This document shows positions 1 through 40,175 of a stretch of DNA of 40,175 nucleotides, one piece after another. Source of the stretch: Syntrophobacter sp. SbD2 (GTDB lineage Bacteria; Desulfobacterota; Binatia; UBA9968); assembly GCA_945889495.1 (NCBI GenBank), contig CAMDBU010000038.1:1-40175 (forward strand), written 5' to 3'. A model generated the notes under the pieces. That model was not told where the DNA came from and ran no database searches. It saw only the letters and a list, made by a program, of their open reading frames with translations. How positions within the stretch are numbered: position 1 is the first letter of the stretch; the number at the start of each line of letters is the position of its first letter. The position numbers were made by a program, and so were the translations under genes.

Positions 1-166
1 AAATGGCCGCGGTGCACCCCGCATAAGGGTCAAAGAGTGAGGTTTTTTCACAGCTACGGCAGGCGATGATGAAATCTATCACTGGCAGAACTACAGCCGC
101 CGACACAGTGCGATTTACAATGGGGTTTTTCAGCAGAATCACTACTGACTACTGACTCCTCACTCC
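1..166. other. Left-edge non-coding stretch
   Basis: No convincing gene is visible before the first coding region ends at 167. The last part is a short run of near-repeats of the type CTACTGACTACTGACTCC (about 141-165), similar in style to the low-complexity repeats between other SBP genes here. It lies just downstream of a minus-strand operon, but I see no clear rho-independent terminator in it. Confidence 0.4.
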
Positions 167-1138
167 TTACTTCTTGAGTTCTTTGGCCGCCGCGGCGGAC
201 AGCGAGAAGTCGAAGATCGTCGCCGCCGGGAGATCGGCGTTGAGACCGGCGGTGGCGGCGAGCATGGCGATGTAGCCTTTGCTCTGTTCCGCCGTCGGCA
301 CACCGTCGCGGGAGTAGGTGTCTTTGACGCTGTCGTAGGCTTTGGCGGCTTGGCTCGGCGTGAGCGCCATCCATTTGCCGATCAGCGCGGTGGCGTCTTC
401 CCGTTGGTTGGCGGTGTACTCCAAGCCGTCGATGGCGGCCTTCAATACCTCGATCACTTCGCCGCGCTGGGTTTTGATTTTCTCATCGGTGGCGGCGAGA
501 CCAGCTTGGGGGATCTGCAGCAGCGTGCCCATCTGGACTAAACGCTTCAGCCCCATCTCTTCGCCTTTGATATCCGCCGGCGCGGCGATAATCGCTGCCT
601 CGGCCAGCCCTTTTTGTACGGCGATGAGTCGATCGATTGAAGACGGCGCGTTGATGATCGTGGTTTTCGGCCCAAGCTTGTAGCGGTCGATGAGAAACTG
701 GATTTCGTAGGCGACCAGGTTGCCAAAGCCGCTGCCAGCAATCTTCTTACCGGCGAGATCGGTGATCGCGTTCACGTCGGGTCGAACCACCAAAGTGTGT
801 TGCAGCTTGACCGAAGAGAAATGAATCACCTTGGCCGCCGCACCGCGCGCTGCCGCGGTGGCGATGGTGCTGGGAATGATCGTGTAGTCCACCGAGCGGT
901 TGAGCAGCGCCGCCGCTGTCAACGTGGCGGCCATTTGGATCATTTCGACATCGAAGCCGCGCTTGGCGAACATGCCCTTTTGCACCGCGGCGTAGATCGG
1001 AAAATAGCTCAGTGACGGCGCCGCGGTGGCGATGCGGATTTTCTGGCGCGGCGCGTCGGCGGCGAAGCCAGGCGCGAGCGTCGCCGCGAAAATTAATAGG
1101 ATGGCCAGGACTGATCGGACGAACGGCTGGACGATCAT
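167..1138 (-). CDS. NMT1/SsuA-type ABC substrate-binding protein
   Basis: A 323-residue periplasmic binding protein of the NitT/TauT/SsuA (NMT1-like, PBP2) type. An N-terminal signal peptide (FVRSVLAILLIFAATLAPGFA) is followed by the typical first strand and helix (ATAAPSLSYFPIYAAVQKGMF, then a KRGFDVE segment) and a central DLAGKKIAGSGFGNL segment. The chosen ATG overlaps the upstream SBP stop in an ATGA (1135-1138), which implies translational coupling; a GTG six bases upstream is the alternative. It is last of four binding-protein genes read together. No permease or ATPase is nearby, so the ligand and partner transporter are unknown. The family call is firm; substrate is not inferable. Confidence 0.88.
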   Translation of the reverse strand: MIVQPFVRSVLAILLIFAATLAPGFAADAPRQKIRIATAAPSLSYFPIYAAVQKGMFAKRGFDVEMIQMAATLTAAALLNRSVDYTIIPSTIATAAARGAAAKVIHFSSVKLQHTLVVRPDVNAITDLAGKKIAGSGFGNLVAYEIQFLIDRYKLGPKTTIINAPSSIDRLIAVQKGLAEAAIIAAPADIKGEEMGLKRLVQMGTLLQIPQAGLAATDEKIKTQRGEVIEVLKAAIDGLEYTANQREDATALIGKWMALTPSQAAKAYDSVKDTYSRDGVPTAEQSKGYIAMLAATAGLNADLPAATIFDFSLSAAAAKELKK

Positions 1139-2166
1139 TTCCACAGCTCCTTGTAGAAGCCTGACTGTTTGATCTCGTCGAGATAACTATTGTCGAAAAA
1201 CGACTCGGCCGGCGTCGCATTCACCGCGGCGCGCTCGGCCAGGCCGAGTTCGGCCATCAAGCGGGCCATCGACACCACCCCGTCTCGCGCCGTCGTCGGA
1301 TCGCGGGCGACGGTAGCCAAGGCATCTTTGTAGGTGCGGTCGAGCAACTCGGCATCGCTCTGGCGCGAGTATTTGGCGAGGATTTTTTTCGCCAGGCTTT
1401 CGTTGGCCCACATGGTTCTGATGCCTTCCAAGGTGCCTTTGATCAGCCGGATGGTCACATCGCGGTTCTTGGCGGCATAGCCTCGGCGCGCGGCGATGCC
1501 TTGAGAAGTAAACTGGATGCCCAACTTCTGGTACTCGGGGGCGCCGACCAATTCGCGAAAACCTTCCTTGATGAGTTGGAACGACAGCGGCGCTGACACC
1601 ATGGCGCCGTCGACGATGCCTCTGCGCAGCGCCGTGGCCGCTTCCGGCTGGCCGCCCATTTGTAAGATGGTCGCGTCCTTGACGTGAAATTTATCGAGAA
1701 TCAGCTGGATCGCTAAATGCGGCACCGCGCCCAGCCGGCTGATGCCGATCTTTTTGCCGCGCAGATCTTCGCCCTTTTCGATGGTCGGCTTGGTGAGCAG
1801 AGAGATGCTCAAGGGCGTTAGCGCCGCCACGGTGATGACATCGCCGCCTTTCAACACATTCGAGATAATCGCCGGCCCGGCGAAGCCGGCATAGTTGGCG
1901 CCGCCCGACAGCATGGTCTGCAAGATCAGCGACGAGGCGCCGAAGTAAACCAAATCGACGTCGAGCCCATGCTTCTCAAAAATCTTGGCATCCTTGGCGA
2001 TCATCCACGGCAGACTGCTCGAATTGATCGGCGAATAGGGGAAGGCGACTTTGGTGAGTGGTTGCGCCGGTGAACTTACCGGAATCGCCAACCAGATCAC
2101 GAGCACGAGCACGAACACGATCGCGAAATTGGAGCGCTGGAGTAAACGAGTGTTGGGTCGGAACAT
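1135..2166 (-). CDS. NMT1-like ABC substrate-binding protein
   Basis: A 343-residue NMT1-like binding protein. After a signal peptide (VFVLVLVIWLAIPVSSPAQ) come FPYSPINSSSLPWMIAKDAK, KHGLDVDLVYFGASSL and DLRGKKIGISRLGAVPHLA, and it ends in the ELWK tail shared with its neighbour. It is a close paralogue of 2191-3216 and of the broken gene at 11527-12570, so the three arose by duplication. The 5' coding region contains short repeats in the hydrophobic signal segment (TTCGTG/CTCGTG units). Its stop overlaps the next start by four bases. Likely a periplasmic binding protein or sensor; ligand unknown. Confidence 0.9.
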   Translation of the reverse strand: MFRPNTRLLQRSNFAIVFVLVLVIWLAIPVSSPAQPLTKVAFPYSPINSSSLPWMIAKDAKIFEKHGLDVDLVYFGASSLILQTMLSGGANYAGFAGPAIISNVLKGGDVITVAALTPLSISLLTKPTIEKGEDLRGKKIGISRLGAVPHLAIQLILDKFHVKDATILQMGGQPEAATALRRGIVDGAMVSAPLSFQLIKEGFRELVGAPEYQKLGIQFTSQGIAARRGYAAKNRDVTIRLIKGTLEGIRTMWANESLAKKILAKYSRQSDAELLDRTYKDALATVARDPTTARDGVVSMARLMAELGLAERAAVNATPAESFFDNSYLDEIKQSGFYKELWK

Positions 2167-2190
2167 GATGGTTACCTTCGTAGCTTTGGT

Positions 2191-3216
2191 CTATTTCCAC
2201 AGCTCTTTCAAGAAACCGGACTGTTTCACTTCGTCGGCATAGCTGTTGTCGAAATAGGCGTCGGCGGGCGTGGCGCTGACGGCGGATTTCTCGACGATGG
2301 CGAACTCGCCCATGAGACGCGCCATGTTGACGATCGCTTCGCGTGGGATCGTCGGCTCGCGCGGCAAGGTGTCGACGGCGAATTTGTGCAGCTTGTCGAG
2401 GATCTCCGGGTTGGTTTGGCGGGTGTATTTGGCCAGGATTTTCTTGGCCAGCGCATCTTGGGTGAAGATCACTTTGATGCCTTCCCAGGTCGCTTTGATC
2501 ACGCGCACAATCACGTCGCGGTTCTTGACCGCGTAGGAGCGCCGCGCGGCGATACCGCCGGAGAGAAACTTAATCCCCAGCCTGACGTAGTCCTGGGCGC
2601 CGACCAGCTCGCGAAAGCCGTCCCGTTGCAGCAGGTACAATTGCGGCGGCGAGAGCACGGCGCCGTCGATGACACCGCGGCGCAGGCCGATTTCGGCTTC
2701 GGTCTGGCTGCCCATTTGCAAGATCGCCACGTCTTTCATGGCGTAGCGGTCGAGGATCAGCTGGAGCGCGAAGTGGGGGATACCGCCCAAGCGCGTGATG
2801 CCGACTTTTTTCCCCTTGAGATCTTCCACCCGCTCGATGGCCGGCCGCGTGACCAGCGAGATGGTCAGCGGCGTCATCGCCGCGACGGTGATGACGTCGC
2901 CGCCGCGCAGCACGTTGGTCACCACCGCTGGGCCGCCGAAGCCGGCGACATTGGCCGCGCCGGAAAGCATCGACTGAATGATCAACGCCGACGCGCCGAC
3001 GAACACCGGATCGACGTCGAGTCCGTACTTCTCGTAGATCTTCATGTCCTTGGCGACGAAGAACGGCAACGCGCTGGCGTTGATCGGCGAATAGGGGAAA
3101 GGCACTTTCGTCAGCGCCTGCGCCTGGGTGCTAACTGGCATGCTCAGCCAATGCACGAACACGAACACGAGCACGAACCCGGAGCGATGGAGTAATGGAG
3201 TGTTGGGTCGGAACAT
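2191..3216 (-). CDS. NMT1-like ABC substrate-binding protein
   Basis: A 341-residue paralogue of the downstream SBP. I start it at the ATG at 3216 because the protein then opens MFRPNTPLLHRSG with a signal peptide ending near STQAQA, matching its paralogue (MFRPNTRLLQRSN). The open frame continues further upstream only by running over the FbpA-like gene. Two base pairs separate it from that gene's stop, so both are one transcript. Core motifs are FPYSPINASALPFFVAKDMK, DLKGKKVGITRLGGIPHFA and the C-terminal KQSGFLKELWK. The 5' end carries an octamer repeat (about 3185-3207). Confidence 0.88.
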   Translation of the reverse strand: MFRPNTPLLHRSGFVLVFVFVHWLSMPVSTQAQALTKVPFPYSPINASALPFFVAKDMKIYEKYGLDVDPVFVGASALIIQSMLSGAANVAGFGGPAVVTNVLRGGDVITVAAMTPLTISLVTRPAIERVEDLKGKKVGITRLGGIPHFALQLILDRYAMKDVAILQMGSQTEAEIGLRRGVIDGAVLSPPQLYLLQRDGFRELVGAQDYVRLGIKFLSGGIAARRSYAVKNRDVIVRVIKATWEGIKVIFTQDALAKKILAKYTRQTNPEILDKLHKFAVDTLPREPTIPREAIVNMARLMGEFAIVEKSAVSATPADAYFDNSYADEVKQSGFLKELWK

Positions 3217-3218
3217 AA

Positions 3219-4211
3219 TCAGCGAAAGAGCTTTTGAAATTCCTTGCGCTTCTCGGCGTAAAACGATTCGCCCAAGTCGTCCATTTCGACGAACTTGATC
3301 TTGTCGGCGTCGGGCACCGGCGGGTAGACGCCTTTGCGGTTGACGAACTCGCCGTTCTTGGCCATGAGATTCATGCTTTCGTCGTCGAGGAAAAAGTCGA
3401 TGAACGCCTTGGCGGCATTCGGATGCGGCGCTTTGTGAAACAGCGACATGTAGCTGGCGTCGCCAAGCAGCCGATAATCGCCGCGCACGTAGTCCACCGG
3501 CGCGCCTTTCTGGCCGTTCAAGAAAACATAGTAGACGTAAGTAATGCCGATGGGGGTCTCGCCGGTGGTGACGCGGTCGGCGGAAGGCGCGAAGGATTCG
3601 ACTAGAATCGGCTTCATCGCCGCCAGGTCGCGGATGAATTTGTCCGCTTTGTCCTTGCCCATGAGTTTGTGCAGGTTGGCGAGCCACTGCGCCGTGGTCG
3701 TGTGCAGCGTCGGGTCGGCCATGACGATTTTGCCGCGGAACTGCGGCTTGACCAAGTCTTCTAGCGTTTTTGGCGCATCGGCGGGCTTGATGATGCTCTT
3801 GTTATACATCACACCAACGATGTGGTTGCGCGCGCGCGGCCCCAGCTGCGGGTCGATGGCATCCTTGGGAAAGTCTTTCCACATGGGCGACTCGTAGCGC
3901 GCCAGGATGCCTTCCTTGTGCATGATCCGGTGGGTGTCCTCGGTGGACATCACCAGATCGAAGAGCGCCTTGCCGGCGCGCGCTTCGGTGAGGGCGCGGT
4001 CCATGACTTTAGTCGCCGAGGTGCGCCAGTAGTCGACGGTGACGCCGGTTTTTTTCTGAAAGATTTTCTGCAGCGGCTCGAAGATGTCCGACTGCATGGT
4101 GCCGTAGACGATCAGCTTGCCGTCTTTCTTCGCCGCCTCGATGAGCTTGGCGTCCTGGGCGAAGGCGAAATCGCTGAGAAATAGCATCGCGATGAAAAAG
4201 AAATGTATCAT
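3219..4211 (-). CDS. FbpA/AfuA-like extracellular solute-binding protein
   Basis: A 330-residue family-1 solute-binding protein of the ferric-iron/polyamine (FbpA/AfuA-like) type. Start at 4211: GAGGTG lies about nine bases upstream and the product then opens with a good signal peptide (MIHFFFIAMLFLSDFAFAQ). Family signs are AAKKDGKLIVYGTM near the N-terminus, then FDLVMSTEDT, NHIVGVMYNKS and, near the end, AFIDFFLDDESMNLM. It is the first gene of the four-SBP operon. Such proteins usually work with FbpB/FbpC-like partners, which are absent here. Iron binding is not established: the usual paired tyrosines cannot be assigned by eye. Confidence 0.85.
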   Translation of the reverse strand: MIHFFFIAMLFLSDFAFAQDAKLIEAAKKDGKLIVYGTMQSDIFEPLQKIFQKKTGVTVDYWRTSATKVMDRALTEARAGKALFDLVMSTEDTHRIMHKEGILARYESPMWKDFPKDAIDPQLGPRARNHIVGVMYNKSIIKPADAPKTLEDLVKPQFRGKIVMADPTLHTTTAQWLANLHKLMGKDKADKFIRDLAAMKPILVESFAPSADRVTTGETPIGITYVYYVFLNGQKGAPVDYVRGDYRLLGDASYMSLFHKAPHPNAAKAFIDFFLDDESMNLMAKNGEFVNRKGVYPPVPDADKIKFVEMDDLGESFYAEKRKEFQKLFR

Positions 4212-4241
4212 TGTGTTCTGCACCTCATACCGTCGGTCATG

Positions 4242-4309
4242 GTAGGGGCAACCCCCCGTGGTTGCCCGTCCGAGTATCGAAGAGAGCAGGCACGGGGGCC
4301 TGCCCTTAC
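4242..4309. repeat. Inverted pair of GTAGGGGC palindromic repeats
   Basis: Two related units in opposite orientation: TAGGGGCAACCCCCCGTGG... at 4243-4267 and ...GGCACGGGGGCCTGCCC at 4286-4305. Each unit can fold on itself. The GTAGGGGC head recurs at 27212 and 30051. This looks like a REP/BIME-type dispersed intergenic repeat, placed just upstream of the four-SBP operon. Confidence 0.7.
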
Positions 4310-4318
4310 TAGCTTCTA

Positions 4319-4393
4319 TCATTTGATTATCCTAGTCGCCCGCGCCAGCACCTCCGGCGCAATCGTCAGGCCGATCTGCTTGGCGGTCTTCGC
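4319..4393 (-). pseudogene. 3'-end remnant of a PF04392-type SBP gene
   Basis: Reading the minus strand from about 4393 to the TGA at 4319-4321 gives KTAKQIGLTIAPEVLARATR followed by IIK and stop. This is almost identical to the C-terminus of the intact SBP at 9113-10102. Homology ends abruptly at about 4393, just before the HepT gene stop. It is a decayed or truncated copy of the tandem SBP family, and one of three such stubs, each beside a toxin-antitoxin module. Confidence 0.8.
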
Positions 4394-4431
4394 AAGCTGC
4401 CGCGCTCGTTGTCGAAGTAGCATGCCAAGGA

Positions 4432-4776
4432 TTAGGGATTGGCGGTAGATATCTTCGCCAATTCAGCAATCAGCGGAGGCGGGTCGTGGGTGACCGTGTT
4501 CCACACGATGTCGTAATCCACGATGTCATACCCGTGAGCAAGTCGATTGCGCATGCCGATAATTTGCGGCCATGGGATGTCGGGGTAACGCCGTTGAACG
4601 TCAGCAGGCACGCGGCTGGCGGCTTCACCGACAATTCCCACACAGCGCAAAATCGCCAGCCCCAGGGTGCGATCACGGTCGAGATCCGCGCGCTGACGAT
4701 CACGTATAAGCCCTACCGCTTCCCGCGCATAATCCAGCATGTGACGCAATCGGACTTGAGGATCATCCCGCGACAT
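4432..4776 (-). CDS. hepT: HepT-like HEPN toxin
   Basis: A 114-residue helical protein of the HepT (formerly DUF86) family, the RNase toxin of HepT-MntA (type VII) modules. The diagnostic RX4HXY motif is visible: R76-NRLA-H81-G-Y83 in [15 protein letters not shown]. The chosen ATG overlaps the 3' end of the nucleotidyltransferase gene by 14 bases, so the two are co-translated; an earlier ATG in the same frame would add ten residues. In characterised pairs MntA AMPylates the tyrosine of this motif to silence the RNase. That mechanism is transferred by homology. Confidence 0.88.
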
Positions 4777-5077
4777 ACAACGGCTCGGCCTCCGCCACCA
4801 CCTCATCGCGGAAATAATGGCTGAGGCATAGTGGCGTGTTCATATCCACCTTGCGACCGCCCACAAGCGCGGAGATCTCTAACTCCATCCCCGCCAGTCC
4901 GATCAGCCCAGGGGTATGCTCGGGATCGAACTCCACCAGCAAGTCCAAGTCGCTATCGGGACGAAAATCTTCGCGCAACGCCGAGCCAAACAGCGCCAAC
5001 TTACGGATGTGATGGCGGCGGCAGAAGTCGGCGATTTTATCCTTAGGGAGTTCGATATTGGCGTAGTTCGTCTTCAT
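4763..5077 (-). CDS. mntA: MntA-like nucleotidyltransferase antitoxin
   Basis: A 104-residue minimal nucleotidyltransferase (MNT fold). The catalytic signature is G31-S32 followed by D43-L-D45 ([20 protein letters not shown]), with a third acidic residue at D78 in RKVDMNTP. Such proteins use ATP to AMPylate the partner HepT toxin. The start at 5077 gives a family-typical N-terminus ([10 protein letters not shown]); the frame is open ten codons further. It is the first gene of the pair and overlaps hepT. Confidence 0.88.
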
Positions 5078-5227
5078 CTCGTGACCCTCGTATTTAGGAG
5101 ATAGCATACTCCCTTCACGCGCTTTGGCTCAACAGCTTCCTACCTCGTCAGCCAGCGAGTGGGCAGTCATCGACACTGGATCAAACATTGGCAGAATATA
5201 GGTTTCTCTCACCCTTCACCCTGGCGT

Positions 5228-6211
5228 CTACTTGATCACCCGATTCGCCCGCGAGAGAAATTCCGGCGACAGCGTTAGGCCGATCTGCTTGGCCGCTTTC
5301 AAGTTGATGACAAACTCAAACTTGGTCGCCTGCTGCACCGGCAAGTCAGCCGGTTTGGCGCCTTTTAAGATCTTGTCGACGTAGTGGGCGGCTTTGCGGT
5401 ACAGGTCGTCGAAGTCAGCCCCGTAAGACATGAGACCGCCGGCCTCCACAAAGTCATCCTGTGGGTAAATGGCTGGCAACCGGTATTTAACGGCAAGCTC
5501 GACGATGCGCTTTCTTTCGGCAAAAAAGCCGCGACCGGCGGTCGGCATAATCGCGCCCACCTGCTTCTGCTTGGCAGTTTTAAAGGCGCTCTCTAAACCT
5601 TTGGCGTTGGGTTGAGTCTCGATCTCCTCCAGTTTTAGCTTTAGTGCCACAGCCGCAGGTCTGATCTCTTTCAGCTGGTTTTCTATGCTTGCTCCCTCCG
5701 GCCGCAAAAGCGCGACTCGCGAGAGTCTGGGGACTGCGTCCTTGAGTATCTCTAGCCTTTTGCTATTTAGCTCGGTCCCTAAACTCGATAACCCGGTGAC
5801 ATTGCCTCCCGGCCGCCCCAGACTGGCAACTAGACCTTGACTCACAGGATCCCCAGCGGTCGCCATCACGATGGGGATGTTGGCGGTGGCGTTCTTGGCC
5901 GCTAACGCAGATGGCGTCCCAGCGACCACAATTAGATCAACCTTAAGACGAACCAAGTCAGCCGCAAGCTCAGGTACGCGCTCACGCTTTTGATCGGCAA
6001 ATCGGTACTCGACGGTGATGTTCTTTCCCTCAATCCAGCCAAGCTTGCTCAGTTCTTGCCGGAACGCCTCCACGAGGCCCGCGCTACTCGCAGTAGTGCT
6101 ATTATCCAGGAAACCTATGCGGAAGATTTTCCCCGCAGGCTGCGCGCGCGCGGCGGAACTAGAAATCACAATAGCCATTGCCATTAGCCAGAAGAGAATA
6201 GATTTCATCAT
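5228..6211 (-). CDS. PF04392-type ABC substrate-binding protein (copy 1)
   Basis: A 327-residue binding protein of the ABC_sub_bind (PF04392) family, related to TrpX-like periplasmic proteins. It has a signal peptide (ILFWLMAMAIVISSSAARAQ), then FRIGFLDNST, AAKNATANIPIVMATAGDPV, SLGRPGGNVTGLS and a C-terminal FVINLKAAKQIGLTLSPEFL. GGAGA lies upstream of the double ATG. It is closely related to 7023-8009 and more distantly to 9113-10102. In other bacteria this family is adjacent to permease and ATPase genes; here each copy stands alone beside toxin-antitoxin genes. Confidence 0.9.
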   Translation of the reverse strand: MMKSILFWLMAMAIVISSSAARAQPAGKIFRIGFLDNSTTASSAGLVEAFRQELSKLGWIEGKNITVEYRFADQKRERVPELAADLVRLKVDLIVVAGTPSALAAKNATANIPIVMATAGDPVSQGLVASLGRPGGNVTGLSSLGTELNSKRLEILKDAVPRLSRVALLRPEGASIENQLKEIRPAAVALKLKLEEIETQPNAKGLESAFKTAKQKQVGAIMPTAGRGFFAERKRIVELAVKYRLPAIYPQDDFVEAGGLMSYGADFDDLYRKAAHYVDKILKGAKPADLPVQQATKFEFVINLKAAKQIGLTLSPEFLSRANRVIK

Positions 6212-6264
6212 GGATTTATCTCCGAAGCTTTTGCTGACAACTTATCGCTGATCGCTGGTAACTC

Positions 6265-6330
6265 TCACCGAATCACCCGATCCGCCCGTACCAACACATT
6301 GGGCCGGATCGTCAGGCCGATTTGCTTTAC
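6265..6330 (-). pseudogene. 3'-end remnant of a PF04392-type SBP gene
   Basis: The minus strand from about 6330 to the TGA at 6265-6267 reads KQIGLTIRPNVLVRADRVIR then stop. This is clearly homologous to the C-terminal 20 residues of the intact SBPs nearby, but it has no upstream coding body. It sits between SBP copy 1 and the plus-strand antitoxin/toxin pair, mirroring the stubs at 4319 and 8070. Confidence 0.78.
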
Positions 6331-6406
6331 CTACTTAAAAACACGAGGTTGAACTTCTTTGGGTGCTCGCATTGACGAATCTCGGCGAGGCGAATATTCT
6401 GTGTAT

Positions 6407-6652
6407 ATGAAGCCCGCTCAACAGAAGGTCTTGGAAGAGGTGTTGCGCTTGCCACTAGAGGCGCGTGCAGCTCTGGTTGGCCACTTATTGGACAGCTTGG
6501 ATGATGCCGTCGATGAAGATGCTGAATCGGCGTGGAGTAAAGAGATCGCGCGCCGAATCGACGACCTAGACAAGGGTAAAGTAAAAACGGTTCCCTGGTT
6601 GGTGGCACGCCGCCAAATCCTCGGGCAATCCGGTGGCCGCGCCAAGCGTTAG
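6407..6652 (+). CDS. Addiction-module antitoxin (PF09720-like)
   Basis: An 81-residue acidic helical protein of the 'putative addiction module component' family. The leucine-rich segment VLEEVLRLPLEARAALVGHL and the acidic stretch DSLDDAVDEDAESAW are typical; the C-terminus, which would wrap the toxin, is basic. I use the ATG at 6407 because it gives the usual family N-terminus. The toxin start overlaps its end by 20 bases, as expected for a co-translated pair. It is the only module of this tandem region on the plus strand. Confidence 0.8.
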   Translation: MKPAQQKVLEEVLRLPLEARAALVGHLLDSLDDAVDEDAESAWSKEIARRIDDLDKGKVKTVPWLVARRQILGQSGGRAKR

Positions 6653-6935
6653 ATTTCACCCCAGCGCTATCGCCGAAGCCAAGGCGGCTCACGATTGGTA
6701 TGCCAAGCGCAATCCGTCTGCCGCCGCGGCCTTTATGGCGGCCCTCGACGACGCCATCAGTGTCATCCGTAACAGTCCGGCGCGCTGGCCGCAGAATTCG
6801 CACGACACAAGAAAATATCTTCTTCGCCGATTTCCCTACGCTGTGATTTATCGAGTGACCGATGCAACGATCCAAGTCGTAGCTGTGGCCCATGGACGCC
6901 GCCGCCCTGGCTACTGGCGCAGACGAAGCCTGTAA
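6633..6935 (+). CDS. RelE/ParE-superfamily toxin
   Basis: A 100-residue basic protein of the RelE/ParE fold. Recognisable parts are the N-terminal VRFHPSAIAEAKAAHDWYA helix pair, the middle RKYLLRRFPYAVIYRV strands and the terminal HGRRRPGYWRRR tail. It starts with GTG inside the antitoxin gene (20-base overlap). Target (ribosome-dependent mRNA cleavage or gyrase) cannot be told from sequence; the FPYAVIYRV core is common in the ParE-like branch. Confidence 0.85.
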   Translation: MAAPSVRFHPSAIAEAKAAHDWYAKRNPSAAAAFMAALDDAISVIRNSPARWPQNSHDTRKYLLRRFPYAVIYRVTDATIQVVAVAHGRRRPGYWRRRSL

Positions 6936-7022
6936 AACTAAACGCACGGTAGCACTATCCATGCTACCCCTGACTCCAAGTAGGCATACTATCGTTGGTT
7001 CAATTCCGGTCTCGCGTTATCT

Positions 7023-8009
7023 TCACTGAATCACCCGATTCGCCCGCGAGAGAAACTCCGGCGACAGTGTCAGGCCGATCAGCTTGGCCGCTTTCAGGTT
7101 GATGACAAACTCAAACTTGGTCGCCTGCTGCACCGGCAAGTCAGCCGGTTTAGCGCCTTTCAAAATCTTGTCCACGTAGTGGGCGGCCTTGTGGAACAGG
7201 TCATCGTAGTCCGCCCCGTAGGACATCAGGCCGCCCTCATCGACGAACTCCTTCTGGAAGTAAATAGCCGGCAACCGATGTTTGGCGGCAAGCTCGACGA
7301 TGCGCTTTCGTTCCGCGAAAAATTGGCGACTGGTGATCGTCATAATCGCGCCCACCTGCTTCTGCTTGGCGGTTTGAAAGGCGCTCTCTAAACCGTTGGC
7401 GCCGAATTGAGTCTCGATCTCCTCCAATTTTAGCTTCAGCGCCACAGCCGCGGGCCTGATCTCTTTCAGTTGGGATGACAGTATGCCGGTACCCTGCCCC
7501 CGCAGAAGTCCAACTCGAACAAGCTTGGGGATCGCGTCCTTGAGCACCTCTAGTCTTTTGCTGTTTAGTTCGGTCCCTAAATTCGACAGCCCAGTGACAT
7601 TGCCTCCTGGCCGCGCCAGACTGGCAACCAGACCTGAACCTACCGGGTCCCCAGCGTTCGCCATCACGATGGGAATGGTTGTAGTCGCTTTTTTCGCGGC
7701 TAACGCTGGCGGTTCGCCTGTGGTCACGATCAAATCAACCTTGAGACGAACCAAGTCCGCCGCAAGCTCAGGTAACCGCTCACGGTTTTGCTCTGAAAAT
7801 CGGTACTCGATGGTGAGATTCTTTCCCTCAATCCAGCCAAGTTTGCTCAGCTCTTGCCGGAAGGCCTCCGAGAGGACGGCGATACCAGAAGCATTGCTAT
7901 TATCCAGGAAGCCGATGCGAAAGATTTTTCCCGCCTGCTGCGCGTGGGCGGCGGGGGCAGAAATCAGAATGGCAGTTGCCAGGAACCGAAAGAGAATGGT
8001 TTTCATCAT
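7023..8009 (-). CDS. PF04392-type ABC substrate-binding protein (copy 2)
   Basis: A 328-residue close paralogue of the SBP at 5228-6211. It shares the signal-peptide start (MMKTILFRFLATAILI), KLGWIEGKNLTIEYRFSEQN, SLARPGGNVTGLSNLGTEL and FVINLKAAKLIGLTLSPEFL. GGAGA precedes the ATG. The high identity of long stretches, with differences spread through the gene, suggests an older tandem duplication rather than a recent copy. Periplasmic location is predicted; ligand unknown. Confidence 0.9.
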   Translation of the reverse strand: MMKTILFRFLATAILISAPAAHAQQAGKIFRIGFLDNSNASGIAVLSEAFRQELSKLGWIEGKNLTIEYRFSEQNRERLPELAADLVRLKVDLIVTTGEPPALAAKKATTTIPIVMANAGDPVGSGLVASLARPGGNVTGLSNLGTELNSKRLEVLKDAIPKLVRVGLLRGQGTGILSSQLKEIRPAAVALKLKLEEIETQFGANGLESAFQTAKQKQVGAIMTITSRQFFAERKRIVELAAKHRLPAIYFQKEFVDEGGLMSYGADYDDLFHKAAHYVDKILKGAKPADLPVQQATKFEFVINLKAAKLIGLTLSPEFLSRANRVIQ

Positions 8010-8026
8010 GGATTTGTCTCCGCTGA

Positions 8027-8072
8027 TTTTGCTGACAACTGATTGCTGACGGCTGACCGCTGACCGCTGTCA
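8027..8072. repeat. Degenerate heptamer array (GCTGACN type)
   Basis: Consecutive seven-base units resembling GCTGACC/GCTGACG/ACTGATT run from the SBP upstream region to the stop of the next SBP remnant. A weaker version (GCTGACA ACTTATC GCTGATC GCTGG) occupies the same position upstream of SBP copy 1 at about 6233-6258. The array therefore sits at the junction between each intact SBP and the neighbouring stub, where duplications or deletions may have joined. Confidence 0.6.
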
Positions 8073-8241
8073 TTTGATTATCCTCGTCGCCCGCGCCAGC
8101 ACCTCCGGCGCAATCGTCACGCCGATCTGCTTTGCTGTCTTGAGATTGATCACAAACTCGAACTTCATCGGCTGCTCCACCGGCAGGTCGGCGGGCTTGG
8201 CACCTTTGAGAATCCTGTCCACGAAATATGCAACGCGCCAA
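8070..8241 (-). pseudogene. 3'-end remnant of a PF04392-type SBP gene
   Basis: Reading the minus strand gives an intact C-terminal segment: a YFVDRILKGAKPADLPVEQ-like stretch, FVINLKTAKQIGVTIAPEVL, then ARATRIIK and stop at 8070-8072. It matches the last ~55 residues of the SBP at 9113-10102. Upstream of about 8241 the homology stops and HEPN-gene DNA begins. It is the longest of the three stubs, which shows they are truncations of this family rather than chance similarity. Confidence 0.82.
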
Positions 8242-8274
8242 GCGCCGCCAATCGCGTTACCGGCGTTCCTCCGG

Positions 8275-8682
8275 TCATGGCTTTTTTGCGATTAGCTTTT
8301 CCGCCCAACGCAAGACTTTTTCGGCGATCCTCACTGCTCGTTTGTATTCTTCCCGGACAATCGGCTCGGTTATTCCCGGATAGCGAGTGACCACCGCAAA
8401 CCGGGTTAGCCGGCTGGCAGCTTTAACGGATTTGGGAATGGACGGGCCTGCCTTCTGAACCAGGTCGAGCAGCTCCGCGAGATCGTGATGGTAAGGGAAG
8501 CGTATTTTAAGGTGGAGTAATACGGCCTTGACGGCCTTTTCCGCGGCCTGCTGTGTGTCAAAGCAAAGGTCCTCCAGATAAACCTCGGGAATGCGACTAT
8601 CGGCTTGAGCCCGCGCCAGGTTGCTTCGCGCTCGATTCAACCACTCAACGGGATCGTCCGCGGGCCTTCGCTTAGGCGGCAT
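8275..8682 (-). CDS. HEPN-domain protein (toxin-like)
   Basis: A 135-residue HEPN (PF05168) protein. The family pattern is clear: DPVEWLNRARSNLARAQAD at the N-terminus, CFDTQQAAEKAVKAVLLH in the core helix, PYHHDLAELLDL, and VTRYPG before the last helix. It overlaps the preceding nucleotidyltransferase gene by 11 bases. HEPN/MNT pairs are toxin-antitoxin-like, but this branch lacks the exact RX4HXY of HepT, so RNase activity is uncertain. Confidence 0.85.
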   Translation of the reverse strand: MPPKRRPADDPVEWLNRARSNLARAQADSRIPEVYLEDLCFDTQQAAEKAVKAVLLHLKIRFPYHHDLAELLDLVQKAGPSIPKSVKAASRLTRFAVVTRYPGITEPIVREEYKRAVRIAEKVLRWAEKLIAKKP

Positions 8683-9001
8683 AAACGACCTTACCCTCTC
8701 TCAACGCGGGGTAAATCACCAGGGCGAAACAGTCGCCGTAGCGCTTAACGTCTGCAGCGGTCACGACAACAACATCGACGGCTTGGCCCACGCCAAACAG
8801 GTTCATGTAGATTTTTTCCGTTAGACGGCCACGGTGAAACTTGCCGCGCTTAATGACCAGCAAATCCACATCGCTATTCGGTCCCATTTCCCCGCGGGCA
8901 GCCGAGCCAAAAAGAATAATTTTCTCCGGCGCGGCGACCTTTACGATGCGCCGAATAATCTCGCTTAGCTGTCTTCGGTCTATCGTCGTTTTGCGCCTCA
9001 T
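8672..9001 (-). CDS. Nucleotidyltransferase of a HEPN/MNT pair
   Basis: A 109-residue nucleotidyltransferase-fold protein. The GS...DxD signature is complete (G32-S33, then D44-V-D46 in PNSDVDLLVI), with D76 in GQAVDVVVVT as the third metal ligand. It precedes and overlaps the HEPN gene. By analogy it modifies or neutralises the HEPN partner. It differs clearly in sequence from the MNT at 4763-5077, so the two modules were acquired separately. Confidence 0.85.
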   Translation of the reverse strand: MRRKTTIDRRQLSEIIRRIVKVAAPEKIILFGSAARGEMGPNSDVDLLVIKRGKFHRGRLTEKIYMNLFGVGQAVDVVVVTAADVKRYGDCFALVIYPALREGKVVYAA

Positions 9002-9112
9002 GTTTGGTCGTCCACCTGATCCTATCTTATCATTGCCTGATTCACTACCGAGACGTTAACACTCGCTAGTTGTATAGACTTTCATGCTGTTACTATTCTC
9101 TCGCGCCTTTTT

Positions 9113-10102
9113 TCACTTGATTATCCTAGTCGCCCGCGCCAGCACCTCCGGCGCAATCGTCGCGCCGATTTGCTTCGCGGTTTTCAGGTTGATAATGAAT
9201 TCAAATTTCATCGGTTGTTCCACCGGCAGTTCGGCGGGTGTTGTTCCCTTCAAGATTCTATCCACAAAATAAGCGACGCGCCGGTAGATGTCCGCTTCGT
9301 CCGCCCCGTAGGACATGAACCCGCCGGCCTCTACAGCCTCTCTTCTGCCGTATATCGACGGTAACCGGCTCTTTAACGCCAAGCCCGCGATCCGTTTTCG
9401 GTTAGCATTCATCAGCCCACCGGTGGGCACGTAGAGTCCGTCCGGGCGTTGCTTGTTTAGACCTGCAAAGATCTTCTCAAAGTCGTCCGCAGTCCGCACC
9501 TCCCACGGCTGAAGAGTCAACTTCAGCGCACGTGCTGCGGGCTGAACCTCTTTCAGCTCGACTACGTGGTACGTATTTGCCGGATCGTGGAGAATCGCGA
9601 CACGAGCAAGTTTGGGAACGGCTTCTTTGAGCAGGTCCAGCCGCTTACCACCTAGTTCTATGAGAAGGTTTGTAAGGCCGGTGACATTGCCGCCGGGACG
9701 GGCAAGGCTGTCGATCAGGCCTGCCCTGACTGGATCGCCCCCACCGCCCACCATAACGATAGGAATCGTCTTGGTCGCATTCATGGCTGTCTGGACCGCT
9801 CCTGCCGCGCCTGATACCACGATGATATCAACCTTGAGACGCAACAGCTCTGCCGCAAGCTCAGGAGTCCGACCGCGCTTGCTGTCCGCATATCGGTACT
9901 CCGTTGCGATGTTCTGTCCCTCCATGTATCCACGCTCGCGCAGAGCCAACCGAATTCCCTCGGCACGGGCGGAATCACTAGCTGCATCGCCCGTCGATAG
10001 ATACCCTATCCGAGGGACTTTCTTCGGCTGCTGCGCGGCGGCGGGAAAGCTGTGCGCCAAGAGCAGAGCGCATAGAGCTAGTCTAGTGAATTTTTTGTGC
10101 AT
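9113..10102 (-). CDS. PF04392-type ABC substrate-binding protein (copy 3)
   Basis: A 329-residue member of the same family, more diverged: signal peptide (LALCALLLAHSFPAAAQQPK), VPRIGYLSTGDAAS, MNATKTIPIVMVGGGGDPV, SLARPGGNVTGLTNLLIEL and the C-terminal IAPEVLARATRIIK. The three gene stubs at 4319, 6265 and 8070 resemble this copy's C-terminus more than copies 1 and 2, so this branch was once more numerous here. Start at 10102 lacks a strong ribosome-binding site. Confidence 0.9.
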   Translation of the reverse strand: MHKKFTRLALCALLLAHSFPAAAQQPKKVPRIGYLSTGDAASDSARAEGIRLALRERGYMEGQNIATEYRYADSKRGRTPELAAELLRLKVDIIVVSGAAGAVQTAMNATKTIPIVMVGGGGDPVRAGLIDSLARPGGNVTGLTNLLIELGGKRLDLLKEAVPKLARVAILHDPANTYHVVELKEVQPAARALKLTLQPWEVRTADDFEKIFAGLNKQRPDGLYVPTGGLMNANRKRIAGLALKSRLPSIYGRREAVEAGGFMSYGADEADIYRRVAYFVDRILKGTTPAELPVEQPMKFEFIINLKTAKQIGATIAPEVLARATRIIK

Positions 10103-10118
10103 GGAGGTTGCCCGTGTC

Positions 10119-10206
10119 TTCTTCCTCTCCCTCTGGGAGAGGATAGAGGTGAGGGCGGCCGAATCGGAATTGCCCTCACCCTAGCCCTCTCCCAGGGGGC
10201 GAGGGA
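10119..10206. repeat. Inverted repeat of CCCTCWCCC type
   Basis: A left arm (CTCCCTCTGGGAGAGG then TAGAGGTGAGGG) and a right arm (CCCTCACCCTAGCCC then TCTCCCAGGGGGCGAGGG) are reverse complements with few mismatches, separated by a short spacer. Each arm also folds on itself. This is the style of dispersed palindromic repeats common in environmental proteobacterial genomes, and it fills the space between the amidohydrolase stop and the SBP start. It may also end transcripts. Confidence 0.65.
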
Positions 10207-10212
10207 ATCAGA

Positions 10213-11253
10213 TCAGATCCGATAAAACTCCTTGGCGTTGTCGTAAAGGATGTTCTGCTTGGTCGCGTCGGATAGCTCCGGGCGCTTGAGCAGCTCGGGG
10301 ATGTCTTTCAAGAATTCCCCGTAGACCCGTTCGTGTGGGTAGTCGGAAGGAAACATGATGCGGTCGTCGCCGATCACTTGGGCGACGTAGGCGAGAGATT
10401 TTTCTTCCGGTTCGCAGGTGACGTAGACTGGGCAGTCTTTGACGTAGTCGCTGGGTTTCTTTTTCATGTTCGGGAAGGAGCGGGCGCCGCGGGTTTCGTA
10501 TTCGTAGTCCAACCGGTCCATCATGTAGGGCAGCCAGCCGCAGCCGGCTTCGAGGAAGGCGAGTTTCAATTTGGGAAACTGTTCCAACACGCCGTCGCAA
10601 ATGATGCTGGTCAACTGAATCATCAACGGGAACGGATGTTCCAAGGCGTGCACTTGGCCCATATCTTCGAAGTAGTCGAAACCGAAGCCGCGGCTGGGCG
10701 CGCCGTGGATTCCCAGCGGCACGCCGAGTTGCTCAGCTTCGCGAAAGATCGGTTGAAAGAACGGATGGCCGAAGCCTTTGCTCAGCACCGTCGCCGACGG
10801 TAGGAAGGCGCCGACCATGTCGAGCTTCTCGACGGCGTAGCGCAGTTCCGCCGCGGCCGCTTCGGGATCTTGCACCGGTAGCACGGCGACGCCTTTCAAG
10901 CGCGAGTCGCGCTTGATGTAGCGGGCGTTGAACCAATTGTTATAGGCCCGCGACAACGCGCTGGCCCAGCCGGGATCTTGCACCAGACCGATGGCCAGAG
11001 CGGCGGTCGGATAAAGCACCGTGCAATCGACGCCGAGGGTCTCGACGAACTTGATGACGTCCTCCGGTTTGGTCTCTGTGACCTTATCCGGTCGGCCCGC
11101 GCCCAGGCCGCGCGGCCAGCCGTCGAGCGACGGAAACAGCGCGTAGGCGCGCGCCCGGCGCATGCCGCGGTATTTGCCTTCGAAGTACTCTTCGATCTCC
11201 TCGTGGTTTTCGTAAATATGGCCGTCGGCATCGATGACTTTGGGTTTTTGCAC
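10213..11253 (-). CDS. Amidohydrolase family 2 (PF04909) protein
   Basis: A 346-residue TIM-barrel metal-dependent hydrolase of the amidohydrolase-2 family (relatives include ACMSD-like decarboxylases). Visible active-site blocks: VIDADGHIYEN at the N-terminus, GIHGAPSRG in the middle, FLEAGCGWLPYMMDRLD, and MFPSDYPHER holding the late aspartate. The start is GTG at 11253, with AAGGAA upstream; no better ATG exists. A TTGACA-type promoter lies at 11296-11325. It is probably catabolic; substrate unknown. Two relatives occur at 12857-13942 and 30837-32015. Confidence 0.9.
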   Translation of the reverse strand: MQKPKVIDADGHIYENHEEIEEYFEGKYRGMRRARAYALFPSLDGWPRGLGAGRPDKVTETKPEDVIKFVETLGVDCTVLYPTAALAIGLVQDPGWASALSRAYNNWFNARYIKRDSRLKGVAVLPVQDPEAAAAELRYAVEKLDMVGAFLPSATVLSKGFGHPFFQPIFREAEQLGVPLGIHGAPSRGFGFDYFEDMGQVHALEHPFPLMIQLTSIICDGVLEQFPKLKLAFLEAGCGWLPYMMDRLDYEYETRGARSFPNMKKKPSDYVKDCPVYVTCEPEEKSLAYVAQVIGDDRIMFPSDYPHERVYGEFLKDIPELLKRPELSDATKQNILYDNAKEFYRI

Positions 11254-11295
11254 GATGGTGATTCCTTTCTACTGGTGGCGAATCGGATTGGGACG

Positions 11296-11325
11296 AGGTT
11301 AGGCAGTGACTCGGTTTGCTGTCAA
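11296..11325 (-). promoter_or_regulatory. Candidate sigma-70-type promoter for the amidohydrolase
   Basis: On the minus strand TTGACA (11325-11320), an 18-base spacer and TAACCT (11301-11296). It belongs to a set of six similarly built sites in front of catabolic genes in this window. It leaves a leader of about 35 bases with a ribosome-binding site. Confidence 0.45.
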
Positions 11326-11340
11326 GCGGACGGACCGTAA

Positions 11341-11511
11341 CCGAGAATCGGATTATCTCTCGCAAAGGCGCAAAGGCGCAAAGGGACGGGCGGAGCCCGT
11401 CATCCGGAACGAATGCCAGGGATATATGAAAGATTTCTCTCTTCGTTCGAAATGACAACGTCCGAACTTTGCGTCTTTGCGCCTTTGCGAGAGTAATATC
11501 CGAATCCGAGA
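11341..11511. repeat. MITE-like inverted-repeat element
   Basis: Arms of 27 bases at 11357-11383 (starts CTCTCGCAAAGGCGCAAAGG) and 11467-11493 are near-perfect reverse complements; weaker flanking similarity extends to about 11341 and 11511. The arms contain tandem GCAAAGGC units. The interior has another repeat-like motif (AACGAATGCCAGGGATATAT) but no coding capacity. It resembles a non-autonomous mobile or REP-type element between the amidohydrolase and the broken SBP gene. Confidence 0.65.
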
Positions 11512-11526
11512 GTGGTTCCCGCGGCG

Positions 11527-12570
11527 CTATTTCCACAGCTCTTTGAGGAAGCCGGACTGCTTGAGCTCGTCGACGTAGCTGTTGTCGTAGTAGGCTTCGG
11601 GCGGCGTGTTGGCGGCTTGGGTTTTGTCGACTAGGCCGAATTCGCCCATCAGCCGCGCCATGTTGGCGACGGCGTCGCGCGGCATGGCCGGGTCGCGGCC
11701 GAAGCTGTCGGTGGCGAATTTATACAAGCGGTCGAGAATGTCGGGTTGGTTTTGCCGGGTGTATTTGGCGAGAGTTCGTTTCGCCAGGCTTTCTTGCGCG
11801 GTCATGATCTTGACGCCTTCGACCACGCCCTTGATCACGCGCAGGACGGTGTCGCGATTCTTCACCGCCCAGGAGCGGCGCGCGGCGACGCCGCCGGAGA
11901 TCAGCTTGCTGCTAAATTTCCCATAATCCTGCGAGCTCACCAACTCGCGAAAGCCGTCGCGGATTAAAAGAAACGACTGTGGCGGCGACACCATGGCGCC
12001 ATCGACGATGCCACGGCGCAGGCCGATCTCGGCTTCGGACTGGGTGCCCAATTGCAGCATGGTGACGTCCTTGATGGCGTAGCGGTCGAGAATCATTTGC
12101 AGTGAGAAGTGCGGAATGCCGCCCAACCGGCTGATGCCGATCTTTTTGCCACGCAGCTCTTCTGGCTTCTCTATGCCAGGCCGGGTGATCAGCGGCTAGG
12201 CCAGTGGCACGGTGGCGGCCACGGCGATGACATCGCCGCCGCGCAGCACGTTGGTAATCAACGCCGGCCCGCCGAAGCCGGCGACGTTGGCGGCGCCGGA
12301 AAGCATCGATTGAATGATCAGCGCCGAGGCGCCCATGAAAATCAAATCGACGTCGAGACCATGTTTTTCGAAAATCTTGGCGTCCTTGGCAATCATGAAC
12401 GGCAGCGCGCTGGTGTTGATCGGTGAGTACGGAAAGGGAACTTTCGTCAGCGGTTGCGCTGAAGCTTTGGCGGCGCCGAGCAAGCCGGCCACGAGCACGA
12501 ACACGAACACGATCACGAGCCCGCGACTGGGGTAATGGAGTGATGGAGTGTTGGGTTGGAAAAATGTCAT
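11527..12570 (-). pseudogene. NMT1-like SBP gene with an in-frame TAG
   Basis: A full-length relative of the SBPs at 1135-2166 and 2191-3216, interrupted by one TAG at 12196-12198. Codons 1-125 carry the signal peptide (VIVFVFVLVAGLLGAAKASA), FPYSPINTSALPFMIAKDAK and VLRGGDVIAVAA. After the stop the same frame continues with PLITRPGIEKPEELRGKKIG and GIPHFSLQMILDR to a normal end (KQSGFLKELWK). No frameshift or deletion is needed, so this is a simple nonsense change. The aligned codon is ATC (Ile) in both paralogues, so TAG needs several substitutions. Recent inactivation, a sequencing error or suppression are possible. Confidence 0.85.
12529..12553. repeat. Octamer repeat in the 5' end of the SBP pseudogene
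   Basis: Units of the form TGGAGTRA (GGGGTAA TGGAGTGA TGGAGTG) lie in the first codons of the broken SBP gene. The same units occur at 3185-3207 and, with five copies, at 16618-16657. Confidence 0.65.
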
Positions 12571-12596
12571 GTGCGGTGGCGCGTCCTTATCGGCGG

Positions 12597-12625
12597 ACCG
12601 TAGTTCGCGCGAGATTTTCTGTCAA
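12597..12625 (-). promoter_or_regulatory. Candidate promoter for the SBP pseudogene
   Basis: On the minus strand TTGACA (12625-12620), 17 bases, then TACGGT (12602-12597), 27 bases before the start codon at 12570. Architecture matches the other TTGACA sites in this window. Confidence 0.45.
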
Positions 12626-12629
12626 GCGA

Positions 12630-12768
12630 TCTTTCCCCCCTTTGGAAAAGGGGGATGAAGGGGGATTTGTTGCGTGGGGCGGTCTTGTTCATTTATTCGC
12701 GGTGAATCACGAGTCGGAAGAAAATCTCCCCTAACCCCTCTTTTGCAAAGAGGGGAATCGTAGCACCC
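12630..12768. repeat. Inverted pair of CCCCTTT-AAAGGGG hairpin units
   Basis: The left unit (12631-12667, TTCCCCCCTTTGGAAAAGGG...) and the right unit (about 12729-12765, ...CTCTTTTGCAAAGAGGGGAA) are reverse complements of each other, and each folds into its own hairpin. They occupy most of the divergent space between the SBP pseudogene and the next amidohydrolase. Repeat type: REP/BIME-like. Confidence 0.65.
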
Positions 12769-12856
12769 AATTCGGAGTGGCTGCAATACACATTGATTGC
12801 ACTAGCGGTTTTAGGTTAGACAGGAAACGAAATAACTTTCGTCCGAGGAGGTAGTT

Positions 12857-13942
12857 ATGGCACGTAACGGGATTCCGGTCGTCGATGGCGACGGGCATGT
12901 GATGGAGGATTGGGATGCGCTCTTGCAGTATATGCCGGAGCCTTACATTAAAAGCGGCCGCTTCAAGGGGCGGATATTTCCGCCGCTCGATCATCTCCAT
13001 GGGGCGACGCTCTATACTCTAGTGCCCGGCGCGTTTCGGCCGGTGCGCGAGGATGGCTGGCTGGAGTTTATGGAAGATGTCGGCATTGAGCGCGCGGTGC
13101 TTTATTCCACCGGCGGTTTGGCCTTCGGCAAAGTGATCACCCGCGAATTCGCCGTCGACGTCGCGCGGGCTTGGAACAACTGGTTCGCCGATACTTACTT
13201 AAAAAAGAGCCCGCGCTTCCAAGGGCTGGCTCTGGTGCCGCTGCAAGAGCCGGCGGAGGCGATCAAGGAAATGCGCCGGGCGGTCAAGGAATTAAACTTC
13301 TGCGGCGTCATGCTGCCGTCCACCGGCTTCAAGGGCCACTTGGGCGACAAGGAATACTGGCCGTTCTACGAAGAGGCGAGTAAGCTCGGTTGCTGCATTG
13401 GCATCCATGGCGGCGCCCATGAAGGCTTGGGCATGGATTGGTTGACGCCCTACGCGCCGATCAACGGCTTGGGCCACGCCGTCGGCCAGATGGTGGCGTT
13501 CGCCGGCATCGTCTTCAACGGCATCTTCGAAAAATTTCCCAATGTCCGCATCGGCTTTATGGAAGCCGGCGTGTCATGGCTGCAAACCTGCCTAGAGCGC
13601 TTCGACCGCGGCTGGGAAACCCATATCCAATACGATCCGCGCGGCGAATATATCCAGCTCAAGGCCGGCGAAAAGGTCAGCGACTACATCCGCCGCCAAG
13701 CCGAAGCCGGACGGTTTTTCGTCGGCTGCGAAGGGACGGAAAAAGCGCTGCACCATCTGATCGAAGCGGTGGGCAACAAGCCGTTCATGTTCTCCAGCGA
13801 CTTCCCGCACGAAGTCAACAACGAATACTGCAAGCATGAGATCGACGAGATCGTCGAGAACGAGCATCTCAGCGACGCCGACAAGCACGCGGTGCTGCAC
13901 GGCAACGCCGAGCGGTTTTATGGGTTGAAGCCGTTGGGGTGA
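12857..13942 (+). CDS. Amidohydrolase family 2 (PF04909) protein
   Basis: A 361-residue amidohydrolase with a strong GAGGAGG ribosome-binding site eight bases before the ATG. Active-site blocks: VVDGDGHVMEDWD, CIGIHGGAHEGLG, IGFMEAGVSWLQTCLERFD and MFSSDFPHEVNNEYCKHEID. It opens a plus-strand operon: amidohydrolase, SBP (44-base gap), UGSC selenoprotein (15-base gap) and SBP (one-base overlap). This suggests hydrolysis or decarboxylation of a compound captured by the two binding proteins and processed by a selenium redox step. The substrate is unknown. Confidence 0.92.
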   Translation: MARNGIPVVDGDGHVMEDWDALLQYMPEPYIKSGRFKGRIFPPLDHLHGATLYTLVPGAFRPVREDGWLEFMEDVGIERAVLYSTGGLAFGKVITREFAVDVARAWNNWFADTYLKKSPRFQGLALVPLQEPAEAIKEMRRAVKELNFCGVMLPSTGFKGHLGDKEYWPFYEEASKLGCCIGIHGGAHEGLGMDWLTPYAPINGLGHAVGQMVAFAGIVFNGIFEKFPNVRIGFMEAGVSWLQTCLERFDRGWETHIQYDPRGEYIQLKAGEKVSDYIRRQAEAGRFFVGCEGTEKALHHLIEAVGNKPFMFSSDFPHEVNNEYCKHEIDEIVENEHLSDADKHAVLHGNAERFYGLKPLG

Positions 13943-13985
13943 GCATCGCTTTAGGATTTTCGATGAAGCGCCGATTGAGCCCACG

Positions 13986-14984
13986 ATGAGCCAGGAACGA
14001 ACCCAACCGGTTATCCGGATTTGTTTCCTGGTCATCGCTGTGCTGTTGCCGATTGGTGCCGCGGCGATCGCTCAAGACAAGATCAAGCTGCCGGTTAGCG
14101 TCTCGTCGAAGACTCTGGGCTACAGTCCTCTCTGGGTGGCGCAGAAGCAGGGCTTCTTCGCTGCCAATGGTCTGGACGTCGATTTGATTCTGGTGCGCAG
14201 CGGCGATCTCGCCTTGATGGCACTGCTCGGCGGTTCGGTGCATATTTCCGGCGGCAGCACGGCGGGCATCAGCGCCATCGAAAAGGGCGTCGATCTAGCT
14301 TTCATCGGTGGCGCGATCAATGGCCTGACGCATATGATCCTTGGCGGCAAGAATTATAAATCCTTCGACGATCTGCGCGGCGCGACCATCGGCGCGTCGG
14401 GCTTGACCGGCAGCACGACCATCGTGCTCAAGCGCATCCTCAAGGGAAAAGGCTTGGAGTATCCGCGCGACTATAAGCTCTTAAACGTTGGCGCATCGGC
14501 GCCGGCGTTTCTCGCGTTGAGCTCGAACCAGATCGCTGCGTCGATCATCGCCGTGCCGCTGGCGTTTGAAGCCGCGGACTTGGGCTACAACATACTCGCC
14601 CGGGTGGTGGACACGGTGCCGAGCTACCAGCTCGGCGCGCTGGCGCTGAAACGTTCCTGGGGCGAAAAGAATCGGCCGGTGGCGGTGCGCTTCATGAAGT
14701 CCATGGTGCAAGCCCATCGTTGGCTGTACAGCCAGCGCGACGCGGCGGTGAGTTTTCTCGCCAAGGAAATGCAGTTGAGCGCCAGCCATGCGCGGCGCGG
14801 TTGGGAATATTACACCGAGAAAAGGATTTGGCATCCGGAGGCGGACTTGAGCCACGAAGGCTTACGCATGGTGATCCAGATCATGGCCGAGGAAGGGCAG
14901 CTCCGTCCACCCCTGCCGGCGCCGCAGAAATTTGTCGACCAAAGCTACTTGAAAGAGGCTTTGCAGGAATTGGCCAGCCGCTAA
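13986..14984 (+). CDS. NMT1/SsuA-type ABC substrate-binding protein
   Basis: A 332-residue binding protein with a signal peptide (ICFLVIAVLLPIGAAAIAQD) followed by SVSSKTLGYSPLWVAQKQGF, NGLDVDLILVRSGD, an FDDLRGATIGASGLTGSTT central segment and a C-terminal VDQSYLKEALQELA. It is not a close paralogue of the SBPs in the 167-3216 operon. It lies between the amidohydrolase and the UGSC selenoprotein gene, and ends 15 bases before the latter's likely ATG. Likely periplasmic; no transporter partners in the window. Confidence 0.9.
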   Translation: MSQERTQPVIRICFLVIAVLLPIGAAAIAQDKIKLPVSVSSKTLGYSPLWVAQKQGFFAANGLDVDLILVRSGDLALMALLGGSVHISGGSTAGISAIEKGVDLAFIGGAINGLTHMILGGKNYKSFDDLRGATIGASGLTGSTTIVLKRILKGKGLEYPRDYKLLNVGASAPAFLALSSNQIAASIIAVPLAFEAADLGYNILARVVDTVPSYQLGALALKRSWGEKNRPVAVRFMKSMVQAHRWLYSQRDAAVSFLAKEMQLSASHARRGWEYYTEKRIWHPEADLSHEGLRMVIQIMAEEGQLRPPLPAPQKFVDQSYLKEALQELASR

Positions 14985-14999
14985 ATGGGAGTGCGATCT

Positions 15000-16625
15000 A
15001 TGAGCGAATCGTCCATCGAAGTCGTCAATCCATTGGGTGTGGCGCGCCAGCAAGTAAGCAAACTGGCGCCGCGCCGCCACGACAGCTTGGCCGGCCGACG
15101 CATCGGCTTGCTCGATAACAATAAGCCCAACGCCGATAAGTTTTTGCAATTTGTCGGCGAGCTTCTTCGGCTGCGTCATCCAGACATTCAACTGGTCGCC
15201 AAGCGCAAGATGACGCGCATGGAGTCGGATGGTTTGGCGGAATTCGCCAACGATTGCGATGTCGTCGTCAACGCCTTTGCCGATTGAGGCTCTTGCACGT
15301 CGTGGAGTGTCCACGACTCAGTGAAACTGGAAGGGGCCGGGATCGCCACCGTGACGGTGGTGAGCAGCGAGTTTTGGAACTTGGCGCTGGCCGAGTGCCA
15401 GGCGCGCGGTGTGAAAGAGCTGCCGCTGGTCCAGGTGCCGCATCCGGTGGGGACCATCGGGTTCGATGCTTTGCGCGCGGTGGCTGAGTCGGCGGTGGAT
15501 GCGATCGCCGCTAAGTTGGTTAGCGGCAGTGGTACGAATTCAGCCTCTGATACCGCTTCGTTAGCGATCGGCGAAGGCGGCACCGCCGCAACTCTTTCCG
15601 TTCCCAGCGATCCCGGCGAGATGTTCAGCTATTTTTTCGCGCGCGGTTGGACCGATGGCTTGCCGGTGCTGCCGCCGACTATGGCGGCGGTTGAAAAAAT
15701 GCTCGCCGCCGGAGGGCAGAAAGCCGACGCAGTATTGGGCGTGATTCCGCCGTTGAACGGCGTCGCCACGGCGGAGAAGGTGGCGGCCAACGCGGTGCTG
15801 GCGGGCTGCTTGCCGGAATATTTTCCGCTGGTGCTAGCGGCGCTGCGCGCCATGACCCGGCCGGGCTACAATCTCGATGGCTTACAGACCACCACGGGAA
15901 ACATCGCGCCGCTGGCGATCGTCAACGGGCCTTGCCGCAATTCTTTATCCATCAACTACGGCGCCAACGTGCTCGGCCAGGGCTGGCGCGCCAATGCCAC
16001 CATCGGTCGGGCGATCCGTTTGGTCATGACCAACATCGGCGGTGCGCGGCCGGGGAGCTTCGATAAATCGACCATGGGGCAGCCGGCGAAATACACATTT
16101 TGTTTTGGCGAGAACGAAGAAAAAAGTCCCTGGGCGCCGTTTCATGTCGAGCGCGGCTTGGCGCGCGACTGCGATGCGCTGCATCTGTTCGGCGCCAGCG
16201 GAGTTTACAGCGCCGTCGATATGGCGAGCCAGACGGCAACCGGGCTGCTCAAGACCTTTGCGCTGACGATGACCGGCGGATTGGCCAGCGGCGTGACATC
16301 GACCGAAGTGCTGTGGGCGATCTGTCCCGAGCATGCGGCGATTTTCGCGCGCGACGGATTCTCTAAAGAGAAATTGCGCGCCGAGCTGTTCGCGCTAGCG
16401 CGGGTGCCTTACGACAAGATCGCCGATGAAAACTTAGAACTGCTCGCCAAGCGGCGGCCGCAGTGGTTCAAGCCCGGCGGTGCGCGCGAAGTCGGCGTGG
16501 TCGACCGGCCGGAAGATATCTGGATCGTCGTCGCCGGCGGCGCCGGCGCCAAGTCGGCCTATATCCCAGGGCGCACCGGGACGCGTATGCAGACGGTGGC
16601 GGTGGCAGGAGGGGGAGTGGAGTGA
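15000..16625 (+). CDS. UGSC-family selenoprotein (in-frame UGA = Sec96)
   Basis: One 541-residue gene read through an in-frame TGA at 15285-15287. The flanking codons give VVVNAFAD-U-GSCTSWSVHD, the defining U-G-S-C motif of the UGSC selenoprotein family, so residue 96 is very likely selenocysteine and C99 its redox partner. A perfect 8-bp hairpin follows (15299-15317). Residues 1 to about 195 form the UGSC domain. From about 200 on is a second conserved domain (GWTDGLPVLPPT, VAANAVLAGCLPEYFPLVL, RANATIGRAIRLVMTNIGG) that I do not recognise by name. The ATG at 15000 has GGGAG eight bases upstream; ATG at 14985 is possible. No signal peptide, so cytoplasmic. Probable thiol/selenol redox protein; reaction unknown. 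Confidence 0.92.
15285..15317 (+). promoter_or_regulatory. UGA codon and bacterial SECIS-like hairpin (UGSC gene)
   Basis: The recoded TGA (15285-15287) is followed by GTCGTGGA-GTG-TCCACGAC (15299-15317): eight perfect base pairs closing a GUG triloop whose first G is 20 nt past the UGA. Known bacterial SECIS elements place a small apical loop with an early G roughly 16-37 nt after the UGA for SelB binding. The fit is direct, and the hairpin is inside the coding sequence. Confidence 0.85.
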
Positions 16626-16657
16626 TGGAGAAATGGAGTAATGGAGTGATGGGTCGA
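16618..16657. repeat. Octamer tandem repeat across a gene junction (5 units)
   Basis: Five consecutive units: TGGAGTGA, TGGAGAAA, TGGAGTAA, TGGAGTGA, TGGGTCGA. The array contains the selenoprotein stop (16623-16625), the next gene's start (16625) and its first ten codons. It creates an ATG every eight bases in rotating frames; those at 16625 and 16649 share the SBP frame. Confidence 0.75.
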
Positions 16658-17641
16658 ATTCGGCAGAACGCGGTGTCGCTACTGTTTTTCTTCGTATCGT
16701 TAGTGCCGACGTTGGTCAACGCGCAGATGAAGTCGATCATCATCGGCGAAGGGGTGCGCGGCGCGATGTATTTGCCGGCCTATATCGCCGAGGAAAAAGG
16801 TTTCTTCAAGCGCCGCGAGTTGGATACCCGCATGGTGACCTTTAGCCGCAGCAACGATATCAATGCCTTGGTGTCGGGCGATATACAGTTCGATCTGACG
16901 GCGCCGGATAAGGTGGTTCACAGCGCGCTGGGCGGTTTCCCGGTGAAGATGGTGATGGGCACGGCGCGCGGGCTCAATCTCGCCTTGACCGTCCATCCGT
17001 CGATCCGTTCGGCGGCGGATCTCAAGGGCAAGTCGGTGGCGATCACCGGCTTTTCCGGCCTTCCTTACACCGGGCTGCTGCTCTGTCTGCGCGAGCTCGG
17101 TATGACCAAGGAGCAGGTCGTGCCGCTCAACATCGGCGGCAAGGCCGCGCGTTTCGAAGCCTTGCTCGGCAACCGCGTGCCGGCGGCGATCCTCGATCCG
17201 CCCTACACCACGCTGGCGGCCAAGGAAGGCTACCGCTTGCTGGTCGATCTGGCGCCCCTCGATGTGCCGTACTTGCGCAATATCGTCGCGGTGTCGGAGA
17301 AAACCTTGCGCGACGATTCGCGCACCGTGGCGCGCTTCGTCGCCGGCCTGGCCGAGGGCATGCAGTTCTACCGCAACAAGGCGAACAAAGATGACAGCAT
17401 GAAGATCCTGGCCAAGTATTTGCGCCTGCCGCTGGAGAAACATCGCGCCATGATCGAAGAGGGCTACGAAACCTACCGCGACATGATGCTGAAAAAGCCC
17501 TATGCCGATGCCGCGTCGATGAAAATCTTGCTGGAGATCATCGCCGAGTCCAACCCCAAGGCGAAGTCGGTGAATCTGAGCGCACTTGTCGATTCGTCAT
17601 TTGTCGAACGCTTGGATCGCGAAGGGATGTTTGACCGCTAG
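16625..17641 (+). CDS. NMT1/SsuA-type ABC substrate-binding protein
   Basis: A 338-residue binding protein: signal peptide (NAVSLLFFFVSLVPTLVNAQ), GEGVRGAMYLPAYIAEEKGF, RRELDTRMVTFSRSN, DLKGKSVAITGFSGLPYTG and a C-terminal VDSSFVERLDREGMF. The ATG at 16625 overlaps the selenoprotein TGA by one base (TGATG), so translation is coupled to it. ATG at 16649, still in frame, would remove eight residues and leave a better signal-peptide N-region. Last gene of the amidohydrolase-SBP-UGSC-SBP operon. Confidence 0.9.
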   Translation: MEKWSNGVMGRIRQNAVSLLFFFVSLVPTLVNAQMKSIIIGEGVRGAMYLPAYIAEEKGFFKRRELDTRMVTFSRSNDINALVSGDIQFDLTAPDKVVHSALGGFPVKMVMGTARGLNLALTVHPSIRSAADLKGKSVAITGFSGLPYTGLLLCLRELGMTKEQVVPLNIGGKAARFEALLGNRVPAAILDPPYTTLAAKEGYRLLVDLAPLDVPYLRNIVAVSEKTLRDDSRTVARFVAGLAEGMQFYRNKANKDDSMKILAKYLRLPLEKHRAMIEEGYETYRDMMLKKPYADAASMKILLEIIAESNPKAKSVNLSALVDSSFVERLDREGMFDR

Positions 17642-17671
17642 ACCTGGCTGGAGTGATAAATAATCGGAAGG

Positions 17672-17749
<78 letters not shown>

Positions 17750-17768
17750 AATTCTATTCCGTAAGCGC

Positions 17769-18668
17769 CTACAGCGGATCGTCCTGCAACTTGCCGATCA
17801 TGCGGCGCCAGACGTTTTTGTCGGGTTGGAGTTGCGGCTTTTTGAAATCCAGTTGGCCCATGAGGCGGGTTTTTTCTTGCAGCTCGTTGCTCAGATTCTC
17901 GCATTCTTGCGACAGCCGTTTGATCAGCTTGCCGATTTCCACTTCTTTGCTCGCTGTGGCTTGAATCACTAATTCTTTTTCTTTCAGCTGGGTTTCTTGC
18001 AGCGCGAATTTGCCGTCGCTCTCTTTTAGCCGCTGTTCGAGCTCGATGATGGTGGCGCGAAAATCGCTTTCGACTTTCTTAAACTTGTTGGCTTTGGCTT
18101 GCGCCAACTCGTCATGTTGGCTGAGCTGGCTTTTCAGGGTGGTGAGTTCTTGGCTTAGCGCCGCAGTGGATTTGGCGACTTCCTTTTCGAGTTGCTCCGC
18201 CGTATAGCCGGGCGCGAGCGGGCGGTTTGCGAGTTCGGCGAGCTGCCGGTTCAAGTTGGCAATTTCGCTCTCCCGATCGTCGAGTTGGCGCTCGCTGTGG
18301 CGCAGCCGCTGCTCCAACGTCAGCATCTGCTCGCGGGTGCTGCTCTCGAGCATGGTGAAGGCGAGATTGCGCTCTTGCAGGGCCGCGGTGCTTTGCTCCA
18401 GCTGGTTGCGCAGGGTGGCGACTTCGGTCTGGCGCGATTCTTCGCTGCGTTGGGCGGTTTCGGTTTGCTGGATGGCGGTGACGCAGGCGCGGTCGGCGAG
18501 GTTGCTCAGCTTGCTAATATAATCGAGCAGCTGATTGGCTTGGGTCTCGATCTCGGCCAGGCCTGAGGCTTCGTCGAAGCTCAGGTTGGGCATTTCGTTG
18601 GTTGATTCTTCGGCATCGACTTCCAGTGGGCTGCGAACGATTGGGATGACATTATCACTGGCACGCAT
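17769..18668 (-). CDS. Long coiled-coil protein of unknown function
   Basis: A 299-residue protein, mostly heptad-repeat coiled coil from about residue 30 to 275 (for example STREQMLTLEQRLRHSERQL and FRATIIELEQRLKESDGKF), with many Gln, Glu and Lys. There is no signal peptide or membrane segment. The C-terminus is a short basic, non-coiled tail (KNVWRRMIGKLQ). The start at 18668 has GGAGGAG about nine bases upstream. It resembles the coiled-coil parts of structural or chromosome-partition proteins but has no ATPase or other catalytic motif. Transcribed divergently from the TPR gene; function not inferable. Confidence 0.75.
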   Translation of the reverse strand: MRASDNVIPIVRSPLEVDAEESTNEMPNLSFDEASGLAEIETQANQLLDYISKLSNLADRACVTAIQQTETAQRSEESRQTEVATLRNQLEQSTAALQERNLAFTMLESSTREQMLTLEQRLRHSERQLDDRESEIANLNRQLAELANRPLAPGYTAEQLEKEVAKSTAALSQELTTLKSQLSQHDELAQAKANKFKKVESDFRATIIELEQRLKESDGKFALQETQLKEKELVIQATASKEVEIGKLIKRLSQECENLSNELQEKTRLMGQLDFKKPQLQPDKNVWRRMIGKLQDDPL

Positions 18669-19002
18669 GGACTAAGCTCCTCCGGCGATTCTACAAGGCT
18701 GGTCGGAGAAGTTTTGAGCAATTCTTGTACCACCTTGGGCTGTCGGCATAGCGGTTATAACTGCTTGAAATGGAGGAAATATCGCAAAATTGTCGTTCCC
18801 TTAGTGGAGTTTGCCGCCGAAACTTGGACAATAACGTCCAGCTATCGTAAATTACCGCCACGGCATGTCCGGTACCTGAGCCTAGGGTAGCTGGCTGGCA
18901 TCGGCCTAATGGCAATCGCTACACCAGTGTGGTGAAAAGCAGTCGGACGTTTTTTCCTCATGGCGGTACCAGTTCCTGCCGTGACTTGCTACAAGGGATC
19001 GT
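18669..19002. other. Divergent intergenic region, no gene seen
   Basis: About 330 bases between the coiled-coil gene and the TPR gene, which are transcribed away from each other. It should hold both promoters. I find no convincing ORF, tRNA or known riboswitch motif. A T-rich tract (ACGTTTTTTCC, 18947-18957) is the most distinctive segment. Base composition is lower in GC than its flanks. Confidence 0.4.
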
Positions 19003-19635
19003 GTGAATCGAACCGAACCGATGATATTTTGGCGCCTGCGTCAAATTTTTGTGTTGTCGCTGGCGCTGTTTTGGGGTTGCGACGATATGACATTTCGAGT
19101 GGGAACCGCGGTGCAGTCTGGGCGCCAGGCGCTCTTACGCAAAGATTGCGTCCAGGCCTTGCCTCACTTTGAAGAAGCGGCGCGGCTCGATCCCAATTAC
19201 GTCTATCGCTCGGTCCATTTCAGCCAAGGGATTTGGAGCTATGTCGGGCGCTGCCAGTACGCCGGCGGGGCATTGGCTCAAGCGCGGCAATCTCTCGAAC
19301 TGGCATTGACTAAAGACAAAGACGACATTCTGGCGCGGCTCTATCTCGGCGCGACGTTACTGCGTAGCGGCGATGATGGGCGCGGCCAGAGTGAGCTCGC
19401 GAGCGCGTTGCAAAGCTTGCACGATTGGATTGAAAATTTGGTCGCCAGCCGCTCGGCCGAGAGCTATTGGGATCCCAACAAGCAAATTCGTTCGGAGATC
19501 AAAAAAACTTTGGCGCTGATGGCGGCGGCAGGCGGCGAACGCGCGCGGATATCGGCCAATGCTGAGTGGCTTGGCGCCGAGGTCGATGAGGAAATCGAAC
19601 GGGTGCGCCGCGAGGAAAGTCAACGCAAAGGCTAA
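19003..19635 (+). CDS. TPR-like probable lipoprotein
   Basis: A 210-residue protein with a basic N-terminus, a hydrophobic run (FVLSLALFWGC) and a cysteine at a plausible lipobox (LFWGC), so probably an envelope lipoprotein. Two tetratricopeptide-like segments follow: GRQALLRKDCVQALPHFEEA with RLDPNY, and AQARQSLELALTKDKDDILA. GTG at 19003 has AAGGG five bases upstream; ATG at 19021 is the alternative. It precedes the rhamnose genes by 132 bases and could share their envelope context. Specific role unknown. Confidence 0.75.
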   Translation: MNRTEPMIFWRLRQIFVLSLALFWGCDDMTFRVGTAVQSGRQALLRKDCVQALPHFEEAARLDPNYVYRSVHFSQGIWSYVGRCQYAGGALAQARQSLELALTKDKDDILARLYLGATLLRSGDDGRGQSELASALQSLHDWIENLVASRSAESYWDPNKQIRSEIKKTLALMAAAGGERARISANAEWLGAEVDEEIERVRREESQRKG

Positions 19636-19767
19636 CGCGACACGCCCGGCGGTGAATTTGTCGCGGGTTTGCACATTAGACTTGGAAAAAAAACTTGTGG
19701 CAGGTTATCTTAGTGGCGATGAAGTCATTAAAAACCGCGACCGCGCGCCGATTCCCAGACTGACACC

Positions 19768-20850
19768 ATGGCGGCAAATAACTTAAAGGGACTGATATTG
19801 AGCGGTGGCCGGGGTACTCGGCTGCGGCCGCTGACCCACACGGCGGCCAAGCAGCTGGTGCCGGTGGCCAATCGGCCGATCCTGTTTCACGTCCTCGATA
19901 ATTTGCAAAAGGCCGCGGTGAACGACGTTGGTATCGTGATCTCACCGGAGACCGGCCAAGCGATTCGTGACGCGGTGGGCGACGGCAGCGCTTGGGGCAT
20001 GAAGGTTTCATTCATCGAGCAGGCCGAGCCATTGGGGCTGGCGCACGCGGTTAAAGTTGCCCGGCCATACTTGGGCGCGGACTCCTTCGTCATGTATCTG
20101 GGCGACAACTTGATCGGCTCGGGGATCGAAGCGTTCCGCGATGAGTTCGAAAAATCCGGCGCGGTCTCGTCCATTCTACTCAAAGAAGTGGACAACCCGT
20201 CGAGCTTCGGTATCGCCGAGGTCGACGACCAACAGCGCGTGCTCAGCCTGGTGGAAAAGCCCAAGGAGCCCAAGTCCAACCTGGCGCTGGTGGGAATCTA
20301 TTTCTTCACGGAAAAAATTCACGGCGCCATCGACAGCATCAAACCGTCCTGGCGCGGCGAGTTGGAGATCACCGACGCGATTCAGCTGCTGCTCAGCCAA
20401 GGTTGCAAAGTATTGAGCCACCGCATCGACGCCTGGTGGCTCGACACCGGTAAAAAGGACGATCTGCTTACCGCCAACACGGTGGTCCTCGACGAATGGG
20501 TGCAGCGCAAAATTGACGGCGAGATCGATGGCGCGAGCCAGGTAACCGGCCGGGTGCAGCTCGGTAAAGGCAGCCGCGTGATTGGCAGCACGATTCGCGG
20601 GCCGGTGGTGATCGGCGACGATGTCTTGGTGGAAAATTCCTTTGTCGGACCGTTTACCTCCATCGGCAACGGCTGCCGGATTATTTCTTCGGTGCTCGAA
20701 CATTGCTTGCTCTTGGAAGGCGCGCGGGTGGAAAACGTCGACCGTCTCGAGGACAGCTTACTCGGCAAAAACTCCGCCGTGGTGCGCGAACAAAAAAGCC
20801 GTCAGGGCTACCGCTTGATGATCGGCGACGACTCCGAAGTGCTGCTCTGA
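19768..20850 (+). CDS. rmlA: Glucose-1-phosphate thymidylyltransferase, long form
   Basis: A 360-residue nucleotidyltransferase that makes dTDP-glucose from dTTP and glucose-1-phosphate, the first step of dTDP-L-rhamnose synthesis. The signature LSGGRGTRLRPLTHTAAKQL is at residues 11-30, VMYLGDNLI holds the metal-binding aspartate, and FGIAEVDD and ITDAIQLLL follow. Residues beyond about 250 form a left-handed beta-helix-like tail (GKGSRVIGSTIRGPVVIGDD), as in long-form archaeal/actinobacterial-type enzymes. It overlaps rmlC by one base. Identification as the rhamnose enzyme rests mainly on its neighbours. Confidence 0.92.
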   Translation: MAANNLKGLILSGGRGTRLRPLTHTAAKQLVPVANRPILFHVLDNLQKAAVNDVGIVISPETGQAIRDAVGDGSAWGMKVSFIEQAEPLGLAHAVKVARPYLGADSFVMYLGDNLIGSGIEAFRDEFEKSGAVSSILLKEVDNPSSFGIAEVDDQQRVLSLVEKPKEPKSNLALVGIYFFTEKIHGAIDSIKPSWRGELEITDAIQLLLSQGCKVLSHRIDAWWLDTGKKDDLLTANTVVLDEWVQRKIDGEIDGASQVTGRVQLGKGSRVIGSTIRGPVVIGDDVLVENSFVGPFTSIGNGCRIISSVLEHCLLLEGARVENVDRLEDSLLGKNSAVVREQKSRQGYRLMIGDDSEVLL

Positions 20851-21413
20851 TGCCGTTTACCTTCTCGCCCACCAAGATCGCCGAGGTGATCGTCATCGAG
20901 CCGCGGGTGTTCCCCGACGAGCGCGGCTTTTTCATGGAATCCTACAAACATTCGGACTTCGCCGCCCACGGCATCGGCGAACAGTTCCGGCAATCCAATC
21001 AGTCGCGCTCGGCGCGCGGCATCCTGCGCGGCCTGCACTATCAAAAACCGCCCAGGGCGCAGGGTAAACTGGTGCGCGCCATCACCGGCGCGATCTTCGA
21101 CGTCGCGGTGGACCTGCGCCAGGGCGCGCCGACTTATGGCCAGTGGGTCGGCATCGAGCTCAGCGCCGACAACAAAAAAATGCTCTACGCGCCGGCTGGC
21201 TTTGCCCATGGCTTTTGCGTGGTCAGCGCCGAGGCGGATATCTTGTACATGACCACCGATGAATACGCGCCGGCGCTGGAGTCGGGCATCGCCTGGGACG
21301 ACCCGGATTTGAACATCGCCTGGCCGGTGAGCACGCCGCAGTTAGCCGACAAAGATCGCCGCTGGCCGCGCTGGCGCGACGCCGACAGCGGGTTTGTTTA
21401 TCAAAGTAAGTGA
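20850..21413 (+). CDS. rmlC: dTDP-4-dehydrorhamnose 3,5-epimerase
   Basis: A 187-residue cupin-fold epimerase, third enzyme of dTDP-L-rhamnose synthesis. Family blocks: VFPDERGFFMESYKHSDF, FRQSNQSRSARGILRGLHYQ with the catalytic histidine, GAIFDVAVDLRQGAPTYGQW, and YAPAGFAHGFCVVSAEADIL. The ATG at 20850 is contained in the rmlA stop (TGATG); this start gives the normal family length. It is second in the rmlACBD operon. Confidence 0.95.
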   Translation: MPFTFSPTKIAEVIVIEPRVFPDERGFFMESYKHSDFAAHGIGEQFRQSNQSRSARGILRGLHYQKPPRAQGKLVRAITGAIFDVAVDLRQGAPTYGQWVGIELSADNKKMLYAPAGFAHGFCVVSAEADILYMTTDEYAPALESGIAWDDPDLNIAWPVSTPQLADKDRRWPRWRDADSGFVYQSK

Positions 21414-21437
21414 GCGCGATTCATCGCATTGGAAAAT

Positions 21438-22484
21438 ATGAAAACCATCTTAGTCACCGGCGGTTGCGGGTTTATCGGCAGCAATTTCGTCCGCTTGCTG
21501 GCGACAACGACCGATTATCGCATTGTCAATTTCGATAAGCTCACCTACGCCGGCAATTTGGAAAATGTCGCCGACATCGACCCCACTCGCATGCGTTTCA
21601 TCCAGGGCGATATTTGCGACCGTGAACTGGTCGAGCGCATTCTTGGCGAGGAGAAACCTTGGGCGCTGGTCAACTTCGCCGCCGAGTCCCATGTCGATCG
21701 CAGCATCCTCGACTCGACGCCATTCTTGCACAACAACATCGGCGGCGTGCAAGCCTTGCTCGAAGCGGTGCGGCGGGTGGGCGTCGAGCGGTTTCTCCAT
21801 ATCAGCACCGATGAAGTCTACGGCGACAAGGAGGGTAAGGCACCGTCCAACGAAGAATCCGGTTTGGCGCCGAGTAGCCCTTACTCGGCGAGCAAGGCGG
21901 CGGCCGATTTGCTGTGCTTTTCCTACCGGCGCACCTACGGCCTGCCGATCGTGATCACGCGCAGCTCGAACAACTACGGCCCCTATCAGTTCCCCGAAAA
22001 ATTGATTCCGCTACTTTTGCGCAACGGTCTTGCCGGTCTCGACTTCCCGGTCTACGGCGACGGCCAGCAGATTCGCGACTGGATTCACGTCGAAGACAAC
22101 TGCCGCGGTCTGTTGGCGGTCTTGGAGCGCGGCCAGTTGGGCTCGATTTACAATATTGGCACCAGCGAGGAGCGCACCAATCTCGCCGTGGTCGAAACGA
22201 TTTGCCGCGCCATCGCGGCCCATCAGGGCGTCGATGCGGAGCAGATTACCGCGCGCATCCGCTACGTCACCGACCGTCCCGGCCATGACCGGCGTTACGC
22301 TCTCGATACTTCTAAAGTTCGTAACGAGCTGGACTGGGCGCCGCAAGTAGACTTCCCGAGCGGCTTGCAGCGCACCGTCGACTGGTATTTGAGCCACGTC
22401 GACTGGGTGGGGCGGGTGACCTCGGGCGAGTACCGCAAGTACTACGAATCGGTTTACACGCAGAGCTGGGGCAAGAGTTCCTAA
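21438..22484 (+). CDS. rmlB: dTDP-glucose 4,6-dehydratase
   Basis: A 348-residue extended short-chain dehydrogenase, second enzyme of the pathway (dTDP-glucose to dTDP-4-keto-6-deoxyglucose). The NAD-binding ILVTGGCGFIGSNFVRLL, NFDKLTYAGNLENV, AESHVDRSI, STDEVYGD and the catalytic YSASKAAADLL are all present. I prefer the ATG at 21438 (product MKTILVTGG); TTG at 21429 is the longer alternative. It overlaps rmlD by one base (TAATG). Confidence 0.96.
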   Translation: MKTILVTGGCGFIGSNFVRLLATTTDYRIVNFDKLTYAGNLENVADIDPTRMRFIQGDICDRELVERILGEEKPWALVNFAAESHVDRSILDSTPFLHNNIGGVQALLEAVRRVGVERFLHISTDEVYGDKEGKAPSNEESGLAPSSPYSASKAAADLLCFSYRRTYGLPIVITRSSNNYGPYQFPEKLIPLLLRNGLAGLDFPVYGDGQQIRDWIHVEDNCRGLLAVLERGQLGSIYNIGTSEERTNLAVVETICRAIAAHQGVDAEQITARIRYVTDRPGHDRRYALDTSKVRNELDWAPQVDFPSGLQRTVDWYLSHVDWVGRVTSGEYRKYYESVYTQSWGKSS

Positions 22485-23359
22485 TGGACCGGGTCGTCGT
22501 CATCGGCAGTAGCGGACAGTTAGGCCATGACCTGGTCGACGAACTGCGCGCCGCCGGCCGCTTCGAAGTCATCGCGTTGGATCATAGCCAGATCGAATGC
22601 ACCGATTTAGCGTCGACACGCGCTGCCTTGCGGCCGCTCAAAGCGCGGGCGGTGATCAACTGCGCGGCGTTTGTCCGGGTCGATGACTGCGAGTCGCAGG
22701 CTAGTGAAGCGTTTGCGGTCAATGCCATCGGCGCCCTCAACGTCGCTCGCGCCGCCGCCGAGAGCGGTGCCAGGTGCGTTTACATCAGCACCGATTATGT
22801 TTTCGACGGCGCCAAGGATTCTCCGTATCTCGAAACCGACGCCACCGCGCCGATCAATGTTTACGGCGCGTCAAAATTGGCCGGCGAGCATTTAGTCCGC
22901 CAGACGGCGGCCGATGGATTGATCGTCCGGGTGGCGAGCCTGTTCGGCAAAAGCGGCGCCCGCGGCAAGGGCGGCAATTTTATCGAAACCATTGTCGCCA
23001 AGGCGCGCCGGGGCGAAGCGCTCAAAGTCATCGACGATATTAAAATTTCCCCGACCTACGGGCGCGACGCGGCGCGCGCGATCGTGCAACTGGTTGCGGC
23101 GAATGCCAGCGGTATCGTTCACGCCGCCAACAGCGGCGATTGCACTTGGTTCGAGTTCGCCAAGACGGCGTTGGAACTTTGTCAGTTGACGGCGCCGGTC
23201 GAGGCCGTGCCGTCGGCGCAATTCCCGACGCCAGCGCGCCGGGCGAAAAATTCTGCCCTGGCGAGCGCGCGCTTGCAGCCGGAGTTTAAAATCGCCATGC
23301 CGCACTGGCGCGACGCCCTGCGCACGTACTTGGGCGAAAAGGGTCATCTGCCTTCCTAG
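22484..23359 (+). CDS. rmlD: dTDP-4-dehydrorhamnose reductase
   Basis: A 291-residue NAD(P)H-dependent reductase, the last step to dTDP-L-rhamnose. It has the nucleotide-binding VVIGSSGQLGHDLVDEL, VINCAAFVRVDDCE, STDYVFDGAKDSPYLETD and the catalytic YGASKLAGEHLV. It completes a full set of four genes in the order A-C-B-D, with one-base overlaps at A/C and B/D. The product presumably feeds an O-antigen or exopolysaccharide; no glycosyltransferase is in the window. Confidence 0.95.
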   Translation: MDRVVVIGSSGQLGHDLVDELRAAGRFEVIALDHSQIECTDLASTRAALRPLKARAVINCAAFVRVDDCESQASEAFAVNAIGALNVARAAAESGARCVYISTDYVFDGAKDSPYLETDATAPINVYGASKLAGEHLVRQTAADGLIVRVASLFGKSGARGKGGNFIETIVAKARRGEALKVIDDIKISPTYGRDAARAIVQLVAANASGIVHAANSGDCTWFEFAKTALELCQLTAPVEAVPSAQFPTPARRAKNSALASARLQPEFKIAMPHWRDALRTYLGEKGHLPS

Positions 23360-23444
23360 GCAGTTTTCTCGCTGCGGGCCTTTGCGCCACGGTCAGCGAT
23401 CATGCTACTAACCTGGATAAATCTAAAATCGTGAGGAACTCATC

Positions 23445-24206
23445 ATGCGCATAGTCGAGAAATTATTTACCACCAAGCAGCATGGCGTTGCCGGCTATCT
23501 GGCTACGCCGGAACGCAGCCAACCGGGGCCGGCGGTCTACTTGATTCATCCCAAGGGCGGCCTGGGCGAATTCATGAAGATCGAGACCCGCAAGTTCGCC
23601 CAGCTGGGCTATACGACTTTCGCCGTCAACGCCTTCGAGCAATTGGGCTATCCCGAAGAGACCCACATCGTCACCGGCGCGCAGATCCAGGCCAAGACCC
23701 CCGACCCCGAATTCACCCGGGTGCTCACCGAGGGCTGGCGCTTCCTGCTCAACATGCCCAACATCAACAAGAACCGCGTCGCCGTCTGCGGCTACTGCAT
23801 GGGCGGGCGGATTGCGATTCACTTCGTCGCCTCGGTGCCCGAAGAAGTGCGCGCCTTCGTCGGCTACTATCCGACGGTGCGCGATGAGCCTTCTTCCGCT
23901 CTGCGGCCGATCCATCCGAGCGCCGCTGTACAAAAATTCCGCTGCCCGTCGATCAATCTCTATGGCGCTGACGATGTGACTACGGTGCTGTCGCAGCAAG
24001 AAAGAATGTATGAAGCCTTCAAGCAAAACGGCCAGTCGTCAGAGTGGCACTACTTCCCCTTCGGCGGCCATGGCTACGTCGACCCCGGCGCGCCCGGCTA
24101 CAACGCCCGCACCGCCGACCTGTCCTGGCCGCTGGTGGCTGACTTCCTGGAGCGCAATTTGGATTGGAGCACTCCTGAGGTCGCCAATCCGAATGTGATC
24201 GTTTAA
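23445..24206 (+). CDS. Dienelactone hydrolase-like alpha/beta hydrolase
   Basis: A 253-residue DLH-family hydrolase. The nucleophile elbow is GYCMGG with C118; the acid is D176 or D177 in LYGADDVTT; the histidine is H209 in FGGHGYVD. A Cys nucleophile with this motif is the classic dienelactone-hydrolase triad, which opens lactones in aromatic degradation, although many relatives act on other esters. GTGAGGAA lies before the ATG. It stands 85 bases after rmlD and is followed by a strong terminator, so its link to rhamnose synthesis is probably only positional. Confidence 0.88.
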   Translation: MRIVEKLFTTKQHGVAGYLATPERSQPGPAVYLIHPKGGLGEFMKIETRKFAQLGYTTFAVNAFEQLGYPEETHIVTGAQIQAKTPDPEFTRVLTEGWRFLLNMPNINKNRVAVCGYCMGGRIAIHFVASVPEEVRAFVGYYPTVRDEPSSALRPIHPSAAVQKFRCPSINLYGADDVTTVLSQQERMYEAFKQNGQSSEWHYFPFGGHGYVDPGAPGYNARTADLSWPLVADFLERNLDWSTPEVANPNVIV

Positions 24207-24230
24207 CGACTCCGCAGCCTTCTAAACGAA

Positions 24231-24272
24231 AAACGCCGCCTGGGCTTGCATGCACAGGCGGCGTTTGATTTT
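24231..24272 (+). terminator. Rho-independent terminator (bidirectional)
   Basis: Perfect 12-bp stem AAACGCCGCCTG / CAGGCGGCGTTT (24231-24242 with 24255-24266) and a 12-base loop, followed by GATTTT. The flanking A-rich left side lets it also serve the convergent minus-strand gene ending at 24318. Confidence 0.85.
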
Positions 24273-24317
24273 GAAGATCGTTTTCGTAGCTAGAGTTGGA
24301 CCGGGGCGGGAACCTTC

Positions 24318-24560
24318 TTAACTATTCAGCATCGACTCGATGATCGTCTCGGTTGATTCAAAATAACGCCGGTGAGTGCGGCGCAAGGTTTCCTCGCGAT
24401 CGGCCTCCAATAGTACGACTTCCCGCGATCCGCGGGCGTCCCCTAAACCTAATTCGATATCAAGGCGCTCGCGCTGGGCTTCGGCGCGTCGATCGTCCGT
24501 AAACCGCTTGAATTGCAAAAGACGCCCGGACTTGCGTTCGTAGTCGATTAGAAAGATCAT
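24318..24560 (-). CDS. Small partner protein of a RelA/SpoT-domain gene
   Basis: An 80-residue charged protein with no recognised domain: MIFLIDYERKSGRLLQFKRF at the start, then an RRAEAQRERLDIELGLG helix and the segment SREVVLLEADREETLRRTHR. Its ATG lies two bases after the stop of the RelA/SpoT-domain gene, so the two form one unit. By arrangement it could be the antitoxin of a toxSAS-type pair, but nothing in the sequence proves that role. Confidence 0.7.
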   Translation of the reverse strand: MIFLIDYERKSGRLLQFKRFTDDRRAEAQRERLDIELGLGDARGSREVVLLEADREETLRRTHRRYFESTETIIESMLNS

Positions 24561-24562
24561 GG

Positions 24563-25255
24563 TTAACCTGCCGTTCGAGCCGAAATGATAATGGCTCTAA
24601 GTAGATCTTGCAACTCGCTTTTGAGTTTAAGCAGCTGTGCTCTTAATTCCTCTGGTGCTTGATCGGTTTGAAGAAGCTGTAATTCAAGGCGCTCGAATTG
24701 CGCGATGTTGTTCGATGATTTTCCGAAAATGTCCTGTATCATGAATGGGCCTCCGCCGTATTTGATTTCAGCGTCGATTGTATCCGCGATTGTTTCTACC
24801 GCGGATGCCCAACCATGTTGAAGGGATGTGCGGACTTGAATCTCGACTAAGAATCCATCGATGTTGACGATGAGGTGGACCGCGCGATAACCGTGGCTCG
24901 GCTTCACTCTTCTATCTTGTACGATGGCGTTTGGAAACAAACCGAGGATGTCTTTCAGTGCGCGCTCCTGATCCACAATGTTATCGACTTCGACCCGACA
25001 CCCGGCTATATCCTGGATTTTTGACAGTCGGGTGCGCTCGCGATTTAACTTCGCGATGATGGAGTCCGTCGATTTGGCAGGTCGACTAACGGGATTTAGC
25101 CCTAGACTGGTCAGCTGCCCAGAAACCCGCTCTGCTGCAGGTCCGAAGGAAAGCCGAAACTGCTCCAAGGCGTGCAAATCGTCTTGGCTCACTGGACCTT
25201 TGCGCAGCCGTTCACCGAGCTTGTTCAGTTGGCTGGTACTGAGAAGCTTGTTCAT
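24563..25255 (-). CDS. RelA/SpoT-domain protein (possible toxSAS)
   Basis: A 230-residue small alarmone-synthetase-like protein without hydrolase, TGS or ACT domains. The nucleotidyltransferase core runs from about residue 55 to 165: a DSIIAKLNRERTRLSKIQD basic segment, IAGCRVEVDN with the metal-site aspartate, the SHGYRAVHLIV motif and the EIQVRTSLQHGWASAVE motif. It could make (p)ppGpp-like alarmones, or be a toxSAS that pyrophosphorylates tRNA or makes a toxic nucleotide. Linkage to a tiny downstream gene favours toxin-antitoxin. The ribosome-binding site is weak. Confidence 0.85.
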   Translation of the reverse strand: MNKLLSTSQLNKLGERLRKGPVSQDDLHALEQFRLSFGPAAERVSGQLTSLGLNPVSRPAKSTDSIIAKLNRERTRLSKIQDIAGCRVEVDNIVDQERALKDILGLFPNAIVQDRRVKPSHGYRAVHLIVNIDGFLVEIQVRTSLQHGWASAVETIADTIDAEIKYGGGPFMIQDIFGKSSNNIAQFERLELQLLQTDQAPEELRAQLLKLKSELQDLLRAIIISARTAG

Positions 25256-25284
25256 TTGATCAATCGAGTGGGTACCATCGAATG

Positions 25285-25323
25285 AAAAAGCCGCCCGACA
25301 AATGTTTGCAGGGCGGCTTTTTG
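25285..25323 (-). terminator. Rho-independent terminator (bidirectional)
   Basis: Stem AAAAAGCCGCCC / GGGCGGCTTTTT (25285-25296 with 25311-25322) with a 14-base loop. On the minus strand it ends the cupin operon (stop at 25367) just before the RelA/SpoT gene. Confidence 0.82.
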
Positions 25324-25366
25324 TGATTACTCCGATTGCCGTTTCAACGGTTATTCACCGAGCGTT

Positions 25367-25624
25367 TCATCCGCCGCCGCGCAGCGTGCCCTTGAACTGC
25401 TCCACGGTCATTTTACCGGCGACCATCAGTTCCATGTCGGAGCCGCTGGTGTAGTGGCTCCAGTCGCCGATCGCCAGATCCCAGTGCAGGACTTTGCCCA
25501 TGGGCGGGAGGTCGGCGCCGAGTTGTTTATCTTTGTGCGAGATCGGGATCTCCAGGTTGCGGCCGATGGCGCGCACGTCGGCTTTTTGCTGCTTACACCA
25601 ATTGAGTACTTCGGCAAACGTCAT
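25367..25624 (-). CDS. Small conserved-looking hypothetical protein
   Basis: An 85-residue protein with no domain I recognise. It reads MTFAEVLNWCKQQKADVRAI, then LPPMGKVLHWDLAIGDWSHY and a final TVEQFKGTLRGGG. Its ATG overlaps the cupin stop by one base (TAATG), so the two are co-translated. No signal peptide. Its compact size and tight coupling suggest an accessory subunit or a partner in the cupin's reaction; this is inference. Confidence 0.7.
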   Translation of the reverse strand: MTFAEVLNWCKQQKADVRAIGRNLEIPISHKDKQLGADLPPMGKVLHWDLAIGDWSHYTSGSDMELMVAGKMTVEQFKGTLRGGG

Positions 25625-26070
25625 TATTGCTGCTCCGCTGGTTTATTTTCCGATTTCACCGGGTTGTAAAGATGTTCCTTCAAGCCGGTGTGGACGCCGT
25701 AGATCACTTTGCCGATTTTAGGCTTCTTCAAGGGCTCGGTGCTGACCTGGTACAGGATCAGCCGCTCGGTGCCGGTGTTGTTGAGCTGGTAGAAAAATCC
25801 CGGAGGGACGTGAACGGCTTGGTGCTGCTTCAAATGATATTCCTCGCCGTCATGCAACCCTTTCATGGTGCACTCGCCCTGGACCACGAAAAAAGTATGG
25901 TCGGAGCCGGGATGGCAATGCAGCTCGTCGTTGACGCCGGGTTCGTAGCTGTTGAGCGCGATGTGCAAACGGTCGGTTTGGGTCGGACGCGCGTAATTGC
26001 GCCCGGTGGGTTTGCCCCACTGGGCCTCGTTTACGACGTCGACTTTGGTAATCTTGTCGATTTTATCCAT
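25624..26070 (-). CDS. Cupin-domain protein
   Basis: A 148-residue single-domain cupin. Motif 1 is YEPGVNDELHCHPGSDHTFF with the HxH-like metal ligands plus a later histidine; motif 2 lies around LKQHQAVHVPPGFFYQLNN. Metal binding and a dioxygenase, isomerase or binding role are possible. The start at 26070 has a perfect GGAGG six bases upstream; the longer frame to 26187 is rejected. It is first gene of a two-gene unit and divergent from the SBP at 26191. Confidence 0.88.
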   Translation of the reverse strand: MDKIDKITKVDVVNEAQWGKPTGRNYARPTQTDRLHIALNSYEPGVNDELHCHPGSDHTFFVVQGECTMKGLHDGEEYHLKQHQAVHVPPGFFYQLNNTGTERLILYQVSTEPLKKPKIGKVIYGVHTGLKEHLYNPVKSENKPAEQQ

Positions 26071-26155
26071 GGAATCCTCCTGTCGAATCGGTCTCGTTAA
26101 ATCTACAGGATGTTGGCGCTGGAACACAAGCGTCGGCGGTGAGCATCCCGGCGCG

Positions 26156-26184
26156 TTGACAGCATCACGCGCGGCCCATAGATT
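26156..26184 (+). promoter_or_regulatory. Candidate promoter for a leaderless SBP transcript
   Basis: TTGACA (26156-26161), 17 bases, TAGATT (26179-26184). Initiation about seven bases later would fall on or next to the ATG at 26191, so the SBP mRNA may be leaderless. This agrees with the lack of a clear Shine-Dalgarno sequence there. Confidence 0.5.
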
Positions 26185-26190
26185 CACCCC

Positions 26191-27168
26191 ATGACGGGGT
26201 TCCGATTGATACTAAGCGCACACTTGGCGTGGCTGGCGTTGTTGGTTGGAGTCGCTTACCCAGTGGCGGCCCAGGAATCCAAACCGATTTATTTCGGCAC
26301 GCCGACCCGCAGCGTCGCCTGGTTTCCGCTCTATGTGGCGATCAAGCGCGGATTTTTGCACAAGGAAGGCATCAACTTGCAGCCGGTGGTGATGGACTCG
26401 CGGGTGATCGTGCCGTCGATGGCGAGTAAGGAGATTGCGTATTCCACCGGTCTGGGTTCGGCGATGATCGGCGCCTCCAAAGGCTTGCCGCTCAAAGTCG
26501 TCATGATCCTCGGCGGCAAGACTCATCTGGTGCTGGTGACCCGGCCGGAGATCGCATCGCTCAAAGAAATCAAAGGCAAAACCATCGGCGTCACCCGGCC
26601 GGGCAGCGATGTGCACCGCATGCTCAACCTGGTGGCCAAAAGCGTGGGTATGGATTCGAACGACGTGAAGGTATTAGGCGTCGGCGATCTGCCGAGCCGG
26701 GTTAACGCGTTGCGGCGCCGGATCGTCGACGGCGCGGTCTTGTCCTTGCCCTATGACTTTCTCGTCGAGAAGGAAGGGTTTCGCCGCTTGGCCTATTTCA
26801 AAGACTATGTCGACGTGCCGATCATGGGCTGGACCGTGCATGAGGAGCGCATCCGCGAGCGGCCCGATGAGATCAAGAAAATCATCGCGGCGATCCTGCG
26901 CGGCGTGGCCTTCGCCAAGAGCCGGCGCCAGGAAGCGCTGCCGCTGTTGCAGGAATTCGTCGGCTTGGAAAATCTCGAAGTGGCGGGCAAGGCCTACGAG
27001 GTCGTCAAGGACATGTGGCCAAGCGACGGTTTGACCTCCGAGCTGGGGCTGCGCAATGCGATTGCCGCCAATGAAATTCCCGCCAACGTTCCCCACGAGC
27101 AGTTGGTGCAGTGGACGCTCTTGAAGGAGACGCTGGCTATGTTAAAAAATGATCCGACATTTCGTTGA
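26191..27168 (+). CDS. NMT1/SsuA-type ABC substrate-binding protein
   Basis: A 325-residue binding protein: signal peptide (LAWLALLVGVAYPVAAQE), YFGTPTRSVAWFPLYVAIKR, KEGINLQPVVMDSRV, EIKGKTIGVTRPGSDVHRML and RRRIVDGAVLSLPYDFLVEK. The start at 26191 follows a TTGACA-type promoter. It is followed about 100 bases later by an FbpA-like SBP, with two dispersed repeats between. That pairing of an NMT1-like and an FbpA-like SBP repeats the one at 2191-4211. Confidence 0.9.
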   Translation: MTGFRLILSAHLAWLALLVGVAYPVAAQESKPIYFGTPTRSVAWFPLYVAIKRGFLHKEGINLQPVVMDSRVIVPSMASKEIAYSTGLGSAMIGASKGLPLKVVMILGGKTHLVLVTRPEIASLKEIKGKTIGVTRPGSDVHRMLNLVAKSVGMDSNDVKVLGVGDLPSRVNALRRRIVDGAVLSLPYDFLVEKEGFRRLAYFKDYVDVPIMGWTVHEERIRERPDEIKKIIAAILRGVAFAKSRRQEALPLLQEFVGLENLEVAGKAYEVVKDMWPSDGLTSELGLRNAIAANEIPANVPHEQLVQWTLLKETLAMLKNDPTFR

Positions 27169-27177
27169 GAAAGATTT

Positions 27178-27239
<62 letters not shown>

Positions 27240-27265
27240 ATTCAAACCTGGGGAAAGATGCTTTG

Positions 27266-28315
27266 ATGAAAACATTATTCAGACTTGTCGTGCTGCTTTT
27301 GATTGGCGTCGCTGTTAACGCTTCGGCGCAGGGGAAAAGGCCGATGGCGCTGGCCGACTTGGCCAAGTATCGGGGCGCCGACCGGGAAAAAATTCTTTAC
27401 GAGGGCGCCAAGAAGGAAGGCAGCTTCGTTTGGTACACCTCCTTGGTACCTCACAAAGAAATTAGCAAGGTCTTCATGACCAAGTATCCCGGCGTGAGCA
27501 TCGATATCTACCGCGCCGATGGCGTGATTTTGTCCAACCGGATCTCGTCCGAGCACCAGGCGCGCCGCTACATCATGGACACCATCGAGACCACGCCGCC
27601 GCCGTTGATGCCGCTGCGCGATAACAAGATGTTGATGCCCTATTACTCGCCGCATTTGGTGAACTATCCCGAGATCGCCAAGGAAAAGGCCGACGGCGAT
27701 TTAGTCTGGTGGAGCACCGACCGCGAGTCGTTGATCGGCGTCGGCTATAACAAAAATAATTTTCCCGCCGCCGATCTGCCCAAGCGCTTCGACGATTTAT
27801 TGAAACCGGCGTTGAAGGGCAAGATGGGCACCGCCAACAACGAGACCGGCGCCCGCGCCATCGGCGGTATGATCAAGGCCAAGGGCGAGGAATATGTGCG
27901 CCGGCTCAAGGACCAGGAGCCGCGGCCCTTCGCTTCCACGGCGGCCGGGTTGGCTGACATGATCATCACCGGAGAGGTGCCGATCTCGTTTACCATGGTG
28001 CAGACCAATTTGACCCAGCCGGCAGCCAGCCGCGGTGCGCCGGTGGGTTGGCTGCCGATGGAGCTGGTGCCGGTCAACGCCGGCGGCGCCGCGGTGTCGG
28101 CCAACGCGCCCCATCCCCACGCGGCGCTATTGTTTGTCGATTTTCTCTTGAGCCCCGACGGCCAGAAGATGTACGCCGACAAACTTTTCTATACCAGCGC
28201 GACGCGCAAGGTGAGCTACGAGAAGTGGTATCCCGACAAGGGATTGACCACGGCCGAGTACGAAGAGCGCGCCGACAAGTGGCTCAAGCTGCTTCGCGAG
28301 ATCAGCCGCAAATAA
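27266..28315 (+). CDS. FbpA-like extracellular solute-binding protein
   Basis: A 349-residue family-1 solute-binding protein: signal peptide (LFRLVVLLLIGVAVNASAQ), a YEGAKKEGSFVWYTSLVPHK start, GVGYNKNNFPAADLPKRFDD, ADMIITGEVPISFTMVQTN and HPHAALLFVDFLLSPDGQKM. I begin at the ATG at 27266, because the frame upstream only reads through the repeats at 27181-27239. Same general class as 3219-4211 but diverged. Ion or organic ligand cannot be told; no permease or ATPase is near. Confidence 0.86.
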   Translation: MKTLFRLVVLLLIGVAVNASAQGKRPMALADLAKYRGADREKILYEGAKKEGSFVWYTSLVPHKEISKVFMTKYPGVSIDIYRADGVILSNRISSEHQARRYIMDTIETTPPPLMPLRDNKMLMPYYSPHLVNYPEIAKEKADGDLVWWSTDRESLIGVGYNKNNFPAADLPKRFDDLLKPALKGKMGTANNETGARAIGGMIKAKGEEYVRRLKDQEPRPFASTAAGLADMIITGEVPISFTMVQTNLTQPAASRGAPVGWLPMELVPVNAGGAAVSANAPHPHAALLFVDFLLSPDGQKMYADKLFYTSATRKVSYEKWYPDKGLTTAEYEERADKWLKLLREISRK

Positions 28316-28696
28316 CCCCTGGAAGGTCCTATGCGGTCTCCGGGAGCGCGGCGAAATTCCTAGATTTAACCAGGGTTTACCGGAGCTTCGGAGTGTTCCC
28401 TTGAGGCTTGCCTAGCTAACTCGTCCGGTTACACCGCGATAATATTTTCAACCCGGCGAAAACCAACGGGAAATCCCCTGTAGCCGGGCTGAATCCCGTA
28501 CCCCCTCCCTTTGACGTCTAAGTAACGAGTGATAAGCGTAGCTGCTCCAACTTGGGGGAGGGCAATATGGCTGCAAAAATCGACTGCATGACCTGCCGGA
28601 AACGGCCGAGAAAAAAACCGCGTAAATAGGGTTACGCCAAGCGAAGGTTGAGGAGAGAGGATCGCCAGATCCGCCATACACAATCATCACTAAACC
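28316..28696. other. Unexplained intergenic region with tiny CxxC ORF
   Basis: No normal gene is evident. A 20-codon plus-strand ORF (28567-28629) preceded by GGGGGAGGG would give MAAKIDCMTCRKRPRKKPRK, with a CMTC pair and basic tail. A weak 84-codon minus-strand ORF (28429-28683) covers the same DNA but has no ribosome-binding site and unbiased third positions. A strong hairpin terminator follows at 28697, so a small RNA or a mini-gene is possible. Confidence 0.35.
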
Positions 28697-28732
28697 AAAA
28701 AGGCCTGCGCTTAATCACGCAGGCCTTTTTTA
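28697..28732 (+). terminator. Rho-independent terminator
   Basis: Stem AAAAAGGCCTGCG / CGCAGGCCTTTTT (28697-28709 with 28718-28730) with an 8-base loop and a T-run. No protein gene ends directly before it; the nearest plus-strand gene stops at 28315, so an unrecognised transcript probably ends here. Confidence 0.85.
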
Positions 28733-28888
28733 TTTCGGGGCGTATGTCGGGTTTCGGAGTATGCTGCTGCTGGGTGAAATGAATACTTGATGCTCAGCTC
28801 GGTTTTCACCACGAAGTGTTTCATGAGCTTACGCGCGGCTGCGGATAATGAAAATCAACGATCACGGCACATGGCACTCTCTCTGACT

Positions 28889-29051
28889 CGTCATGCCGGC
28901 GTAGGCCGGCATCCATCCCCTCCGCCCCACCTGGATACCGGCCTACGCCGGTATGACGGATTCCGGTCGATTCGTCATTCCCGCGCAGGCGGGAATCCAG
29001 GTTTGTGCTGCGCCGAATTAACCTGGATACCCGCTTTCGCGGGTATGACGG
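28889..29051. repeat. Cluster of four REP units (two inverted pairs)
   Basis: Four ~28-base palindromic units alternate in orientation: CGTCATGCCGGCGTAGGCCG... (28889-28915), its inverse (28932-28958), CGTCATTCCCGCGCAGGCGG... (28973-29001) and its inverse (29022-29051). This is the classical BIME arrangement. It is bracketed by another repeat family: TTTTCACCACGAAGTG at 28803-28818 and, inverted, GAGCC...TCTTCGCGGTGAAA at 29089-29152, suggesting nested insertion. Confidence 0.82.
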
Positions 29052-29184
29052 AAGCTAGGCTATCAGCCACAAGCGAGTATTTTCTAAGGAGCCACGAAAA
29101 GCACGAAGTTCGGAATGAAGTTTATCCGAGCCTTCGTGTCTTCGCGGTGAAACAATCTTTACTGCTTACTCGCAGGTCCGGCTC

Positions 29185-30021
29185 TTAGAAAAAAGCCAGG
29201 GTGCGCATCTCGATACTTTCGCGCGGCGGCACGTTGGGCGGCGCGGTGGGATCGTCGAAGGCGCAGTGGGCGGTCCAGCGGGCGCGGCCGTCCTTCAAGG
29301 AGTCATAGCATTTGAAAACCATCGCTTCGTTGCGCAGCATGTTGGGGAAATAATACCAGCGGTGCGCCGGGTTGTGGGTCGAGTGATAAACTTCGCCGCG
29401 CCGGTTGGGATAAATCCGCGCGCTCGGAATCAGCTCACTCATGCCGATGCTCTGGGCGTCGGCGATGGCGAGATGTTCGTTTTGCACCGGTTTGTTGATC
29501 GGCCGCCAGGTCTGTACCACGGCGAAGCGCCGGCTGATTAGATCTTCCGCTTCGTCCGGCAACAAATCGCGCACCCGCTGCGGCCCGGACCATTCGGTGT
29601 AATCGTTGTGCACGTTGCGCACCGGGCTGCTCACCTGGTGCTGTTCGCGAATGGCGTCGTCGGCGGCGCGCAGGGTGTGATCGAACACCAACACCCGTTT
29701 GGCGCCGGAACTGCGCTTGACCAGCTCTTCGGTCTCCTTGTAGTAGACCGAACGGACTTCGTCCTCGTTGTAGAAATTCTTCACCTGGGTGTCGTGCTGG
29801 ACGAGAATGAAGCCCTCGCGCTCCAACGACAGCCGATCGGCGATGGCGCGGCCGTTGTGGATCGGCATCATGAACTCGGCATACTTGCCCTTGCGCTGTT
29901 GATCGGCGATCTCCTGCTTGACGCCGCCGTAGCTCTCCGGCGTCTCGGTGGTGTCGGTGAGATAGTGCAGCAGCGCTTCAAAGGCTGGCGCGGCTACTTC
30001 GACTCGTTCGGCTCGTGACAT
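29185..30021 (-). CDS. CmcJ/NvfI-like oxidoreductase
   Basis: A 278-residue protein of the CmcJ/NvfI (GA4-desaturase-like) family, annotated variously as methyltransferase accessory or Fe(II)/2-oxoglutarate oxidoreductase. Typical blocks: SPVRNVHNDYTEWSGPQRVR with a candidate HxD metal site, FAVVQTWRPINKPVQNEHLA, HSTHNPAHRWYYFPNML and the final EAMVFKCYDS followed by ARWTAHCAFDDP. No signal peptide. It is last of an amidohydrolase, cupin-like, oxidoreductase series on the minus strand, pointing to oxidative catabolism of an unknown compound. Confidence 0.85.
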   Translation of the reverse strand: MSRAERVEVAAPAFEALLHYLTDTTETPESYGGVKQEIADQQRKGKYAEFMMPIHNGRAIADRLSLEREGFILVQHDTQVKNFYNEDEVRSVYYKETEELVKRSSGAKRVLVFDHTLRAADDAIREQHQVSSPVRNVHNDYTEWSGPQRVRDLLPDEAEDLISRRFAVVQTWRPINKPVQNEHLAIADAQSIGMSELIPSARIYPNRRGEVYHSTHNPAHRWYYFPNMLRNEAMVFKCYDSLKDGRARWTAHCAFDDPTAPPNVPPRESIEMRTLAFF

Positions 30022-30050
30022 TGGTCCGTCCCCTTTGTCTGCAATTCCGT

Positions 30051-30078
30051 GTAGGGGCGAAAAATTTTTCGCCCCTAC
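30051..30078. repeat. Perfect GTAGGGGCG palindrome at a stop codon
   Basis: GTAGGGGCGAAAAA and TTTTTCGCCCCTAC (30051-30064 with 30065-30078) form a perfect 28-base palindrome between two operon genes. Its first TAG, read on the minus strand (30077-30075), is the stop codon of the gene at 30075-30713. Imperfect copies are at 27212-27239 and 4242. Confidence 0.8.
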
Positions 30079-30713
30079 TTCGCCATCATATCGCAGGGCG
30101 TCTGCCTTGGGCCCAAGCTTTCGTAATACTCGTTGGTCTCCGGGTTATAACGGCCCTGGTTGAAGTCGCCGCCTTTTTGGCTGCGAATGATCACCGCCAC
30201 GGTGCGTTCGCCGACCGTGAGCTCGGTGTGAATTTCGTAGGGCTTGACCAAGTCGATGTCGCCGGGGCCGCACAGCACGTTCTCGGCTTCTTTGATCTGT
30301 GCGTATTGGGGCTTGGACCGGTCGTCGAGGCGGTCGTAGCGCACGACCTTTTCATGGCCGTCGATGACACCGTAGAGCGTGTAGATATGGGCGTGGTCGT
30401 GAATCCGCGCGGCGACGCCTTGGCGCGCTTGGCCCTTGGTCAGGCCATTGATGGCGAAGCCGTAGTCGGGATCCTCGTAGAAAAGTAAATTCTCGGCGCG
30501 GCCGTTGGCCGGCACGCAGTCGGGCCATTTCTTCGACGCTTCGATCATGTCGGGATCGGACAAGAGTTCAGCCAAAACCGGCCGCAGGCCGTTCCAGCGC
30601 TTGTCGAGGTCGGTTTCCTTGGCGAACAGTTCGCGGGTCTTTCTGATGAAACGGTCGCGGGCGTTTTCGCCGCTGGATCGGGTTTGTGTCGCAGTCGCGG
30701 TTTGAGTTTCCAT
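30075..30713 (-). CDS. Cysteine-dioxygenase-like beta-helix protein
   Basis: A 212-residue protein of the double-stranded beta-helix metal-enzyme type related to cysteine dioxygenase. Its key block is ARIHDHAHIYTLYGVIDGHE with an HxH motif, then KEAENVLCGPGDIDLVKPYE and EIHTELTVGERTVAVIIR with the third histidine. Residues 1-60 are helical and polar. The ATG at 30713 has AGGAGGA six bases upstream. The stop codon lies within a dispersed palindrome. Substrate unknown; thiol or organosulfur oxidation would fit the fold but is inference. Confidence 0.85.
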   Translation of the reverse strand: METQTATATQTRSSGENARDRFIRKTRELFAKETDLDKRWNGLRPVLAELLSDPDMIEASKKWPDCVPANGRAENLLFYEDPDYGFAINGLTKGQARQGVAARIHDHAHIYTLYGVIDGHEKVVRYDRLDDRSKPQYAQIKEAENVLCGPGDIDLVKPYEIHTELTVGERTVAVIIRSQKGGDFNQGRYNPETNEYYESLGPRQTPCDMMAK

Positions 30714-30824
30714 GGTTCCTCCTGGTCTAAGGTTGGATTGCTGGTTGATTTCATTTAAACCCCGCCTCTTGAGGCGGGCACAACTAAATGGGGTATCCAA
30801 AGGGGGCCGAGCATCCCCTTTGGT

Positions 30825-30852
30825 CGTGAGCGGGGTTCAAACCCCGCTCACG
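30825..30852. repeat. Perfect palindrome overlapping the amidohydrolase stop
   Basis: CGTGAGCGGGGTT-CA-AACCCCGCTCACG: 13-bp arms (30825-30837 and 30840-30852). Read on the minus strand it encodes the final SGV and TGA of the amidohydrolase, so the palindrome extends over the gene's end. Related GCCCGCCTC/GAGGCGGG DNA lies just downstream (30762-30780). Confidence 0.78.
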
Positions 30853-32015
30853 ATATTAACTTGATTGATGGTCGCCGAATTGCCGCGGCTTTCGTATTCG
30901 CCGGCGCCGTAAAAACGCGCGCAGTTGTCCCAGAGGATTTTGCGCTTGTCTTGGTCCGGCAGTTTGAGTTCGAGAAAGCTTTCGACGGCGTGGGGGTACT
31001 TGGAATCGCCGTGCGGATAATCGGTGGAAAATACCAACTGGTCGCAGCCGAACTCGGCGATGGTGTATTGCGCCGGCGATTCGTCGGGTTCGATGGAAAT
31101 CCAGCACTGCCGTTTGAAATACTCCGTCGGCGTCATCTTCAAATCCGGCATGAAGACATCGCCCTCACGCTCGTAGCCTTCGTCCAAGCGCCACAAGAGC
31201 CATGGCAGCCAGGAACAGTTGGCTTCGAGAAATGCCACGCGCAGCTTCGGATGGCGCTCTAATATCCCGCCGCCCAGGAACGCGCCCATGCCCATCATCT
31301 GTTCGAAGGGTTGGGCATAGACGCGGCGCAGGCCGAAGTTGGGCTCGAAATGCTCCGCCGCCTGGCGCGAGCGCGATGCCGAGGCTTCGTGAAAGCCCAA
31401 TGGCAGATTCAACTCTTCCAACAAATCCCACAACGGCTCGTAGTGCGGATCGTACCAGTTGATGCCGTTGATGATGTTGGAGCGCAGAAACACCGAGCGG
31501 AAGCCGTACTCTTCCTTGACCCGGCGGGCTTCGCGCAGCGCGTCGTCGAGATTGTAGACCGAGATCATGCCGGCGCCGAGTAAGCGCTCGGGATCGGCGG
31601 AGCAAAAATCATGCAGCCAGTCGTTGTAGGCGCGCGCCATGGCGTTGGCGAAGCGCGGATCTTGATCGGGAAATGTCAGGATGCCCAAGCCGCGGGTGGG
31701 AAACAGCACCGCGGTGTCGATGCCTTCGGTATCCATCGCTTCCAGCTGCACATGGCCGGTCCAGCCGCGCTCGGCATGGCTGCGATAGATATCTTGGTTC
31801 TTATTAAAATTATTGCCGCGGTGCGGCGTCCCGCCGGTACGCCGGGTGTCCTTGGGCACTTTCGGAAAAATCGTGCCGAGATCGCGTACGTTATCGGACG
31901 TTCTGCCACGCGGCGCCTGATCGAGAAATTCCTTATCGATGTAGCGCTCCCAAAGATCGGGCGGCTCCATGATGTGCATGTCGCTATCGAAAACCTTAAA
32001 GCCTTTTTTCGCCAT
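30837..32015 (-). CDS. Amidohydrolase family 2 (PF04909) protein
   Basis: A 392-residue amidohydrolase. Active-site blocks: VFDSDMHIMEPPDLWERYI, LPLGFHEASASRSRQ, LRVAFLEANCSWLPWLLWRL and LVFSTDYPHGDSKYPHAVES. The ATG at 32015 has GGAGG seven bases upstream. Its last residues (SGV) are supplied by a palindromic repeat, so the original C-terminus was probably a few residues different. First gene of the unit with the cysteine-dioxygenase-like and CmcJ-like genes. Confidence 0.9.
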   Translation of the reverse strand: MAKKGFKVFDSDMHIMEPPDLWERYIDKEFLDQAPRGRTSDNVRDLGTIFPKVPKDTRRTGGTPHRGNNFNKNQDIYRSHAERGWTGHVQLEAMDTEGIDTAVLFPTRGLGILTFPDQDPRFANAMARAYNDWLHDFCSADPERLLGAGMISVYNLDDALREARRVKEEYGFRSVFLRSNIINGINWYDPHYEPLWDLLEELNLPLGFHEASASRSRQAAEHFEPNFGLRRVYAQPFEQMMGMGAFLGGGILERHPKLRVAFLEANCSWLPWLLWRLDEGYEREGDVFMPDLKMTPTEYFKRQCWISIEPDESPAQYTIAEFGCDQLVFSTDYPHGDSKYPHAVESFLELKLPDQDKRKILWDNCARFYGAGEYESRGNSATINQVNIVSGV

Positions 32016-32036
32016 GATGTTTCCTCCGATGGGCCG

Positions 32037-32066
32037 AGCGTAATGCCGAGGGTGGGGGGATGTCAA
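32037..32066 (-). promoter_or_regulatory. Candidate promoter for the amidohydrolase unit
   Basis: On the minus strand TTGACA (32066-32061), 18 bases, TACGCT (32042-32037), about 22 bases before the start codon and its GGAGG site. Confidence 0.48.
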
Positions 32067-32242
32067 GCAATCAGTGGCGTTCCTGGCGTTCGCGCACCGC
32101 GCCGGTGCCGACTTGTCCGTGAGGCCAGAGGCAAACGCAGAATCTCTACGAAATCTGAACAGCCGGCGACCTTGTGCGATCTTCGGGTTGACTCGTAGCC
32201 GAGCGCGTATAGAATTGATTTCAATCGATATCGGGGGAGAAC

Positions 32243-32434
32243 ATGCGGACTAATCTCAAACGAAAGAACTTCTTTCTCGACGAAAAAAAAGTTCGCCGAG
32301 TCCGGGTTATTTTAGGTAAGAAGACCGAGACCGAGGCCATTGATGCTGCTTTGGATTTGGTGGTCTTCAAGAAAGAAATTCTTGCTTCGTTGGAAAAGGT
32401 CGCGGGTAAAGGCGGGGTCGAGAAGGTTTTCTAG
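32243..32434 (+). CDS. vapB: VapB-like antitoxin
   Basis: A 63-residue basic/helical protein in front of a PIN-domain toxin. It reads MRTNLKRKNFFLDEKKVRRV, then the ETEAIDAALDLVV helix typical of ribbon-helix-helix VapB-type antitoxins. GGGGGAG is three bases from the ATG. Its TAG overlaps the toxin GTG by one base. It should bind its own promoter and inhibit the toxin. Confidence 0.82.
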   Translation: MRTNLKRKNFFLDEKKVRRVRVILGKKTETEAIDAALDLVVFKKEILASLEKVAGKGGVEKVF

Positions 32435-32865
32435 TGGCCAAGCATCTCATCGACAGCGATCTTTACATCGATCTCATTCAAAGCCGCGCGGCACTTCCGA
32501 TCGTCCGTGAACTTTACGAAAGCGCCGCGCCGGGAATTTATTTTAGTTCCATTGTCATTCAAGAGTTGTTGGCGGGGGCGCGCGGACCGGGTGCGAGATC
32601 CCAAGTCGAAACTCTCTATCGGCCCTTCGAGCGGGCCGGCCGAATCGTAACCCCGACTCACAGCCATTGGAAAGCTACCGGCGACATGTTGGCCAAGGCG
32701 CTAACGCTGCGGCCGGATTTACGGAACAAGCTTCCGAGTCTCGTCAACGACTGCCTGCTCGCGTTGAGCGCGAGGTCGATTGGCGCAACTTTATACACCC
32801 GGAATCGCGACGATTTCATGCTGCTCAAGCGTCTGCGGTCCTTCGATTTGGTCGTGATCGGCTGA
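32434..32865 (+). CDS. vapC: VapC-like PIN-domain ribonuclease toxin
   Basis: A 143-residue PIN-domain protein. The acidic metal-binding residues are visible: D7 (HLIDSDLYI), E44 (IQELLAG), D106 (VNDCLLAL) and D126 (TRNRDDF). VapC toxins cut tRNA or rRNA. GTG at 32434 is coupled to the antitoxin stop (TAGTG). This is the fourth clear toxin-antitoxin module in the window. Confidence 0.9.
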   Translation: MAKHLIDSDLYIDLIQSRAALPIVRELYESAAPGIYFSSIVIQELLAGARGPGARSQVETLYRPFERAGRIVTPTHSHWKATGDMLAKALTLRPDLRNKLPSLVNDCLLALSARSIGATLYTRNRDDFMLLKRLRSFDLVVIG

Positions 32866-33003
32866 GAAGCTTGCTAACGACAGTTCAATCCAATCCATTG
32901 TTGTCTGTTAACTCAACAGATTCTTCGGTGCGACAGCGCCACGCGATCATGGCGGTTTAGGAAATACTGAGTCCGTCGATTGTCACGGGGAGTCTCCCGC
33001 CGG

Positions 33004-33738
33004 TTAGACTTCCAAGACCATGCCATCCTCGGCCACGGCTACCGCTAAGTCGTTTCTATGCGCGAGCATCTCAGGGCCGAGGTGGGTGAGGAGGAGTCGC
33101 TTGCAAGTCAGGCGGTCGAGGTGGGCGGCGAGCGCCTGATAGTTGACATGCATGCCGGGCTGCTCGCGATAAAATGAGCATTCGCACAGAAACAGATCGA
33201 CGCCGGCGGCATGTTCGATGAACCGGTCGATCCACAATGAGTCGCCGGAAAACAAAATTTGCTTGCCTTCGTAGCTGACCTTCAGCGCCAAAGAAATGGC
33301 ATCGCTCTGGTGCGTTACGCGAAAGGGCAGGACTGCAATGCCGTCGACGTTGGCCGGTTCATCCGGCTGCAAAGTCACAAAGCGCGTCGGCGGAATCTCC
33401 TTGTCTTCGCTGGCGCCGCCGTACATCGTTTGAAACAGCGCGCGGACTTTGGCTTCGGTGCCCGGCGGGCCGGCGATGATGAGCGGCGTGGTTCTGGGCT
33501 GGCGATAGAGGGACTCAATGAAGAAAAACGGCAAGCCGGCGAAATGATCGCCATGGAGATGGGAGAGGAATATCACGTCCAGGCGACGCGGGTCGAAGCC
33601 GGCGCGCTTCATCGCCAACAAAGTCGTCGGCCCGCAATCGAGCAGGAACAACTTGTTCGTAGCTTCGACCAGATAGCCGCTCTGATTGCGCCCGCCGCTG
33701 CCAAAGGCGTCGCCACAGCCGAGGATGTGTAGCTTCAT
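33004..33738 (-). CDS. MBL-fold metallo-hydrolase (RNase Z-like)
   Basis: A 244-residue metallo-beta-lactamase-fold protein. The HLHGDH signature (IFLSHLHGDHFAGLPFFF), an early LGCGDAFGSGGRN, the metal aspartate in LFSGDSLW and the late histidine in LLLTHLGPEM are all present. The arrangement resembles the RNase Z/arylsulfatase-like branch; it lacks an obvious exosite arm, so tRNA 3'-end processing is not assured. No signal peptide. Confidence 0.9.
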   Translation of the reverse strand: MKLHILGCGDAFGSGGRNQSGYLVEATNKLFLLDCGPTTLLAMKRAGFDPRRLDVIFLSHLHGDHFAGLPFFFIESLYRQPRTTPLIIAGPPGTEAKVRALFQTMYGGASEDKEIPPTRFVTLQPDEPANVDGIAVLPFRVTHQSDAISLALKVSYEGKQILFSGDSLWIDRFIEHAAGVDLFLCECSFYREQPGMHVNYQALAAHLDRLTCKRLLLTHLGPEMLAHRNDLAVAVAEDGMVLEV

Positions 33739-33794
33739 GATCGGTTCACATTACAGCAATGCGCCATGGTCTTGCCAAGATGTAATTGCAACTG

Positions 33795-34670
33795 TCACGG
33801 CATGTTGACGCCGGTGGGCGCGAAGTAGTCTGACTTGGCCGTGCGCGTTGCTCGCCAGGGGAGTTCGACACGGCTGCCGTCCGGCAGGTCGACGCGCGCG
33901 GTGCCTTCGATGCGTTCGCCGCGCACTTTGCCGGTGAACTCATGGCGGGTGAGGCCCATGCCTTCGAGGGTGATGGCGAGATTGAAAGAGATATTGTCGC
34001 CGGTCAGCTTTACGTCCGTCAGCACTTCGCGGTTCGTGCTGGCGCGGACGGCGCCTTCGGCGGCTTGAAATTGTTGGTCCAAGACCGCCGCGTAGTTAAC
34101 CCGCTGGCCGGCGAGAGTGAATTCCCAGCTCCAGTTGCCGGTGATTTTCGCCGGCACGATCCACAGGTGGACCGACGGGTTGTCGCCTTCGACTTTGTCG
34201 GCGGGCCAAGTGCCCAAGTCCCAGGTGCTGGTCAATATTCGCGTTCCCGGTCTAGCTCTTTCGAGAATCGTCGGCCGGAGTAGACGCATGAGTTCGGGAA
34301 ACAGCCACATGGTGATCACGGTGGCTTCGCGCAGTTCGGCGTCGAAGGCGTTTTGATGCAGGAACTTGACCCGGTCGGCGACGCCCTGGGCTTGGGCGAC
34401 GCCGTTGGATTCGGCGACCAGCTTGGGATCGATGTCGACGCCCCAGCCGCGTAGTTTGGAATTCAACTTCGCCGCGGTGAGGACGATCAGGCCGTTGCCG
34501 GAACCCAGGTCGACGATCACGTCGTCGTCGCGCAGGTCGGCGAGATTGAGCAGGCGCGCGACGCTTTCCGGCGTGCTCGCTTGGAAAAACGAAAAGCGTT
34601 CTTGGGCCGACACGCTGGCGGCGCTGAGTAGCGCGATGGTAAAGATGAGTATGCGAATGGTCTTGGGCAT
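33795..34670 (-). CDS. Methyltransferase-domain protein with signal peptide
   Basis: A 291-residue protein with an N-terminal signal peptide (ILIFTIALLSAASVSAQE), then a class I SAM-binding motif (VIVDLGSGNGLIVLTAAKL), an acidic second motif (WGVDIDPKLV) and VITMWLFPELMRLL. The C-terminal ~130 residues are beta-rich (FNLAITLEGMGLTRHEFTGK). The start at 34670 has GGAGAG six bases away. A SAM-dependent enzyme in the periplasm is unexpected because SAM is cytoplasmic; either the leader is a membrane anchor or the domain has another role. Confidence 0.85.
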   Translation of the reverse strand: MPKTIRILIFTIALLSAASVSAQERFSFFQASTPESVARLLNLADLRDDDVIVDLGSGNGLIVLTAAKLNSKLRGWGVDIDPKLVAESNGVAQAQGVADRVKFLHQNAFDAELREATVITMWLFPELMRLLRPTILERARPGTRILTSTWDLGTWPADKVEGDNPSVHLWIVPAKITGNWSWEFTLAGQRVNYAAVLDQQFQAAEGAVRASTNREVLTDVKLTGDNISFNLAITLEGMGLTRHEFTGKVRGERIEGTARVDLPDGSRVELPWRATRTAKSDYFAPTGVNMP

Positions 34671-34724
34671 GTTTCTCTCCATTGCGGTTTCGATTGAAGT
34701 AACCAATTCTTTGGCGCTGGTCAA

Positions 34725-34753
34725 TTGACAACCGCTCTACGCCCAAATACATC
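34725..34753 (+). promoter_or_regulatory. Candidate promoter for the SBP-grd unit
   Basis: TTGACA (34725-34730), 17 bases, TACATC (34748-34753), 26 bases before the SBP ATG. The -10 box is weaker than at the other sites. Confidence 0.4.
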
Positions 34754-34779
34754 TCGTGCTGTCTAGGAGTGAATTGGCT

Positions 34780-35754
34780 ATGACGCTGCGAATTCTAATC
34801 GGTGTCGTGATCGTTCTTGGGCTAAGCGCTGGCGATGTTGGCGCGCAGGCGCGCAAGGTCCGCGTCGCCATGCCGGGTTACACTATCGCCGGGATTTCGT
34901 TTCTTACCGCCAAACTCAACGGCTACTACGCCGCCGAAGGTTTGGACGCCGAGCTCATCGCCATGCGCGCGCCGACGGCGAATTTAGCCGTCTTGAGCGG
35001 CAGCGTGGAATTTTCCACCGTGCCGTTGGTGGGCTTGAACACGGCGCTGCGCGGCGGCGCGTTGAAGATCATCATGGTCCACTTCGACAAGCCGCAGCAT
35101 GTGCTCTACGTCAAAAACGACGTGCCGAACTTAAAATCATTGCGCGGCAAAAAAATCGCCGTCTCCGGCCCCGGTGTGATCGACGATGTGCTGCTCCGCG
35201 AGGTGCTGGGTAATAACGGCATCGATGCCAACAAGGAGCTGACCATCCTCAGCATGGGCGCGGCCGATACCCGGGTGACCAGCTTGATCAGCGGCGCGGT
35301 AGAGGGCGCCATGATCATCGCGCCGTTTACGTTTACCGCCAAGGATGCCGGCTTTCGCGAACTAGTGGTCTTCCGCGATCAGGGACTGCTCCTGCCCAGC
35401 GGCGGTGTCGCGGTGCGGGACGACACCTTGAAAAACGAGCCGGCATTGGTGGAGCGCTTCATGCGCGCGTCTATGATGGGATTCATCCACTCGCGCGACC
35501 ATCGCGCTGGCGCGATCGGCGTGTTGGCGAAAAGTTTGAAAATCGACGAAGCGATCGCCGCCAAGGTTTACGATTCGTCGCGTCCGACCATGACTGCGGA
35601 CGGTACGATCAATGACGATGCGCAAAGGAAAATGGCTGCCTTCGTCGCCAAATCTTCCGGCCTCAAAGAAGTGGTCGCGGCCGACAAGGTGTTCGATTTT
35701 TCCGTCGTGCGCAAAGCCAACGCGGCGCTGCTCGCCAAGGGCTGGCAGCCGTGA
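34780..35754 (+). CDS. NMT1/SsuA-type ABC substrate-binding protein
   Basis: A 324-residue binding protein: signal peptide (LRILIGVVIVLGLSAGDVGA), VAMPGYTIAGISFLTAKLNG, AEGLDAELIAMRAPTANLAV, SLRGKKIAVSGPGVIDDVLL and VRDDTLKNEPALVERFMRAS. The ATG at 34780 has AGGAG ten bases upstream; GTG at 34756 is possible. It is the first gene of a unit with the two Grd-like genes, so its ligand is probably the Grd-like enzyme's substrate or a relative. No transporter genes accompany it. Confidence 0.9.
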   Translation: MTLRILIGVVIVLGLSAGDVGAQARKVRVAMPGYTIAGISFLTAKLNGYYAAEGLDAELIAMRAPTANLAVLSGSVEFSTVPLVGLNTALRGGALKIIMVHFDKPQHVLYVKNDVPNLKSLRGKKIAVSGPGVIDDVLLREVLGNNGIDANKELTILSMGAADTRVTSLISGAVEGAMIIAPFTFTAKDAGFRELVVFRDQGLLLPSGGVAVRDDTLKNEPALVERFMRASMMGFIHSRDHRAGAIGVLAKSLKIDEAIAAKVYDSSRPTMTADGTINDDAQRKMAAFVAKSSGLKEVVAADKVFDFSVVRKANAALLAKGWQP

Positions 35755-35761
35755 CGGCTAA

Positions 35762-35791
35762 TTGACAGGCGCGCTCGAACGGCACTAAAGT
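35762..35791 (+). promoter_or_regulatory. Candidate internal promoter before the GrdE-like gene
   Basis: TTGACA (35762-35767), 18 bases, TAAAGT (35786-35791), 18 bases before the ATG at 35810. It lies in the 55-base gap after the SBP gene, so the selenoprotein pair may be expressed separately from the SBP. Confidence 0.45.
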
Positions 35792-35809
35792 CTTCTGCGA
35801 GAGATCACC

Positions 35810-37084
35810 ATGCAACTGACACTGGCCTATCACCCGGTAACTTCGATTCGCTTCGGCGCTAAATTGGCGTTGGACGGCGCCGCGCTGACGGTTGACCAAG
35901 AGGAGCTGCGCGCCCTGGTCCTCGAAGACCCGCTCATTGAAGCGGTCGACTTCGTCATCGCCGCACCCGGCGACAGCCTGCGCGCCGGGCCGATCTTCGA
36001 CATCGTCGAGCCGCGCGCCAAAGCGCCGGGCGGCAGTCCGGACTGGCCAGGCATTCTCGGCGCGCCGCAGACCGCCGGCAGCGGCACCACCCATGTGCTT
36101 CGCGGCGCGACGGTCACCGCGGTGCGCGAAGATTCCTCCGGCGATTCGCGCGGCGCGACTGGTTATATATTGGAAATGAGCGGCGCGCCGGCGGCCGGTT
36201 CGCCCTACGGCAAGCTCTGCCATCTGATCGTCGTGCCCCATTCGCAACCGAACATCGCCGCGGCGGCGCGCCAGCGTGCTTACCGCTTGGCGCAGCTGAA
36301 AATCGCCGTGCGCCTGGCCCAAGCGGCATTCTCGGTTGCGGTGGCGAGTTCCGAAGTGTTCGACAACTCTGACGCCGAGGCGCGGCCCGGACTGCCGCGC
36401 ATCGCCTACATCGGTCAAATCTTTTCGCGCCAGCGCAAACCGCAGGCCGACGAGCATATTCTCTACGGCGCCGACACCGATGGCATGCTGCCGACGCTGC
36501 TCCATCCCAACGAGTGGTTGGACGGCGCACTGGTGCCGTCCTATCATGCGTCGATCGGCGGCGCGGAGACTTATTTCTATCAAAATCATCCGGTGACGCT
36601 AGAACTTTATCGGCGTCATCGAGCGGGCGAGATCAACTTCGTCGGTTCGGTGGCGACCATCGCGTCGGCGAATAATTTCGACCGCGAGCGCAACACCCGC
36701 TTCGCCGCCCATTTGGCCAAGTGGGCGCTGCGCGCCGATGGCGCGGTGCTGACCAAGTTCGGCGGCGGCGTGCCGCATACCGATCTATCCGAGACCGCGC
36801 GCTTGCTCGAAACCATGGGCGTTAAAACCGCCGTGCAAGTGACCGACGCGGCGCGCGATCACAAGGTCGAGTCGGCGCTCTTGTTCAATTTTCCCGAAGT
36901 CGACGCCATCGTTTGCATCGGCGGCAACGACACCCAGTGGAAGCTGCCGCAGGTCGAGCGTGTCATCGCCGCCAACAGCGGCTTGGCGGAAATCCTCGCC
37001 GGCCCGTTGGACATCGAATCCCATAACGTCATCGGCGTCGCCAATCAGCAGGGCGCGTCGCGCTTGCGGTCTGTCGTTTATTAA
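35810..37084 (+). CDS. GrdE-like alpha/beta subunit of reductase component B
   Basis: A 424-residue protein of the glycine/sarcosine/betaine reductase component B alpha/beta family (GrdE/GrdG/PrdA type). Recognisable blocks: FIGA-like VTSIRFGAKLALDGAALTVD, GYILEMSGAPA, PRIAYIGQIFSRQRKP, TLLHPNEWLDGALV (HPNE 232-235), YFYQNHPVTLELYRRH and TKFGGGVPHTDLSETARLLE. In clostridial enzymes this precursor is cleaved at a Cys near position 242 to form a pyruvoyl group. Here that region reads PSYHASIGGAETY, and the only cysteines are at 137 and about 367. It pairs with the downstream selenoprotein. Confidence 0.88.
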   Translation: MQLTLAYHPVTSIRFGAKLALDGAALTVDQEELRALVLEDPLIEAVDFVIAAPGDSLRAGPIFDIVEPRAKAPGGSPDWPGILGAPQTAGSGTTHVLRGATVTAVREDSSGDSRGATGYILEMSGAPAAGSPYGKLCHLIVVPHSQPNIAAAARQRAYRLAQLKIAVRLAQAAFSVAVASSEVFDNSDAEARPGLPRIAYIGQIFSRQRKPQADEHILYGADTDGMLPTLLHPNEWLDGALVPSYHASIGGAETYFYQNHPVTLELYRRHRAGEINFVGSVATIASANNFDRERNTRFAAHLAKWALRADGAVLTKFGGGVPHTDLSETARLLETMGVKTAVQVTDAARDHKVESALLFNFPEVDAIVCIGGNDTQWKLPQVERVIAANSGLAEILAGPLDIESHNVIGVANQQGASRLRSVVY

Positions 37085-37086
37085 GA

Positions 37087-37163
37087 AGGCGTGAGGCATG
37101 AGGCGCGAGGCTTGAGTAAATCTGGAATCCCAACTCGTGCCTCACGCCTCGTGCCTCACGCCT
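37087..37163. repeat. Inverted repeat of GGCGTGAGGC type between grd-like genes
   Basis: Left arm AGGCGTGAGGCATGAGGCGC... (37087-37111), right arm ...GCCTCACGCCT ending at 37163, inverted with a 22-base spacer. It fills the gap between the GrdE-like and GrdB-like genes and ends eight bases before the latter's AAGGAG site. Confidence 0.7.
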
Positions 37164-37181
37164 ATTATTAAAGGAGTTGCC

Positions 37182-38453
37182 ATGCGAGTCGTACATTACT
37201 TGAATCAATTTTTCGGCGGCCTTGGCGGCGAAGAACATGCCGGTAGCGGGCTCGAAGCGCGCGACGGCGCGGTGGGGCCGGGAAAGTTGCTGGAGCAGCT
37301 GCTCGGCGCGGACTGCCAAGTGGTGACGACGTTGGTGTGCGGTGACAACTACGCCGTGGAAAATCAGGAAGCGGTCACCGCGGCGGTGTTGGAGAAAGTT
37401 CGCGCTGCGCAGGCCGATCTGTTCGTCGCTGGACCCTGTTTCATGGCCGGGCGTTATGGCATGGCGGCGGGCGCGCTCTGCGCCGCGGTGCAAAGTAAAT
37501 TAAATATTCCCGCGGTCACTGCCATGGCGGGAGAAAATCCTGGCGCCGATCTCTATCGCGAGTTTCTCTATATCGTCGATTCCGGTGACAATGGCGCCAA
37601 GATGCGCGAAGTGTTGGCGCGTATGGCGGACTTGGCGCAGAAACTTTTGCGCCATGAGACGATCGGCAGCCCCAAGGACGAAGGCTACCTCAGCCGTGGT
37701 TTGATTCGTGACGAGTTTGTCGAGCGCACGTCCGGCCAGCGGCTTGTGGACATGATCGTCAGGAAAGTCACAGGCGAAGCTTTCGACACTGAGATGCGGC
37801 CGACCCAGTTTGCCCCGGTGCCCAAGCCGGCAGCGATCGCCGATCTGACCAAAGCTAAGTTCTTACTGGTCACCGACGGCGGCTTGGTGCCGGTGGGCAA
37901 TCCGGACAAGATTCAAGGCTCGGCGGCGACCCGCTGGGGCGTTTACAGCATTAAAAATTGCCAGGGTTTGGATGGCAAGGATTACGAGATTTCCCATGGC
38001 GGCTACGATCCGCAGTTCGTGCGCCAAGATCCTGACCGGCTGGTGCCGCTCGACGTCATGCGCGATCTCGAGCGCGAAGGCGTCATCGGCTCGCTGCACA
38101 ACGAATTTATTTCCACGTCCGGGCTGTCCAATCCGTTGTCCAACACCCGGCGCATGGGACGCGAGATGGCGGCCAAGGCCAAGGAGCTGGGCATCGACGC
38201 GATCATCCTGACATCCACTTGAGGGACCAGCACTCGCAGCGGCGCTGCGATCACGACGGAGTTGGAAAAAGCTGGCATCCCGACGGTGCAAATCACCGCG
38301 GCGCTACCGGTGGCGAAAATGGTCGGCGCCAACCGGCTGGTGTTGGGCAACGGCATCGTCCACGTCGTCGGCGATGCCAAGGTCTCGGCCGAGGACGAGA
38401 AAAAAGTCCGCCGCCGCCTGGTCGAACAGGCGCTGGCCGCCATGCAAAAGTAA
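37182..38453 (+). CDS. GrdB-like selenoprotein (in-frame UGA = Sec347)
   Basis: A 423-residue protein read through an in-frame TGA at 38220-38222. Surrounding codons give DAIILTST-U-GTSTRSGAAI, matching the selenocysteine site of glycine/sarcosine/betaine reductase selenoprotein B (clostridial form STUGTCTRCGA). Length and the Sec position agree with GrdB/GrdF (about 436 residues, Sec near 350). Other blocks: VVHYLNQFFGGLGGEEHAG, VTDGGLVPVGNPDKIQ and NEFISTSGLSNPLSNTRRMG. AAGGAG lies five bases before the ATG. A perfect 7-bp hairpin follows the UGA. With the GrdE-like subunit it should bind a substrate amine and perform reductive C-N (or similar) cleavage; substrate unknown. Confidence 0.93.
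38220..38250 (+). promoter_or_regulatory. UGA codon and bacterial SECIS-like hairpin (GrdB-like gene)
   Basis: TGA (38220-38222) followed by TCGCAGC-GGC-GCTGCGA (38234-38250): seven perfect pairs and a GGC triloop whose first G is 19 nt past the UGA. Spacing and shape closely match the hairpin in the UGSC gene (loop at +20). Confidence 0.82.
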
Positions 38454-38750
38454 GCACCCTAAGAATCCCACCGATTCCATCGCTTGTGGTTCCGGCTAGC
38501 GCTCCCGGTCGCGGTTCGGCACAATGCCGGCTATTGATCCCTGATGGCTTTGTTATAAAACTTGGGCGGGCGGGCCGCGATGATCGCGCGGCTAGGCTGA
38601 AAACTCAGCGAATTAAGTTACGATCGCGCGCGGGGTTTGCACCGCGCCAACGCTTGCAATGGCGCAAAGTGGATGCTCGGCGTTCTTTGGTAAACCGATT
38701 TATCGATGCCCGAAGCATACTGCGGGTTTTAGTGCATTAAGCTATCTGTC
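38454..38750. other. Intergenic region after the GrdB-like gene, no gene seen
   Basis: About 300 bases with no convincing ORF or RNA gene. It contains GC-rich palindromic bits (GGGCCGCGATGATCGCGCGG, GATCGCGCGCGGGG) but no hairpin with a T-run that I would call a terminator. It must hold the promoter of the HAMP gene. Confidence 0.4.
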
Positions 38751-39881
38751 ATGAACCGAAGAATCCTTGGACCGACGGTCATCGTCACCCTGGCGAGTCT
38801 GCTGCTGTTGCAGCAGTGGGTTTTCGCCGACAGCAGCTGGAGCGTATTGGCGATCCTGATGCGCGTGGTGTCGACCCTGGTCACCATCGTGACGCCGCCG
38901 GAACCGGTGACGAAGTTTTTTGCCGAGCACCTAGCGCTGCCGGCCCTGGTGCTCGGCGCGATTATTTTGGTGTTGTGGGTGCTCGTCGTCGTCGCTAAGC
39001 GGGCAATGCGTCAAGCGACCCCGGATGTGGCCGCGCCGATGTGGGCGCTGCCCAGCGGTGGCGAGTCCACTATGGCAACCGAGTCGCCGTTCTCGCCGGA
39101 GCCCTCGTGGTCGTTGCAATCCTTTCGCTTCAACTGCCTGCGTAGCAAGCTGATCCTATCCTTCGTCGCGATCGGTGCTTTCATCGCCATCGCAGCATGC
39201 TCGATCACCTACAGTTATTTGCATCGGGCACTGGTGCGCGCTGGCACGGAGCGGGCCGCGATCATGGCGCTAGCCGTGAATACCACCGCGAGCGCCCATG
39301 TCAGTGGCCGGCGCTTCAAAGAATTGCGCGACGACTTGGCCAGAGCCGCTTCTCGGCCCGCGGTCGCCTATGCCTACGTTGAAGATGACGGCGGTAAATT
39401 GATTGAATACGCCCCGGCGGACCTACCCAGCCAATTGGTCAACCGGCCGGGGCTGGAGCCGCAGCAGGCGGTGGCCGCCAATCCGGCGCGCTATCGCAAT
39501 GAAATGGTCATCGACCATGCCCAACGTAGTGCGGTCGCGCCGCGATCGGTGGCCCATGTCGGCGTCTGGCAGGATTCGGTGGTCGCCCAGACCTGGGCTT
39601 TGTTGGGTCCCATCCTATTGGTGATCTTCGTTATTGTACTCGGCGCGGCCGGCCTGTTTGTTTACCTGATCCATGATTTGCATCGGCACATGCTTTCCTT
39701 GGTGGAGCAGGCGGCGCGTATCAGCAAGGGCGAATTTACCGTTCCACTGGTGACGACTCGGGCCGACGAACTCGGCGATCTTGCCCGCTCCGTGGAGCGC
39801 ATGCGCTCGAGCCTACGGGCCGTGCTCAGCCGGGTCGGCAGTGAGCCGCCGGTGACTCAATCGCGGCGTGGGCAGGCCTGA
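38751..39881 (+). CDS. HAMP-domain membrane protein without output domain
   Basis: A 376-residue membrane protein. Hydrophobic segments are near residues 8-25, 30-48, 61-82, 133-155 and 283-306. The region 156-282 is probably a periplasmic sensor domain, and 307-360 is a HAMP linker (HMLSLVEQAARISKGEFTVP, ADELGDLARSVERMRSSLRA). After HAMP there is no kinase, cyclase or methyl-accepting domain; the protein ends in a short polar tail. It may be a truncated or partner-dependent sensor. A linker of about 50 residues (83-130) separates the first three helices from the rest. Confidence 0.85.
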   Translation: MNRRILGPTVIVTLASLLLLQQWVFADSSWSVLAILMRVVSTLVTIVTPPEPVTKFFAEHLALPALVLGAIILVLWVLVVVAKRAMRQATPDVAAPMWALPSGGESTMATESPFSPEPSWSLQSFRFNCLRSKLILSFVAIGAFIAIAACSITYSYLHRALVRAGTERAAIMALAVNTTASAHVSGRRFKELRDDLARAASRPAVAYAYVEDDGGKLIEYAPADLPSQLVNRPGLEPQQAVAANPARYRNEMVIDHAQRSAVAPRSVAHVGVWQDSVVAQTWALLGPILLVIFVIVLGAAGLFVYLIHDLHRHMLSLVEQAARISKGEFTVPLVTTRADELGDLARSVERMRSSLRAVLSRVGSEPPVTQSRRGQA

Positions 39882-40040
39882 AGCCCTGCGGTCTTTGCGG
39901 CTGCACCCGGGACGTCAACCGGTGACGCGCCGCCCCAATGAGGTTTGTAATCCGTCGCTGAATTTGCCAAGAGTTGGGTGCTAGCGAACGGCGCGCGGTG
40001 GTTCTATGGCAAGTCCATTCACAGTAATTGTTGTAGCAAA
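39882..40040. other. Intergenic stretch before the insertion sequence
   Basis: No gene is visible between the HAMP-protein stop and the start of the IS repeats. The segment is ordinary GC-rich DNA turning AT-richer toward 40020 (TTCACAGTAATTGTTGTAGC), which probably marks the boundary of the inserted element. Confidence 0.4.
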
Positions 40041-40175
40041 GTGAATCTGTCAGGGTCTAACGGCAACGTGAATATGTCAGGGTGGAAGGATGACAACCCT
40101 GACGATGAGAGACGAGAAACGACTAGACATCATACAACGATCGTTACGTAATGAGCTGACGATGGTGGAAGCCGC
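40038..40175 (+). mobile_element. Left end of an insertion sequence (ISNCY/IS1202-like)
   Basis: Two direct copies of GTGAATMTGTCAGGGT (40041-40056 and 40068-40083, 27 bases apart) stand directly before a transposase start. Such repeated terminal motifs are typical transposase-binding sites at an IS end. The element runs out of the window, so the outer boundary (about 40038) and target duplication cannot be verified. Confidence 0.68.
40090..40175 (+). CDS. Transposase N-terminus (partial)
   Basis: The first 28 codons of a gene cut by the window edge. The product starts MTTLTMRDEKRLDIIQRSLR and continues NELTMVEAA, which matches the N-terminal helix-turn-helix region of ISNCY/IS1202-group (rve-type) transposases (MRDEKRLEIIQR... 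pattern). GGAAGG precedes the ATG; the ATG at 40105 is the family's more usual start. Confidence 0.72.
   Translation, partial: MTTLTMRDEKRLDIIQRSLRNELTMVEA

Follow-up and report, generated by a model that had tools for sequence, protein, structure and literature searches.

A UGSC-family selenoprotein fused to its usual partner domain and its possible GrdB-like function

Introduction

The gene at positions 15000-16625 (+) of the window, by which we mean the whole stretch of 40,175 nucleotides that was analysed, raises the question whether its in-frame UGA is decoded as selenocysteine (Sec) and, if so, what the resulting protein might do. Both the UGSC family and the idea of its fusion to a second domain are already known (NF041046, PF24696, PMC2398784). 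Table 2 of PMC2398784 gives 255 UGSC Sec sequences, which places them among the more abundant selenoproteins of aquatic metagenomes, and the fusion of UGSC with a domain called Unknown_1 was published there in 2008. UGSC-motif selenoproteins, reported elsewhere, are also mentioned in PMC5330540 for three genomes whose tRNA-Sec reads UAG, and a 2026 review (PMC13188914), which names UGSC, describes the functions of such selenoproteins as largely uncharacterised. In the openly licensed literature on UGSC selenoproteins, as far as it was accessible, we found no report that ties UGSC to GrdB/PrdB or to a neighbour resembling thioredoxin reductase (TrxR); such a report may stand elsewhere. What goes beyond the known here is the probable relation to GrdB/PrdB, the near-constant occurrence of the partner domain and the TrxR-like gene upstream of UGSC in part of the relatives.

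One gene across an in-frame UGA

The start codon ATG at 15000, preceded by GGGAG at 14987-14991 (found by eye), the UGA at 15285-15287 (+) and the true stop TGA at 16623-16625 all lie in a single frame, of which 15000-16622 is coding. With the UGA read as Sec the whole gene, as defined by this frame and by the UGSC models, encodes 541 amino acids. Translation across the UGA yields DVVVNAFAD-U-GSCTSWSVHDS, where UGSC represents residues 96-99, with Sec at residue 96 and a Cys at +3 (UxxC). The sequence-only reading, which had started the analysis from exactly these two segments in one frame and had predicted that gene callers would split the gene into parts of 95 and 434 residues, was right on both points: with translation table 11 the fragment up to the UGA comprises 95 aa from ATG 15000, or 100 aa from ATG 14985, and the downstream fragment comprises 434 aa from GTG 15321.

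The NCBIfam and Pfam search that had been proposed along with it was run, and the cut-offs of both family models were exceeded. Pfam PF24696 matched residues 7-173, and therewith across the UGA, with 150.1 bits against a cut-off of 25 (8.9e-44), and it also matches each side of the UGA by itself (2.4e-15 and 2.9e-19), and the NCBIfam UGSC equivalog NF041046 matched with 131.7 bits against a cut-off of 125. The claimed membership in the UGSC family thus stands, as both models are passed and the UGA is followed by conserved sequence, and so does the description as a two-domain protein, which consists of the UGSC domain (15018-15521, +) and a C-terminal domain of about 320 residues (15627-16577, +).

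Sec machinery and conservation of the Sec site

A genome devoid of Sec machinery and a lack of conservation past the stop had been named beforehand as observations that would speak against Sec decoding, and neither was found. The source genome (5.64 Mb, 239 contigs) harbors a tRNA-Sec with 73.1 bits, which is above the Rfam cut-off, as well as selA, selB and selD (614, 411, and 377 bits, respectively), which are contiguous on contig C26 (selA-selB-selD, G000:C26:33826-38141). The selD gene has an in-frame TGA, too. With regard to conservation, all 112 of 112 UGSC hits that span the site carry either Sec (106) or Cys (6). This number results from 114 UGSC-domain hits in all loci plus the window (107 Sec, 6 Cys, and one that breaks off ahead of the site), from which L017 was dropped as the window found again, leaving 113 hits with 106 Sec, 6 Cys and 1 truncated sequence. 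The Cys at +3 is present in 106 of the 106 Sec sequences.

The source genome contains three UGSC genes with one in-frame TGA each, and in the survey of the order UGSC was found in 28 of 35 genomes, the source genome counted. A single in-frame TGA is present in 69 of the 71 UGSC matches of these 35 genomes; the remaining two, being fragments, do not include the site. Among 13 hand-picked genomes selB was above the cut-off in seven of eight with the Sec form versus none of five with the Cys form, the one Sec-form exception being the MAG behind L020. According to record titles, UGSC and the partner domain occur in alphaproteobacteria, in relatives of the window that bear the title Deltaproteobacteria or Candidatus Binatia, and in actinobacteria, and haloarchaea have the Cys form.

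The hairpin after the UGA and selection at the RNA level

A SECIS-like hairpin is located at 15299-15317 (+), the arms of which (15299-15306 and 15310-15317) form eight Watson-Crick pairs around the loop GUG at 15307-15309. It starts with the 12th nucleotide after the UGA and is therefore just as it had been described from the sequence, as an 8-bp hairpin with a GUG loop 12 nt past the UGA. The hairpin spans the final base of an ACG and the six codons that follow it, TCG TGG AGT GTC CAC GAC. Judged by stability alone it is unremarkable, with a folding energy of the 51 nt containing it of z = -1.08 and 30 of 200 shuffles folding equally well or better. With the two strands of the window taken together, seven of 1119 TGA triplets are followed by an 8-bp hairpin that starts 7-20 nt downstream. 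The Rfam search for SECIS elements was negative, both at gathering score for the window as a whole and at E up to 10 for 15240-15380.

The codons of the hairpin are more telling than its stability. The 106 Sec sequences collapse to 66 unique 48-nt stretches, and unique counts were used because a few loci are probably one genome twice (e.g. L035 and L115); the expected codon numbers were derived from codon usage in the two domains, UGSC and partner, at the same loci. Within the 66 unique Sec sequences, and with a statistic that ignores kinship, the serine of the loop is encoded by AGT in 60 of 61 cases versus 5.3 expected, and the serine of the stem by TCG likewise in 60 of 61 versus 16.3 expected. 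On average 7.2 of the 8 pairs are kept versus 5.0 for synonymous redraws (the same 66 sequences, kinship again ignored). The excess of AGT therefore indicates selection at the RNA level, and the codon pattern points to hairpin codons that are under selection as RNA. The six Cys forms keep 7, 7, 6, 5, 6, and 6 of the 8 pairs, respectively, and thus the protein itself fixes much of the stem. AGT is absent from all six at the loop position, and since the residue there is Cys or Leu instead of Ser, the Cys forms are a partial rather than a clean synonymous control. Their stem serine is encoded by TCC in four of six. In the Sec relative L100 the Trp of the stem is changed to Cys, and the pair is kept through a synonymous valine codon. 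Of 107 Sec sequences, 105 have an apical loop at the distance that was expected, with GTT (64) as the most common form, before GTG (25) and GTA (11). A divergent branch, which comprises L018 and L122-L124 (USTC) as well as L121 (UGSC-TSG), uses other codons in the hairpin region, and the hairpins of L018, L121, and L122 differ. In L018 and L122-L124, where USTC replaces UGSC, the partner domain lies in the same frame.

It is highly improbable that the UGA is a true stop, be it of a pseudogene, due to a frameshift or a sequencing error, or one that is read through with an ordinary amino acid: the lack of a Rfam SECIS match in the window and the unexceptional stability of the hairpin by itself would fit, but the in-frame TGA in 69 of 71 matches across the order and the codon selection inside the hairpin led us to reject it, and the Sec machinery of the genome is complete. 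That the gene at 15000-16625 encodes a selenoprotein with Sec decoded at the UGA is, judged from the sequences compared, nearly certain.

Probable remote kinship of the UGSC domain with the Sec domain of GrdB and PrdB

To which proteins is the UGSC domain related? Profile comparisons give good support for a remote homology with the Sec-bearing C-terminal domain of GrdB/PrdB, which belong to the reductases of glycine, sarcosine, betaine and D-proline. With hhalign, the profile of 29 UGSC domains aligned to the C-terminus of GrdB-like proteins from the order with a probability of 95.8% (single-comparison E 6.8e-9) and Sec on Sec, to PrdB-like selenoproteins of the phylum with 86.4%, again Sec on Sec, and to both pooled with 95.0%. 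The PrdB-like profile represents 28 of 30 loci from the phylum, and no match in that search reached the PrdB cut-off. When the Sec motif was masked in GrdB, UGSC still aligned to it with 81.5%. As controls, reversed GrdB gave 1.6% and 40 column shuffles at most 1.5%, and out of 29 profiles of neighbouring genes, some of which are wrong-strand ORFs, 28 gave at most 2.3% and the remaining one, an amidohydrolase profile, 71.4% over 35 columns. Because one control profile reached this value, the 95.8% is strong, not overwhelming.

Family models point in the same direction. At E <= 10 the glycine reductase selenoprotein B model TIGR01917 was matched by 12 of the 29 UGSC domains (best 5.8e-4), which makes it the commonest non-UGSC model among their matches, and TIGR01918, TIGR04483, NF040795, and NF040794 were matched by two to three of the 29 each, with three matches to the PrdB model (best 0.07). 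PF07355 matched neither the 29 UGSC domains (E <= 1) nor the window protein (E <= 0.001), and membership in GrdB proper was rejected for this reason. PF07355 does not include the Sec domain, since its positions 2-347 of 347 are consumed before the UGA of the GrdB-like protein of the window. The residue at +6 after Sec is Trp, so that the UGSC protein has UxxC and lacks the UxxCxxC that is given as the GrdB motif in PMC13188914. Two GrdB-like proteins of the same order, L129 and L137, have the UGSC motif themselves.

Compared with the UGSC family (NF041046/PF24696), the window member is alike in the motif, in the occurrence of Sec forms together with Cys homologues and in the hairpin right after the UGA, and differs by the fusion to the domain of about 320 residues; relatives are both fused and split. 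It is similar to GrdB/GrdF/GrdH/FarB (PF07355, TIGR01917, TIGR01918) in the Sec domain, which aligns Sec on Sec, but it has neither the PF07355 part nor the second Cys at +6, and its partner domain is a different one. With PrdB (TIGR04483) and PrdB-like proteins it has UxxC and the Sec-on-Sec alignment in common, whereas the upstream part differs. Since the UGSC domain appears to be homologous to the Sec domain of GrdB/PrdB, a related chemistry is possible. The earlier statement that the function is unknown therefore holds insofar as the family is uncharacterised, but is now narrowed by this remote relationship.

Predicted fold

The AlphaFold2 model of the whole protein, calculated with 55 sequences, has a mean pLDDT of 91.7. 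In this model the UGSC domain is formed by five beta-alpha units, and Sec96 is placed between the strand 88-94 and the helix 97-112, after the third strand. We read the predicted fold as Rossmann- or flavodoxin-like, not as thioredoxin. The thioredoxin fold, which was considered likely for UGSC in PMC2398784, was rejected, since the predicted topology with its five beta-alpha units and Sec past the third strand differs from it. When the complete model was compared with solved structures by Foldseek and VIA, the matches to its UGSC part were generic, the best being a designed protein (Z 11.8) and the next a chain from the activation complex of methyl-coenzyme M reductase (Z 11.0). Sequence searches of the PDB gave two unrelated weak matches each for the UGSC and C-terminal profiles at E <= 10. 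For the GrdB-like protein of the window there were two unrelated weak matches at E <= 1 and no solved relative.

The C-terminal partner domain

The C-terminal domain has no match in Pfam or NCBIfam. We labelled it Unknown_1 by analogy with PMC2398784, and this label implies no established identity. Searches with 28 diverse members against Pfam/NCBIfam gave isolated single-member matches only (best E 0.0077), and by sequence the best PDB match had an E of 1.5. The domain is modelled with a pLDDT of 91.8, and the structure search returned nothing clear, with E 4.8e-3 and probability 0.54 as best Foldseek match and Z 7.2 as best VIA match; this missing structural match does not show that the predicted fold is a new one. 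Kinship of the partner domain with UGSC as well as with GrdB was rejected (hhalign 0.2% in both cases).

The comparison of genomes shows a near-constant pairing of UGSC with the partner domain. In the order, 65 of 71 UGSC matches have the partner on their own strand at a distance of at most 1 kb, and 67 of 75 Unknown_1 matches have UGSC there, which leaves 6 of 71 and 8 of 75, respectively, without the other domain within 1 kb, cases at contig ends included. At all 32 of 32 loci that were found through UGSC alone, the partner domain is either fused or adjoins on the same strand, and in many relatives it is a separate adjacent gene.

Neighbouring genes

According to family searches, the gene is directly flanked by two genes encoding NMT1/THI5-like substrate-binding proteins, one upstream (13986-14984, +) and one downstream (16649-17641, +), and further upstream, possibly in the same cluster, a gene encoding an Amidohydrolase_2 protein is located (12857-13942, +). 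The downstream binding protein has 62% identity to one beside a fused gene in L019, the closest relative, which is titled Deltaproteobacteria and in which binding proteins and three UGSC units are arranged alternately. Further binding-protein-like genes of the window are found at 7023-8009, 5228-6211, and 9113-10102 (-) and at 26191 and 34756 (+), of which the one at 26191 is NMT1/THI5-like by family search and the other four were judged by eye.

A wider view of the neighbourhood was obtained from the best 80 of 209 loci, which were found with the two-domain query and carry mostly titles of Alphaproteobacteria; the clusters derive from crude gene calling, and some are wrong-strand ORFs. A cluster of TrxR-like flavoproteins is present in 45 of these best 80 loci and lies directly upstream of UGSC in 42. 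All 45 of 45 members contain CxxC. Among the carriers of TrxR-like, UGSC and Unknown_1 genes together are Reyranella massiliensis and R. soli (L059 and L088), which are cultured relatives. The one representative that was scored reached 180.8 bits versus the cut-off of 343.45 of the TrxR equivalog and is therefore designated TrxR-like and not TrxR. Family searches identified the pair of genes that precedes the TrxR-like gene in L032 as SelA and SelB; L050 and L071 have members of both clusters at this place as well, and 9 of the best 80 loci contain the SelB cluster. In the UGSC cluster of the window no TrxR-like gene is located beside UGSC. In single hand-picked loci the neighbours include CoA-transferase III, HMGL-like, acyl-CoA dehydrogenase, MmgE/PrpD, and amidohydrolase proteins. 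Furthermore, a cluster of dimethylformamidase-type genes is found near UGSC in 4 of the best 80 loci (L034, L037, L039, L079), and the member tested (L039:1025-3289) has an N,N-dimethylformamidase beta-like C-terminal domain (PF20254), which is a possible hint to a substrate.

Proposed function

We propose, with about an even chance of being right, that this protein, in which UGSC with its decoded Sec is joined to the customary partner domain, acts as a GrdB-like selenolate reductase on a small compound that is imported. In the putative reaction the selenolate of Sec96 would attack a small organic substrate at an activated carbon-heteroatom bond. This substrate would be supplied by the flanking substrate-binding proteins and held against the C-terminal domain during the attack. 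The product would leave and Sec would be released as a selenide-sulfide with Cys99 of the UxxC, which in turn might be reduced by a general thiol donor or by a flavoprotein of the thioredoxin reductase type, presumably the one encoded beside UGSC in many alphaproteobacteria. GrdB/PrdB chemistry is known mainly from anaerobes, and several UGSC carriers are presumably aerobes.

A rather unlikely alternative is a thioredoxin-like Sec oxidoreductase for thiol-disulfide or peroxide substrates, with the UxxC as redox center, a TrxR-like protein as reductase and the C-terminal domain docking a protein or a peroxide. UxxC is common in redox selenoproteins according to Table 2 of PMC2398784, and a TrxR-like neighbour, in which all 45 members have the CxxC (best 80 of 209 loci), would suit this role, but the five beta-alpha units of the predicted model are not in thioredoxin order, the sequence profiles favour GrdB/PrdB, and those neighbours that were tested in the window encode binding proteins and an amidohydrolase. 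It is unlikely, too, that the GrdB-related domain works without net reduction, as a selenolate-dependent transferase, a dehalogenase or an acyl or alkyl carrier together with the C-terminal domain. This would be in line with FarB, a relative of GrdB for which an attack on the C-F bond is proposed in PMC10838667, and with the hint to acid catabolism from the CoA-transferase III, HMGL-like, acyl-CoA dehydrogenase, MmgE/PrpD, and amidohydrolase neighbours of the hand-picked loci, whereas the TrxR-like partner speaks for net reduction.

Returning to the GrdB-like selenolate reductase, one can more tentatively imagine that UGSC and its uncatalogued partner constitute a compact second class among the GrdB-type selenium reductases, which would share the Sec chemistry of the glycine and proline reductases but use another domain for holding the substrate and, in some lineages, recycling by a dedicated TrxR-like flavoprotein. 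If this is true, the long-unknown function of the UGSC family would be to break down, by reduction, a small organic compound that the cell imports. The GrdB/PrdB link, the partner domain, the TrxR-like neighbour and the binding proteins lead to a testable hypothesis with a candidate substrate route.

A second selenoprotein gene in the window

The window contains a second selenoprotein gene, which is GrdB-like (37182-38453, +; UGA at 38220-38222) and preceded by a GrdE-like gene (35810-37084). Its motif is UGTSTRSG, in which Ser takes the place of the Cys of GrdB. Soon past the UGA a 7-bp hairpin follows. A loss of the conserved Cys is also reported for FarB (PMC10838667). In the order, GrdB-like matches are found in 28 of 34 genomes, in 27 of them above the cut-off, and GrdB-like genes are multiplied, with up to 20 matches per genome (e.g. 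G025).
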